DNA from: Lepidurus packardi
Taxonomy: Eukaryota; Arthropoda; Branchiopoda; Notostraca; Triopsidae
Length of the DNA stretch: 64,000 nt
Direction of reading: 5' to 3'
Assembly: GCA_023053545.1 (NCBI GenBank)
Contig: JAKZAN010000007.1
Coordinates: 6,882,001-6,946,000, forward strand
Positions 1-64,000 of this stretch are shown piece after piece (the stretch's first letter is position 1; each line of letters starts with the position of its first letter). The position numbers and the translations under genes are program-made. The notes under the pieces were generated by a model, which was given only the letters and a program-made list of their open reading frames with translations, had not been told where the DNA came from and made no database searches.

Positions 1-2396
1 GTACCGTTGTATTAAGAGATAAACTTGCGGTATCCTCCTAGCAAAAAATACCAAGTCGTGAATATGTTCTGATCCTGGGGTCGCTGTGATCACATGCACA
101 TCCCAAACCACAAAGTAAGGAACATGATCTAGTATCTTGTTCCGACCAGAGTTTGGCCAGAATACTCTGCCACCTGCTCCTTGGAGGATTCTAGCTTTCC
201 TTGTCTTCTCTCAGTTGCCCTGACGTCAAGCACTCTAATTAGCGGTCCTCGGCTTTGCAGACTGATGGAACTGGGACGGAGAGGGAGTGGGATGAAAGAC
301 CATCACAATTCAAGCTGTTTTTAGCTCTCGCTTTTTTTAACGTACATTTTTTGGCGTGGTCCGTTTGTTTGTCTTACGAGTTTTGAGTTTCCTTTTATTT
401 TATTTTTATATTGTTCGAAGAAGGCGGCCGCATGCTTGTACGAGTAGCGCACGAGCTTCCCGAAGGAAGTTTACCGATAAGATGTTGAAGCAGCTTATGA
501 ACTGCGCTACAGGAAGCTCGATTGCTTAAAACTTGGCGGGGTTCATAACGCCATGCAAGGGTCCAGGCTAATGTATCGTAGGAGTATTAGGAATGTAGGT
601 ACTTTGAGGTTCCAACTTTGGGTCTCGGTTTTCCTTGACTGGGTTCAAGCAGGCAAATTTCCGGACGTCAGATCTTTGAATATGCTATTTATTTTTTTGT
701 GGGGCAGAGTATTTTTGCTTTTGCTCCACCAACCTTGTTTTGATATATAACATCGTCGATCATCGCTAGAAGACGTCGGGGGAACAAAATGAGAGCCGAT
801 TGCAGGCATAGGAACCTTGGAAATATGTGGGGGGGGGTTCTTTCCCTTTTTCCTTTTTTGGTGAATAATCTTTTTCTTTTTTCGCGAACTCAGATGGAGG
901 TGTAAGGCTTAACCATTTGATCGCAATGCGAATTATAGTAACAAGAGGTTTAGTAACAAGAGGTTTAGTAACAAGAGGCTTCAAGCAATGGAGGGTAACA
1001 TTGATATTTGGTAGCTTTCGTTAACTTTCTTTGGGAGAGTTCGTCCGAGTCGGTGAAGGCGACGGGAGCTCAACAGGTGCAATCGATCGTTGTGTGTTTG
1101 TGTAGTACGTTGTATGTCGCCGACGAAGAAAATGGGGAGAAAAGCGCAGGCAAACAAACCAACCAGCCTCTTTTATCCAGGGCTAATATCTAAATCCCAA
1201 GCACGAAAACTTGATGACTTTACTTGATTCCAACAACAAGTGGAAAAAGAAAAGGCAGACCAATCCCTTTCATCGTTTTGTCTGAAGCCTCTTGGAAGTA
1301 ATTACAGTTCGGTTGACCGACTGAGGCTGATAACCTGGTGGAATCGCCAATTACGCCCCAAAAATGAAAGAAGAAAAAGTCTGAGAAGACATTCCTGACT
1401 CATGTGCCCCAATACCGCAAATATTATGATTCAGCCCACAGAAAAATATTTTTCTTTTTTTGTGTGTGTGCTTGGTTTCCAGTTTCGGGCGTGCTATGAA
1501 GTTTTGTGCTGCTTATCGTCTGGGGAAATGTTTTGAGCCACAGCGAAATTTTCCAGCTTTATGCGAATACATAGCATAGAACAACAAGGAAAGGACACGC
1601 AAAAGAAAGTAACGGTTAGAAAACCGTCCTAGTTGTACTCCACGGTGTCCGCTCTTCGTATGTAAAACTTGGAGAACAGGAAGCACCCTGTTCATTCGTG
1701 AATAACATGTTTCAGTTTCAATTGACACGATGCTGAGGCTCCCGAAGAAGAAAATCAATAACTTTTCTACCAGCTTCAAACTAGCCTTTTATTTTTCCTT
1801 TTCTTTATAGAGATTTTTTTTTTTTTGCTATTAGCCTTAAACAAGCCTGGCCATGTCTATAGTTTTGAAACGAAAAGTGAAGAGAATGTTTTCCTTGCGT
1901 TAGGGTTGGCAAATTTGTAGGAAAAAAGCCAAGATACGCGTGAGGACTCGAAATAGCCCGAACAGTTCGAAGGAATCTGTAAGATGTAGGAGGCGGGTGT
2001 TGCTAATCAAACAGAAATATTCGGATCTCCTACAAGCAGACGGATGTGAGGGCATTATGGAAATTGGTATTGGTTTCAATTGATGGGATCAAGGAAGAAA
2101 CATCTCTAAGGAAAATGCGGAAGAAACAGATGCAAGAACTTCCCAGGAAACTTTGTACCCAATTGACTTTGAAAAGCCTTTCTCGTGTTCGTTAAAGTAA
2201 TCCCTATTTAAGTAACCGCTATTTTTACGATTACTTTTAGAAACAAGTTCCATTTTAATTTTTTAGAACTGTTTTTAAGGCCGTTTTTAGGAAGCATCTG
2301 TTTCCGTTTGGTAATGCGAAATGACAATGCTAGATAAGACTATTGATTGGTCTGTAAACCTTGGTTAATCCGTTTGTGTTTTTACTATTTTGACAG
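1..2396. other. Non-coding upstream stretch, probably a long RhoGEF intron
   Basis: No convincing coding exon on either strand. The first RhoGEF exon begins after a pyrimidine-rich acceptor at 2394-2396 and needs one base from an upstream exon, so the transcript should start left of the window or in an unrecognised exon here. The stretch is AT-rich with short homopolymer runs. It also holds a 15-bp triplicate (938-982) and an interleaved inverted-repeat pair (444-520), listed separately. Confidence 0.6.
938..982. repeat. 15-bp tandem repeat, three copies
   Basis: The unit GTAACAAGAGGTTTA is repeated at 938-952 and 953-967. A third copy at 968-982 differs only in its last bases. The 15-bp length keeps frame and gives a repeated KPLVT on the minus strand, but no other coding signal is present there. 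Confidence 0.9.
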
Positions 2397-5300
2397 AGGA
2401 TGACTTACGTCATTTACACGCCATTCAGGATAGTATACATCGCATGCGGGAAGCCAACACACGAGTTGCCCATGGACAGGTAATTAATTTAGACGTTTCC
2501 AGTTAGCACGCCAAGTTTGAACTTGAGGTTTTAGGATGGACTGTTTAAAGTGGATTACGTGCTTTACTTGTTTAACACCCTTTCCTTTTTACTCCTGAGC
2601 AAAACATTTTCCCTCGAACTTCGTTTGTCTCGATTTTTTTTCTTTTTCTTTGGGGGGAGGGGGGGTCTGCAATCCCTTTGGCTACGATCGTTTTTTAAGG
2701 TTACAAGTCGTGAATCTTCTACACTTGCCTCTCCCACACTGCACAAGACTGACGATGATTTATAAAACCGGGATTTATTCGTCTAACAAAATGAGATTTT
2801 ATTGATTAAATGTAACTCCGAATTCTTCGTTTCTTTTTCCTCCCCCAAAACTTGTCCCGTGCAGTTGGATCAGGAGCTTCGAAAAACGTTGAGCGCCTCT
2901 TGCCCATCCTTATCCCAAGAACCGCTTGATGCTCAGGACATGTCGTGGTTGGATTCACCTTCTCCACCTACATGGGGTAAATTATATATTAGGTCGTAGT
3001 AACTTTTTTTGCAGTCAAAAAGTGATATTACCTTTACCCACATTTTTCAATATGCATATTTTATACTTTCGTTCCCAGAGAAAGAAGTCCGGAATGATGA
3101 TGCGACCAAACGACGGAGGAGTTGGACTGGCTTTGCAGATAAAGACAGAAAACATCCTTTGCCACGCAGGCAGCGCAGGTATCCCAAGATTTTTATTTAA
3201 AAAAAAAAGAAAATTTACTATTGCGATAAAATGTATGCGACATATTTGGAGATGGCTAACTGGGCGTACTAACATTGTAAGCCAGCATGATTGTAATTTG
3301 CTTTGGAACCGAATTACTGGCCTTTTGCTTTTGCACTGGACGAGACGGGTCGTTGGTTCGAGGGGGGTAATTGGGGTACCTGGAGGCAATCCGTATTTTT
3401 CGTCTTTTTCCAAAGCATTGAGCTTTCCAGAGTCGAAAATTGGAAGAACACGTCTTTCTCTCGTTGCGTTCGTTCGTATTCCCATACAAGAAGAAAGAAA
3501 AGGCAGAAAAGATTCCTTTTTAATAATTTTTTACTCAGTTTCACCTACGCAGTATACTAGTAAAGCCTAAAGAGCGTAAGCTGAAGCTGTGCTACATATA
3601 GACTCGACCCTCGTCTTTTGTTTTCCGACTTACATTGGCTTCGATTTTCAAGAAATGACGATGGCTGAGAGTCTCTTTTATCCAGAAAGGCAGCTCTGAT
3701 ATGCCCTGGTTGTTATGGATCCGGGCACTCTAGCGATTTTTTTTTACACGCGTCAGATACGCCATTGGAACCCTTGTTTGTATTGTACTGTGGGGTCCTG
3801 TATTTTTGCGATGATGTCTTGTTATATTGTTAAGGCTTGGCTTATGTAGTGTGCTGCGTGTTGTCTTTGTTTCCTGTCCCAGTATCAGTTTAAGCAGCCT
3901 GGAAACGGACGGGGAAGGTGACAATGATGACGGAGAGGGGGGCTTGAATGGAGAGAGACATAACGACGGGGTACCAGCCTCGTCCAGCGACGGTCAAGAC
4001 GTGGTGGATGGTTGGACAGTTCGCAACTTGTTAAATAATAAAAACAAGAAACTGGCCAAGCAGTCCACTCAGTCCTTGTCCGACTACCAGGATCCATTGT
4101 TACCGGAAGGGGACGGTGGCATCCGAGACGGAGGGACCAGTACAGTTGCCGACCGGGAGCGGGAAGGCAGTTTGACTTCGTCCTCGTCACGGCTTACCAC
4201 TGGCTTTGGCTTAGGAGGCTTTGGGGCAGGATTAACCGGCTTGGGAGCAATTGCCAGGTTATCCCTTCAGAAGTCCATTTCGACGCCATCCATCTTGGCC
4301 GTGCAAGACGGAGCACGGTTAGGAACAGGCGTATCCCGGAATGGATTAAACACTGGCCCTACCTCGTAAGTTTGCTGCTTAAACTTCGGTGTCCGTAAGG
4401 GCTTATGGTTGAACATTGAAAGGGCAGTAGCCACCAAAAATTATTTTACCTTTAAAAAGTTGACCTACAAAATCTACGTTTTTAATAGAACGCTTTTTTC
4501 CATTAGACACTCACTAGTATGTAAGCTATTAAAGAAAGAAATTTTGAAAAATTTAATCATTGAATTTTGGAAAATTTGGAAAATTGAATTGTTTTTCGGA
4601 CATCACAGACATCGGACATCATCTGTGGCACCTCGTAAGCTTTAGCACTGACGGTAACCATGGTAGAAAGTACCGTAAACCAGGTCGCGGTACGTATGTG
4701 GCGTCAGGACCAAATGTTTTGTATGCTCGGAACTCGCGAAACGCTAAAGTTAAACATGTGAAACGAAGTTAATCGTTTTTAAAATTATGTACATTTACAC
4801 GCATCTGTCAAACTCCTTTTTGGTGGCTACTGTTGCTCTTTAACGTGCTAGCGAGAAGTGTGAGGGTGGGTAATGAAGCACCGCATGTTTTTCATGTTTT
4901 GTTTTGTTTGGGGATTGTGTTGGAAGGAACAACTAACTTGGACAGACGTGGAACGCCTTCGGTATTAGTTGTCTAACTTTGTGTGTTACGAAACGGTTCT
5001 TAGGCACGGCTTGGGCTGAGTTCTTTTATTTTATTCTGTTTATAACTGAGTTGATTTTTATTTATTTTTGCGTTCAGTGAATTTATTGCGCTCGCAAGGT
5101 ACGCTGCCGTTGAGAGCGAGACGGAAGATGAGTTGATTCCCTCCTATTTGGACCCGCGAAGCTCCTTGGCCGAACTTATACCCGAGTATTATTTTCCACC
5201 TCTTTTGTTAAAAGTTTTTCCACCATGATTCCTCTTTTAAGATTTTGCTAAGCTCTTTTGTCTTTAAACTGTTTCCTTTCTGTGGGAGCTTCAAGTGATT

Positions 5301-8300
5301 CGTTCAAGTTTTTGCCTTTAACAAAAGTTGAAGCGAATGGAATGTAATATAGCACTTTTGTGTATCCTTAGTCCGTCCTATACGGAAGACGATGATCAGC
5401 ATACCAAAAGGAGGAAAAGAGGTAGCCTCTTTTTCAAGAAGCGCAAAGTAAATCCGATTTTTTAGTTTCCGGATCGCTTGGCGACAACTTTCTGACTTAC
5501 TGTTTTTCCTCTATTTATTTTTTTAGGATAAAGACAAAGCGAAAAAATCAAGTCATCAATTCGTTTCTGTCTGCCATAGCAACTCTCAACTATGCGATGT
5601 TTGCTCAAAACCCCTTACCAATAAAGCCGCTCTTCATTGCGAAAGTAATTAGTTTTCATTGAAGGACCCATTAATTAGCCAACATATTAATGAGCCACTG
5701 TTCAATATGGTTTATATTTTGCATTATTTGTTTTTATTTTTCTTAGATTGCAGGATCAATGTTCATGAAAGTAGTTGCAAGGATCAGGTCTCGGACTGTG
5801 CCAAATTCAAAGCACCGAAGGTAAAGAAGTTGGGTATGAATGGACTTCCTTTTATGTGTCATCTCCGTTTTCTAGGCAACGAAACCAACATTACCCCTCA
5901 AACCTACTAACGTGATGCTGCCCTCGTCATTGCTACCTCACAGCGGTCCGCCTCCGCTACCGCGGAAACCTTCGCTACCCACGCCTACCAGCGCCAAAGA
6001 ACCTACACCTGTCGTGTAAGTTCTATTCATCAAAGTTGCTTTCCGATTGACCAGCCAAGGCACTGATAAACTAGGAATAGAGCCTAGACTAGTTACTCAA
6101 ATCATTAAAGCGATGCTTTTAAAGACACAAAAATCTAAAAATACGAAAAGATTCGCTAAATTTATGTTTAAAAAAATAAACTGACCTACGATTTTATGTT
6201 GATTATTCCACAAGCATACGCAAAGGCTTCTCACAATGGCGGCGAGTTGCCACTAAGCTTGGGGTCAAGTAAGTTGACCAAAAAGATGGTCGCGCATGGG
6301 TTCTCACTTTATATTTTTCCCAGCCACTCCAAGCATGGACACTTTCGCGTCACAAATTTTCGCCACCTCCGTTTCTAAGTTCACGTGTCTGGATTGGGTG
6401 TATGTCAGAAACTCCTTATTTTTTTATATTCTCCATATCGAATGGGCTTTAAACGCAAGGAGAGCAAAAAAAACGCAGCGCACGGCTGATTTTTTCTTAC
6501 GTTTTAGGTTGGAATGTTTTTTGTTTTTTTTGCAATAATTTACCCTTTAGTATTTGTTGTATTTTTTTGCTGCCTTTCCACCCGAAAGTAATAACGTTTT
6601 TTCTTCGTACAGCAAAGTCATCAGCGAGGAAAAAGAAGCCGAGCCACCTGTAGAAGAAGTCGTGAACAAGTAAAAGACACAATTTTGTATTTTTTTACTG
6701 GTACACATTGTTACTTTGCATTTTATGTAAATCGGTTTTGTGCAGTGTGTTGGTGGAGACGATGCTGGAAAACAATTTCGTGTCAATCGAATCCTTGGAA
6801 GACGGTAGACATGTTTCTTTTTTCGACTTGCATGCTGATTCCAAGGATCGGCTAGGCGTTTCACCGGCGGATATCAAAGACCTGGATTTAGACCCCGAGC
6901 TGGGCGTTATTGATGAAGAAGCAGAAGCATGGGTCGGCACCGTAGAGCGCCACGTAAGTTTTCCAATTGCGCCTTTTTCCTTCTCACATTGTTCCATGTT
7001 AACTTTCCAATTTATCTTGACTGGCGTTGCTAGGTTTCGAAGAAGATGAAAGACAAGGATGTGAAACGACAGGAACACATCTACGAGTTCATTATGACCG
7101 AGAAACACCATTGCCTAACATTGAAAGTTATGCAGAAGGTAATTGTATCATTGTATTTTCATTCCTTGTTTCTATTTTTAGTTTATTTTTAAACTTCTTA
7201 AACTGATGTGTTATTTCGTTCATGCTTTTACAACCTTTGGTGAAGCGGAAACTGTTCTTTGAGAGCTAAAATAACTTTTTTTTAGGTTTTCGCAGAAGGC
7301 ATGCGAAGAGACTTGAACTATCCTCGGGAAATATTGGAGCGTTTATTTCCGTGTTTGGAAGAACTCTTGGATTACCACTTGAACTTCCTTCGTCGCTTAA
7401 GGCGTCGACAACGACAAGAATCTGTCGTGGCTACTCTGGAAGATATCTTAAGGGCGCAGTTTTCCGGAGCTTTAGGTAAAAAAAAAAGAAGACAAGAACT
7501 TGGAAGATTAGTAGGCGTTAAGCCATGAAAGAGGCCATCCAAGTCAGATTTAAACTGACGTGGTGCCCCGGGGTATCGTTTTCTTGCGTAGGAGATCAGT
7601 TGCGCAGCTTGTATGGTGAGTTTTGTAGTCGCCATAAAGAGGCCGTGTCGTTGTACAAAGACATTCTCAAAGAGGATCGTAAATTCCAAGCCTTTGTACG
7701 GCAGTGCAGTTTCAACCCATTGTGCAAGAAGAAAGGCATCCCTGAATGTATCTTGTTCGTCACGCAGCGCATCACCAAGTACCCCCTCCTCATTGATCCA
7801 CTCATCAAAACGTCCCGCGAAAACAAGGAAGAGTGTAACAAGCTCCAGGAAGTGCTCGCCTTGGTCAAAGTAAGCAAAACGGTGTCTCTTACGAGATTTC
7901 AGGGACATTCCAACACTTTCCTTGCGCGATCCACACGTCCGTTTTCTAACAACTTTCCTTTTCCTCTTACCTTTCTAGGATATTTTGGTGGGTGTCAATG
8001 CCCAGGTTGCTGAGAAAGAGAGGAAGCAACGTTTATTGGAAATTTACAACAAAATCGATGCCAAGTCTGCCACCTTATGGCGTAATAAGAAGTTCAAAAA
8101 ATCAGATTTGTTGTCAGGCAACCGACGCCTTATGTAAGCTTTCTGCACTCGATTTGTACCTTATATCCGCTCTTACGTGACAGAAGCGGACATAATATTG
8201 AAATTATTTCTTTTGAAATGTAGGTTCGAAGGCGTAGCGTATTTAAACAATGCAAGAGGCAAAGTTCAACTAGTTACCGTTGTAGTATTATCTGATGTGG

Positions 8301-10922
8301 TATTCTTTCTGCAAGAATCCAATCAAAAGTTTTACTTTGTTACCCAGGATACGAAAGTAACATTTCTATAGTTCTAATCAATATGGAGTTAATTTCTAGT
8401 AACACCTTTATGGGGTTAATGTAGGCCGGAGTCGTGTCCCTGCAGAAGTTGTTGGTGAGGGAGAAAGCTGGACAGGATTCTCGTAGTATTTATTTAATTA
8501 GCTCGAATCCTGCTGAGCCGGAAATGTATGAATTACAGTGTCAAAGCCCGCGTGAAAAGAAGCAATGGATTGATACCATTAGGTAACTTTTTCCCGATTG
8601 TATACCAAGAAGAATAGCTTTACTTTTAAACAATTTTGAGACGAATTGTAATTATGAACTTTTTGCCGTAAAGGTCCGCTGTTGAATGTTGTCCTGAAGA
8701 CGAAAACGTGGAACAGAACGACTCTGAAGAACAGCGAAAGTTAATGGAAGCCCGTTCAGTGAAACTTCGCCAGCTGCTAAGTAAAGAATCCTGGAAACGA
8801 GTTTCAGTAAAATATCCCTTTTCTAACTTGTTGTGTGTGTAGGTGGATTGAAGGACAAGGATCGAGAGTTGGCCCAGATCCTGGAAACAAAGATGCAGAT
8901 GTTAGGCGAGTTGGTGGAAGCTGTTGGCGTGGGCGGACCTGAGGAAGCAGGTTTTGCTGTGATAGGGCAACAGGATCCACCCAAGTACGGCAGTTTGGTT
9001 GTTGAGCCCTTGGATATCCCTACGGCGAAAGAAACTACTAATCGTGCGCTACATGTAACTGTTTTTACATTAGGATATTATAGCGTACTTAATTCACATA
9101 AATTGCACACTTGTAGGAAGCTCACCGTCTGTCGTGCATTATTTATGGTCATCCCTCAGCAAATCTAGCACGAAGCGTGTCCAGCGCGGGAGAAAAACAT
9201 AGCGAGACATTCAGCTTGCCGTCGTTGCCCAGGCGAGCAGAAACGTTTGGTGGATTTGACAATCCTACACAACCCACCCCTTTGCTATTGCTAGCGAAAA
9301 GTAAGTTTTTGCTGTTACGCACGTACTTGTGAGAGAAATTGCCTTGTAATTATACGTAATGTAGTTGACTATGGCTCTTGATCGCTTTTCACTTTGGCTT
9401 ATTCGGTTGTGAAAGGTCGATATAATTATGCTTATGTGTTTTTGTAGTGGGGAAGAAGAAGTTGGAAGCGTCAGACCAATCATGCTCGTCAAAGAATTCT
9501 GATAGTCCAATTATGATGGTACATATATATAGCTTCTTGCGTGTATATGGCTGTATTTAATGAGTTCTTGCTTTAGGAAAGTATGGATTGGTCTTGCCAG
9601 TCTCTGTCTATACCCCCATCGCCCACATCCAGTCAAGTGAAAGAGCAATACGCAGCTGGTTTGCATCTGACACATCATTTGAATACGTTAATGTGTATTG
9701 TGTCGAGTCAGTTAACAGCGATCGAAAGGTAGTTTGAATATTTTCGTTTCCAGAGATATTAAGGAGAACCGCTTTTTCGTAGCTTGAAGGCAGAGTTGGT
9801 TGAATCTCGAATAGGTTGCGCCAATTTCAGTACGCAACCCAAGCACAGTCATAACCAACGCTTAGAAGAGCTTCGCAATTTGCAGGACAAGTTTTCGCAG
9901 GAAAAGGCGGAATGGTTGCGGGAGAGAACAGCTCAAGAAGAAAGTTTGACAGAACAAAACAAGCAATTGCAAAAGCTGCAGGTAAGTGAGCGAAGCTAAG
10001 TGCATTTTAATTTGCCGCTGTGTTAGCACTTTACTTTAGCTTTTTAAATAAATGTGGCACGTTTTTTAATTAGGAGCAATTGAAGACGGAACAAGCGGAT
10101 ATAAAGCAACAGCGAGAGAATTTATACCAAAAACTGGAGGCTTTAAAGAGCCAGGGAATCATCCTTAGTCCTACAATGACTGTGGTAGGCGTGGCACAAC
10201 CACAACAGCAGCACGATGAACCCTTACATCATGTTCCCTCCTCAGCTGCCTTAAACTCGACAACCTCTACTTCACCCAACATGGTTTCCGGGTCAAATCA
10301 GTCGCCTTCCGGGTTAGATCCCCGCCGAAAGCCCGATCCACCCAAGAAAAGCTTGGCTAATTTGTCGTCGGGTATGAACCACGCGTCGAGCTCAAGTTTG
10401 CTCACTAAGAAGGATAGTTCTGGCAATTTACCTTTGCCACCCAATCTACTGAGTGCCACGAATCAGCAAAAGGCGGCCGTGGTGGTTAGCAACGTGCACG
10501 TGAAGCAGCAACTGCCCATGAAACTTGCCAAACTAGGGAGCAGTAGTATGACTTCGCAAGCTAGCGGGGGTGGAGCCATTTCTCCCCAGAGTGGAGGAGG
10601 ACACCAGCTACTGCCTTTGAGACTGTCGGAGAACTTGGAGAAAAGGAGTCCAAAAAACAATTCGGAAAAACGGTTAAGTTCGAATAGTTTCAGCCCGCCC
10701 ACCCGAACGGAAGCCAGTGGTTCCGTTACAATGACCCATACTAGAACAGGCAGTAGCCCAGCTGCTATTATCCCGCAGTATCACCCCCGTTTACCAACAG
10801 CACCCAAGCCTGGTATCACACGGCCCGATTTTTCTCTTCCCGGCGCAGGAAGCGAGAATATTGTTCAAGTTCAGAGACGAGTTCACGATCCTGAAACCAA
10901 TCAAGACATCCTTTTCTTCTAA
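2397..10922 (+). CDS. Lbc-family Rho guanine nucleotide exchange factor (AKAP13/ARHGEF2/ARHGEF18 group), 5' partial
   Basis: Exchange factor predicted to load GTP on RhoA-type GTPases. Exons: 2397-2479, 2865-2976, 3079-3178, 3883-4365, 5078-5185, 5372-5447, 5527-5644, 5747-5820, 5876-6015, 6613-6669, 6746-6953, 7034-7138, 7286-7475, 7592-7869, 7979-8133, 8224-8356, 8425-8582, 8674-8780, 8843-9054, 9117-9300, 9448-9518, 9577-9728, 9783-9981, 10074-10922. About 1449 codons are visible and all phases close. Order of parts: acidic/Ser-rich N-terminus; a C1-like zinc finger over 5527-5820 (CDVC, CRINVH); a DH domain over 7034-8070 with the hallmark ECILFVTQRITKYPLL; a PH domain over 8224-8582 (VSLQKLLVRE, MYEL); a charged coiled coil over 9783-10150; and a long Ser/Pro-rich tail ending NQDILFF. 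DH-PH text with a C1 finger upstream is typical of this group; the Drosophila relative is cysts (p114RhoGEF). No PDZ or RGS-like domain is seen. The exact orthologue is not settled. Confidence 0.93.
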
Positions 10923-11806
10923 TGCGCTGTTTTTCTTTTTAATTACTACCAAAAACTGTTTTGATTGCTCAGTTTTGATTATCTTTGTTACTTTTCCTTT
11001 AGCAACAACATTCTTGGACACACCGGTTACTCTACATCTTTTTTGGTCTACTGCTCATTGGGCAGTGTATGTGATGGATTGGGTTTGGCACGCAGCAGAT
11101 AAGGTTGTTGTCGCTAGTTTCCTCCTTCGCTACTACAGCAATTTTTTGTGTGCGTATGGCGGTTTTACACTATTTATATACCAAGAAAAGGCTTGCGCCA
11201 TGTCTCGAAACTTTCCTTTCTCTCGAATTTTCCTAATCATTTGATTCATGGCGAGATCCAGAGGAAACGAGCCAGGGAAACATAAAGAGTTATTTTGTGT
11301 ATGTTGCATCAGTTTTGTCTGTCATTGGCAAACTAATGGCGTGTATCAATCTATGCATAGATCGTGTAGCGTATAGGTTTCACATTCCACTGGTTAGCAG
11401 ACAGGCAATAGTATTTAGCCGTTGGCACTTAGTTTTCTTTGTCCTGTATATTTTTGTACAGAATTTTGTAGTCCTTTAGATAAGGAATAATCATTCCGAC
11501 CTTTTCATTAACCCAAAACGCTGGACTTAGTTTACTTAATCAATGTGTTAATTGAAATTAATTTCCCTAGTGGACATTATTTTGTCGGTTTCAGACTAAA
11601 AACTTGGAACGTAATCGAGAAAATCTTCCCAGCGAATGCTGAGTTTGTATTGTATAGAACACTTCGTAGGGGGAGGGGACATTTTTGCGCTGATTCTCAC
11701 GCTCTCATTTTCTAAGTACGTGCACATGGGTTCTTAATATATATAAAATTTGCAAATAACAAAACCTGGGATGTCCTTTCAGAATAGCGACTTGGCTAAT
11801 GATCTT
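10923..11806. other. RhoGEF 3' UTR and convergent intergenic region
   Basis: Follows the RhoGEF stop TAA (10920-10922) and runs to the stop of the chemosensory gene on the other strand. AT-rich, with no exon-like sequence. I see no canonical AATAAA in the expected place for either gene, so the transcript ends are not assigned. Confidence 0.6.
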
Positions 11807-12655
11807 TTAACCACCCACGTACATCTTGTACAATCGGCTGTACTCGCGTGGGTAATTCTCCTGAACATGTCGCATGACCTTGACGCTAGTTTGTTGTTGG
11901 CGTCGGTCGCAGCCTGGGCATTGTCCCCTTAAAAGGTGAGGTCCCATTCCTACAAAAAAGGCGGTATTTTGTATACAGCTACCGTAATGATATAAGTATT
12001 AATCTCATAATCATTTTTTAAATAACTTCGTTCTCATCCAGCCTGCACTTTCCCCTATGACCTTGCTATACCTTGAGAGAAATATGAGTGAGCAAAAAAC
12101 CTTGACTCCTTGACCGAGTAGGCAAATGCGATTTACTGCTTTGAATCTCGGCTTTCTCAAATGGAGGCGTTTTTGAACGACGGTAGCCGTGAAAAGCCAT
12201 ACTTGGGTTTCAGCATAACGAAGTCATTCAGCAGGGTTTTGTTCACTCGAGGGCTTTTCCTACCAAAGTGAAAGGCCACAAAACTACTAAACAAGTTTCA
12301 GGTATCGAGCAACTTTCTCCCGTGAGATACAAGGGACCTCCTTTCGTAGTCCGACTTAAAAAAAAATTGGCCGCCTTCACAATATGGGTGAACTATTTTC
12401 TTGTTTGCCTAGCTGGAAAGCAAATGCATTAGTAAACTTACGGACAAGTTGTCTGCCAATGTTATCACAAGGTCCTTCGCGTAACATGCACGAGATTTGG
12501 CGACGCATCAAATTGCGGTCTCGGAGGGCCATGTTGACTACAAAAGGTGAAAGCGATGGCATCTGTCTTTTATGACGGACAAGAGTGGTAGAGCTGGATG
12601 CCAATGCACAACTAGCGCAAACCACCGCTACAAAAACCGCCAAGCCTATTCTCAT
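11807..12655 (-). CDS. Chemosensory protein (CSP, OS-D/A10 family)
   Basis: Small secreted carrier of hydrophobic ligands. Two exons: 12655-12442, then 11949-11807 after a 492-bp intron; 118 aa. A signal peptide is clear (MRIGLAVFVAVVCASCALAS), followed by a helix-rich mature chain. The four family cysteines have exact CSP spacing C-x6-C-x18-C-x2-C: CMLREGPC in exon 1 and CPGC in exon 2, with the x18 spacer crossing the splice site. The intron is phase 1, soon after the second cysteine, as is usual for insect CSPs. The C-terminus keeps the HVQENYPREYSRLYKMY pattern. Without the second exon the gene looks truncated, because exon 1 reads through into intron sequence with other residues. Crustaceans have only a few CSP genes. 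The ligand is unknown. Confidence 0.9.
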
Positions 12656-13950
12656 TCTGGAAAAGAGTTTGAAATTTTACTATAATGACAGGCTAATAAA
12701 AACTAACATACTTGGAATCGAGGGGTGCGCCTTGAATGTTGGATGTACCACACCAGTATTCGTAAGGATCCTTGACGACAGCTCAGTCTGTAAATCTACA
12801 CCTGGTCGTTCCTTCGCTCTGGAATACAATAAAAAAAAAACGCAATATGAGAAGTCAAATAAAATTAGAGTTTTATTCTCTTTTTTCTCTCTTTTTTAGA
12901 ATGCATATGTGTCATGTACGGTATTGTAGAGTGCAATTAACCTCGCCCTTTCCTTTTCCGCCCTCAAAACTCCGCACAAAAAACTCCCAATGAAAACACT
13001 AACGAGATGCAGTGAGGTGTTTTAACATTGGCATTGAACCTCAAATGTTTTAACACAGGACAAACTTTGTCACCACTTTACTTTTTCAAAGACAAGAACA
13101 CTTCCCCCCAAAATAGTATTGTCTGTTGTAGAGCTCGTACTTACGCTGCCAAGAACCGGACTGTAGAGAATTGTGTAGCACAACTGGCCTGAGACGAGAC
13201 AAGACTGGCGACCTTCTTCTTATACTACTAGCTTTTCATTTGCTTCAAGACGTATTCAAGGAAAATAGTAAAAGTGAAAGCAGCTTAACCTCTACGTCAC
13301 ACACACTGCCGACCTGATTTTTTATGCTGATTTTTGGAGAAGTAAGGGTTTTTGGGTTAACCTGTTGGCCATGTCTGGCTACAATCTTGATTCCTCAATG
13401 TTTAATCGGGTTGTCAATAAACTACCTGTGTTGTAAAGCAGAAGCTGCAGCAAGTCCAGGTTGCGTTGAAGGGACATTCGTAATTAGCATTGTCGTTCAA
13501 AGCAGTCCTTAATGTGTAATGAAGCGATTTTTCAGTTATGCCAGTTGTTATGTAACACAACAACTCCCGCGCCTTTTGGCCGAGTTTGGGGCTACTTAGC
13601 ATGAAGAGTTTGCTTCACAACTTAGTTCAAGAGTTAAGAGATTACAATCTCAGTTTCAAAAGTACCGCGTATTTCAACAGGTGGTATCTGTCAAATGATT
13701 GGTCCAATGTCTTTACGCCTGCTTTAGGCGAGACGAAAGATTATTTGCATTGTTGTGGACAGTTTACATGGTTAGTGTTGGTTGATTTAACAAAGGAACT
13801 TGCGTCTATGAAAGAAAACAGCAGAGGTTGTTTTACAATATAAGAGCAAGTAATGCATTCTTTTCGTCAACAGCAGAATGTGCCATAGATTTACTTTTAT
13901 TTTTACAGGACTTTTTCCGGGGAATACTACTTTGTATAACCAGGAAAAGA
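12656..13950. other. Intergenic region and 5' UTR between divergent CSP and membrane-protein genes
   Basis: Lies between the CSP start (minus) and the ATG at 13951 (plus). A pyrimidine-rich acceptor ends at 13908, so 13909-13950 is probably the 5' UTR part of the first coding exon, with a non-coding exon further upstream. An open frame at 13586-13843 has no recognisable domain and I do not call it. Confidence 0.5.
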
Positions 13951-15002
13951 ATGGCGGAAGGAGAGTCTGACTGGGATGAAGAGAGATTGGTCTCAGCTAT
14001 GTCAAGTATACGCAGTCTAACATTAACTGATTCAGAAACAGGAGAACGCGAAGTTATCACTGTCACTACACCTGTAAGGAATCAAGAAACTGGGGAACCA
14101 GAAGCATTCCCCCGTGGATGGCTTCGTCCAAGCAGATTTCTGTACAATCCTAATCGCGGATGTTGGGGTAATTCATGGTCAGCATCTCGTGTTGGGCTTG
14201 CAAATGCAGCAAGAGCTGAACCGAACATCGAAGGACCCAGCATTGATGAAGAAACTGGAGAACCTCTCGTTCAAGACGGCGCTTTTGTAGTTTCAGCAGC
14301 CCAGCCTAGAAATAGTAGCTTTCAGGCAAGTTTTCCCTTTTATGACGTTCTATTTTTTGTTTGTTTTTATAACAAACTTTTCGATCCAACACTAAACTAG
14401 ATCTTCCTCTACAGGTACCTCGCCATATGTTGCTAGGTATGCAGCCAATGATAAGCCAAGCAGTTACGACCGAAAAAGCAGCTTCTACATCAACAGTCGT
14501 AGCTTCAATACCAAATCCAGGCTTCCTGCCTTCATTTTGTCGCAATCGCAAGCGTCCCTTGACATTAAAGCCGGAATCGGAGGCTGAGGAACCGTCTACT
14601 TCAGCGACTAATACGAATGCCGGGAATTCTCGTTTCAAATTTTGCAAACTGCCGCGCTTTCGGGAGAGGGCCCAGCACGTAGCCTGGGCCTTATTCATCT
14701 TAATGCTCCTTATTGTCGTATCTACTTTTGGATTCCTTTTAACATGCGTCATTTGCATGCATTTGCACCGACATTACTTGCTTCATTCCGAGGACGAGAA
14801 GCGAGGCCCCAAACAGAAAAACAAAGACATGCAACACAAGTACGCGCAGTGCTTTTGGTACGGGCACGTGTGTCGCGTGTGCAGGGAAGAAGCTGCTGCA
14901 GAGCGTTTTACTCGTTTACATTTCCGCGATCTGAAACCTTCTGCGGGACTTCCATACAAAGCTGACTTACTAGGAGCCAAACATTTTACTTGTTGCGGTT
15001 AA
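13951..15002 (+). CDS. Orphan single-pass membrane protein with three ETGE motifs
   Basis: Not recognised as any named family. Two exons, 13951-14325 and 14415-15002, give 320 aa. The intron has a GC donor (CAG/gcaagt), the common non-canonical class, and phase 0. The ATG chosen opens MAEGESDWDEERL just downstream of a splice acceptor; an earlier in-frame ATG would translate UTR or intron. Residues 1-125 are acidic and contain ETGE at 29-32, 46-49 and 101-104, the last as IDEETGEPLV, which resembles the KEAP1-binding degron of NRF2. A Ser/Thr-rich, then basic stretch (about 160-213) precedes one hydrophobic segment at about 214-241 (WALFILMLLIVVSTFGFLL). The tail is basic and rich in Cys and His (CFWYGHVCRVC). 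There is no signal peptide, so type II or tail-inward topology is likely. Partner and site of action are inference only. Confidence 0.75.
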
Positions 15003-15112
15003 ACCTCGCTCTTCTTATGCTTTAAAATATAGTCTAGAATTGGATGGTTATTCAGAAAGTTTTTGAACTTTTTATGCTCCACTGCTAGATGAATACTAAC
15101 GGTGGACATTCT

Positions 15113-15118
15113 AATAAA
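15113..15118 (+). terminator. Poly(A) signal of the membrane-protein gene
   Basis: AATAAA 111 bp after the stop codon at 15002, in the short gap before the convergent RECQL4 gene. Confidence 0.6.
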
Positions 15119-15226
15119 TCAGTATCATGGACTAGTGGCAATAATGTTAAAATAAGTAATATAAATAGTACTATATAGACAATTAATACACAAGATGATA
15201 CAAGTTTAGCGTTTGAAATTATCCTG

Positions 15227-15232
15227 TTTATT
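15227..15232 (-). terminator. Poly(A) signal of RECQL4
   Basis: AATAAA on the minus strand, 25 bp after the RECQL4 stop at 15257. The two convergent genes therefore probably end within a gap of about 250 bp. Confidence 0.6.
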
Positions 15233-15256
15233 ATGGAATCTATTGAAACATTAAGG

Positions 15257-18200
15257 TTATTTACATGCTAAAAGCTCTTGCGTTGCTAATCGACAGAGGG
15301 TAGGAAAATCTTTGTCAAGATGCGCTCTCCAGAATCGCCTTTGTCGGCCCCATATTTCAACCGGATAGCAGGGACTGCCAATCCCGTGGAAAATGCGCGC
15401 AATCGCACGTCCGGTGAAATTCTCATCCGGATAAGCATAAATGAGGCTACGTGTGTCAGCTCTCACTGCTGACTCGTATGGAATCACCGTCTAAAGTGCA
15501 AACAGGAGACCTTTGTTTTATTACTTAACCTGGAAAAAGAAACTTACCGGAACGCTGACGTCAACAGGTCTAATAGTATTTGTGCTATTAAAATAATCCA
15601 CAACAAACTGTTTCAGTTTGCAGTGTTTGTCATTGTCAATCTCGTCGCGGCAATCGCAGCAGTCAGAATGTGCGGCGCTAAAAACATGTTTTATAAAAAA
15701 AAATCATGCAAACCTTATTTCTTACCTAAAAAACGCTTGATGCAAGCGTTGTAAGTGGGCCAATTCCGTTGCCTCTCGATCTGTGCAACGCTGGTACAGC
15801 CAATCCAATGCCCCATCTCGATCCGCAGGCTGTAAGTTGGGCTTAGTGTACCAATGGAATGCTAGATCATGCAACTCGACTATCAAGCCTGTTTTCCTGA
15901 TTTTACCGCCACCTACAAGACTAGTGGGTGAAACATGAGCCGCCAGACATTGAAATAGATACTTTGAACAGCGGATCTATCCCATTCCAGATTCTTTAAC
16001 TCGCGCTTTACTATACCGCTATCCCATCCCATTTTCGCGCTTAGATCCACGACAGGAAATGTTAGTTCCGTGATTGGTTTGCCCTTTTCGGCGTAAAGAG
16101 CTAAAGCTGCCGCCAATGCAGCGCACTGTTAAATAAAAGACCTTACTGTTCGAACCTTCCCTCACCTTGATAGATTGTTTACCTTGCGGGCAGCCATAGC
16201 AAGTTGTGTAGCACCTCCGTAACTCCTAAGAGTAACCGTTGCGTAAACGCTCGATTCCACTCGTATTAAGTGCTCGGGGTGGGATTCTAGTTGGCAGAGC
16301 AGAGTATGGATATTCTCTACGGGCACATCGAGAGCTCGCACCGTCTCTTCTACCACCAAAGCACCTTCGTGACCAGGACAACCCTTGCCTTGCTCATGAC
16401 AATCGCAATTAGACAACACTTTCTGTAACAGCTTGCGGATCGTAGACCGGTCCAAGGAATCAGCGAAAGTGAAGCGCCTAAGTTCGTTCAGATCTTTGCC
16501 CTCGCAATTTAAGAAAACGTGGCAATGAGCGGGTTTTCCGTCACGACCGGCTCTCCCGATCTCTTGCACATAGCTTTCGAAATTGCGGGGAAGGTTGTAA
16601 TGGATCACGGCGCGAATATCCGCTTTGTTAATCCCCATTCCAAAGGCAATCGTTGCAATGACTATCCGTATTTTCCCTTTAAAAATACAAAAGGAAGATC
16701 AAAAATTCTATCTCGCAGATGGTTTTAACAAAAAAGCGTAGTAATATACCACGAATCTCTCAATAGTCCTGAAATACCTGACATGAATTCTTTCTGAATA
16801 GTTGCTCGACGAGCTGCGGTTAATCCAGCGTGATAGGCTTCAGCATTCCAAGATACTCCTTTCCTTCTTTGCCCTTGTTTTGCAACAGCTGCGTCTCCGT
16901 CTTTCTTAGTATCCTATTAGGATCATTTTGTTTCAAGCGTTGCTAATTTCGTTACGCAAAGCTTTCTTTACTTGTAAACCAGCTCTTATGAAAGCTGCAA
17001 GCCGGTCGCATTCCTGTCTCCGTGTGCAGTAGATAATGATAGAATCACTGTCAGCGAAACGTTTGCCTCTCAGGAGCTCCAGCAAGGCATTATCGCGGTG
17101 TTTATCCGTGGAGACAGAAAGGAGCAAGTTGTCAGGCAAAACGGCGCCTTTGACTATGGCTTGGCTGTCTTCCATAGGTAATCCCAGGTTTGCAGCTACA
17201 CTTTGAAGCGTTGAATTTGGAGCCGTGGCTGTTAAACCAAGAATGACTTTCACGCCCAGTTTTTCTTTCAAGACTCGGCAAACGCGTAAATAAGATGGTC
17301 TGAAATTGTGCGACCATTGTGAAATGCAGTGGGCTTCATCTATGCAAGCGAAAGCAATGGGCGGCAACTTATGTAACAACGCAGCAAACCCTAAGTTGGA
17401 TCCAAAAGTTGAATTACTGAAACCTTATAAAAAATATATTTCAATACCTAACTTGCCGCCCCATCCCGAAACAATGGCCTCAGGCGAGACTAGAAGAATT
17501 TGAGCTTTTCCATCTTGTAATGTTTCAACCACTCTCTGTCGTACGGTTGCGTTTTGATTGGTGTGTAAACACACAGCTCGTACGAACGGTGGTAAATTGG
17601 ATACTTGGTCATCCATCAACGATACCAACGGTGAAACGACGAGTGTCAAGCAGTTGCTTTTCTCAGCGTACAGCATAGCAGGCAATTGGTAGCAAAGACT
17701 TTTTCCCGCTCCTGTGCTTTGCACCACTAGTGTGGATAAGCCTGAGAGGATGCGCATCACAGCGTGTTCCTGTCCGGGACGGAATTTCGAGTGACCAAAC
17801 TTTTGGAGCATCTCATGGACTTCGGCAGGTGTAGCTAAAACGTAAAAAATTATTCAAGAATAGTTTGCACTATATATTACATAGCACTTTGATGTAAAGT
17901 TGTTACCTATTAAAGATCCGTCAGGTTTGGGCTGAAACGGTGGATCTACAGCTGGTTTAGAAACTGAGTTGGGCCATTCGCCAGGTAACGGCAAAGAAGC
18001 AAGAATAGCATCTTCTTCGTCTTCTTGGGTCATCGTAGGCAGAGGAAGAGGTAGTATTACTACCGTATTATTAGAAGGGTCGCTCGACGAAAGTGGAAAG
18101 CCTGTAGCCATTGCTGCAGCTTCTTCTAACGTGGGAAGAGGAGCGTCTTCCATTTCATCCTCCGCGGGCATCAACAAACTGGCTTTAAATTGGAAATTTT

Positions 18201-19975
18201 GTCATCAGTTTAACGGAATGAAATTGTAATTTTGTAATACCAGCGCAATGCTTGGCGTAATGGCCAATGTCTCCGCAACGCTGACAACGGAGGATTGTTC
18301 TGGCGCCCGATTTCGGATTTTTGCCAGTTCTTAACTTCCATTCTTCTCGTTTATGGTATCCGCCTGTTTTCCCCCGCTTGCCACGAACAAATACTTTCTT
18401 CTTTAGATTAACCATGACAAAATTCTGGTTAACAGTGCCGGATTCCATTTTCCTATAACATTAAACAATTCCGAAAAATATATTTTTTTTTCAAAAAAAA
18501 GAAAGCTATCGGAATTACTTATTTAATTTCTCCTTATCGCTTAGGATAGGTCGTTTGAGCACCCTTGGAGCTTGGCGTTTCTTACTACTCGTAGATTCAA
18601 CCAAATCTGTCCATATCTTATCTTCAGGCTTGCAAGTGGAAGACTTGGAGCTCCTGGTAGCCATTTTCTTATTGCTGGTTCTGGTGACGGTTCGACTATT
18701 GCTTTTCTTGCGAGCTGGTTTACAATCTTCTTTATCTCCCACGTCTTCACCATCAAATGCTCTTTTCCTTTTAGCGCTGGATCGTTCGAGCTTAACGTCA
18801 TTTCTGGAGTCGGACATAAACTCAGGTCCATCGAATTGGTATGGGTCTAGCGTCTTGGAACCTGTTGGAGAAGACGGGGCTAGTTCTCGACCAGTACTAG
18901 GCGCCTTGGATTCCTTCGGTAGAGAAGAATGAGTCACACTAGTTTGTATTGGAATCTGTTTAGGCACAAGAACTGAGGCGCCTGGGTATTCCTGAAGCAG
19001 CGTAGTGATGGCCATGCTTTTAGGTTCTCCGAGAGATTGCTCCGTATGAATGGGAACTAGTGGTGAACAATTTTCTTTGGAGGCCGTTTTGAAGGCAGGT
19101 TGAATCGGAGAGAGAGCTTCAGCACGAAGATTACTTTCCATAGGCTCGAGTTGTTGGGAGCAGCGGTCTATCCACGCCTTGTCCAAAATTCGGGTGGATT
19201 TCACGACTAAACCGCCTTCTTCAGAGAAGGCTGTAACTAGCGAGATAGTTTGCGTTTTGGACAAACCGTAGTTTTCACGTATGTTGACTTTTCTCAGTGG
19301 CTTCCCATCGAGGAAGTCGCTATCATCTGGAATTGCTCCTGATGACGGTTCCAATGGACTTTGTTTGGTAAACTCCGTCGAATTCGAAGTTTTATCTTCA
19401 AAAGCGGACACACTTTGAGACCTGCTCAAAGATGCTTTGCTTAGGCTCTTTCTTATAGTGATTTTCGCACCTTGCATAAGCTTGTTGCTTATTTTGCTAT
19501 ATCCTAAAGAGTGCTGTTGCCTCTCTTTGTCTTCTGCTTTGGGTGCCTTCTCTTCTACTTGACGTTTGCCCCAAACTGCTTGATAAATATCAGCGGGTAT
19601 ATCCATTACAGGGTTCTTTGTTTGAGCTGGAAGAATTTGTGATTGAGCCTTCATTTGATTCTGCTCCGAAGAATCACAAGCAGGAACATTTGGAAGTGAG
19701 TGGGGCTGGGAGACGGTTTTATTTTCGGCGAAAGCTTCCTGTTTCTTTTTGATCTTGTAATACAATTTATAAGCCTCTCGAATCTCTTCGGGAGCGACTT
19801 TGATATCACACTGTAAATCAGCAAGGAAACAAAGGTTAGTTGCATTTAAATGAAAAAATTTTTGTATATAAATTACCTTGGTAGGTTGAACTTCATTGTG
19901 TTGCTTTGAAAAGTTTACTTCCCACTGTCTAATCTTGAACTTACAACTGCTTAAAAGGTCAGCGTATTTTTCCAT
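15257..19975 (-). CDS. RECQL4: RecQ-like DNA helicase 4
   Basis: ATP-dependent 3'-5' DNA helicase that also helps start replication through its Sld2-like N-terminus. Exons (minus): 19975-19877, 19810-18519, 18452-18241, 18182-17907, 17834-17453, 17416-16972, 16904-16778, 16676-16183, 16125-15963, 15912-15726, 15677-15548, 15490-15257; 1346 aa, near the family range. The N-terminus has the Sld2 signature (IRQWEVNFSKQHNE, then IREAYKLYYKIKKK). A long Ser/Lys-rich linker follows, then a CCHC zinc knuckle CQRCGDIGHYAKHC at about 520. The helicase core shows STGAGKS (Walker A), IDEAH, FGMGINKADIR and the QEIGRAGRDG arginine-finger motif. The Cys-rich C-terminal part ends with FTGRAIARIFHGIGSPCYP, the RECQL4 signature. 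All motor residues are intact. Head-to-head with DIP2 across 276 bp. Confidence 0.97.
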
Positions 19976-20251
19976 TTTTCAGAGCAGATTTATCGATTTT
20001 GTTGTCAGTCGTCTGCTCATGTCGTGTTTCTTTGTTTTGTGCCTTTCTTATGGGTTTACGGATTGCCCGCCCAAAAATCTCCAGCTGTTCCTTGACAGAG
20101 CCTGCCATCTATTTGTACCAAAAGTTGGACTACCTCTTTAACCATTCGTCAGTTTCAAAATGGCGTTAGTTGTTGTGGGTTGGTTGTGATTATTGGGTGA
20201 GTCCGGAACTGCTTAGACTGATTTTTGAATGCTTAATTAAGTGTGCTAACC
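19976..20251. promoter_or_regulatory. Shared divergent promoter of RECQL4 and DIP2
   Basis: Only 276 bp separate the two start codons. On the plus strand an arthropod-type initiator TCAGTT lies at 20149-20154, followed within ten bases by AAAATGGCG, a YY1/Pho-like core, placing the DIP2 start about 100 bp before its ATG. No TATA box is evident. The initiator call is from sequence only. Confidence 0.5.
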
Positions 20252-23200
20252 ATGGGCGACATTGTGTTGGATAACTTGGTCTTGCCTGAAGATGTAAGAG
20301 CTCGTTTGGCCGAATTGGAACTGGAATTATCCGAAGGTAAGTCGAGCCACCCTTCCCGTAGCCCAATGTTCCTTCACTTAGTTGTCTTCTAAATGGTTTT
20401 TAGCTGATGCTGAATATTGGGTTGACATTGCATATTACTGTACTGTGCATCTCGGCTAACTTTGCTGAAACATGCCAAATTATTCTTGGTATAAACTGGT
20501 TTACGTAAACTCCGGAAGTTAGTTAGTTATATTTAGCTAACGTTTTTTTTTCCGTACCACCGTAAACTAGTCAGCAGTTCCAAATTATCGAAGAGCGTTC
20601 AGAGTTTGCTTTTTCTATTTGCTCCAATCTTCGCAGTTGTTGACCCAACGACGAGATAAGCTTTTCAAAGTTACACAAAAAGTTCATTGTCGTGTGTTAT
20701 AGTTCCTCCGCTAAAATTTAATATATTCATATTGCTGTCTGATGGTAACAAAGCCAATTTTTTTTTGGTTGCTGTTCACGACCCTGTGACCAACCAAAAA
20801 GGCAGGTGTGGCATGTTATTCTGTTCGGAAACTTCATGACCTTAACTTAAACCTTCGTGAAGCTTGTTTCGCCTCACCTGGATGTATTTTGTACTTCCCC
20901 AACTCTCAGCAGTTAGTTAGCCGGCAGTCAAGCCACCTGCACTACGCATCTTGTCGCACCTTCAAAGTTAAGAACTCTCTATTCAAGAATTTCTTCTTCG
21001 TCCAATCCTCCGGAAACGGGTATGACTAATCTTGTATGGCTTCGTACCCCCTTCGGTCAAATGTGCCTCCTTCAGAAACAAAGTAGGGTATACACAAAGG
21101 AATTACGGAAAACAAAGGGAGTAAATAAAAAAAAAATGAGTAGGTAGGGTTCATAATGACGTTGTTCTCCGGATTTTTGTCTCCCTATTCCTTGTAAATG
21201 AGTCTTCGCTATCAGACCAATGCGTCAGACCTTTTACATCTTTGTGGTCATCTTGTTTTTCGCTCGGGGACTCGTTTGTTTCCCTTCCATGCTAATGTCC
21301 TTAGGCTGTGTTGAAGTTGGACTTGAACTAAGCAAAACAGGAGTAGTGCAGAGTCAAGCCTGGCCACTTCGTTAGGCTTTTGCCTATTTCGGATGAAATG
21401 TCCTCTATCTACTGCTCAAAGCTCAACTTTGGGAAGTCGCTTTAGCAAAACTGAACTTTTCTCGTCTTTTCGTTGTCTTTTTTTCTAACAGGATTTTCTG
21501 CATTGTACCCGCCCCAGTAAATGCACTTGCTCAGTGACGCGTTGCAACCCATTCTCAGATTAATGGTAATTGAAACCGATTACGAAGTTTTGTTAGCGAA
21601 AGTTTTTCCCCAAGTCGTGGTTATATGGAGGTTATTGATGAAGTGGTCGTTTTAAAGGAGCCTGACTCACTTGACTTGCTGATTAGATCATAAACCGAAG
21701 GGTTTTAGAATAGAGAAAAGGGGTTTGTTCATGTATGCTCCCTAAACAAAATAAAGATTTGGCTTTGTACGATGCTGTCCTGGGTGTGCTTTTCGATAAG
21801 GAGTACTAGTTCGTGTTCGGAGCTTGAGCATGAGGCTTCAAAAACACAGCAGATTTGGATGTGTACCCTACATAGCTGGCGACGCGGACGGGACTGATGA
21901 CACAAAAGAGCGTAAGCTTACCCTTCGAGCTGGGGAGTGTCGGGAACAGATGGCGTCAACGCCACGTTTGATGGTCCATTTGCATAGCGAAGAAAAACTG
22001 AAATTTCCTGGTTTGACTACTGTTTGTTTATGAAAGAAAAAAAAGCTTTGGTTTTAGGGTCGAGTTTTGACTACGCGGGTTCATAAACAACCGGAGTACT
22101 TAAATTGCGGAACACGTTTTATGACTGCTCCTATTTCGGTATTATAACTAAGCGTGTAATGCACGCATGGGGTACCGGATAATGACGAGTGTTTTGTTTG
22201 TATTTATTTATTATTATTATTTTTTTTATCATCTTAAGCATGGCATATGTCGAGCTTTGAGGGGATCCCTGTCGCTCCTGTAGGTTCGCACTGTTTATAC
22301 GAGAGTCAGAAAGAATCGGGGAAAAGAGGGGTTGATTAATGGTTTATCTTTTTTCGGTGAGCTGCTGGCTGCGTATATAACTCGTAAGCCCATGGACGCA
22401 TGCACACCAAAATGGAAACTGGCTCTTGATATCCCATAAAAGGCACAAGAGCACAAGGGGAAAATTGGCAACCGGTCGTTTGCCTGTCGCTTCCTAGGTC
22501 TTTAAAGTGCTCCCCTATCGAACGTTTTCATCGAACGCTATTGATAGAAACATGTGCGTTTACCTTTTTCGTTTTTACGTAAAGAAGATTCTGTTTTTCA
22601 CTTTTCAAGCTTGTGTAGCCTCGTCTAGGGACCCAAGTGTTATTAGGTTCTCAAGGCCAATCTTTTAAGTTTGTCCCAGTAAGGTTCAAAGTCACTAATG
22701 CGAAGATTCATGGGCAGGATCATGAGGTTTACGATAACGATGCTGGGTCCCTGTGTGTGCTATGAATAAGTATTGATTACAAATTTACCTATTCAATTCT
22801 CCCAAGAAAGTTATATAGGTTGTGTAAATTAGCAAATCTGTCGTGTAAATACGCTTTAAAAAGAAAAAAGTTGAGCCTGAAGCGGGGTAGTAAGTAATTT
22901 CAGAGAGCCGTGTTGTGTGGTAATAAATTGGAACGCTTTTAATGCATCATGCATTTTTTGTGTGCCTTTTTTTGCTTTGGACCATTTTTGAATGAATACC
23001 ACGCCCGGTAATCGCGTGCGAATTACCCATGGCAAATGGAAGGCGTCAGAACAGAGTGACCAAGCACAGCAGCTTCCAAGGCAACGGCACAAACCACAGT
23101 GAAGGTTTTATAAAAGCAGTGGAACTGGAGCACTGGACCAAATATAGTAATTATTCCATGATCCAGGCCAAGAAGAAAAGAAAGACCCAGCTGAGCTTGG

Positions 23201-26200
23201 TTTCGCTGGGGGTTTGGGTCTTGCCAATTTGTCAGCTGCTATGCTACGGCGCCGGGACTTGTATGTAAGCTCAGAGGTTCGGTGGAATCGCTGCACGAAA
23301 GCTTCGACCCCCTATAATTAGTTGACTTTCGCCCCTTGTAGCCCAGGCGTTGTCCCCTTCCTGCACATGAGGTCCATCTTATTTAGCCCCTACCGCGTTT
23401 GATGTGCTGTACAGTAAAGTAACTATTATAAGCCAGGCCAGGGAAGATTCCTATTCACACACAGTCAAATAAAGACTTTCCCCATTAAAAGCGCGGTTTA
23501 GCTTTACCGCCACGTACTACTTTGGATAATTTATCTTTAAAGAGAAACTCGTTGTTTTGTTAATGTTTTCTTTTCGTTCTTTTTTCTCTTGGTTGTTCCT
23601 TAGAAGAGTCTCTAGAAGAAATTTCTATGACTGTGGTTTTCTAATGTAGTTACAAGAAGAAGTGTGGTGTAGTTCCGGACTTATGAAAAATTGTAGCGGT
23701 GTATGTTGTGGGTAGCATTGTTATGGTTAGCGTTGTTTTTATGTGAACTTGTTCTTAACGTGAGAAACACTATCAAAGCAGTGCGGTTATAAAAACAGTG
23801 CCCAAGCTGTAAATGACCGTTGTCATTTCGTGTCATACACAGATACGGTGAGCTTGATAATCGTAGAAAGTAGAGTTTTTTAGTTTAATTTTTTAGCTTA
23901 ATTACGATGCACCGTATAGTGAAGAGGCGGCTCGGAGATGTAAGCTGATACTACGAGATAATAACGTCAGTTTCCTTAGTGCGTTTTCTGATCTATTTTC
24001 GTCCCCAAATGGAAAGTTTATGGAAAAGATACAGCACTAGGGATGGGCCTTGAGATCAAAATCTTCCCAACATTTTGTTTGGATGGAAGTAATCCATCAT
24101 GTTACATATTGGATGCTGTGAGGTGGTCTAGTTGATACACGTGCAAGTGCACCGTGGGAGGTTTTCCTGTCTGCTGATCTCATAAGTCTTCAACTGTCCA
24201 TACTTTGTTTTACATGTTAAATAGGAATAAAGTTAAAGTGTCTCTTAAATTAAGCAGATAGCCTTTGGAGAAGGGAAAAGGGCATATAGTAATACGTACC
24301 AGGGACGTGTTAAAAATTTAAATTTTTAATCCATCTTCCGTGGCGCGGGGTCCTGCCTGGATTGCCGTGTCCATCCATAATTTACAGAGCACGAGACACA
24401 AGGGCGTAGATGCTTTAAAACTCTGCTGCTTGGTTTCTGTTCTGTTTTTTCTTCCGTGTGACTTTTTCTTTTTTGCAGTTCTTTTTTATTAAAGGGAAAT
24501 GGAGAAGTTAGGAGTCACATGCTCGTTTTGATTTCAACTACCCATTTCTTTCAAAACTTCTTTCAAAGTGGATGTGAAGAAGACATTTGTGTGGGAAAAA
24601 TACTATTGACAGGAGAACCTTGTAAGGGACTGTGTACGGACGTCATTTATTGTATCGATAATTCCAACGTAGAGTAGTTTCCATTTTCGACGAATTGAAT
24701 GATTAATGATTAACGGTGCTGGACACTTCCAAGTTATAGGGGGCTTGAGTCAGGAATGCTTTCGCGGTCTCGCATGGCTTAAATGTCGTACAGCTTGTAT
24801 GTAAAATGTTGTGAGGAAATGGGGCAGAAACGAGGAAATATGTTTCCTCTGTAACCATCATGTGGAAGCACCCCTGTTGCGAATGGCACATATGGTGCTG
24901 CATCATAATAACCTTCACGTATGCGAAGCTTTAGTGCATTTGTATAGTGATGTAAACTCCCGAGGTGGCCCACTGCCACACTGAAAGGCCCAACTATCCA
25001 AGGACGTTCGAGAATCGTACGGGTGTCTTTTTGGTTTGTCCAAATGGACTTTGGGTTGTGGCTTGTGAGTTGCTTCACAGGATTTTGGACATTGTGTAAT
25101 AACCGCTTTTGGAAGGATCTTGGGGTAGAATAACAGCCATTTTTTTCTCAAAGGCTTTGAAAAAGTGTTTTCAGGAGGCTCGGAAAGTGAGAATATCTCC
25201 CTCTTTTAAGTTAGAAAAAGGTGAAAGAAGACCAGCAGAGAGCAAGGGAGAGAGCGAGAGGGAGTCTTGTATGCTGCGGCAAGGTTGCTAGAAATTCCAG
25301 ACATATTGTCTTAGATTCATGAGCCTTTTGTTTAAAGTTTTCTAGCCGCGTGTTGGGTTCTGTCTTGCGTCTTGTGCCTCAGCTTTTACCTTACATTGTG
25401 CATCGTTTGAATAGGTTTGAGGAATTGGGAAGCAAATGGGAGAAACGTTCCCCTGGGAGTCACTAGCATTCGTAATAGCAGCGGAAACGAAAATAAATGC
25501 GCGTTTGTGTAAGCACTTACCCTAAGAAGGGAGAGGGCACTTTCACCTCATTTTTTGCAAATTTGTAATGTTTTTGTAACTTTTTGGGGACTTATTTCTA
25601 TTGAAGTTGAACTATCTGTTCAACTAATGAGACAAACTAGCAACCTTCCGTGCTACTCAAAAAGATCAAGTTAAGGGGAAAATAAATAGGAAAATTTATT
25701 ATGGATACTGAAGGATAGTTTTTCCAACAGCACAGTTAGGATCTAACGAGAATGGGCGCTAATAATGGATTGCCGCAGAGACAGGCCTAATTTTGGATGG
25801 ACAAGGGACGGAAACGTTTTGTGTACAGGATCATTGCAGAGGCCTATTGGAACCTAATTTGACGTTAGCGCGTCTACGTGTGTGTGAAGACGATGAGGAT
25901 GATGAGGGCATTGGTTACGTTTATGTCTAGTAAAACTGTCGGCCGGAGCCGAGCGGCCCGTGCAACAGGAAATGGTCAGCCAGGTGTGATGACGGATGGA
26001 ATGGCTGCCCATGGCCTTGCCCATATACACTTGCCTTTGGTATACCAGTCATGATTCCTGGCAGTGGGTGGGTCCGCTGTTCAACACACATGAGAGGTAT
26101 CGTAAGCGGGGAGTCCGCACTCCACTTCTCTAAAGGCTTCCGTCATCGCGGAACTAGGATTGTTATGAAAGGACCTTGGCTAGTTAAGCGATATAGCGTG

Positions 26201-29200
26201 GGTGCTCTGAGAAAAAAGTCTCAGACGAAGTGAGCTGAAAGTCCAGAGGAAAGTTTTTTTTTCCGAGAAAAATGTGAAGTAGAAAGGCGTGGTCTAACGT
26301 TTCGTTTAGGAGTTTAATTTAAGGATGAAGAATGAAACCCAAAAGGCTTTCATCTTTATACTTTTATTGTGTCCCAGCAAATATTAGACAGATTTGGTTG
26401 TATGACTGGACGCAATAATACGCGGAGCGAGGGAGAAAAAGGAAATTAATTGTCCGTGAACTTGTTTCTTCCATCCTTTGTCGCGGTTGAGCAGGTTTTG
26501 TATGCTTGATTGCATTGGTGTGATTGGTTTTGCGCGATATATCGCTGAAAAGAAGCAAGTTTTCTCATTACAGCTTCCTCCGCCTAGTGCCCCTTTGTTG
26601 CCCCTCTTTGAAGGGTGAAAACTTTTGGCAAGGAAAATTGTGTTGACGACGAAGAAGGAAAGTAAGTCTCGCCTTTCCCAAATGTTCGCTATTGTGTTTT
26701 AAGTAGGCCGTAGTCCGCTAGGCCCAGCGAGAGTAACAACCTGGACCAGGCAATTCACTTAGTCCTTTCTTGGCTGTGTTAATTATCTTTCTAAAAAGTT
26801 CTGTTTGGTGGAATGCGTCGTCATTAACAGTTTACAAACATATGTAACTTTGCTTTGCATCTCTTGCGTCTCTTGTAAGGCGTCTAATGATCTTTCGCAT
26901 AGGCAGATGAGGGTTTTCGACGCAGACAAACCAATTTAACTGAAGAGCTGGGCATTCATTTAAGTCTTAAACTTAATACACAAAAGAATAAAAAAGGAGA
27001 AAAGTAGCTGCATTTATACTTCTTTGTCTAGCACGGGGTTCATTAAGGTGAGAGAGAGAGAGGCTGGCTGTAAATAGTTAAAAGCGTTTTATCCAACGTT
27101 CCGGGGAGACCCCACAGGCGGGGCTTATTGCTTACTGCTTGTGGTGATGCTATTGCCGTCGCTGCTGGCTTTTGTTACGTGGTAAAACATATACCTGTCC
27201 CAAGTCCGAGGAGGAAGCTTCCTCCTCGCTTACCTTGCCTTTTGCTTCGGGATTTGAGCCCAGTGTTGTGTTGTGTTGTGTTGCGGGTGCTAAAATGGGA
27301 TGAGATTCTCAAGCTTACGCTCAGTGTGCTATCAACCTCAGCACTAGCACGGTAACCTTAAAACTGGGTCCAGGTACCCAGGTTTTAGCAGTTCCATCCG
27401 AGTAACGTTCTTCTTCCACGAACGGACTGCTAGTGTAAACGTTGGGCACAAGTTTTTGGGAAACGAGAGTGATTGACGGCACGTTACGTTGTATCTGTTA
27501 ACTGGCCACGCGAATTCAAATGCAAAGAAGTCAAGATTGGGACAGAGACAATGGTGACTTAAAAAGTAGGCGAGAAAAAAAGGACGCCAAACTTTATGAG
27601 TTGCCCTTAACCACGTGAAAAGGGCAGAAAAGTGGAGTGGAATGTTGTGTGCGTATCGTAGAGCATCTTTAACTGTTCATTTGGGGGAGAAAGTAGGTCT
27701 TCGAGGTTGATGAAGAGGATTCACGCTTTTTTTCTTTACGAAAAGGAATTGCTCCTAACAACCTCTTAACCTTTGGGCTCCCGAGAGACTTGTACTTGCT
27801 CGCTACTTTGGATTTTGGTTGTTAAAAGTGGAGAGAAAACGCGAGAAATAGTAGCATCCTAAAGAGGAAAAACAAAAAACTTGTCGAAAAACTTGTTTCA
27901 AGACTTTGGAGGGGTCGAGTGGAGATGTTAAACCAAACTTGGGATTGAGGCTTAATGACGATGACATATTTAAATCGTTAATCAGCTACAATGATGATGT
28001 GAAAAGAGACCTTGCGACCTTGGCAGTTTGTGTCGAATGTAAATCTAGTGATGGAAAAGAGATAGAAAAAATACTACTTGAAAACGTGTAAAAAAAAAAA
28101 AGGAGAAAACAATGGCGGATATTTCAAGCCAAATAAGCTGCGTATGTGGCTGCGGGAAGCTGTCTGCTCAGGCAATCAAGGGGGGAAAGCATACATTGGT
28201 GGTGATGGTGATTTCGTCGCTCCAACAGTCACATAATTCCTAAGAACTTAGCTCCTCTGGGAAGTAATGGCTTTAGAAAGTGCGAGTATCTAGCAGTTTT
28301 GCTTGCCGCATACTGCAGCGTCACACTGTAATGTATTATGAGAAAGACGAGATGATTGCTTGCATAGAATGGAACTGCTAAAAAGAAACCCGGTTAGAAC
28401 CATTATGAGCCACCAGAAAATGACATGTGAAGTTGCCAAAAAATCCCATTACAGGTCTACATAAATTTTCCTTCAGAAGTTTATTTGAAAACTAACTAAC
28501 TAAAACAAAAATGAAGCCTTTTAATGTGGAGCAGTGGCGACGCTGGATGAGTTCTTCACCACCACCAGTGGAGGAAGTTTCTGCACCTACACGGTCAGTC
28601 CCGGAATTCCTTTCGAATAAATGCCATCCCCCTGATGAGCTTCAGAATGGCACAAGTGCGTACCGGCGCAGGTCTTTCAAGCGTCAGTCGTTGAGGAGAA
28701 ACCCCAAGAAATCGACCGTCATCCATGCCGGTGACCACCACCAGAAAGCCATCGACTACTCTGAATGGATGAAAGGGATAGCAGCGGAGGAAGATTTACG
28801 CAAGAAACGTGTCATAACCAAGACCACAAGTCTGGTGCCAAAGGCCGTCACTCCAGCGGTCGTTAACAATACCATTCCGGTATCCAAAGCTCGTGTAGAA
28901 CGCAAAGTGTCGGTTGGCGCTTTCTTGCAACGATTTAGAACGAAAAGGGTAGTGACGCAAACCGTTTCTGTACCGGTGCTGTCAACAACAGCGTTGTTAC
29001 CCAATGCAGTGGGTAGTCAGGTCAAAGACGCTTCGCAGTGGCTTTTGCACCGGGTGAGTCTGGCACAAGCCATGGCGACCACTCCAACGTCCGCACGAAC
29101 CCATAAAATAACCAGTCATGTGGTTCAGATGATCGGTAATTGTGATAGATTGTCCCGGTTACCGGCGAAATGTCCGCTGGCAGCGGACGTACTGGGGCAG

Positions 29201-32200
29201 TCTGCGTTGCCGAAGGTGTATCAGATATTAGGCGAGCCACCGAGTGTGGTCCACGGCTTGTTGCAACCGACGTCTTCCACTCGGAGCCAGGACAACGTCT
29301 CTTCTTCCATGACCTCGCGAGGCGCACCGGACGGAGCAACGAATCCGCGCGATCCTGAGCGCTGGAATGAGCAGGACCATCCTCCGATGTCCGAATATAA
29401 AGCGCGAGAAGCCGCTAGCGGCCAAGTGGCTTTGACTTCCATGGAACGGCCGTCGGTTTCCGGAAAAAGTGAATCAAACCAAAAAAACAGCTTTCAGTCG
29501 CGCGGCAAAAAAAGAAGGGCTTACGGAGCGGGACCGACATCAGTCGTGGGGAGACACAAATCGCGTCGAGCGCCCAGTTTTAAGACAGCCACACGCTCCA
29601 AACAAAGACTCACAAAGCTGCCGAAGTCCAAAAAGACGCTAATGAAAAAGGGCAGCAGCTTAACAAAAACGCTCAACGGGAACAACAATCTGAAGAAAGC
29701 GGCGAACCCGAAGGTTTGTAAAAGCAAAAGTAAATCTAAGTTCAAGTCGGCAACCGAAGCCGATGAAGAATGGCAGTACGTCCCCTCAATGGAGCCCAAT
29801 TCCAGTTTGGATCTCCAGGAAGAGCGCAGAAAAAGTCAGAATGTGGACGCACACGCGGTCAAACGAACGCTAAAAGCCAGTCAGATTGTTCCAGCAATGG
29901 GCAAAAGCGTCTATCCCTGGGACAGGGACCTGTACCACGTCTATGTGGCCCGACCACGGCGGATTGCTCCACCGTCTTGCATCTCCGCCCTAGTTTTTGT
30001 GCCTCCGCACCGAAGGCCGAGTTTAACAACGACTCTGGCGCGTGTTACTGTAACAGGAGCTGTGAATGAATGTCCGAGTCATGACACTCACCTAGATGGG
30101 AAAGAACCACCGACGAATAGTTATTATGAAGGCGTGGCGAGCGACTGGGATTGTGCTCGAAATGCAAATTCAGCAGTCAGAGACTCACCGCCCAAAAGGG
30201 TCCATCCAGCAGCAGCAATGGCGTTCGGAGCAGGAGTGCCGGAAAAATCAACATCCTTTACTTCAGCCGATGCAGGTAGATTGATTTCCCCAGCGTTCAT
30301 GTATAGAAGCAAGAGATGATGGCGATGATGAGGATGATGAGGAGCCTTATACAGGTTCGAAACTTTGAACCAAAACTTGTTGGCCTTGGCTCACGGTGAT
30401 GCCCAAAGAAAAGAATGGCAGCGACCTTGTCATTTGCATGTGATTTAAAAAGTTGTGGGGTCTCTTTGTTGGACTGGAATTGTATACTCTAGAAAAGGGG
30501 GTAAGTCACATGGGAGGCGAATAAATGTTTTCCCTATCGACTTCAGGAAGTACTGGACTGCATTAAACGTTCTAGTCTGTCTCGCACAAAGTTGTTTTTC
30601 CAGAATTGGAATCAATAGAGAGAGGACTTGTCACTTTTTGGCGTAGTGTTGTTTTAGGTCGACAACCTCCTTAAAGGTTTTTCGTTTAGTTTTGATAGCG
30701 TGGCGTTTAAAACCCCCAAGTTGGTGCTCGTTAAGAACACGACTCGGATGACCACGCGTGTGAAAAGGCTTGCAAACGGAAAATCTTAATGAGAAGTTTC
30801 GAGCTAATTATTGTACTCGGGGAACAGGAACCCATAGTGCAAACCGTTAAAGTACTTTCTACTGTGTTTTGGGTTGCAAGAAGGCGGAAGAGAAAAAGCC
30901 TTATCGTGTCTACATGCTATATGCTGTTTCCTCTATAGTGATAGGGAGGAATGGTCCAGAAGACGTGCTGCAGCCTCCACGTGAAGGTCTTTACGAGAGG
31001 AAAAGCAGTTGGCTCCTCGCCTTTTTTTATCTCTATTTTTATTTTTTTTTAGCTTTTTTCTGTTAATTTGAATGCGGAGGGGTGAATTTATTAAAGAGGC
31101 TGTAAAAGAGATTGGGATAGATTTCGTTCCTAGTGGAATAATTTATGAAAGCTTTGTCTTGGAAAAAAACAGTCGGGGAAAGGGGGGTGCAAAAGGTTTG
31201 GAAACATGGCAGGGGGTAATAGAATTTGGGGAGACTAATTTCAGTGTTAAGCTTGTTTTGCTTTTTTACCCTCGCTTTTTATACCCTCATTTTTCTTTTT
31301 ACTACCTGTCTGCTCCTTATAACGTCAGGTTTAAAGTGAACCTAAAACAGGGATTGCACGAGTTGTTCTCGTAACGATAAATCGCAAAGTGTCCGTAAAG
31401 CTGTCTCAGCTTTCTTGTTTAAATGACTGCAGACGCTGATTCCGTGTTCCTGATGTCATTCTAAACAGACATCCAAGACTTATAGAGTAAACAAAAAAAA
31501 AAAAAAAAATAAACAGATGCATTTGCATATTAGAGTGTTGACGTCACTGGTTTTGGGAGCGTCACGGGGTGGAGTATGTTTCCAAGTGACATTGTAATAA
31601 TTATCATAGTGTTTCGGTTACAGTTGGCGGGGCTTTCTGGTTGTCACCAAAAACCTAGAGTGTAAAAAAACCCATCGATTCCCTCGATAGCGCACGCTTT
31701 TAGACGTTTACACGGAATCACAGGTGTGAGTACTAATACAAATGTCAACTGGGATCCGTGATCTCGCGCTTGAGGTTTCTTAAATACCTTAAAGGAATTA
31801 ATAATTCATGTAAGAATTGTACATTGTTTGCCATGGTGAGTTACAAATAAAACAAAACAAAGTTCAATATGCACAAGGATGATAGGATAAAAATATGAAA
31901 AATACATATCTGGAACCAAACTCCATAGTTAAGGCTTAGGCATTAAAAGCTCGTTTGGCATGTCGTTAAAAGCGCCATATGGTGCTAGAGAAGCGTTAGG
32001 AAAGTTGTAGATTTCGTTTTCTTCTTCGATCGTATTCCAAAGTATCAATTCAATCTCCTGGGTATCAAGTCTTTTGAAAGGAAAGAGAGGCTCGGTTGAA
32101 GATGATAAGAAGACTTGAGTTTCAGAATCCGTGCGAGAAGCTTTCTTCTAACGTCTTTTTGCTTTGTCTTAGGCTGTAGACAGTTCAAGTTTCTTGCTTT

Positions 32201-35200
32201 GGCTTAAGAAAGCGGCCAGTATAACTGTAATTTCGTAGGCTATCAAAAACTCGTGACTAGGTAAAACTTTCTTGAAAAGTAAGCATTTTTTTGTGTATGA
32301 TTGATTTTCCTAACGCTCAAGGTGTGAAATCTGATATGCAAGATTGGCTTCTTGTTACCTTCCTAATTGGGATTGTTCGATCCTAAAAAGCCGTTAGCCA
32401 ACAATCACAGTTTGCAGGTTGTAAAAGCGGAAAACAAGCCTCGTATTCAGACCCTGGATACCATATCTAGTCGAGTTGGTGCCGTACTAAACCTTATGTG
32501 GAGGAAAAAATGGGGGTGGTAGTAACCAAGCAGGAAATTTGCATGTTTGACGTTGACGGAAGGGGGGAAAAGTATAGAAGAAGGTGTAGGAGGCCAAGAG
32601 CGTAAGCGAACAAGATCATAGATGTGGTCTCTTGGCATGGCGAGCTTTGTTTCGCGGGTTCTAAAGCTAACGAATTCCAGCTGGGAGTCGAGTGGTATTC
32701 GGCCGCCACCAAAGATCCTTGTATAGAGTGTAGGATGTTAAAGTAGTCCCCAGCGCTCCTCTTCCTGTCCATTCCATTATGAATTTTTCCAAGCGAGGGT
32801 CTGTTTAGTGCGTGCTCTTACTCCAGTTTGTCAGTTTAACTTGAGCCGTATGTGTGCATTGGGGGTTGGTGCTGGGACGACGAAAGGATATCGGCAATGG
32901 AGCCTATCGAAATCTTGGATATGGTTAACTACGAACCGCTGTACTATCTAAAGAAACTGACGGGTATGTGCATAGTGTGGCAAAGCATAGTTCGAAAAAT
33001 TTGGAGTTTATTGTATTGGGGTGGCCACAAGGTCTAAATGATTCTGTCGTTCTCAAAATCGTGGGTACATGTTTCAGAACCCTGTGCTTTCAAACGTTTT
33101 CAAGAATTTAACTATCCCCGAAGGTTTCCCCGATCTTTTGGGAAGAAATGGGGGTTTTGGGAGTCCTTTAAGATTTTTTGGGGCGGATCTGTCGTTTGTC
33201 AGCCGAGCTTCCCATGTTTCCAAACAAACAAGTGGAACTGGGGGGAGCAGGTGACGTCATGGGTGTCATGCAAATGAGCGTTGTGTCTATATCTCGGAGC
33301 ATCTTGCATCTAGCCAAGTTTTAGAGACTCCACCAAAACCCCTTTCGGTTTTGCTCGTCTATGAGCATATAGCCTTGACTAGGTTGAGTTTTAACTTTCT
33401 GAACTTGGCCAAGTTTATATGTATGGTAAACAGTTGTTATTTCTTTTATGGATTTGGTAAATCGGAGCTTTATTATGGCTACCACTTAGGTCTTCTATGT
33501 TATCTAAAAAACCAAAACAACCCAAAGTCCACGAAAGAAAAAGAAGCATAATAAACAAAATTTTTATTTTTTTTAAAAAACGCATGATAGTTTTTCATAT
33601 TTTCCATATTTTCATATGTGTGCACTGATTATTGTGCAAGGTATTAAAAAATGGTGATTCTGCCATGCGATTAATTCTTGGTTCTCTTCCTTGATTTTTC
33701 TTTTGCAGGTGACATAACCCAGAAAGGCTATGAAAAGAAGAAGAATCGTCTCTTGGGTCCCTATTTACCCAAAACGTCTTCAGGTGAGAAACATTAAAGA
33801 CTCTTGCGTGGATAATGAATGTATGATCAGCTACATAAAAGCGGCGCTGGAAGTGGAGAGGACATAGTTAGGTGGCAGGACATTCTGACTGTTTTCGCGT
33901 GAATTACTTAGCAGAATAAAGATGGGTTTTTAGTTGGGGAGGTCATTCATAAGCTTGTTAGAAGTCATAATTCATGAAGGCGAGCCAGGAATCCCGCCAT
34001 CTAAAGTTGCTCGCAGATGCTACATTGTCCTGTAAACCTAGACGAGGATGCGTTTTATTGCCGAGAGTTAGCTCTGTCAAGTGCTTTAGAACATGGGAAG
34101 CTATAGCTTTCGCGCCGGCTGGTCTTTTTGGGAGATGACCGTCAAATAACCGTCGTATTATAAGTTGTGAAATTTATGAAGCGGCTTTTTGATTTTTAGC
34201 CGTCAGCATCTTCAACATCAACATCAAGGTCTTTTCCTAGTTCAGAACGAAAGTCATTTACCTCCCTGGCTTTGGCTTGGTTTCTTTTGACACACAAAGA
34301 AAAAAAGATTATTGTAAGACGAGATTTATATGTGGGCGCCGAACAGTGAATTGCCAATGCTAAAGCTTCTTACAAAAAAGTAAAGAAACCAAGACGAGAA
34401 GTCCTCCACCCCTCGGGTCTCCCCTTTAAAAAAAAACGAAATTTTTGGGAAAAATTTGGAAAAAGTCAGAAATGCAAAACGTTTTGCTCTTGCTCGCTTG
34501 TTGCCTCGAGTCTGTCGGTGCAGCTGGGAAACTCCAGCAGTCGTCTGTTCAGCTCGAGTCCAAGATGAAAAGCTTTAAACGTTGTATTTCCTTTTTAAAA
34601 AGTTTTTTTTTTCCACTAGATTTGGTAATCTGGAGATATGTATTATCTGCTTCTTTTTATTGTCTTCATTTCAAAGTCTCTCCTTTATTTCTGAACGGTT
34701 GGGAAATCTTCTGCAAACCTGATCGTGCAAGGATGAAGGCATTTGGATCGATTGAAATTACGCGAGCTCTGAAAAAGTATTTCGCTGCACGAACTCATGC
34801 ACAAAGTACCGCTATGTTGTTACGAGAGTATCTATAGAAGATTCAGAACCTTTAACGAGAAAAAATAAAAGGGAAAAAATTGCAATGGATTACTGGTAAA
34901 AGCCCTTGGTTAAACCCCAAGTTAAAAATAATGGTCCTTGTGGATGACGGTTAGGAATTAATCATAGGCTTTTACACCTGTTTTCTGTATTGCACATTTT
35001 TCAGGACTTGGTCACGCTCCCCGTTCACGTTCCTCTAGCCAAGGGCCAGGTCAAGGGGCAGCAGCTCATGACAAGGATCGAGAACGCGAACGCAGCGAAC
35101 TAGCACCATCTTCATCCAATTCGGGTTCTCGTGAACGAAGACGTTCTCATCGTCGAGTCACACGCCACGAGAGTCGATATCACTCAGGTATTTATTTCCC

Positions 35201-38200
35201 TTTGCTTCCCTTTTCTTGTTTGTAGTAAAGTTTGTATGCATAGAAAAGCAGTTGTAGGTAGCATATAGGGGGTTCCATTTTTGTTTTGTTTGCTAATACT
35301 TTGTTCTCTTTTTTAGAAGTACGCCAGGAAGCTGTGCAGCAGGCTTTAGCAGCTATGCAGAGCAGACCTAAACCTTCTCTGCCCATGCCGAGCAAGAGAA
35401 CGTCTGTGATGGCCAAATCTCCTGATAGAGAACAATGTGAGTCAGGTATAAGTAGTATGTATGCAGTTTGTGCGTGCCGCAAGTGCCTTTCCTTACATTA
35501 AGCCGGAATGTTCCGGAGCTAAGGATTGCAGTACATATTTGCAAGTATCTTTGGGGAGGATTTTTGTGTCAGTAGCCTGATTAGTCTGTTAGTTTTTGCT
35601 GTTTGACAAACAGTTTACCTCCGAGTGAGATGGAAAGTTATGTCAAACTCGCATTGCAAAAAAAGCTTGCTGAATCCGCGATAGCTGTGATGGTTAGACT
35701 AGAAAGATAAAAATGTAGGGTCTTTTTTATAGGAATTTTTTTTTTTTTTTTTAAAGCCAAATTTTTCCATTGCAAATTTCGCAGATAACACTTCCAAAAT
35801 TGTAAGATATTTTTCAAGAATTTTGTGTGGCGTTTTCCCCCTTTTTTATTTTCTGCGGCTACCTTGATACTTAACTTTTAAAATCGGTGCGTTATCGATA
35901 GTAATAAATATAACATAAAGAGAAACAGAGAATAGGCCATTTTACAAACTAAAAAAACTAAGTCATTGTTGTCAGTAGGCATTTTCTTAACTGTTCGGCA
36001 CCATAAATTTGCGTTCAAATTACCGAAATTCTGGCCACGCCTTGTTTCGTGCCAAGAAATAGTACAAGGAAACTACAGGCATAAAGGGCAAAGGTGCATA
36101 CGGGGCAAAACCGTTGCGCTTTTCAGTTTTTTACTGTTTGGGGAAAAGAAAAGGAATGCAAAGCAGGCCAGTTTAAAGTAGTATTCCGCATATAGGTTGT
36201 GTGCCGTATAAGGCATGTTTCGTAGAAGAGAAAAAGAAGAGACTGAAATACAAAAAAAAGTTCGGGTTTTGTTTTTATTAGGGTTGAAAGGTGTTGGGCA
36301 TATCCTATAAAACTGACAAGATCCCCCTTTTTTCGTTTTGATTCTCTTACTTTGTCTTTTTTAATCATATGCTCATGTTTCGTGTAACCGACGGAAAAAA
36401 AGAACATGTTAAAAGAGATTAATGTCTGGCTTGTTGGCTGGGTGTTTTTTTTTTTTTTTTTTTTTGTACGGTGTCCAGGTGACAGCAGCTCGGAAGATGA
36501 TGACAGCGTTACCCAAGAAGGCAGTCTGGTGTCTACACCTGAGCGCGAACGCTCTCACCGAATACCCGTGCCCGTCAGTGTGCATGCCATTCCTTCGGAT
36601 TCGTCCAGCACGGGTTCGACTAGCCGGGATTCGCTGCCAACACAACAGCGTCCTCTGCCGCCGATCCCAACGTCGCCCTCATCGTCCTCTATCCCGCCAT
36701 TACCCCCACGGGATAGTCGGACTCCACAAGCGAGTCGCGAGCGTCGCCTAGCCAATGGCTTCATCGACGAAGCGGGCAGTAGTCCCACTCCAGAAGACTG
36801 GGCCAGGCAGCCCAAGCAAGAGATATCGGATTTGACGGACCTCATGCACAACTTACGGCCATGTATGTATTATAATTCCTTTTACGCCACTTACGTGTTT
36901 TCATTTTAGAATTCTGTATTTCATTTTTCTCGATTTGGATTGGATTCTTGAATTTCAATGACTTTTATGTTTGTATTTTTTGGCTCATCTTTCTTGGGGG
37001 GTTTAGATTCTTCCTCCAGCTCTGGACCAGACGTGACGCACACTTCCCAACCCTTGCGCCGCGCACCACCGGCCGACCGGTTAGGGTTTTATGGACAAAT
37101 AGGAGCCCGGAATCCTGCCAACACTAATGAAGAAAGCAATAACCAAAGCGGGGCGTCGACGGGCACTTTGAATTCCATAACGGGCAAGTGGAAAGTGTCG
37201 GCCAAGATTCAGCAACTCTTAAACACTTTGAAACGGCCTAAACGCCGTCCGCTGCCCGAGTTTTATGAAGATGACGATATCGAGTTGGAAATCGCGGCCA
37301 ATCCCAAAGATCCCAACGCACCCAAACCAGAGGGAGGACCTATGACTCCCGCTTTAGGCGAACAACTTATGGTAGGCCTCTTAAAATAAGCAACTAAGCT
37401 TCTTTTGGAGTTTTGAATAGGAAATTGTGTGATGTGTTAATCTGTGATTTTTTTTTACTTTAATAGATTCCTTCAGGCTTGCCTCGCACTTTTGAAGCAG
37501 CAGTACAACGTTATGGCTCCGCGACGTTTAAGGCTCCCGCTGCCACAGTATTAGACCCGAATGGCAAGTCTAGCACATCCATATCCTTGACGTATGGAAA
37601 ACTGCAGAGCCGAGCATACAAGATTGCCTACGCATTGCTCAGCAAGCTACCTGCCGGAAAAAACGAAATGGTGTCCCTCAAGCCTGGAGACCGAGTCGCG
37701 TTGGTATACCCTAATAGCGATCCTGTTGGCTTTTTGTGTGCATTTTATGGCTGCCTCCATGCTGGAGTAGTCCCGGTTCCCATTGAAGTCCCCTTGACAA
37801 GACGGGTGAGTGCCTCGCCTAATTAGTCGTCATTCGCTCTCTTAAATCTTAGACAAAACCAAACTTTTACTTGGTCTTATTTATCTAGAATTACGATTGT
37901 ATTGTTTTTGTTTTAGAGAGGAACTCGTTTTTCTTCTTTTCCTTCTCCCATTTGAATACGTTGAATAGTTTTAAACTGGTAAAAAGAATTGGCTGGTTTA
38001 ACGTGCAATTGTTATGCATATCGCAGGACGCTGGATCTCAACAAATTGGATTTCTGCTCGGTTCGTGTGGCGTGACAGTAGCATTAACGTCGGAAGCTTG
38101 CTTGAAAGGCATTCCAAAAACTGCCACAGGGGAAGTAATAGCTTTCAAGGGATGGCCACGTCTTACATGGGCGATTACGGATAATTTGGGCAAACCGCCA

Positions 38201-41200
38201 CGGGACTGGTCCCCCCCTCCCCAATTGCAAGATGATACGCCTGCTTATATCGAGTACCGTACTGACAAAGAAGGCTCGGTTATGGGGGTGACAGTTTCTC
38301 GCGCTGCAATGCTGGCGCATTCCCGAGCCCTCACAGCAGCTTGTTCGTACACGGAGGGCGAAGTCATGGTCTGCGTCTTGGATTTCAAGAGAGACGTGGG
38401 CTTATGGCATGCTGTAACGACAGCAATTTTACACGGGATGCATGTTATTTACATCCCATATGCTTTAATGAAAATCCAGCCTGCTTCGTGGATGCATATG
38501 ATTACCAAATATAAAGGTAATCGTATTACAACGCGTCTGAACTACTTTCCCTTTTCTTGACTTGGGGGATTTGGTTTGAAATCAGATATAGCATTTTCTT
38601 CGTGGTTTTTGTTTTGAACATCGGGGAACAAAAAACGGGAATGGGGGAGGATGTTGACATGTGATTTGACAGAAATTTGTTTATTTTAATAGCGGGACTG
38701 GCAGTCGTCAAGTCGAGGGACCTACATTGGGGGCTTTTGGCCACTCGAGATCACAAAGATATCAACTTATCTTCCTTGCGACTCTTGCTGGTGGCGGATG
38801 GAGCCAACCCGTGGTCCTTGTCTTCGTGTGATCAGTTTCTGGCCGTATTCCAGACCAAAGGCCTACGACCTGAGGCGGTCTGTCCTTGTGCAGCGTCGCC
38901 GGAGGTTCTCACCGTTTCTTTGCGCCGACCTGGCCGTGGCGGAAGCAATGCGACTGGCCGGGGTGTTCTGTCGATGCAAGGCCTAAGCTATGGCGTTGTA
39001 CGAGTGGATCAGGAAAACTCCCTCACCTCTCTAACTTTACAAGACTGCGGCCATGTCTTGCCAGGATGTAATATTATCAGTTACTCTTATTATAGGAATG
39101 TTAACCATCCGTGTTTCTTGTTTGTTTTTTTAGCTGTTATGATCGTTGTCAAGCTAGAAGGCCCCCCGTATTTGTGTAAAACCGATGAAGTTGGTGAGAT
39201 CTGCGTCTCTTCCCCTGCAATGGGCTCGCAATACTGGGGCTTGCAAGGTCTTTCCAATGCCACCTTTCGGTTACAGCCACTTTTGGCTTCTGGAGATGCC
39301 ATGGGAGAATCCGAGTTTGTGCGATCGGGTCTACTCGGCTTTTTGGGACCGGTAGGTTGAAATTATTATTATTTAATTTGATTTTTTCGTATTTTTCGTA
39401 TAGAAACACGATTAAATTAGTGGACTGTAGTGATATTAATATATTATCTAGGTACCTTAATTGTGTTATATTATAACATTTCTAAGATTATATACTCTAT
39501 TATAGGTTTATTTTTATATTATAAGATGTGTTTTTGTTACATTTTAATGGATTATGGATTATTTCAATTAAGTTTGTAGTTAGTATTACTGCGTACGTAG
39601 CTAAACATTGTGATCGTACTTACAATTGATTTATCTTGCCAGGGCGGTTTGGTGTTTGTCTGCGGTTCGCGAGAAGGGTTAATGACAGTGACGGGCAGGA
39701 AACATAACACTGACGACTTGATTGCCACCGTGTTAGCTGTCGAGCCAATGAAGTTCATTTACCGTGGCCGCATTGGAGTTTTTAGCATCCGCGTTTTGAG
39801 GGATGAGCGCATTTGCGTAATAGCTGAGCAACGCCCGGACTGCAGTGAAGAAGAAGTATGGTCCAGATGTTTACATGTAATGTCACTTATGAAAACCCTT
39901 TTTTGTCTCTAGAGCTTCCAATGGATGTCCCGTGTGTTACAAGCGGTAGATTCTATCCATCAAGTGGGAATTTATTGCTTGGCCTTAGTCCCGCCCAATT
40001 ACTTACCAAAAACGCCCTTGGGAGGGATCCACTTATCCGAGACAAGACGTCGTTTCCTAGAGGGCTCCCTGCATCCCGCCAATGTTCTCATGTGTCCTCA
40101 TACTTGCGTCACCAATTTACCTAAACCTCGCGAAATGCATCAAGGTAAGTCTTCTAAAGATTTCTTTATTTTTGTCCTTTCATACGAAGGTTATCCAAGT
40201 ACATTTTATTGTAAAATGGCATGCGTTGCAAGGTAAAGTTTGCCAAGCGGCCATTTTTTTCGAGTTGAACAATTTACAACACCCCTTACACGAGAATATT
40301 ATTGCAAATTATCACGACATATCTTTGTCGACCTTTAACACATGGTCCAATTTATGTAATGCATTGTTTCTTTTTGTCTTTTCTCATCTCTACTTCTGTT
40401 TTTTTTTGTCCCTGTTCCCTTTTTTTGTTTTCCCCCCACACCTTATGTAACCTTATTTTGGTGCTCCCATCTGTGCACTACTCCACCTGGTACCTGGTGT
40501 GTGCTGCTTCTTTACTCGTGGCTGTGGCTGTGGTTGGGTGTGCTGTGCATGGGCGACCATTGCGTCTTTTATAACCCTGGCGTATTTTTTTACCCCTTAT
40601 TTGCCCCCCGCCTTGCAAACATGAACAAAACTAACCTTCATTTGTCCCTAAATCCCTCTTGCCCCCAAATTAAACACACACACACGCCCGGCCTCACAGC
40701 CCAGTCTACGGTGAGCAGCAGTGCCGCCAGTATTGTAGGCATTAATAGAGGAGGAACTGGAGTCTCTGGCTCTTCTCTCCGCTCCCGCCTCTCCGTCTCC
40801 ACCGTGGCCAGTTCTTCCGGGTCTGGGTCGGGCTATCCCAGTCTTCTCCCTCCGCCGCCCATGTTCCAGACTGCCACCATCACAGGGCATGGAGGAGGTG
40901 ATGGCTTCTATACTTTGCATGCTTTAGTATATTTTACCTCAGCACGGAATATTTGAGCCTTTGTGCGTCAACCTTCCATTTCCTTCCTTTTTTAGTCTGT
41001 GTGGTGTACTTGTTTTTGTTTTTAGTTGATTTGTCTATTCTTCTAATTTACTTACTCTTTTTGCTATTGACTATCTTCTGGAGGACGTAATTCACGAGGC
41101 TAGATTAATTATGTTATTTATATGGGCGGGACAGATGTAGGTCCAGCATCGGTGATGGTGGGCAATATTGTTCAAGGAAACCGCTTGGCGGCAGCACAAG

Positions 41201-44200
41201 GTAGAGAGTTGCGGTTCGGGGATGAGGACTCCAATCCTGCCAACAAAGTAAATATGACACAGTTAAAAAAAAATAAGGATATGCAAGATGTGGTGGTATT
41301 TACTGATTGGTTCTTTTTTCTCTTATTAAGTACCGGTTTATTTCGGAAATTTTGCAATGGCGATCTCAGAGGACATCCGATCATGTACTGTTCACGTTAT
41401 TGGGGGCGAAAGGCACACCTACTGCGACATTATCTTGCGCCCAGTTGCACAAAAAAGCGGAGCGAGTGGGCTGTCTCTTGGTGGAAAGAGGCAAAGTGAA
41501 TAGCGGTGACCACGTCGCATTGATATTTTCTCCTGGTATTGATTTAATTGCTGCCTTTTACGGATGCCTCTATGTCGGTAAGTCTTGTTTTATTATTTAT
41601 TTTTTTGATTAATTTCTTGTTAACTGTATGAAAATTTAATTAAGGATTATACAATACTGGGGAGATAGGTCTAAGTTTTAGTGTGATATGAGCTTAGATA
41701 CGATTCGTTACACTCAGAATAAATTGCGATGAGCAATGTCCTCTATGACGGCCACTATGCGCGCGTGCAAGCTCGGCTCGTTAAAGCGGCCGAAGAACCA
41801 ATTTGGGCCGCACAGTATAATGTGAAGCATAGCAGCCAACTGGCCATCTTGCCAGTCTTCTCTAAAAGCTTTCTGAATGACGTCGGGCTCTATAGACGCG
41901 TCGAAGTCTTGTAAAATTTGCATAAAGATACGCAAGTAATAGTCCAGAAGATTGGACTCGTGTGTTCGCCTCACTTCAGGTTCCAAACTGCCGTAGAGTA
42001 GAAATGCCAAGTCAATGGTTGGTCGGCCGTACATCGAGACCTAGAAATTTAGTATATCAGCTAAAAGCAATAATAATAATAGGGCACAAGAGTATTCGAT
42101 CACTTTGTACATACCTGGAAATCAAAGATTTTGCAAGCAACAGAATCTTCAGGATTTGTTGGGTCACTTTTGAACATGAAATTATTGCAAGAGACATCAG
42201 CATGTAGTAGTGTAGCCAGTGGTCCACGAGGTTGAACCATGTTAATGATAGCACGAGCGGCCTTTGGCTGCAACGCTTGTAATTTTTGGCAAAGCCAAGC
42301 TTTACCTTCCAGCTTTTCAAGGTGTTCTAACAGCAGTTTGAAGGCAGTAGGCAAGAAGTATGCCAACCCTGGGTCATCATCCTTGGCCTGGTACAAGAAT
42401 GGATACGTCTCCTGCAAATCAATTTCGCGACATAGTCGCATGGCTAATCCAGTGGCGTGAAATATAGCTATCTGCTCCACAGCTAGTCGAGCTTGACTTA
42501 TGTTCATACCCTAAAAAGTGTCAATTTTTGCACTATAAAATGGTTGGTTAATTAACGTTAATCCAGCCTTTCTTATCGAATCTTACTCTAATTAGAATAC
42601 CATTTTTGCTTACTTTCTTAAAAGGTATCGTGTGATACCCGGAAGCTTCCAAATCTTCTAGTAATAGAATGTTAGGATCACCGAGGACTGCCAAATGGCA
42701 AGCCGGTAGTTGAATGGGCCATTTTTTGTTTTGGGCAAACTTCTGTATGTCTGGCAGTAATGTCGAGTACATATGTACTTCACGCCAAGAGTATTGGTTA
42801 GACTGGTCAACCGTTTTCAGTAGGGGTACGTCACGAATTGTCTTTAAAACCAGGGATAATATTTCCTCGTTTGCATTTTTGTTAATGTAATGTAATTTGA
42901 CACGGAAGACGTCGCTCAAAAACCCATTTCCGCGATTGACGTTCTCGGCAATACTCACACGAGTTACACATTTTCCCTGATCGCTCCACAACGAGCTTCT
43001 CTTTACTGCCTCACATAGCCATTCTTCTGTTACGGAAGACGCCACGTTCACTTGACTTTGCACTGCCATTGACATGTTTGACATGAATCACAAACTCGAA
43101 GAAATTTCAAGACTTTCGGGCTTGTGCAGAGGTTCAGTTGCGTGTATTTGCGTACTGAGCGACGAAGGACGCGTCTCGTACTATTAAAAGTGAAAGGGGT
43201 AGTCTTGACCTAGTTTTATAGCATGATAAGCCAGGGTTCATTGTCCCCATTATAATGAAGCTATCAAGATTCTGAACACTTCAAGATAATTTTTTTCTAT
43301 GACTATTGAACGCCCTAACTATTAATACGTTATGCTGCTTACAACTTTTGGAGTTATTAGAGCTATGTTAAGATGTAGCGCATGCAAATCATGTCTTTCG
43401 TATTATGTTACTCTAGGTGCTGTTCCTGTTACGATTCGTCCCCCACATCCACAGAATTTACAAACGACATTGCCTACAGTTCGCATGATTGTGGACGTGA
43501 GCAAAGCCAGTGTGATTCTTACAAACCAAACAGTCATCAAACTCATTCGCACCAAAGAAGCTTGCGCTGTTGTGGATGCTAAAGCCTGGCCGCCCACACT
43601 TGATACAGATGACATGCCCAAGCGCAAATTGGCTAACTTGTACCGTGCTCCCACGTCAGAGATGCTTGCTTATCTGGATTTCAGGTGTGTTTTCAATGCA
43701 GATGCTACTTTTTGGGCTTTTTTGTTTTAAATTTCTTCACTCGAGAACGATCGTAGGCATAGCCTGTTGCATTTATTGAAAACAAGTTCATTATTATTAT
43801 ATTTTCATGGAGGAGAGTGGGAGAAAACATTTACAGTTAGGGTTATTTGTTATATATATAATTTTTATTACAGTGTATCAACTACTGGTATGCTGGCTGG
43901 AATTAAGATATCTCATGCGGGTCTCACAGCATTATGCCGCTCCATGAAGCAAGCGTGTGAGTTATACCCATCGCGTCATGTAGCTCTGTGCTTGGATCCG
44001 TATTGCGGCCTGGGATTCGCATTATGGTGTCTCTCCAGTGTGTATTCTGGACACCACTCTTTGCTAATCCCACCGTCGGAAGTGGAAGTCAATCCAAATC
44101 TATGGTTAACTGCCGTATCACAGTACAAAGTGCGTGATACCTTCTGTTCCTATGGAGTCATGGAGCTATGTACCAAAGCCTTGGCCCCTTCCATCCACAC

Positions 44201-45334
44201 CATGAAGCAAAGAGGCGTCCATTTGGGTTGTGTCCGCACCTGTGTGGTCGTCGCTGAAGAAAGACCGCGCGTACAGCTTACCACGTCCTTCTCCAAACTC
44301 TTCTCGGGCTTGGGACTCTCGCCAAGAGCTGTCTCAACGTCTTTTGGATGCCGAGTCAATGTAGCTGTATGCTTGCAAGGTGCCTCTAGCCCAGATCCTT
44401 CTGCCGTTTACGTCGATTTAAGGTAAAGTCCGCGACTCGCTTCGCTAAGGTCGTCCGCTTCCTTTCAAGAAAAGCTAATCGGGTTGGTCTGTTTTAGAGC
44501 GTTACGGAATGATCGAGTAACTTTGGTGGAGCGTGGGGCACCTCATTCACTGTGTCTAATGGAATCTGGCAAGCTGCTGCCAGGCGTGAAAGTTATAATT
44601 GCTGATCCGGAGACGCGAGGCCAGTGTGGTGACTCGCATTTAGGCGAAATTTGGGTACAAGCCCCTCACAACGCGGCGGGATACTTCAGTCTGTATGGTG
44701 ATGAAGCAGCTTGCGCAGATCATTTTTCTGCCCGGCTCGTCACTGGTAGTACTACAGAGGTTTACGCGCGGACGGGTTATTTGGGCTTCCTGCGAAGAAC
44801 AGAAAATGTGCAGGCAGATGGAGGTATTACATAGTTCCCTATAAGTTATATTCCATGAAAAAAATTTCCTCATTTGAATTTTTGAATGAAAATATCGTAC
44901 AGAGCTGCACGATGCTGTTTTTGTCGTTGGGGCTTTGGATGAGACTCTAATTTTGCGAGGAATGCGCTATCATCCTATTGATATTGAAAACAGTGTTCTG
45001 CGATGTCATAAAAAGGTGGCTGAATGGTATGTATCTCTTTTAATGCTACCGAGAATGGTCTTAATTTCTTTATTATATTAGTGCCGTATTTACATGGACC
45101 AACTTGTTGGTAGTAGTAGTCGAATTGGACGGTAGTGAAGCAGAAGCCTTGGATTTGGTCCCGTTGGTGACGTCAACAGTGTTAGAAGAACATCAGCTCA
45201 TTGTAGGGGTTGTAGTCGTGGTAGATCCAGGAGTAGTACCCATCAATAGCCGAGGCGAAAAACAACGAATGCATCTGCGCGATGGCTTTTTGGCGGATCA
45301 ATTAGATCCAATTTACGTGGCATACAATATGTGA
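20252..45334 (+). CDS. DIP2: Disco-interacting protein 2 homologue
   Basis: Large conserved protein with a DMAP1-binding N-terminus and two adenylate-forming (fatty-acyl-AMP ligase-like) domains; roles reported in neurons and lipid metabolism. Exons: 20252-20336, 33709-33783, 35005-35187, 35317-35445, 36479-36862, 37007-37371, 37467-37805, 38027-38516, 38693-39067, 39134-39351, 39643-39855, 39913-40144, 41135-41247, 41331-41577, 43417-43684, 43874-44422, 44498-44823, 44903-45026, 45082-45334; 1655 aa. The DMAP1-binding motif LAELELELSEGDITQKGYEK is split by a 13.4-kb first intron. Exons 3-5 are Ser/Arg-rich. KIQQLLNTLKRPKRRPLPEF precedes the first ligase-like domain, and the second starts near YRFISEILQWR. 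The C-terminus LRDGFLADQLDPIYVAYNM is the invariant family end. Introns contain two other genes and two candidate alternative exons. Confidence 0.97.
20337..28510. other. DIP2 first intron, left part, no supported gene
   Basis: More than 8 kb without a long reading frame or recognisable domain, in a genome where neighbouring introns are near 70 bp. AT-rich, with runs of T and short GA and GTGTT microrepeats near 27050 and 27260. Small open frames at 27906-28091 and 28112-28243 lie upstream of the nested orphan gene and may be part of its leader. The size suggests regulatory content, but I cannot point to a specific site. Confidence 0.5.
28511..30319 (+). CDS. Intronless orphan gene nested in DIP2 intron 1, very basic protein
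   Basis: 602-codon uninterrupted frame with a good start context (AAAAATG) and stop TGA at 30317-30319, on the same strand as DIP2. By far the longest frame in the intron, and more GC-rich than its flanks. No family recognised. The protein is low in hydrophobic segments, has no signal peptide or membrane helix, and is strongly basic, with a Lys/Arg/Ser-dense stretch at about 320-410 (KKTLMKKGSSLTK, KSKSKSKFK). Near the N-terminus short Trp units recur (EQWRRWM, YSEWMKGI, ASQWLLHRV). A KRV-[IV]-T-[KQ]-T element occurs twice (KKRVITKTTSLVP and TKRVVTQTVSVPV). Charge suggests nucleic-acid binding or chromatin, which is inference. It could be a lineage-specific gene or an old retrocopy. Confidence 0.7.
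   Translation: MKPFNVEQWRRWMSSSPPPVEEVSAPTRSVPEFLSNKCHPPDELQNGTSAYRRRSFKRQSLRRNPKKSTVIHAGDHHQKAIDYSEWMKGIAAEEDLRKKRVITKTTSLVPKAVTPAVVNNTIPVSKARVERKVSVGAFLQRFRTKRVVTQTVSVPVLSTTALLPNAVGSQVKDASQWLLHRVSLAQAMATTPTSARTHKITSHVVQMIGNCDRLSRLPAKCPLAADVLGQSALPKVYQILGEPPSVVHGLLQPTSSTRSQDNVSSSMTSRGAPDGATNPRDPERWNEQDHPPMSEYKAREAASGQVALTSMERPSVSGKSESNQKNSFQSRGKKRRAYGAGPTSVVGRHKSRRAPSFKTATRSKQRLTKLPKSKKTLMKKGSSLTKTLNGNNNLKKAANPKVCKSKSKSKFKSATEADEEWQYVPSMEPNSSLDLQEERRKSQNVDAHAVKRTLKASQIVPAMGKSVYPWDRDLYHVYVARPRRIAPPSCISALVFVPPHRRPSLTTTLARVTVTGAVNECPSHDTHLDGKEPPTNSYYEGVASDWDCARNANSAVRDSPPKRVHPAAAMAFGAGVPEKSTSFTSADAGRLISPAFMYRSKR
30320..32830. other. DIP2 first intron, right part, no supported gene
   Basis: No domain-bearing frame on either strand. 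Contains a 20-base A run near 31490 and AT-rich sequence. Ends at the initiator-like TCAGTT (32831-32836) in front of the alternative DIP2 first exon. Confidence 0.5.
32831..32836 (+). promoter_or_regulatory. Initiator-like element of a second DIP2 promoter
   Basis: TCAGTT, the same initiator sequence seen at 20149 before the first DIP2 exon, lies 66 bp before the ATG of the alternative first exon. This spacing would give a short leader. Sequence evidence only. Confidence 0.35.
32897..32963 (+). CDS. DIP2: Candidate alternative first coding exon of DIP2
   Basis: ATG at 32897 opens MEPIEILDMVNYEPLYYLKK, then LTG, and ends at a good donor (G/gtatgt) in phase 1, exactly the phase of the normal first exon (20252-20336). 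Joined to 33709-33783 it reads on into GDITQKGYEKK without a break. The product would lack the first half of the DMAP1-binding motif. It lies 745 bp before exon 2. Support is phase, donor and initiator, not conservation. Confidence 0.45.
40700..40897 (+). CDS. DIP2: Candidate cassette exon of DIP2
   Basis: 198-nt open segment between exons 39913-40144 and 41135-41247, with acceptor cctcacag and donor G/gtgatg. It is phase 1 on both sides, as are both neighbours, so including it adds 66 residues without shifting frame. The insert is Ser/Gly-rich with no stop (AQSTVSSSAASIVG, then SSGSGSGYPSLLPPPPMF) and GC-rich compared with the surrounding intron. It would sit in the linker between the two ligase-like domains. 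Confidence 0.5.
41714..43084 (-). CDS. Ecdysteroid-kinase-like (EcKL/CHK kinase-like) protein, nested antisense in DIP2
   Basis: Small-molecule kinase of the EcKL family, members of which phosphorylate ecdysteroids or take part in detoxification. Exons (minus): 43084-42614, 42510-42115, 42040-41714; 397 aa, usual family length. The ATP-side lysine region is visible (LVLKTIRD), followed by the family hinge (ILLLEDLEASGYHT). The catalytic loop reads HADVSCNNFMF and the metal-binding loop IFDFQ. Most relatives have HGD; here the middle Gly is Ala, while the catalytic Asp and the Asn are kept. The whole gene lies inside the 1839-bp DIP2 intron 41578-43416 on the opposite strand. Substrate is unknown. 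Confidence 0.9.
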
Positions 45335-46190
45335 AAACGTATAACGAAGGGAACTGGTAGACCTTTGGATTCTGGATTTGTCGACACAAATCTCTCTCGA
45401 CAAGATCCTGATCAAACTAACAGAAGCAGTGTTAAATGCAGTTCTTTTTTACGTAGTCACAATCACTGTTTCTTTTTGTCCTTTGCATATCCCATTACAT
45501 TCGTTTTATTTTTACTACATCGAGGCCGTCATTTGGCGAAGTCAACCACTGTGTTCTCCCTTTTTCATGCTGGTTTTGCGCAATGGAGGGGCAGCTGGCT
45601 AAGCAGGAATTCTTTCGTGCTGCAATTTTTTATTCATTTTATATGAAATGACGATTGACAACCCCATTTTCTGGTCATTGTGAATAGCTTACAACTTTTG
45701 GTCGTGTACATAAAGTGTAGCTTCAGTAAGCACGCTTCGTGTTTAGAAAATAATAAGAGGACTGTTAAGGTAAGGAAATGTTATGGGATTTTGCACATTT
45801 TGAAACCCTACTTGTGTTTTGTGGCTTCGGAAATGTTGATGACAGGGTTCTTATCAGCTTACTATGTAGTGTAGTGAATGTTTGATGTGAGCGCTGTGCT
45901 CTTTTTGTGTGGAAAGTTGAGACTATACATGCGCTAGATTAAGCAGATTTAATTAAAGCAGATATTTTAATTTAATGTGTAATTTACGTTTGCAGGAAAT
46001 ACGCGCGAAATGAAATGAAATTCAAACTGCCTGTAGAATATGTCCAGGTTAATAACAAATTGAGTTCAAAGTTCATTGAAATAAAACGGAAATAAATAAA
46101 ACGAAACGGACTTGCATTTGAACAAAAATAAGTTTATCCAAGCATGCGGACATCGAAGCTGCGCAACGACCATTTGCCATGTTGAGAATT
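45335..46190. other. DIP2 3' UTR and intergenic sequence
   Basis: AT-rich sequence after the DIP2 stop. Overlapping AATAAA motifs near 46080-46100 could be the DIP2 poly(A) site, giving a 3' UTR of about 0.75 kb. No other coding signal. Confidence 0.5.
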
Positions 46191-48180
46191 GTTCATTACG
46201 CAAGGTACATTTTTTGATTTGAATGAACTCGATCTTTTTTTTATTAATATTTGCCTTGTCATTGCGCCGCCGTAGCCGATCCCGTTGATGTTCTTCACGT
46301 CGCCTTTGAGTCGGATTTCGGATTCGCCCTTTCTTGTGATGGAACTGGAGATCTAAAGGGCATAAGGTATGCTAGGAGGTTTGGCTGCGATAAATCGCTT
46401 AGAGATTTTGCTGCATCCAACTTTCTGGGGGCAGAAAAGTTTCCGTTGCTGCATGATTCGTTAGGCCTTTAATGGTAGCAACGGAGCTTCTCTGGTTTTT
46501 TGGGGTGTGGTTTAGGGGGATTTTGGTAAGCGATGGAAGTCAGGCAGGCCAGGGTTGAGTTCATCTGTGAATTGAAGAAGTGGAGTAAGTTTTTCTCTTA
46601 TTTTTTGTCGACTTGGTCAACGCGAACGTCGCAAGTCGACTTGGTCAACGGCGCAATCGCTGGAACTTGAGCCCTTTCTGTTCTGGGTGTTTTTCTCATA
46701 ATACTTTTGACATAATACTGATGCTTGTCTCTTTTGTTCTAGAATTCTCAGCGAAAACGAAGTGAAAGGCTTTCAACTGGATTCACTGCGTTACTACCCA
46801 AGATTAGCTTCATTTGAAGCCTTTGTGAGGCTAAACTCCGTCCACTTCAGAAGAAGACGAGGATTCTTGTGAGCCGCAGTTAGCCGTTTCACCAGATTCA
46901 TCTTTGATGTTCATAACGCAAGGTCCATTTTTTAATTTGAGTGAACTCGATCTTTTTTTATTACTATCTGCCGTGTCATTGTCTAATAGGCTTGAGGTGG
47001 AGCTCCGTTGTGCTAATATTCCGTATTGGGAAATACCACGAGCAGGCCTGCTCATTTTCAGTGTGTTAAGTCTTAAACGCTAACAACGGAGATTCTCTGG
47101 GTTTTCGTGATCGTGGTTCGGGTGCATTGTGGGGCCTGTGGAGGACCAACGGGAAAGGGACGTGGGACGTATATTCGGGTGTGGTGATGAAGAGTCGAAG
47201 TAAGTTTTGACTTCTTATTTTTTTATTCTCTATACTTGTGTTGTTGTTTTTATTCAAATAGGCTATCCATTGGATCTCCTGCGTTATTACTTAACAACAC
47301 CTCGATGACATTATGCCTTTATGTTGTTAAATGCCGTCCATTAGAAGAAAGCGAAGACATAAGAAGTGGCTCGGTTCTGGCTCTCGACCTACGTCGTAGT
47401 AGAATTCGCCAGAAGTTTCGGTTTGCCAAGCCGTTCTCTGATTTGCTACCATGGATTGACGAACCCGAACTGAAGCTGCGCAGCACTGCATGTGTTTTTC
47501 GTATAAACACCAAACCGTGTCCGGATAGTTTCAAGAGAACGAATCCACAAGTTTGTGCCTTTGAACGGATGTGCACCCTGAAGAACCCCTATAACGTCAG
47601 TTGCTCCCTAGCAAGCAGTCATTGAAGACCTGTTTTTCTCCAGCAAAGTTGTGAAAGCTAGTAGTGAGTTTATAGTTAAACATTACCAAGCATGTTGAAC
47701 ATTAACAATCGTATTAAGCGTTATCTTCTAAAACATTACAAGTTGGACCTTCAAAAACCTGGAGTCAATTCAAGTGCGCGTTTAAAGTGTTAAGTGTGGT
47801 GTTTGGCAAAAGGCTGGTCCGGCCTACGCCAGTAAAAAAAATGTGTTGGTGCTAAGCGTGCTCTCTACTTCATCCCTGCCTTATATCATCCTTCGCAGTC
47901 GACACAATTTACAACTTTAATCTGCTTAGCTGATACTCTGCTACTTGGAGGTAGCTACTTACCTTCTGTGGGAATAAGGAGAACCAGAAGGAACAGGTAT
48001 GCCAGGAGTTAAAGTGTTGTTGGCCGGTTAGGTCTTTTGCCGCAACTTCTAACTTTCCTGGGCGGCGAAAAGTCTTTGTTGTTGCCATTCATTAGGTCTT
48101 TCATGGTAACAACGAAGCTTTTCTATGGTTAACGGGTGGTCAACGGATTCGGGGAGCCTCTACTGAAGAACTCAGCCCAG
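46190..48180 (+). repeat. Degenerate tandem duplications with conserved splice sites
   Basis: Three diverged copies of one unit are visible. Copies 1 and 2 both begin near an ACGCAAGGT-CATTTTTT block followed by GAACTCGATC (46199 and 46917), share an AACGGAG-TTCTCTGG block (46475 and 47090), then a donor GTAAGTTTT (46585 and 47200) and an acceptor (ends 46742 and 47261) followed by similar exon sequence (GGATTCACTGCGTTAC versus GGATCTCCTGCGTTAT). Copy 3 (from about 48050) keeps the middle block. No copy keeps a long common reading frame, so this looks like a duplicated, possibly transcribed, non-coding or decayed locus. A 129-codon frame at 47236-47625 in copy 2 has no domain. Confidence 0.6.
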
Positions 48181-48186
48181 GCAGGG

Positions 48187-48379
48187 ATGGAAGTTTCGCC
48201 TGTGGAAGCATTTGCCTGATCTTTGGGATTTCTTCATGCCCTTTCTTCAAAACCCAGTGTTTTCAAGAGCGAAAAGTGCAGATGGAAGTTGCTTCTGTGA
48301 AACCATTTGTCTGATCTTTGAGATTCCTTCATGCCCCGTCTTCAAATCCCAGTGTTTTCAAGAGCGAAAAGTGCAATGA
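48187..48379. repeat. 95-bp tandem duplication
   Basis: Two adjacent copies, 48187-48281 and 48282-48376, with about ten differences. The shared end TTTTCAAGAGCGAAAAGTGC is identical. Confidence 0.85.
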
Positions 48380-48736
48380 TAGACCGTTGCTTCGGGTTGG
48401 TCCCTTGGTGAGCTTTCTTCGCATTCATCGGTGTTTCCAAGATTGCTTGTGAAGCCAAAGTCAACTTTTGTAAGTCGGAGTGTTCGCGAGGTCGAGGTAA
48501 AAGATAATCTTTTTCTTTCCCATGTCGTTTAGATTTTGATTCGTTTGGATACATTTCGAACTTACTTTTTTCTACTTTACTTTCCTTGCAGGATCTTTGA
48601 TAACGTTAATCGACTAAAGTGGGTGGAAGGTGGCGAAAGGGGGAGGGGGAGGACAACTGGGTGTTGCGACGTTCATACGATGTCCCGAACCGGAAATGCA
48701 AAAGTGAGGTCGACTTGACGAACGTCTCAAACGTGT

Positions 48737-48925
48737 GCAACTTGTGTTGTTGTTTTTTTGTCTGTCTGTCGGGAGTCTACAAACACAAAACTCGGCAAGT
48801 TTTCTCCTTCTCCAAAGTCCTTCTCCTTTTCACACGTTTTCTGCAACTTGTGTTTTTTTTTTTTATGTGTCACCGGAAGTCTACAAACGCGAATCAGGCA
48901 AGTTTTATCCTTTTCATACGTTTTG
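48737..48925. repeat. Degenerate tandem duplication of about 106 bp
   Basis: GCAACTTGTG at 48737 and 48843 starts two related stretches that both continue with a T run, then GTCTACAAAC, then GGCAAGTTTT. It belongs to the same duplication-prone region as its neighbours. Confidence 0.7.
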
Positions 48926-49410
48926 TGTTTTCACTCGTTTTGGGAGCCTTCCTCTGCGGCTGTGTTCGCACTTACTTGTAAGTTTTAAATATTTTGTTTA
49001 TGAATTGATTTCGTGCGTATATTTTTCTCTTTTCTTCTAGTTTTCGGTGGCGAAATGAAGGGGAAGAGGAAGTAATCCTGTGCCAAGAGGTCAACATCTC
49101 CTAACGAATCCAATTTCTTTTTAAATTTCATAGGGAGCTTCGGAGTGATGGTAGTAAAATTTTGAAATTTACATTTATAAGGTTTTAGTACTCATTGTCT
49201 CTTCCAGGCGAGCAAATAGAAGGCTATTTGGATCGATTATTTGGATTGAAGTCGAATATGGATCACAAGATTTCGAAGCCACTTTTAAGATTTCTGTGAA
49301 GGACAGCAAAGAGCCGACTTACATGCAGTTTGTATTGTTAAGTGAAGTGTTCTTTTACGTTTTAAATTTAAAATTTGTTCGCTTTTCCCTAAGTCACGAT
49401 TTAGAATCGG

Positions 49411-52400
49411 TGATGATGGTGGCTAACCTTAGACAGCAGTGGCGGTCTTTGGCGGGCAATTCATGATGAAAACATCGTTGGAGGTTTTCATTGTGATGGT
49501 GGCTAACCTTAGACAGCAGTGGCGGTCTTTGGCGGGCAATTCCTACTGAAAACATCGTTGGAGGTTTTCATGATGGCGGTGGCTAACCTTAGACAGCAAT
49601 GGCGGTCTTTGGCGGGCAATTCATGATGAAAACATCGTTGGAGGTTTTCATTGTGATGGTGGCTAACCTTAGACAGCAGTGGCGGTCTTTGGCGGGCAAT
49701 TCCTACTGAAAACATCGTTGGAGGTTTTCATGATGGCGGTGGCTAACCTTAGACAGCAGTGGCGGTCTTTGGCGGGCAATTCATGATGAAAACATCGTTG
49801 GAGGTTTTCATGATGGCGGTGGCTAACCTTAGACAGCAGTGGCGTTCTTTGGCGGGCAATTCATGATGAAAACATCGTTGGAGGTTTTCATTGTGATGGC
49901 GGCTACCTTAGACAGCAGTGGCGGTCTTTGGCGGGCAATTCCAATTGAAAACATCGTTGGAGGTTTTCGTGATGGCGGTGGCTAACCTTAGACAGCAGTG
50001 GCGGTCTTTGGCGGGCAATTCATGATGAAAACATCGTTGGAGGTTTTCATTGTGATGGTGGCTAACCTTAGACAGCAGTGGCGGTCTTTGGCGGGCAATT
50101 CCTACTGAAAACATCGTTGGAGGTTTTCATGATGGCGGTGGCTAACCTTAGACAGCAATGGCGGTCTTTGGCGGGCAATTCATGATGAAAACATCGTTGG
50201 AGGTTTTCATTGTGATGGTGGCTAACCTTAGACAGCAGTGGCGGTCTTTGGCGGGCAATTCCTACTGAAAACATCGTTGGAGGTTTTCATGATGGCGGTG
50301 GCTAACCTTAGACAGCAGTGGCGGTCTTTGGCGGGCAATTCATGATGAAAACATCGTTGGAGGTTTTCATGATGGCGGTGGCTAACCTTAGACAGCAGTG
50401 GCGTTCTTTGGCGGGCAATTCATGATGAAAACATCGTTGGAGGTTTTCATTGTGATGGCGGCTACCTTAGACAGCAGTGGCGGTCTTTGGCGGGCAATTC
50501 CAATTGAAAACATCGTTGGAGGTTTTCGTGATGGCGGTGGCTAACCTTAGACAGCAGTGGCGGTCTTTGGCGGGCAATTCATGATGAAAACATCGTTGGA
50601 GGTTTTCATTGTGATGGTGGCTAACCTTAGACAGCAGTGGCGGTCTTTGGCGGGCAATTCCTACTGAAAACATCGTTGGAGGTTTTCATGATGGCGGTGG
50701 CTAACCTTAGACAGCAGTGGCGGTCTTTGGCGTGCAATTCATGATGAAAACATCGTTGGAGGTTTTCATGATGGCGGTGGCTAACCTTAGACAGCAGTGG
50801 CGGTCTTTGGCGGGCAATTCATGATGAAAACATCGTTGGAGGTTTTCATGATGGCGGTGGCTAACCTTAGACAGCAGTGGCGGTCTTTGGCGGGCAATTC
50901 ATGATGAAAACATCGTTGGAGGTTTTCATTGTGATGGCGGCTACCTTAGACAGCAGTGGCGGTCTTTGGCGGCCAATTCATGATGAAAACATCGTTGGAG
51001 GTTTTCATGATGGCGGTGGCTAACCTTAGACAGGAATGGCGGTCTTTGGCTGGCAATTCATGATGAAAACATCGTTGGAGGTTTTCATTGTGATGGTGGC
51101 TAACCTTAGACAGCAGTGGCGGTCTTTGGCGTGCAATTCCTACTGAAAACATCGTTGGAGGTTTTCATGATGGCGGTGGCTAACCTTAGACAGCAGTGGC
51201 GGTCTTTGGCGGGCAATTCATGATGAAAACATCGTTGGAGGTTTTCATGATGGCGGTGGCTAACCTTAGACAGCAGTGGCGGTCTTTGGCGGGCAATTCA
51301 TGATGAAAACATCGTTGGAGGTTTTCATGATGGCGGTGGCTAACCTTAGACAGCAGTGGCGGTCTTTGGCGGGCAATTCATGATGAAAACATCGTTGGAG
51401 GTTTTCATTGTGATGGCGGCTACCTTAGACAGCAGTGGCGGTCTTTGGCGGGCAATTCATGATGAAAACATCGTTGGAGGTTTTCATTGTGATGCTGGCT
51501 AACCTTAGACAGCAGTGGCGGTCTTTGGCGGGCAATTCCTACTGAAAACATCGTTGGAGGTTTTCATGATGGCGGTGGCTAACCTTAGACAGCAATGGCG
51601 GTCTTTGGCGGGCAATTCATGATGAAAACATCGTTGGAGGTTTTCATTGTGATGGTGGCTAACCTTAGACAGCAGTGGCGGTCTTTGGCGGGCAATTCCT
51701 ACTGAAAACATCGTTGGAGGTTTTCATGATGGCGGTGGCTAACCTTAGACAGCAGTGGCGGTCTTTGGCGGGCAATTCATGATGAAAACATCGTTGGAGG
51801 TTTTCATGATGGCGGTGGCTAACCTTAGACAGCAGTGGCGTTCTTTGGCGGGCAATTCATGATGAAAACATCGTTGGAGGTTTTCGTGATGGCGGTGGCT
51901 AACCTTAGACAGCAGTGGCGGTCTTTGGCGGGCAATTCATGATGAAAACATCGTTGGAGGTTTTCATTGTGATGGTGGCTAACCTTAGACAGCAGTGGCG
52001 GTCTTTGGCGGGCAATTCCTACTGAAAACATCGTTGGAGGTTTTCATGATGGCGGTGGCTAACCTTAGACAGCAGTGGCGGTCTTTGGCGTGCAATTCAT
52101 GATGAAAACATCGTTGGAGGTTTTCATGATGGCGGTGGCTAACCTTAGACAGCAGTGGCGGTCTTTGGCGGGCAATTCATGATGAAAACATCGTTGGAGG
52201 TTTTCATGATGGCGGTGGCTAACCTTAGACAGCAGTGGCGGTCTTTGGCGGGCAATTCATGATGAAAACATCGTTGGAGGTTTTCATTGTGATGGCGGCT
52301 ACCTTAGACAGCAGTGGCGGTCTTTGGCGGGCAATTCATGATGAAAACATCGTTGGAGGTTTTCATTGTGATGGTGGCTAACCTTAGACAGCAGTGGCGG

Positions 52401-54174
52401 TCTTTGGCGGGCAATTCCTACTGAAAACATCGTTGGAGGTTTTCATGATGGCGGTGGCTAACCTTAGACAGCAATGGCGGTCTTTGGCGGGCAATTCATG
52501 ATGAAAACATCGTTGGAGGTTTTCATTGTGATGGTGGCTAACCTTAGACAGCAGTGGCGGTCTTTGGCGGGCAATTCCTACTGAAAACATCGTTGGAGGT
52601 TTTCATGATGGCGGTGGCTAACCTTAGACAGCAGTGGCGGTCTTTGGCGGGCAATTCATGATGAAAACATCGTTGGAGGTTTTCATGATGGCGGTGGCTA
52701 ACCTTAGACAGCAGTGGCGTTCTTTGGCGGGCAATTCATGATGAAAACATCGTTGGAGGTTTTCGTGATGGCGGTGGCTAACCTTAGACAGCAGTGGCGG
52801 TCTTTGGCGGGCAATTCATGATGAAAACATCGTTGGAGGTTTTCATTGTGATGGTGGCTAACCTTAGACAGCAGTGGCGGTCTTTGGCGGGCAATTCCTA
52901 CTGAAAACATCGTTGGAGGTTTTCATGATGGCGGTGGCTAACCTTAGACAGCAGTGGCGGTCTTTGGCGTGCAATTCATGATGAAAACATCGTTGGAGGT
53001 TTTCATGATGGCGGTGGCTAACCTTAGACAGCAGTGGCGGTCTTTGGCGGGCAATTCATGATGAAAACATCGTTGGAGGTTTTCATGATGGCGGTGGCTA
53101 ACCTTAGACAGCAGTGGCGGTCTTTGGCGGGCAATTCATGATGAAAACATCGTTGGAGGTTTTCATTGTGATGGCGGCTACCTTAGACAGCAGTGGCGGT
53201 CTTTGGCGGGCAATTCATGATGAAAACATCGTTGGAGGTTTTCATTGTGATGGTGGCTAACCTTAGACAGCAGTGGCGGTCTTTGGCGGGCAATTCCTAC
53301 TGAAAACATCGTTGGAGGTTTTCATGATGGCGGTGGCTAACCTTAGACAGCAATGGCGGTCTTTGGCGGGCAATTCATGATGAAAACATCGTTGGAGGTT
53401 TTCATTGTGATGGTGGCTAACCTTAGACAGCAGTGGCGGTCTTTGGCGGGCAATTCCTACTGAAAACATCGTTGGAGGTTTTCATGATGGCGGTGGCTAA
53501 CCTTAGACAGCAGTGGCGGTCTTTGGCGTGCAATTCATGATGAAAACATCGTTGGAGGTTTTCATGATGGCGGTGGCTAACCTTAGACAGCAGTGGCGGT
53601 CTTTGGCGGGCAATTCATGATGAAAACATCGTTGGAGGTTTTCATTGTGATGGCGGCTACCTTAGACAGCAGTGGCGGTCTTTGGCGGGCAATTCATGAT
53701 GAAAACATCGTTGGAGGTTTTCATTGTGATGGTGGCTAACCTTAGACAGCAGTGGCGGTCTTTGGCGGGCAATTCCTACTGAAAACATCGTTGGAGGTTT
53801 TCATGATGGCGGTGGCTAACCTTAGACAGCAATGGCGGTCTTTGGCGGGCAATTCATGATGAAAACATCGTTGGAGGTTTTCATTGTGATGGTGGCTAAC
53901 CTTAGACAGCAGTGGCGGTCTTTGGCGTGCAATTCCTACTGAAAACATCGTTGGAGGTTTTCATGATGGCGGTGGCTAACCTTAGACAGCAGTGGCTGTC
54001 TTTGGCGGGCAATTCATGATGAAAACATCGTTGGAGGTTTTCAGTGTGATGGCGGCTACCTTAGACAGCAGTGGCGGTTTTTGGCGGGCAATTCCTATTG
54101 AAAACATCGTTGGAGGTTTTCGTGATGGCGGTGGCTAAACCTTAGACAGCAGTGGTGGTCTTTGGCGGGCGATG
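49411..54174. repeat. 80-bp satellite array with higher-order structure, about 60 units
   Basis: Monomer 80 bp (79 bp in the variant with GGCTACC in place of GGCTAACC), starting at 49421 and repeated head to tail to about 54174. Each monomer contains CTTAGACAGCAGTGGCGG, TTTGGCGGGCAATTC and a 7-bp inverted repeat TGAAAAC/GTTTTCA around a 10-base loop. Variants (CATGATG, CCTACTG or CCAATTG after the GGGCAATT; GCAATGG; CGTTCT) recur in order. They form a 7-monomer repeat of 559 bp (49421, 49980, then partly 50539), and later an 11-monomer repeat of 879 bp (51497, 52376, 53255), with a shortened 479-bp step at the end. Open frames on the minus strand (68 codons, repeated) follow from the repeat and are not genes. 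Copy number may be compressed by assembly. Confidence 0.97.
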
Positions 54175-54177
54175 CAC

Positions 54178-54262
54178 GGAATTCAAGGACGCAAGACTCA
54201 AAATCATGGAATTGAAGAACGTAAGATTCAAGCTCACGGAATTCAAGAAAGCAATGTAAATT
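54178..54262. repeat. 30-bp short tandem repeat flanking the satellite
   Basis: GGAATT-AAG units start at 54178, 54208 and 54238, each followed by a variable A-rich stretch. It abuts the right end of the 80-bp array. Confidence 0.75.
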
Positions 54263-54428
54263 GAAGAAAGAAATGCTATTCTTTTAATGTTTTGTGTAAT
54301 TTTTTGTAGATCACGCGGCTATCTGGAAGAAAGAGATGTTTAGTATTATTTTAATGCTTCATATCTTTTCCTTACGCGGCTGTCGGTTTGGGAGAACTAC
54401 TCTGTATTTTGAGGCCTGTGCTACGTAA

Positions 54429-54623
54429 GTTCGCAGGATTCGTAATCCCTTTCAAGAGAGGCACTGGAAGTCCTGCGATATCAATGGTGTTCAGTGGTGT
54501 GGCTACAACGCCTGGAACCCTGTCTGGAGGGATTGGCTGAGTATCAACATCAACGAGGTGAAGAGACGCCAGCGTTGCTCGCTGGCTGATGGTCAGGGAT
54601 ACGAGTCTACTGCAGGGGTTTAG
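54429..54623 (+). pseudogene. Possible coding fragment, Trp/Cys-rich, unrecognised
   Basis: Open frame of 64 codons bounded by stops at 54426 and 54621, without ATG. The text looks protein-like rather than random (SCDINGVQWCGYNAWNPVW, then RDWLSIN): four Trp and three Cys in a short span. A donor-like GAAAT/gtaagt follows near 54656, after the stop. It may be a terminal exon of an unseen gene, a decayed exon, or chance. I do not recognise a family. Confidence 0.3.
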
Positions 54624-54659
54624 TTCTTTGCCAGAACCGGAAAGGAAAGCGAAATGTAA

Positions 54660-55480
54660 GTTTTTTAAATGCGTTTAACAATTTGATTAATTGGCCTTCT
54701 TTTTATCTTATTATAGTTGAAGTGGAAATGAAGAGACAATCTCAAGTGATCCATCGAGATATTGCCTCGTTCCCATGATGCGAATTTGTCCGCAGCATGT
54801 CAGAGAACCGCAGATCCTCCATCGTTTAGCTTCCAGAAGGTGAATTAGTTTCATATATAAATAGGCATGTAATAATGGTGAATTATAATGGAAGAAAGAC
54901 AAACAGTACATGACACAACTTTTGTTAGGCAGAAGACCTGATCAAGCAGGAAATGATTGTGATTCTCAATTTGAAATCAACGCCCAGGATCGGATCAATT
55001 TGCTCGTCATTTTCGTAATTTAATTTGGTCCCTTACAAGGTTATGGACTCGTCGGCCTTGTGTCAGAATCCGGCGGCCTTCTTTCGAGTAGTCCTTGTGT
55101 CGCGTTGCCATTGGCCCTAGCCCCCTTCCAGAAACATTGCTCTAGCGCTATATCTTCCAAATCTGCAAATCACCCTGTGGGTTCGACGTTGTGAATTTCT
55201 GTAGAAGTTTTCTGTTTAATATTTTTTTGTTTTTCTTGTAAAAATATATCCCTCCAGAAACATTGTTCTAGTGCAGCCTTCTAAGTCTGTTGAAATTTTT
55301 GTTCTGTGACTTTTCTTAGCTCTAAAAATTAGATTCTAATATTGTGCAAATGAGATGGTTTGCTTCCCACTGGAATTCCTTATTTGTTGTACCAAAAAGT
55401 TCCCCGTAAAGTCTAGTTTCCAAAAATGTCCTTTTTGTATTATTTGTAATTTTTGCAATAAAAGTGAACATTTTGAATAT
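54660..55480. other. Gene-free spacer with a 126-bp degenerate duplication
   Basis: No gene seen. CCAGAAACATTG at 55128 and 55254 starts two diverged copies, both followed by CTAG-G and, about 20 bases later, by AA-TCTG. Confidence 0.5.
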
Positions 55481-55509
55481 TTTTGCGTGATTTTTCAAAA
55501 AATCCGCTA

Positions 55510-55585
55510 GAAAAGGAGGCGTGGTTTCCGAAATGGACGAATCCTATTGGGGGATTCGTCCCAAAAGTGGGCGTGGCTCCTTTTC
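55510..55585. repeat. Nested palindrome
   Basis: Perfect inner inverted repeat GGACGAATCC (55535-55544) and GGATTCGTCC (55552-55561) around a 7-base loop. It lies inside an outer inverted pair GAAAAGGAG (55510-55518) and CTCCTTTTC (55577-55585). This suits a hairpin at the end of a mobile element or a structured RNA. Confidence 0.8.
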
Positions 55586-55589
55586 AAGC

Positions 55590-55919
55590 TGGGAAAGCGT
55601 TTTCAGGGCTTTTTTCCATAAGGAATAATGCTGTATCAAGGGGGTCCCCTTCAAAAATCTTGAAAAATTGAGAGCCTCGCCCCTTTTCCCTGTTCCCACC
55701 TCCCCTGCTTGGTTTCCTATCCTCGATATTCGAGCTCGTAATGCCGAAGCATGACAATTTCGAATATGGGAATAGGAACCTTGCCGGGAAGGCATATGGT
55801 ACAGGGAAACGGAGCCATTTAATATTTCGTTTTTTCGACGAAATAAAGTTCCTCGACCAGGAATCGAACCGAGGACCTTTGAGTCCCCAGTCGTGCATGT
55901 TATCTACGCGGTCATGGGC
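55590..55919 (-). mobile_element. tRNA-like SINE candidate
   Basis: On the minus strand a perfect RNA polymerase III B box GGTTCGATTCC (55870-55860) lies 33 bases after an A-box-like TGACCGCGTAG (55914-55904), with tRNA-like spacing. The cloverleaf is poor: the acceptor and T stems do not pair properly, so it is not a working tRNA. The sequence continues without a gene toward the palindrome at 55510-55585, which could be the 3' end of the same element. No target-site duplication was identified. Confidence 0.45.
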
Positions 55920-55929
55920 TTATGTATTT

Positions 55930-56943
55930 TAATCGTTGAAACATCTATAATTACAACTATGGACTGAGACCGTGTACAGCGTAAGGGTAGCCAACCAACT
56001 TTTGTTCGATTTATATAAATTTGACGGTTCGCCCATTACCATGACTTGTATTCTCTACAAGTTTGCATTGTATTTATTACTTTGTATTCTATTTAGAAGT
56101 GTAATGAAAAAGCCTTCCTTAATTTTGAATTGAGTCAAAATCGTTCGAAATAATTACAAGGCCATTTGTTTGTTTTACAGTATTTTTATTAAAAGTTCAC
56201 AAATACAAATCCTCTTACATTGCTCTTACCATAGTTCGAACAGGAAAAAAAACTGTCTTGTCTTTTTTAGATTTCGAAGAAAATTAGATGTAGGAAATAC
56301 ATTCGGTTCACATTGAAGAAGAACACCAGCGCCACGGAGTTCCGGCTGTTGATGTAGGACAGCACTCTCTCAGGTTCGGGTGGACGTATGCATCGTTACG
56401 GAGTTTTACTTGTCTTTTTAGGGGGGAATCCATCTCCGGAATGTCAGTCAAGTCCGTTTTTCTTTTCTGTATCAAAAATCTTGGGGCTTACCGAATGCCA
56501 TATTGCACACAATAGCCAAATATAACCGGGTGTTTGCGTGGTGGTTTCGGTATAGCGTTTTGCAGATCTGTCCCTCCAGCAATTTGTTTGAAGGCCGTTG
56601 CATGGTACTTCTGCCAAAATGCATAGAATAAATTATCCTACATTACCGTTACCGCTTCTAAGCTCCTTGTAGAATGCGTTGTTAGCTAATTAATGGAATT
56701 CTCTCATTCTTAACACATTTCTGCTTTTTCTGGCAAGTGCTGAGCCTGAAAAGAGAGGCGCTAGCGTCGAAACTGGCCTCAAATTTGATAAAAATGTCGT
56801 CTCCTCGATGAAGATCTGCATAATATAAACAAAGTTACGTGTCAAGCGAAAGTGGAATAAAACAGCCTGATTACAAACGAATTTTGTAAGCTAATTTGAT
56901 TTGTATAAAACAAGTAATATTTTTAATTAACTTAGGATCGAAG
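55930..56943. other. Gene-free spacer and C18orf32-like 5' UTR
   Basis: AT-rich sequence with no domain-bearing frame. A splice acceptor (taacttag) ends at 56935, eight bases before the ATG of the next gene, so at least one non-coding 5' exon probably lies here. Confidence 0.5.
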
Positions 56944-57177
56944 ATGGTTTGTGTCCCGTGCATAGTAATTCCGCTTTTGCTCTGGATATGGCATCGTTTC
57001 TTTCAGCCATGGGTTTCAAAATTCTGGACCCCCAAATTTTTAGAGGCACCTGTAGCCAACGTTGCGAAAACGTCAGAAGAAAGCAATGAGAACGATTCTG
57101 TAAAAAAAGCTTGCCCATTCTCGAATGCCACAAAGAGCGATTCCTCACCACATTTAAGTTCTAAGAAGTCAGATTAA
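56944..57177 (+). CDS. UPF0729 / C18orf32-like small membrane protein
   Basis: 77 aa in one coding exon. The start MVCVPCIVIPLLLWIWHRF matches the invariant N-terminus of the C18orf32 (UPF0729) family: MVC-PCIVIP followed by a short hydrophobic segment. The tail is polar and Lys-rich. The human protein is linked to lipid droplets and NF-kB signalling; a role here is not shown. The ATG at 56944 is chosen because it follows a splice acceptor and starts the conserved text. An ATTAAA at 57222 may be its poly(A) signal. Tail to tail with the FKBP gene. Confidence 0.85.
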   Translation: MVCVPCIVIPLLLWIWHRFFQPWVSKFWTPKFLEAPVANVAKTSEESNENDSVKKACPFSNATKSDSSPHLSSKKSD

Positions 57178-57303
57178 AAACCGAACTTATATAAACACTC
57201 TTTGTCGAATTAACTAATGTCATTAAATATAACTGCCGTAAATGTTAAACGCGTGTAGTGTATTCTTTCATCATCGAAAATGATTTGCACTTCCAATTGC
57301 AAC

Positions 57304-58827
57304 TTACTGAACACTCTTTAGTTCTACATCGAAGATCAGAGTACTGTTGGGCGGAATGACTGGGGGGCTACCTTTTTTGCCGTACCTAAAATATTTTCGT
57401 TTGAAGAAAAATAAAGCTTGTACTATAAATTGTGTCCAATATAGTCCCGTACCCTAGAGGAGCTGGAACAGTAATACGTCGCTTGCCACCGACCTTCATT
57501 CCTTGAAGGCCTTGGTCCCATCCTTTGATTACTTCTCCAGCGCCTAGCTTGAATCTGAAGCCTTGGCCTTTCGAGGTGGAATCGAAAGGCTTGTCAGATT
57601 TTGGTAACCTACCCGAGTAATAGACAGCGATCTAGAAATTCCAAATTATGTAAAAACCTTTAACGGTATAAATAATTATATAACTTACATGTCTACCAAC
57701 ATTAGCAACAGTTCCAGTGCCCTCCTTTAAATCCTCTACAACTAAACCACCAGGAAGAACTCGTTTAGCGGGAGACTTGGCTTGCTGCTGCTGAGGTTGG
57801 TTCGCTTGCTGAGCAGCAGCTTCGGCTTTCTTTTCCTTCTTGTTTTTCTTTTTCTTGGACGCGCTTTCTCCCTAGATAAAAATATAGCGTATAAACAATC
57901 TGTGTACAAAACTTTCTTTCCTACGTTCGCTGCAGGTGTAGATGGAGATTTCGTCTCATTTTTAACGGGAGTTTTGGGCTCGTTTTTTACGGGCGTTTTC
58001 GCGGTAGCTTGTTGTTTGTTCTTCCCTTTGGGCTGGGGTTCAGCTTCTTCTTCTTCCTCATCATCGTCTTCCATATCAGCTGAATCGTCAAAAAAGTCGC
58101 TCATTTCTTCTTCACCCTCTTCTTCTTCAAACTTCGCTTTTTTGGGTTTGGCAGCTTGTTCCTTTGCACCCTTTCGTTTGCTCGACGTTAATGTTGGGAC
58201 TGATACGAAAAGATTAACCAAAGTGAAAGGCAAGTATAGCTAGTATACCTTCTTCGTCACTATCTCCTTCCTCTTCTTCTTGTTCTTCCATAAGCTCTCC
58301 TAGAGTATCTTCATTCATTTCGTCATCAAGCATAAGATAACCAGACAAGTGAACTGTAGACTTTCCGGAAGTATAAAAAGACAAGGTATCTCCTTTGGCA
58401 AAATTCAAGTCCAACACTTGTTGCATTTGAGCCTTCTTGGAGAGAGTACACAACACATACTCTTGACCTTCGTAGTCCACAAGAAGAGAAGTAAGACCAT
58501 CTAAAGAGGATGAATTTAATGTACAGCGCAAATTAAAGAATTCGATTTACCATTAGTTGTTCCAGGATCAATACAAGCCATAGAGATATGAAACGAATCT
58601 TCAATTACATCTTGTGTGTAGCGTTTGCCAGGTTCGAGTACGAGTCCTAGGTGTATCAATAAACAGAATACAAAATAAATTAGAAATATTTGAATGTGTG
58701 AAGACCTTGTGATTCTTTGTTTACAGATTTTTTGCGACAAGCCAACAACAATATCTGAACCAATTTACGCACTGGCGTTATGTAAGGACTCCAAGTACAC
58801 AATTTATGTATGCTTACCCCAAAACAT
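57304..58827 (-). CDS. FKBP39: FK506-binding nuclear protein (39/46-kDa type), peptidyl-prolyl isomerase
   Basis: Nuclear/nucleolar proline isomerase and histone-binding protein. Exons (minus): 58827-58818, 58646-58551, 58500-58249, 58199-57925, 57871-57689, 57631-57453, 57385-57304; 358 aa, normal for insect FKBP39/46. The first exon codes only MFW plus one base. Residues 1 to about 115 form the nucleoplasmin-like domain ([15 protein letters not shown]). Then come acidic tracts ([24 protein letters not shown]) and basic tracts ([11 protein letters not shown]). The FKBP domain fills the last 110 residues with the drug- and substrate-pocket residues kept: [40 protein letters not shown]. Shares a 218-bp divergent promoter with COMMD10. 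Confidence 0.96.
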
Positions 58828-59045
58828 GATTACTATGAAAGATGATTACAGATAAAATTCACACAACGAACACAAACTCACGTGTACGCCACCGACTGCC
58901 GCCAAACATGAATGCGAGCAAAAGAAGCCGCGAAAACTGTCACTGAAACCGCATAGGCTAAACCGTTGGTGATCTTTGCTGATGTGATTCTTAGGAAAAT
59001 TAAAAATCACGGAATTCATACAAAAAACATGAGTAGTCTTTTATT
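58828..59045. promoter_or_regulatory. Divergent promoter of FKBP39 and COMMD10
   Basis: 218 bp between the two start codons. On the minus strand a TCAGTG initiator-like motif at about 58945-58940 lies some 115 bp before the FKBP ATG. No TATA box seen. Confidence 0.4.
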
Positions 59046-59837
59046 ATGACTAGTATAATTGAAAGCCCCTTTCCAGATATGTGCGTTGACGTTTTTATTC
59101 GCCTTCGAATAGTATTTACTTTAAAATATCCGCTTAATAATGTTGTTTGTCCATTTTACACTACAGGCTGATGAAAGGAATCCCTGTTTTAAACACCCTA
59201 TCGAATGAACTGATGAGGGAACTAATAGAACGAATAGCGAAATCTTACGGAACAAATTGTTTGAACACAACTGAGGAAGTCACATGGCTTCAGCAGAAAT
59301 GTGAGAAAGTAGACGAAGACGGTCTTCAATCAGCGGTTTTGGCTATTGCATACATCATTCAGAAAGTCTTGTTTTAACGATGTATTAATTTATTTGTAAA
59401 GCAAAATATTTTTTATAGGCAGCACATAAATTAGCCAAACCTGCTGTACTTGAAAGTAGTCTTCAGCAGTTACATTTAGATCCTGGTCATACAGAAATTT
59501 TCAGCGAGAGTTGGACCGCGCTCGCGAAGGATTTAGTCGAGTCACTTAGAAAACGGACCTTCGTTCCATTAAAGGTTTACCTTTTGCTTATGCATGGGAT
59601 CGGTGTTAATAAGTTTCTTCCAAGGTGGACTATGTCAATGCATCCGTACACGTCGAGGTTGCTAACCAGTACTTCTACCCTGGCAAAGCTCCGCTAGCAC
59701 AAATTGCTTGGGGCTTGAGCAATCGTGATGATGAAAAGGCCACGACACTGGTGACTGAATACAATTACGGTGAACTGTTAAAGCTCTATGAGACTTTGGA
59801 GGAAATTCAAGAGAGTCTGGACGCTATGTCTAGTTAA
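59046..59837 (+). CDS. COMMD10: COMM domain-containing protein 10
   Basis: Subunit of the Commander complex, which works in endosomal recycling and NF-kB control. Exons 59046-59080, 59167-59365, 59419-59574, 59625-59837 give 200 aa, matching the usual 202. The start is in a short first exon (MTSIIESPFPDM) joined in phase 2 to LMKGIPVLNTLS. The helical N-domain is followed by the COMM domain from about residue 130, with the W-aliphatic and FxxxLE-type core (LKVDYVNASVHVEVANQ; LKLYETLEEIQESLD). The second intron has a weak donor (AAA/gtcttg), but the family text continues exactly across it. Confidence 0.92.
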
Positions 59838-59893
59838 ATGCTGATTTCTAAATTGATATATTCGCTTTCTGTACACCTGAAATGTAAAGACCA

Positions 59894-59899
59894 AATAAA
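59894..59899 (+). terminator. Poly(A) signal of COMMD10
   Basis: AATAAA 57 bp after the COMMD10 stop, before the convergent PHM gene. A second AATAAA at about 60291 is also possible. Confidence 0.6.
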
Positions 59900-60082
59900 A
59901 CTTTATATCAAAGAATCAACAATAATCTGGCATAACAATTGTCGAACTAAATTATGGGACGTATTATCCGATTTCAATATCCGAAACCAATTACGGATAT
60001 GCATAAATTTAATGAGGTCTCACGTCGTCCACGGCAATTAGTCTAAACCCGGAAAACAATCTCAGCCTGCTATTCTCTGTGT

Positions 60083-60242
60083 TTAAAGTTCGGAAGCATC
60101 GTCAGGTAAGCTGTTAAAAGTTCTTTCCCAAGAATATATGGGAGGTCCAGGCGTGAAGCAGTACTTTTTATCCATAACATCTGCTTCTCGCGAGGCCCAA
60201 TACATCATATAAAAATTGCACATCTCGTCGCCGTTCGTTAGT
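60083..60242 (-). CDS. Phm: Alternative terminal exon B of PHM
   Basis: Open from acceptor tcaaatag to TAA, 160 nt, entered in phase 2 after exon 60976-60784. It reads [16 protein letters not shown] and ends LPDDASEL. Exon A (60664-60505), also 160 nt and phase 2, reads [16 protein letters not shown] and ends IPNDASAL. Both keep the copper-binding Met, the Cys pair and the GPP-x-W core, but the segment between them differs. Exon B lies 262 bp beyond the end of exon A, so the pair arose by tandem exon duplication. Confidence 0.85.
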
Positions 60243-62998
60243 CTATTTGAAACGAGAAGTAAACACTGTATTGTTGCACTATAATGGAGTAATAAAAACC
60301 AAAGACGTGTTCAACGGAACGCGAAGCAACTTGATCGAAAATCGTGTAAGACATCTAAGTAGTTCAGGTTCAAAGATCCGTGCTCCGTGCGTGTCAATCG
60401 AATAAATAAACGTGCAACAGTGCTGAACAAATAAGTAGCAACCAAATACAGAAGGAACATAATAACGCGGTGTCGTTCGCTGAAGTATGACCAGCGTAAA
60501 ACAACTACAGTGCGGAAGCGTCATTGGGAATGTTCCTTAGTCGGAAGCGGGACCAAGTGAACAAAGGTGGTCCCCAACTGTAGCAAGTCTTTTGTTTAAG
60601 CGAATCCGCTCCATCAATCCAGTACATCAAATAATAATTGCACATTTCATCGTCCACCGTCAAGCTGAGGAACAACAAAAAGGCAAAGCGCAACACGTTG
60701 GGGAAAAACAAAAACAAAAGGACACAAAAATGAAACAAACAAAAACAAAATATTCCCGAAACAGAATAATAAAAGCTAATTACCCGATCTTAGTCGTCCA
60801 AGTTCGATCACTAACCATTGTGCACCGGGCTGCAACAACGTCTCCCTTTGTAAGAGTCATCTCGTTGGTTACAGAATAGAACATCTGTGGAAGTTGTGGG
60901 TCTTTCTTGCCAATCAAGGTCCATTGGTCTTTTCCTTTCCTGTCCTTGACTACTTTATAACCCGAAACAACTCGTCCTGTAATTAATAGTAATTAATATT
61001 CTGGCCCGTATGAAACGGAATGCAAAGTACCCAAAGCGTGCGTATGAGTACGGAAAGCGAAGGGATGAATAATCTTATTTTCTTCAATCTTGCAAGCCGT
61101 TTCCATGTACTCTACACTGTTGGCCGGAATACGACCACCTGTTCCCAGCAATAATACACCGGCTGCTTTGGGTTGTCTGCAAATGATACAAATTACAACA
61201 ACGCTTCCTAAAAACATTTTTAATACGTACGGTTCTTCTGTATAGTGTAAAAACACACCAGAATCGTCGGTCGATCCATCTTTATAAAATACACATATTA
61301 ATTTTTCGTTACAATTCTTCTGCTGTATGTAGAAACTTGCCTTGAAAACGGTCTACCGATGCATAGTGGACTTGAAGGACAATATACTGAATTGGAGATT
61401 TCCCTCCAACTCGAAATCCTACTCCTTCAGGTAACTCCAAAGCAGGAGCGTCATGCGCCCATGCATAAACAACCTAACCATGAACATCAGTAATCTCAAT
61501 TAACATCAGGGACAAAGTGAGTACTTGAGATCCTTTTCCGCACGGGGAAGCGGTCTTTAACCCGGGCTGTCTAACGGCCATTTCCCCACAGTTCCAGACT
61601 TCCTCGCTGCTACCGGGTTCTTGACAGCCAAACAACAACATGTGATGAGCTGTCTTCATGGTAGCATTTGGCGTGAAACCGACTAGAAATTAGAATGAGA
61701 AGATTATACTTTAATAAAGGCGTTAAGATGTTCTGCACTATACCAAAAGAGTTGCTTACCAACGAAATAGTCTTGATTGGATTCGATCCGGATCGGCGTG
61801 CAGAGATACGTCTCGGGCTGGAAAAAAATATAACACAATATTGAAGGGTCATGCTTTTAACGAAATATTCATTCGTGAATGACAGCCACGTCGTAGTATT
61901 AACACATTGAAGACTTATCATCGAGTACCCTTTATTAAAAGCAGCGAGGCGAAAAGGTCGAAGACCATACGAGATCGACCCAGATAGTTACGTAACCATG
62001 GAGATAGGTAATTGACGTCAACGACTGCATACGTGGGCGTCAAAAAGAAACCTCTTCGCTTTTGTGTCAAAAAAACCGGATTCTCGGTTCAACTAAGCTT
62101 GCAAACCCCCATTTTTATATTACTGTTTGCGCACCAACTTAACGGATACATAAAAGGACTAAAGCCATTGTTGTTTTTGTAAACATGTAACGTCTTTCCT
62201 TCCTTTTTATCTCCTTTGCATTGTCGACGTGTTCGCGCTCTTATTATCTCAGCTTTCGTCTTCGAGATGTCCTCATTATTATTATTTCTACGAAAAGACA
62301 TGGAAGCACAAGCAGGAAAACAATAGCAATAGCCCTTACAGGGTGAAAGCCCCCGGAACAAATTCCGAGCTTGTACTACGTGCAAAACCGCAGCTTTAGA
62401 GTACCGTTAGTTTTAGAGACCAACCCACGGGCGAAATTAGCTATATGTCATACTTTAAGTTCAATGGCTGACGCGATTTCTTGGGCTTTCAGTATATAGC
62501 TGTCACGAACCGATGGTTCCGATTCTTTGACCGTGACCGTCTTCCTCAACTGATGTAGCTTTCATATAGTCAATTTCCAACCTTCAACTGGAGCAGGGAC
62601 ATTTACCAAAACACTGACCCAGTACTGGTGACCGCTTAACCTTGGTACCGTTATTCGGAAGCCTTTGTTAGACTTATTCTAACGGATTGATGCGATGGCC
62701 AAAATGACGACGTGTTATTTATCAGAAAGCACAACTTTTTCACTATGCGGCTTAAATAAGAAAATCACTAAGTGACTCGCTCGGGAATTAAAACATAACT
62801 CCAAATGCCTCGGGATTATAACGAGACGAAAATGAGCAGCAAAAAAAAAAAATAAGTAAAATTAGTTCTTACCTTTTCAGGTCTAACATTCGGCATCAAC
62901 AATGGGAAGGTATCTGTGGGTAATGATCGTGCAGGATATATTTCCACCACCATGCAGGCGAGGAGCAACAAGTACTGAACACGCCGTCTGAACTCCAT
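60083..62998 (-). CDS. Phm: Peptidylglycine alpha-hydroxylating monooxygenase
   Basis: Copper- and ascorbate-dependent enzyme that hydroxylates the terminal glycine of peptides in the first step of neuropeptide amidation, in the secretory pathway. Exons (minus): 62998-62873, 61817-61760, 61682-61525, 61473-61341, 61279-61231, 61176-61031, 60976-60784, then either 60664-60505 or 60242-60083; 340 aa with either end. The signal segment is at the N-terminus ([10 protein letters not shown]). Copper ligands are all present: HHMLLFGC (two His), QVHY (His), HTHALG (two His), and Met in DEMCN, which lies in the alternative last exon. Disulfide cysteines and VGFRVGG are kept. There is no lyase (PAL) domain, as in insects. 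Intron 1 is 1.06 kb without a gene. Intron 4 has a GC donor (CAAG/gcaagt). Confidence 0.96.
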
Positions 62999-63533
62999 GG
63001 CGGCTGCGAGATCAATAACTTTTGCTTCGTTGCCGGGGTTCTTTTGCTGCAGTTACAAGACGTTGGGAGCTTCTCTAGTGTCGAACAAACACGACTTCTT
63101 ATAAGAACTGCTATACTGCCCCTACACACCACAAACGCTCTCTGCTCGAAGAATGAGTTGACGACAAACCCGAAGTGGGTACAAGTCCCAGGCGCAGGTC
63201 TGACAATGCAACAAGGGGCAGGTGTTAGTTAAGTTACGTACATGGTCGAGGCAGTGATGAAGACCTGTCGAGCTTGAAAGGCGCCGCCTTACACGCACAT
63301 CTGCAGTTCTACACCCAGTATAAATTAGGTCTCCGTACAATAAATTAGGTGTTTTGATAATGAATCATATCATATGTAAATCGTAACTAAACGACGTTTT
63401 TTATTCTAATTAAAATACGAAATGACACTGCCGCTAATATACATGAAACTTTTTGCACAATTTCATGTAAGAAAATATTTTTTTCTGAATTTATTGAACG
63501 TTTCGTAGTGACAGGCGTCACTGACAATAGCTG
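62999..63533. other. Upstream region of PHM
   Basis: No gene seen. Contains the PHM 5' UTR and promoter on the minus strand. The first bases read CCATGGCGGC on the plus strand around the PHM ATG, a YY1/Pho-like core. Confidence 0.5.
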
Positions 63534-63569
63534 ATAAATACCTGCTTCGCAGTTCGGTAGTTCGTCAGT
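63534..63569 (+). promoter_or_regulatory. TATA plus initiator core promoter candidate
   Basis: ATAAATA at 63534-63540 lies about 33 bp before TCAGT at 63565-63569, the standard arthropod TATA-to-initiator spacing. It points to a gene on the plus strand that continues beyond the window. Confidence 0.4.
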
Positions 63570-64000
63570 GTCAATAAGCCATTTGAATTCGACGCCATAA
63601 CTGGCACACTATTTTAACTTTTGTGCGTGGGCTTTGGCAAGGTTCTGCCACTCGAAAGGCCACGACACCTTGTCGTGAAGTTATTGTAATAAACTTGCTT
63701 AGTAAGGAAATAGAGAAAGAATCATTAAAATGCATTAGTACACAACCAAAGCATACGTTTTTATTATCTACTATTGGCAGTCGGAAACATCCATTTTTTT
63801 ATTGGAAAATTTTGACTTTTTGACACCCTTATCGACTTGACGAAAGACATTACATTCAGAGGATTGGTCTTTTAAATAAAATTCCGAAACAGGGATATTG
63901 ATTATCTCGGGTAGCATATACGGTTTAAGCCATAAAACAAGAGGACTGCTGCCACTCGTGTAAAATGCCTTTTTATGATAAAACAATAGACCGTCAAGCT
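63570..64000. other. Right end of window, possible 5' UTR or first intron
   Basis: Downstream of the candidate promoter. No coding exon with recognisable content. AT-rich. Confidence 0.4.

Follow-up and report, generated by a model that had tools for sequence, protein, structure and literature searches.

Many neuropeptides are active only when their C terminus is amidated, and the first step of this modification is carried out by peptidylglycine alpha-hydroxylating monooxygenase (PHM), a copper type II, ascorbate-dependent monooxygenase. The PHM gene of Lepidurus packardi ends in two homologous terminal exons, designated 8A and 8B, which raises the question whether a single gene could supply two amidating enzymes that differ in the segment carrying a copper-binding methionine. 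This question was addressed in the 64-kb window (the whole stretch of DNA that was analyzed, 64,000 nucleotides, to which all positions refer unless indicated otherwise), supplemented with searches of the genome.

Anatomy of the PHM gene and identity of its products

The PHM gene is complete on the minus strand of the window and consists of seven shared exons followed by 8A and 8B. Exon 1 (62873..62998) is open from its ATG, encodes an N terminus that by eye resembles a signal peptide, and ends at a GTAAGA donor; exon 2 (61760..61817) could be aligned to rat PHM; exon 3 (61525..61682) encodes the residues equivalent to the CuH ligands H107 and H108 of rat PHM, and exon 4 (61341..61473), with donor GCAAGT, the residue equivalent to the CuH ligand H172. 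Exon 5 (61231..61279) was placed by the gene model, exon 6 (61031..61176) encodes the residues equivalent to the CuM ligands H242 and H244, and exon 7 (60784..60976) is the last shared exon, ending in phase 2 at a GTAATT donor. Exons 1 to 7 (62998 to 60784) form a single joined reading frame. The introns are of the GT-AG type except the one after exon 4, which is GC-AG and starts with GCAAGT (window 61335-61340, minus strand).

Further along the minus strand, exon 7 is followed by an intron of 119 nt (60665..60783), terminal exon 8A (60505..60664; preceded by ...CTCAG and closed by TAG), an interval of 262 nt (60243..60504), and terminal exon 8B (60083..60242; preceded by ...AATAG and closed by TAA). 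The original prediction had placed both exons here, each 160 nt long, entered in phase 2 and ending in a stop, and this was borne out to the base. Both can be joined to exon 7 in phase 2, completing the same Gly codon, both have an AG acceptor at the homologous place, and in each of them the frame in continuity with exon 7 is the sole open one, the other two being interrupted by stops. The resulting forms, PHM-A and PHM-B, are open and 340 amino acids long, and their differences are confined to the last 52 residues. A third copy of the terminal exon was not found in the window.

The likeness of 8A and 8B is not due to chance, since their protein alignment score is 143, as compared to a maximum of 19 for 2000 shuffles of B, and each exon by itself passes the cut-off of the Pfam family Cu2_monoox_C (35.1 bits for 8A and 36.4 bits for 8B; cut-off 23). 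The prediction that a single PHM gene carries alternative terminal exons is well supported at the sequence level, by frame, phase, length, acceptors, and the constraint described below. PF01082 and PF03712, the N- and C-terminal Cu2 monooxygenase domains, score above their cut-offs in both forms, and the Pfam score of the whole forms is 145.6 for A and 147.1 for B, the form with 8B again scoring slightly better than the one with 8A. In a search of solved structures, rat PHM ranked first for both forms (E 5.1e-72 for A and 1.4e-70 for B), with dopamine beta-hydroxylase far behind (E 5.1e-16 and 1.7e-15, respectively), and 127 of the 276 aligned residues of PHM-A are identical to rat PHM. The alignment with rat PHM ends at query residue 305 for B and at 323 for A, which indicates that the far end of B is less rat-like.

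The copper ligands of rat PHM, as identified in the part of PMC6123673 drawn upon here, all have their equivalents in the predicted protein (H107, H108, H172, H242, H244, and M314; 6/6), the five histidines in shared exons and the methionine in the swapped exon. Eight of the nine rat PHM cysteines that were looked at are conserved. At PHM-A residues 164 and 186 (exons 5-6), Asp and Gly take the places of rat C186 and M208, and one disulfide of rat PHM appears to be absent here. The gene product is a monofunctional PHM that is probably secreted.

Searching the genome with the whole PHM protein yielded 12 places at E up to 1, eight of which are at the PHM locus, where they comprise the shared exons, each found once, and both terminal exons. 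The other four are in a PAM-like gene (L003; G000:C6:1395249-1398599), in which PHM exons are followed on the same strand by PAL-like exons that match NHL. A separate PAL-like locus is present on the same contig as the PAM-like gene (G000:C6:858135-858546; L020 and L021), and its exons are 53-56% identical to the PAL part of that gene over two stretches. This set of PHM, PAM-like, and separate PAL-like genes matches the dual amidation system that was reported for scorpions and is stated to occur in crustaceans as well, in the part of PMC6669573 consulted; the arthropod monofunctional PHM described there is likewise a PHM of approximately 340 amino acids without PAL, accompanied by a bifunctional PAM and by PAL as a gene of its own. 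As judged by eye, the intron that precedes the MCN-motif exon of the PAM-like gene has nearly the same place as its counterpart in the PHM gene, but is in phase 1 and one base off. Two more PF03712 loci were encountered (G000:C2:10315519-10316125 and G000:C4:2020644-2021703), which may represent the dopamine/tyramine beta-hydroxylase or MOXD branch.

Splice sites and predicted 3' ends of the two forms

Both terminal exons correspond in sequence to C-terminal tandem duplicated exons, as they are adjacent and homologous, share the same phase, and each have their own AG, pyrimidine tract, and stop. The acceptors contain 13/16 (8A) and 12/16 (8B) pyrimidines, compared to 9-13 in seven others (six from the PHM gene, the seventh from the PAM-like gene). 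These counts were preferred over a matrix built from the same seven acceptors, which are too few for its scores to be trusted, although the matrix is not supportive of 8A: it assigns -4.59 to 8A, a score equaled or exceeded by 40% of the 3682 minus-strand AGs, and 2.67 to 8B (5.8% equal or better), which places 8B within and 8A below the leave-one-out range of the seven acceptors (1.1 to 9.7). It also gives a higher rank than 8B to two further AGs that lie between 8A and 8B (exon start at 60422 and 60278).

The intron before 8A is 57% T. One 60-nt stretch in it, with 41 T, is richer in T than any other on the two strands of the window, and the intron also contains four of the ten TTTTGTTT words of the minus strand; the plus strand has 21 of these words. 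The T-rich tract of this intron could plausibly be bound by a factor with a preference for U-rich RNA and is put forward here as a candidate regulatory element, while it may also be simply a long polypyrimidine tract.

Neither AATAAA nor ATTAAA occurs between 60504 and 60243, where a single variant AATACA is present at 60272. The likely shared poly(A) signal is an ATTAAA on the minus strand (60008..60013), 70 nt past the stop of 8B. Other hexamers are a GATAAA within 8B (60172), a TATAAA at 59907 that is a second poly(A) candidate, and an AATATA at 59862; because every poly(A) hexamer at this locus is non-canonical or a variant, the shared poly(A) step is uncertain. A convergent neighboring gene on the plus strand (window 59141-59837) has its stop approximately 245 bases from that of PHM-B. 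One piece of it just passes the COMM_HN cut-off (23.6 bits versus 23), and its last piece matched nothing. With this gene ending at 59837, a PHM 3' end that extends much further is less likely, and the proximity of the two stops implies that the 3' UTRs may overlap.

The best explanation, to which we assign a probability of about 0.8, is that 8A and 8B would serve as alternative terminal exons by competition between their acceptors, giving PHM-A and PHM-B, and that the two would probably have a single poly(A) site in common, located after 8B. The absence of AATAAA and ATTAAA between the exons together with the neighbor at 59837 point to such acceptor choice with both mRNAs ending after 8B, and the original picture of alternative last exons may need to be recast in these terms. 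Anatomy, open frames, homology, and constraint on the pair are the firm parts of this explanation, on which the use of both exons, the shared poly(A) site, a regulator, and a functional difference are proposed. Joining of exon 7 to the near acceptor would remove the 119-nt intron and give PHM-A, while joining to the far acceptor would remove an intron of 541 nt (60783-60243) and give PHM-B. Since both exons carry their own stop, a protein made by joining exon 7 to either of them lacks the other, and the choice would be exclusive at the protein level without extra machinery. The 8A mRNA would probably read on through 8B to the same poly(A) site, such that the switch is between acceptors, and the interval between the exons would act as 3' UTR of form A or, in form B, as the distal portion of the intron. 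A trans-acting factor that binds the U/GU-rich tract could mask the near acceptor and thereby free 8B; ELAV-, CELF-, or TIA-like proteins are candidates for this role.

The same mutually exclusive choice of terminal regions is known for the terminal exon clusters of Drosophila pip and the 3' variable regions of PGRP-LC, according to the portion of PMC9013439 considered here. For PGRP-LC competing RNA structures are described in that source, whereas no inverted repeat of at least 14 nt is present within 60083-60783 and the folding of the PHM pair region is average (z 0.24; 63 of 100 shuffles were equally or more stable). Competing structures are therefore not supported, although a single species makes this a weak test and the detection of shorter sites needs several.

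Age and constraint of the duplication

The proteins encoded by 8A and 8B are identical at 25/51 residues, with identities of 32, 34, and 23 out of 51 at the three codon positions. The diverged segments that were set side by side in the original prediction do not align without gaps; the best alignment has one single-codon gap per exon. From the 51 codon pairs, a pN of 0.331 and a pS of 0.775 were obtained (pN/pS 0.43; bootstrap 0.28-0.65), and synonymous sites look saturated. Similarity between the flanks of the two exons was limited to short words, the best of which, between the upstream flanks, is 11 nt (E 0.98). Residue identity, pN/pS, saturated synonymous sites, and unlike flanks all argue that the tandem duplication of the last coding exon is old and that both copies have been constrained. 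This constraint is read from the A-B pair and the family profile in one species, and is compatible with recent loss of one copy.

Moreover, certain features common to A and B are missing from the PAM exon (a W at the position of rat Y322, GPP, and the DAS-L end), which suggests that the duplication probably postdates the separation from PAM, yet is old. A weak direct repeat (60287-60302 / 60764-60779; 81% over 16 nt), short and T-rich on the minus strand, might be a mark of the duplicated unit. The exon pair itself was detected as direct repeat D1, and further short direct repeats (D2 and D3) exist. Relatives elsewhere were not found: a single protein scan of viral contigs gave no pattern match, and a single scan of prokaryotic contigs gave three pattern matches, among which tblastn recognized no relative.

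These data bear on the possibility that 8B is an unused relic, with only 8A being spliced and 8B lying within its 3' UTR. That 8A lies nearer to exon 7 and has a good pyrimidine tract agrees with this, as does the consideration that 8B, with AATAAA and ATTAAA missing between the exons, would be transcribed as UTR. However, the frame, length, stop, and acceptor of 8B are all intact, the family-profile score of this exon is slightly above that of 8A, and free drift does not preserve it: when B was derived from A by unconstrained simulation at 0.6, 0.8, or 1.0 substitutions per site, the open frame and the observed identity were kept in 0/2000 runs for every one of these rates. At 0.4 per site, 81/2000 runs retained the frame and 25 identities, and third positions were then 69% alike as compared to the 45% observed. 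We therefore regard a relic as unlikely.

Slightly less probable still is that one of the ends yields nearly all of the protein, the other being functionally negligible. Relative use is not readable from sequence and the profile scores are near equal, which leaves room for this reading, but retention of the copper Met, the cysteines, and the neighboring residues in both exons speaks against it. Finally, an assembly artifact, or the remnant of a second, partly lost tandem PHM gene, is highly improbable: haplotype errors and partial gene duplications can in general duplicate gene ends, but identity at 25/51 residues with a pS of 0.78 excludes haplotypes, the flanks are dissimilar, exons 1-7 occur as one set at the locus, and the genome search with 8B gave two places, 8B itself and 8A.

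Possible consequences of the proposed exon swap and relation to known systems

The original prediction that the copper-methionine segment is swapped is literally true, as Met295 (rat Met314) lies inside the swapped exon and both exons encode DEMCN-[Y/F]-Y as anticipated. The proposal that the two enzymes have different active-site surroundings is supported weakly and only in part. The equivalents of rat 314, 315, 316, 318, 320, 321, and 322 are identical in A and B, and the differences within this stretch are Y or F at 317 and L or M at 319. Of these residues, N316, Y318, and M320 lie near the substrate in rat PHM. Through rat 322 the exons agree at 12/16 positions (the shared Gly counted), after which 14/36 are identical and the net charge is +2 in A versus -3 in B; most of the divergence lies 9-45 residues past the Met. 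A cysteine is present at the position of rat C334 in both forms.

Since the copper ligands are kept and the residues around the Met are largely the same, both forms should be working enzymes, and any difference between them likely concerns stability, partners, or peptide approach and not chemistry. In terms of the acceptor-competition model, both would retain the two copper sites and are predicted to hydroxylate peptidyl-glycine, and the differences between PHM-A and PHM-B would fall in the last part of the second domain (past rat 322), with possible effects on stability, partner, or substrate approach.

Swapping of C-terminal tandem exons is already known. In the portion of PMC9741552 used here, 77 of 236 human tandem exon substitution events exchange the C-terminal region, C-terminal substitutions of this type are apparently independent in three tropomyosin genes, and, as in the PHM gene, homologous neighboring 3' coding exons give homologous C-termini. 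The swapped tails described in that source are rich in membrane, coiled-coil, and disordered residues and are almost never ligand-binding, whereas the PHM exons carry a catalytic metal ligand. The PHM pair is real and probably functional, and its place is unusual.

Several PHM forms are also known from other systems, as far as these are covered in the consulted part of PMC6669573. In rat PAM, the splice forms differ by the presence or absence of a linker region that contains a cleavage site, and in Lymnaea whole domains are repeated in a precursor with four PHM domains; neither is said there to swap the end of the catalytic core. The scorpion monofunctional enzymes are encoded by independent genes, with alternative splicing ruled out as their source, and that account mentions no duplicated terminal exon. 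The original statement that such exons are not described for PHM is consistent with the titles and abstract openings of the papers that PHM-directed searches of an open-access library returned, none of which reports a swapped terminal exon in PHM; this scope cannot prove absence. Public Daphnia annotation might already hold both ends as isoforms.

In its broadest form, the proposal is that one gene gives two amidating enzymes by switching the last portion of the catalytic core, with its CuM Met, according to cell type or stage, the altered stretches having opposite net charge, such that splicing sets which peptide hormones are amidated. We consider this rather doubtful. If true, a catalytic metal ligand would be placed in an alternatively chosen exon, and an entire class of hormones would come under the control of one splicing decision within the catalytic core.
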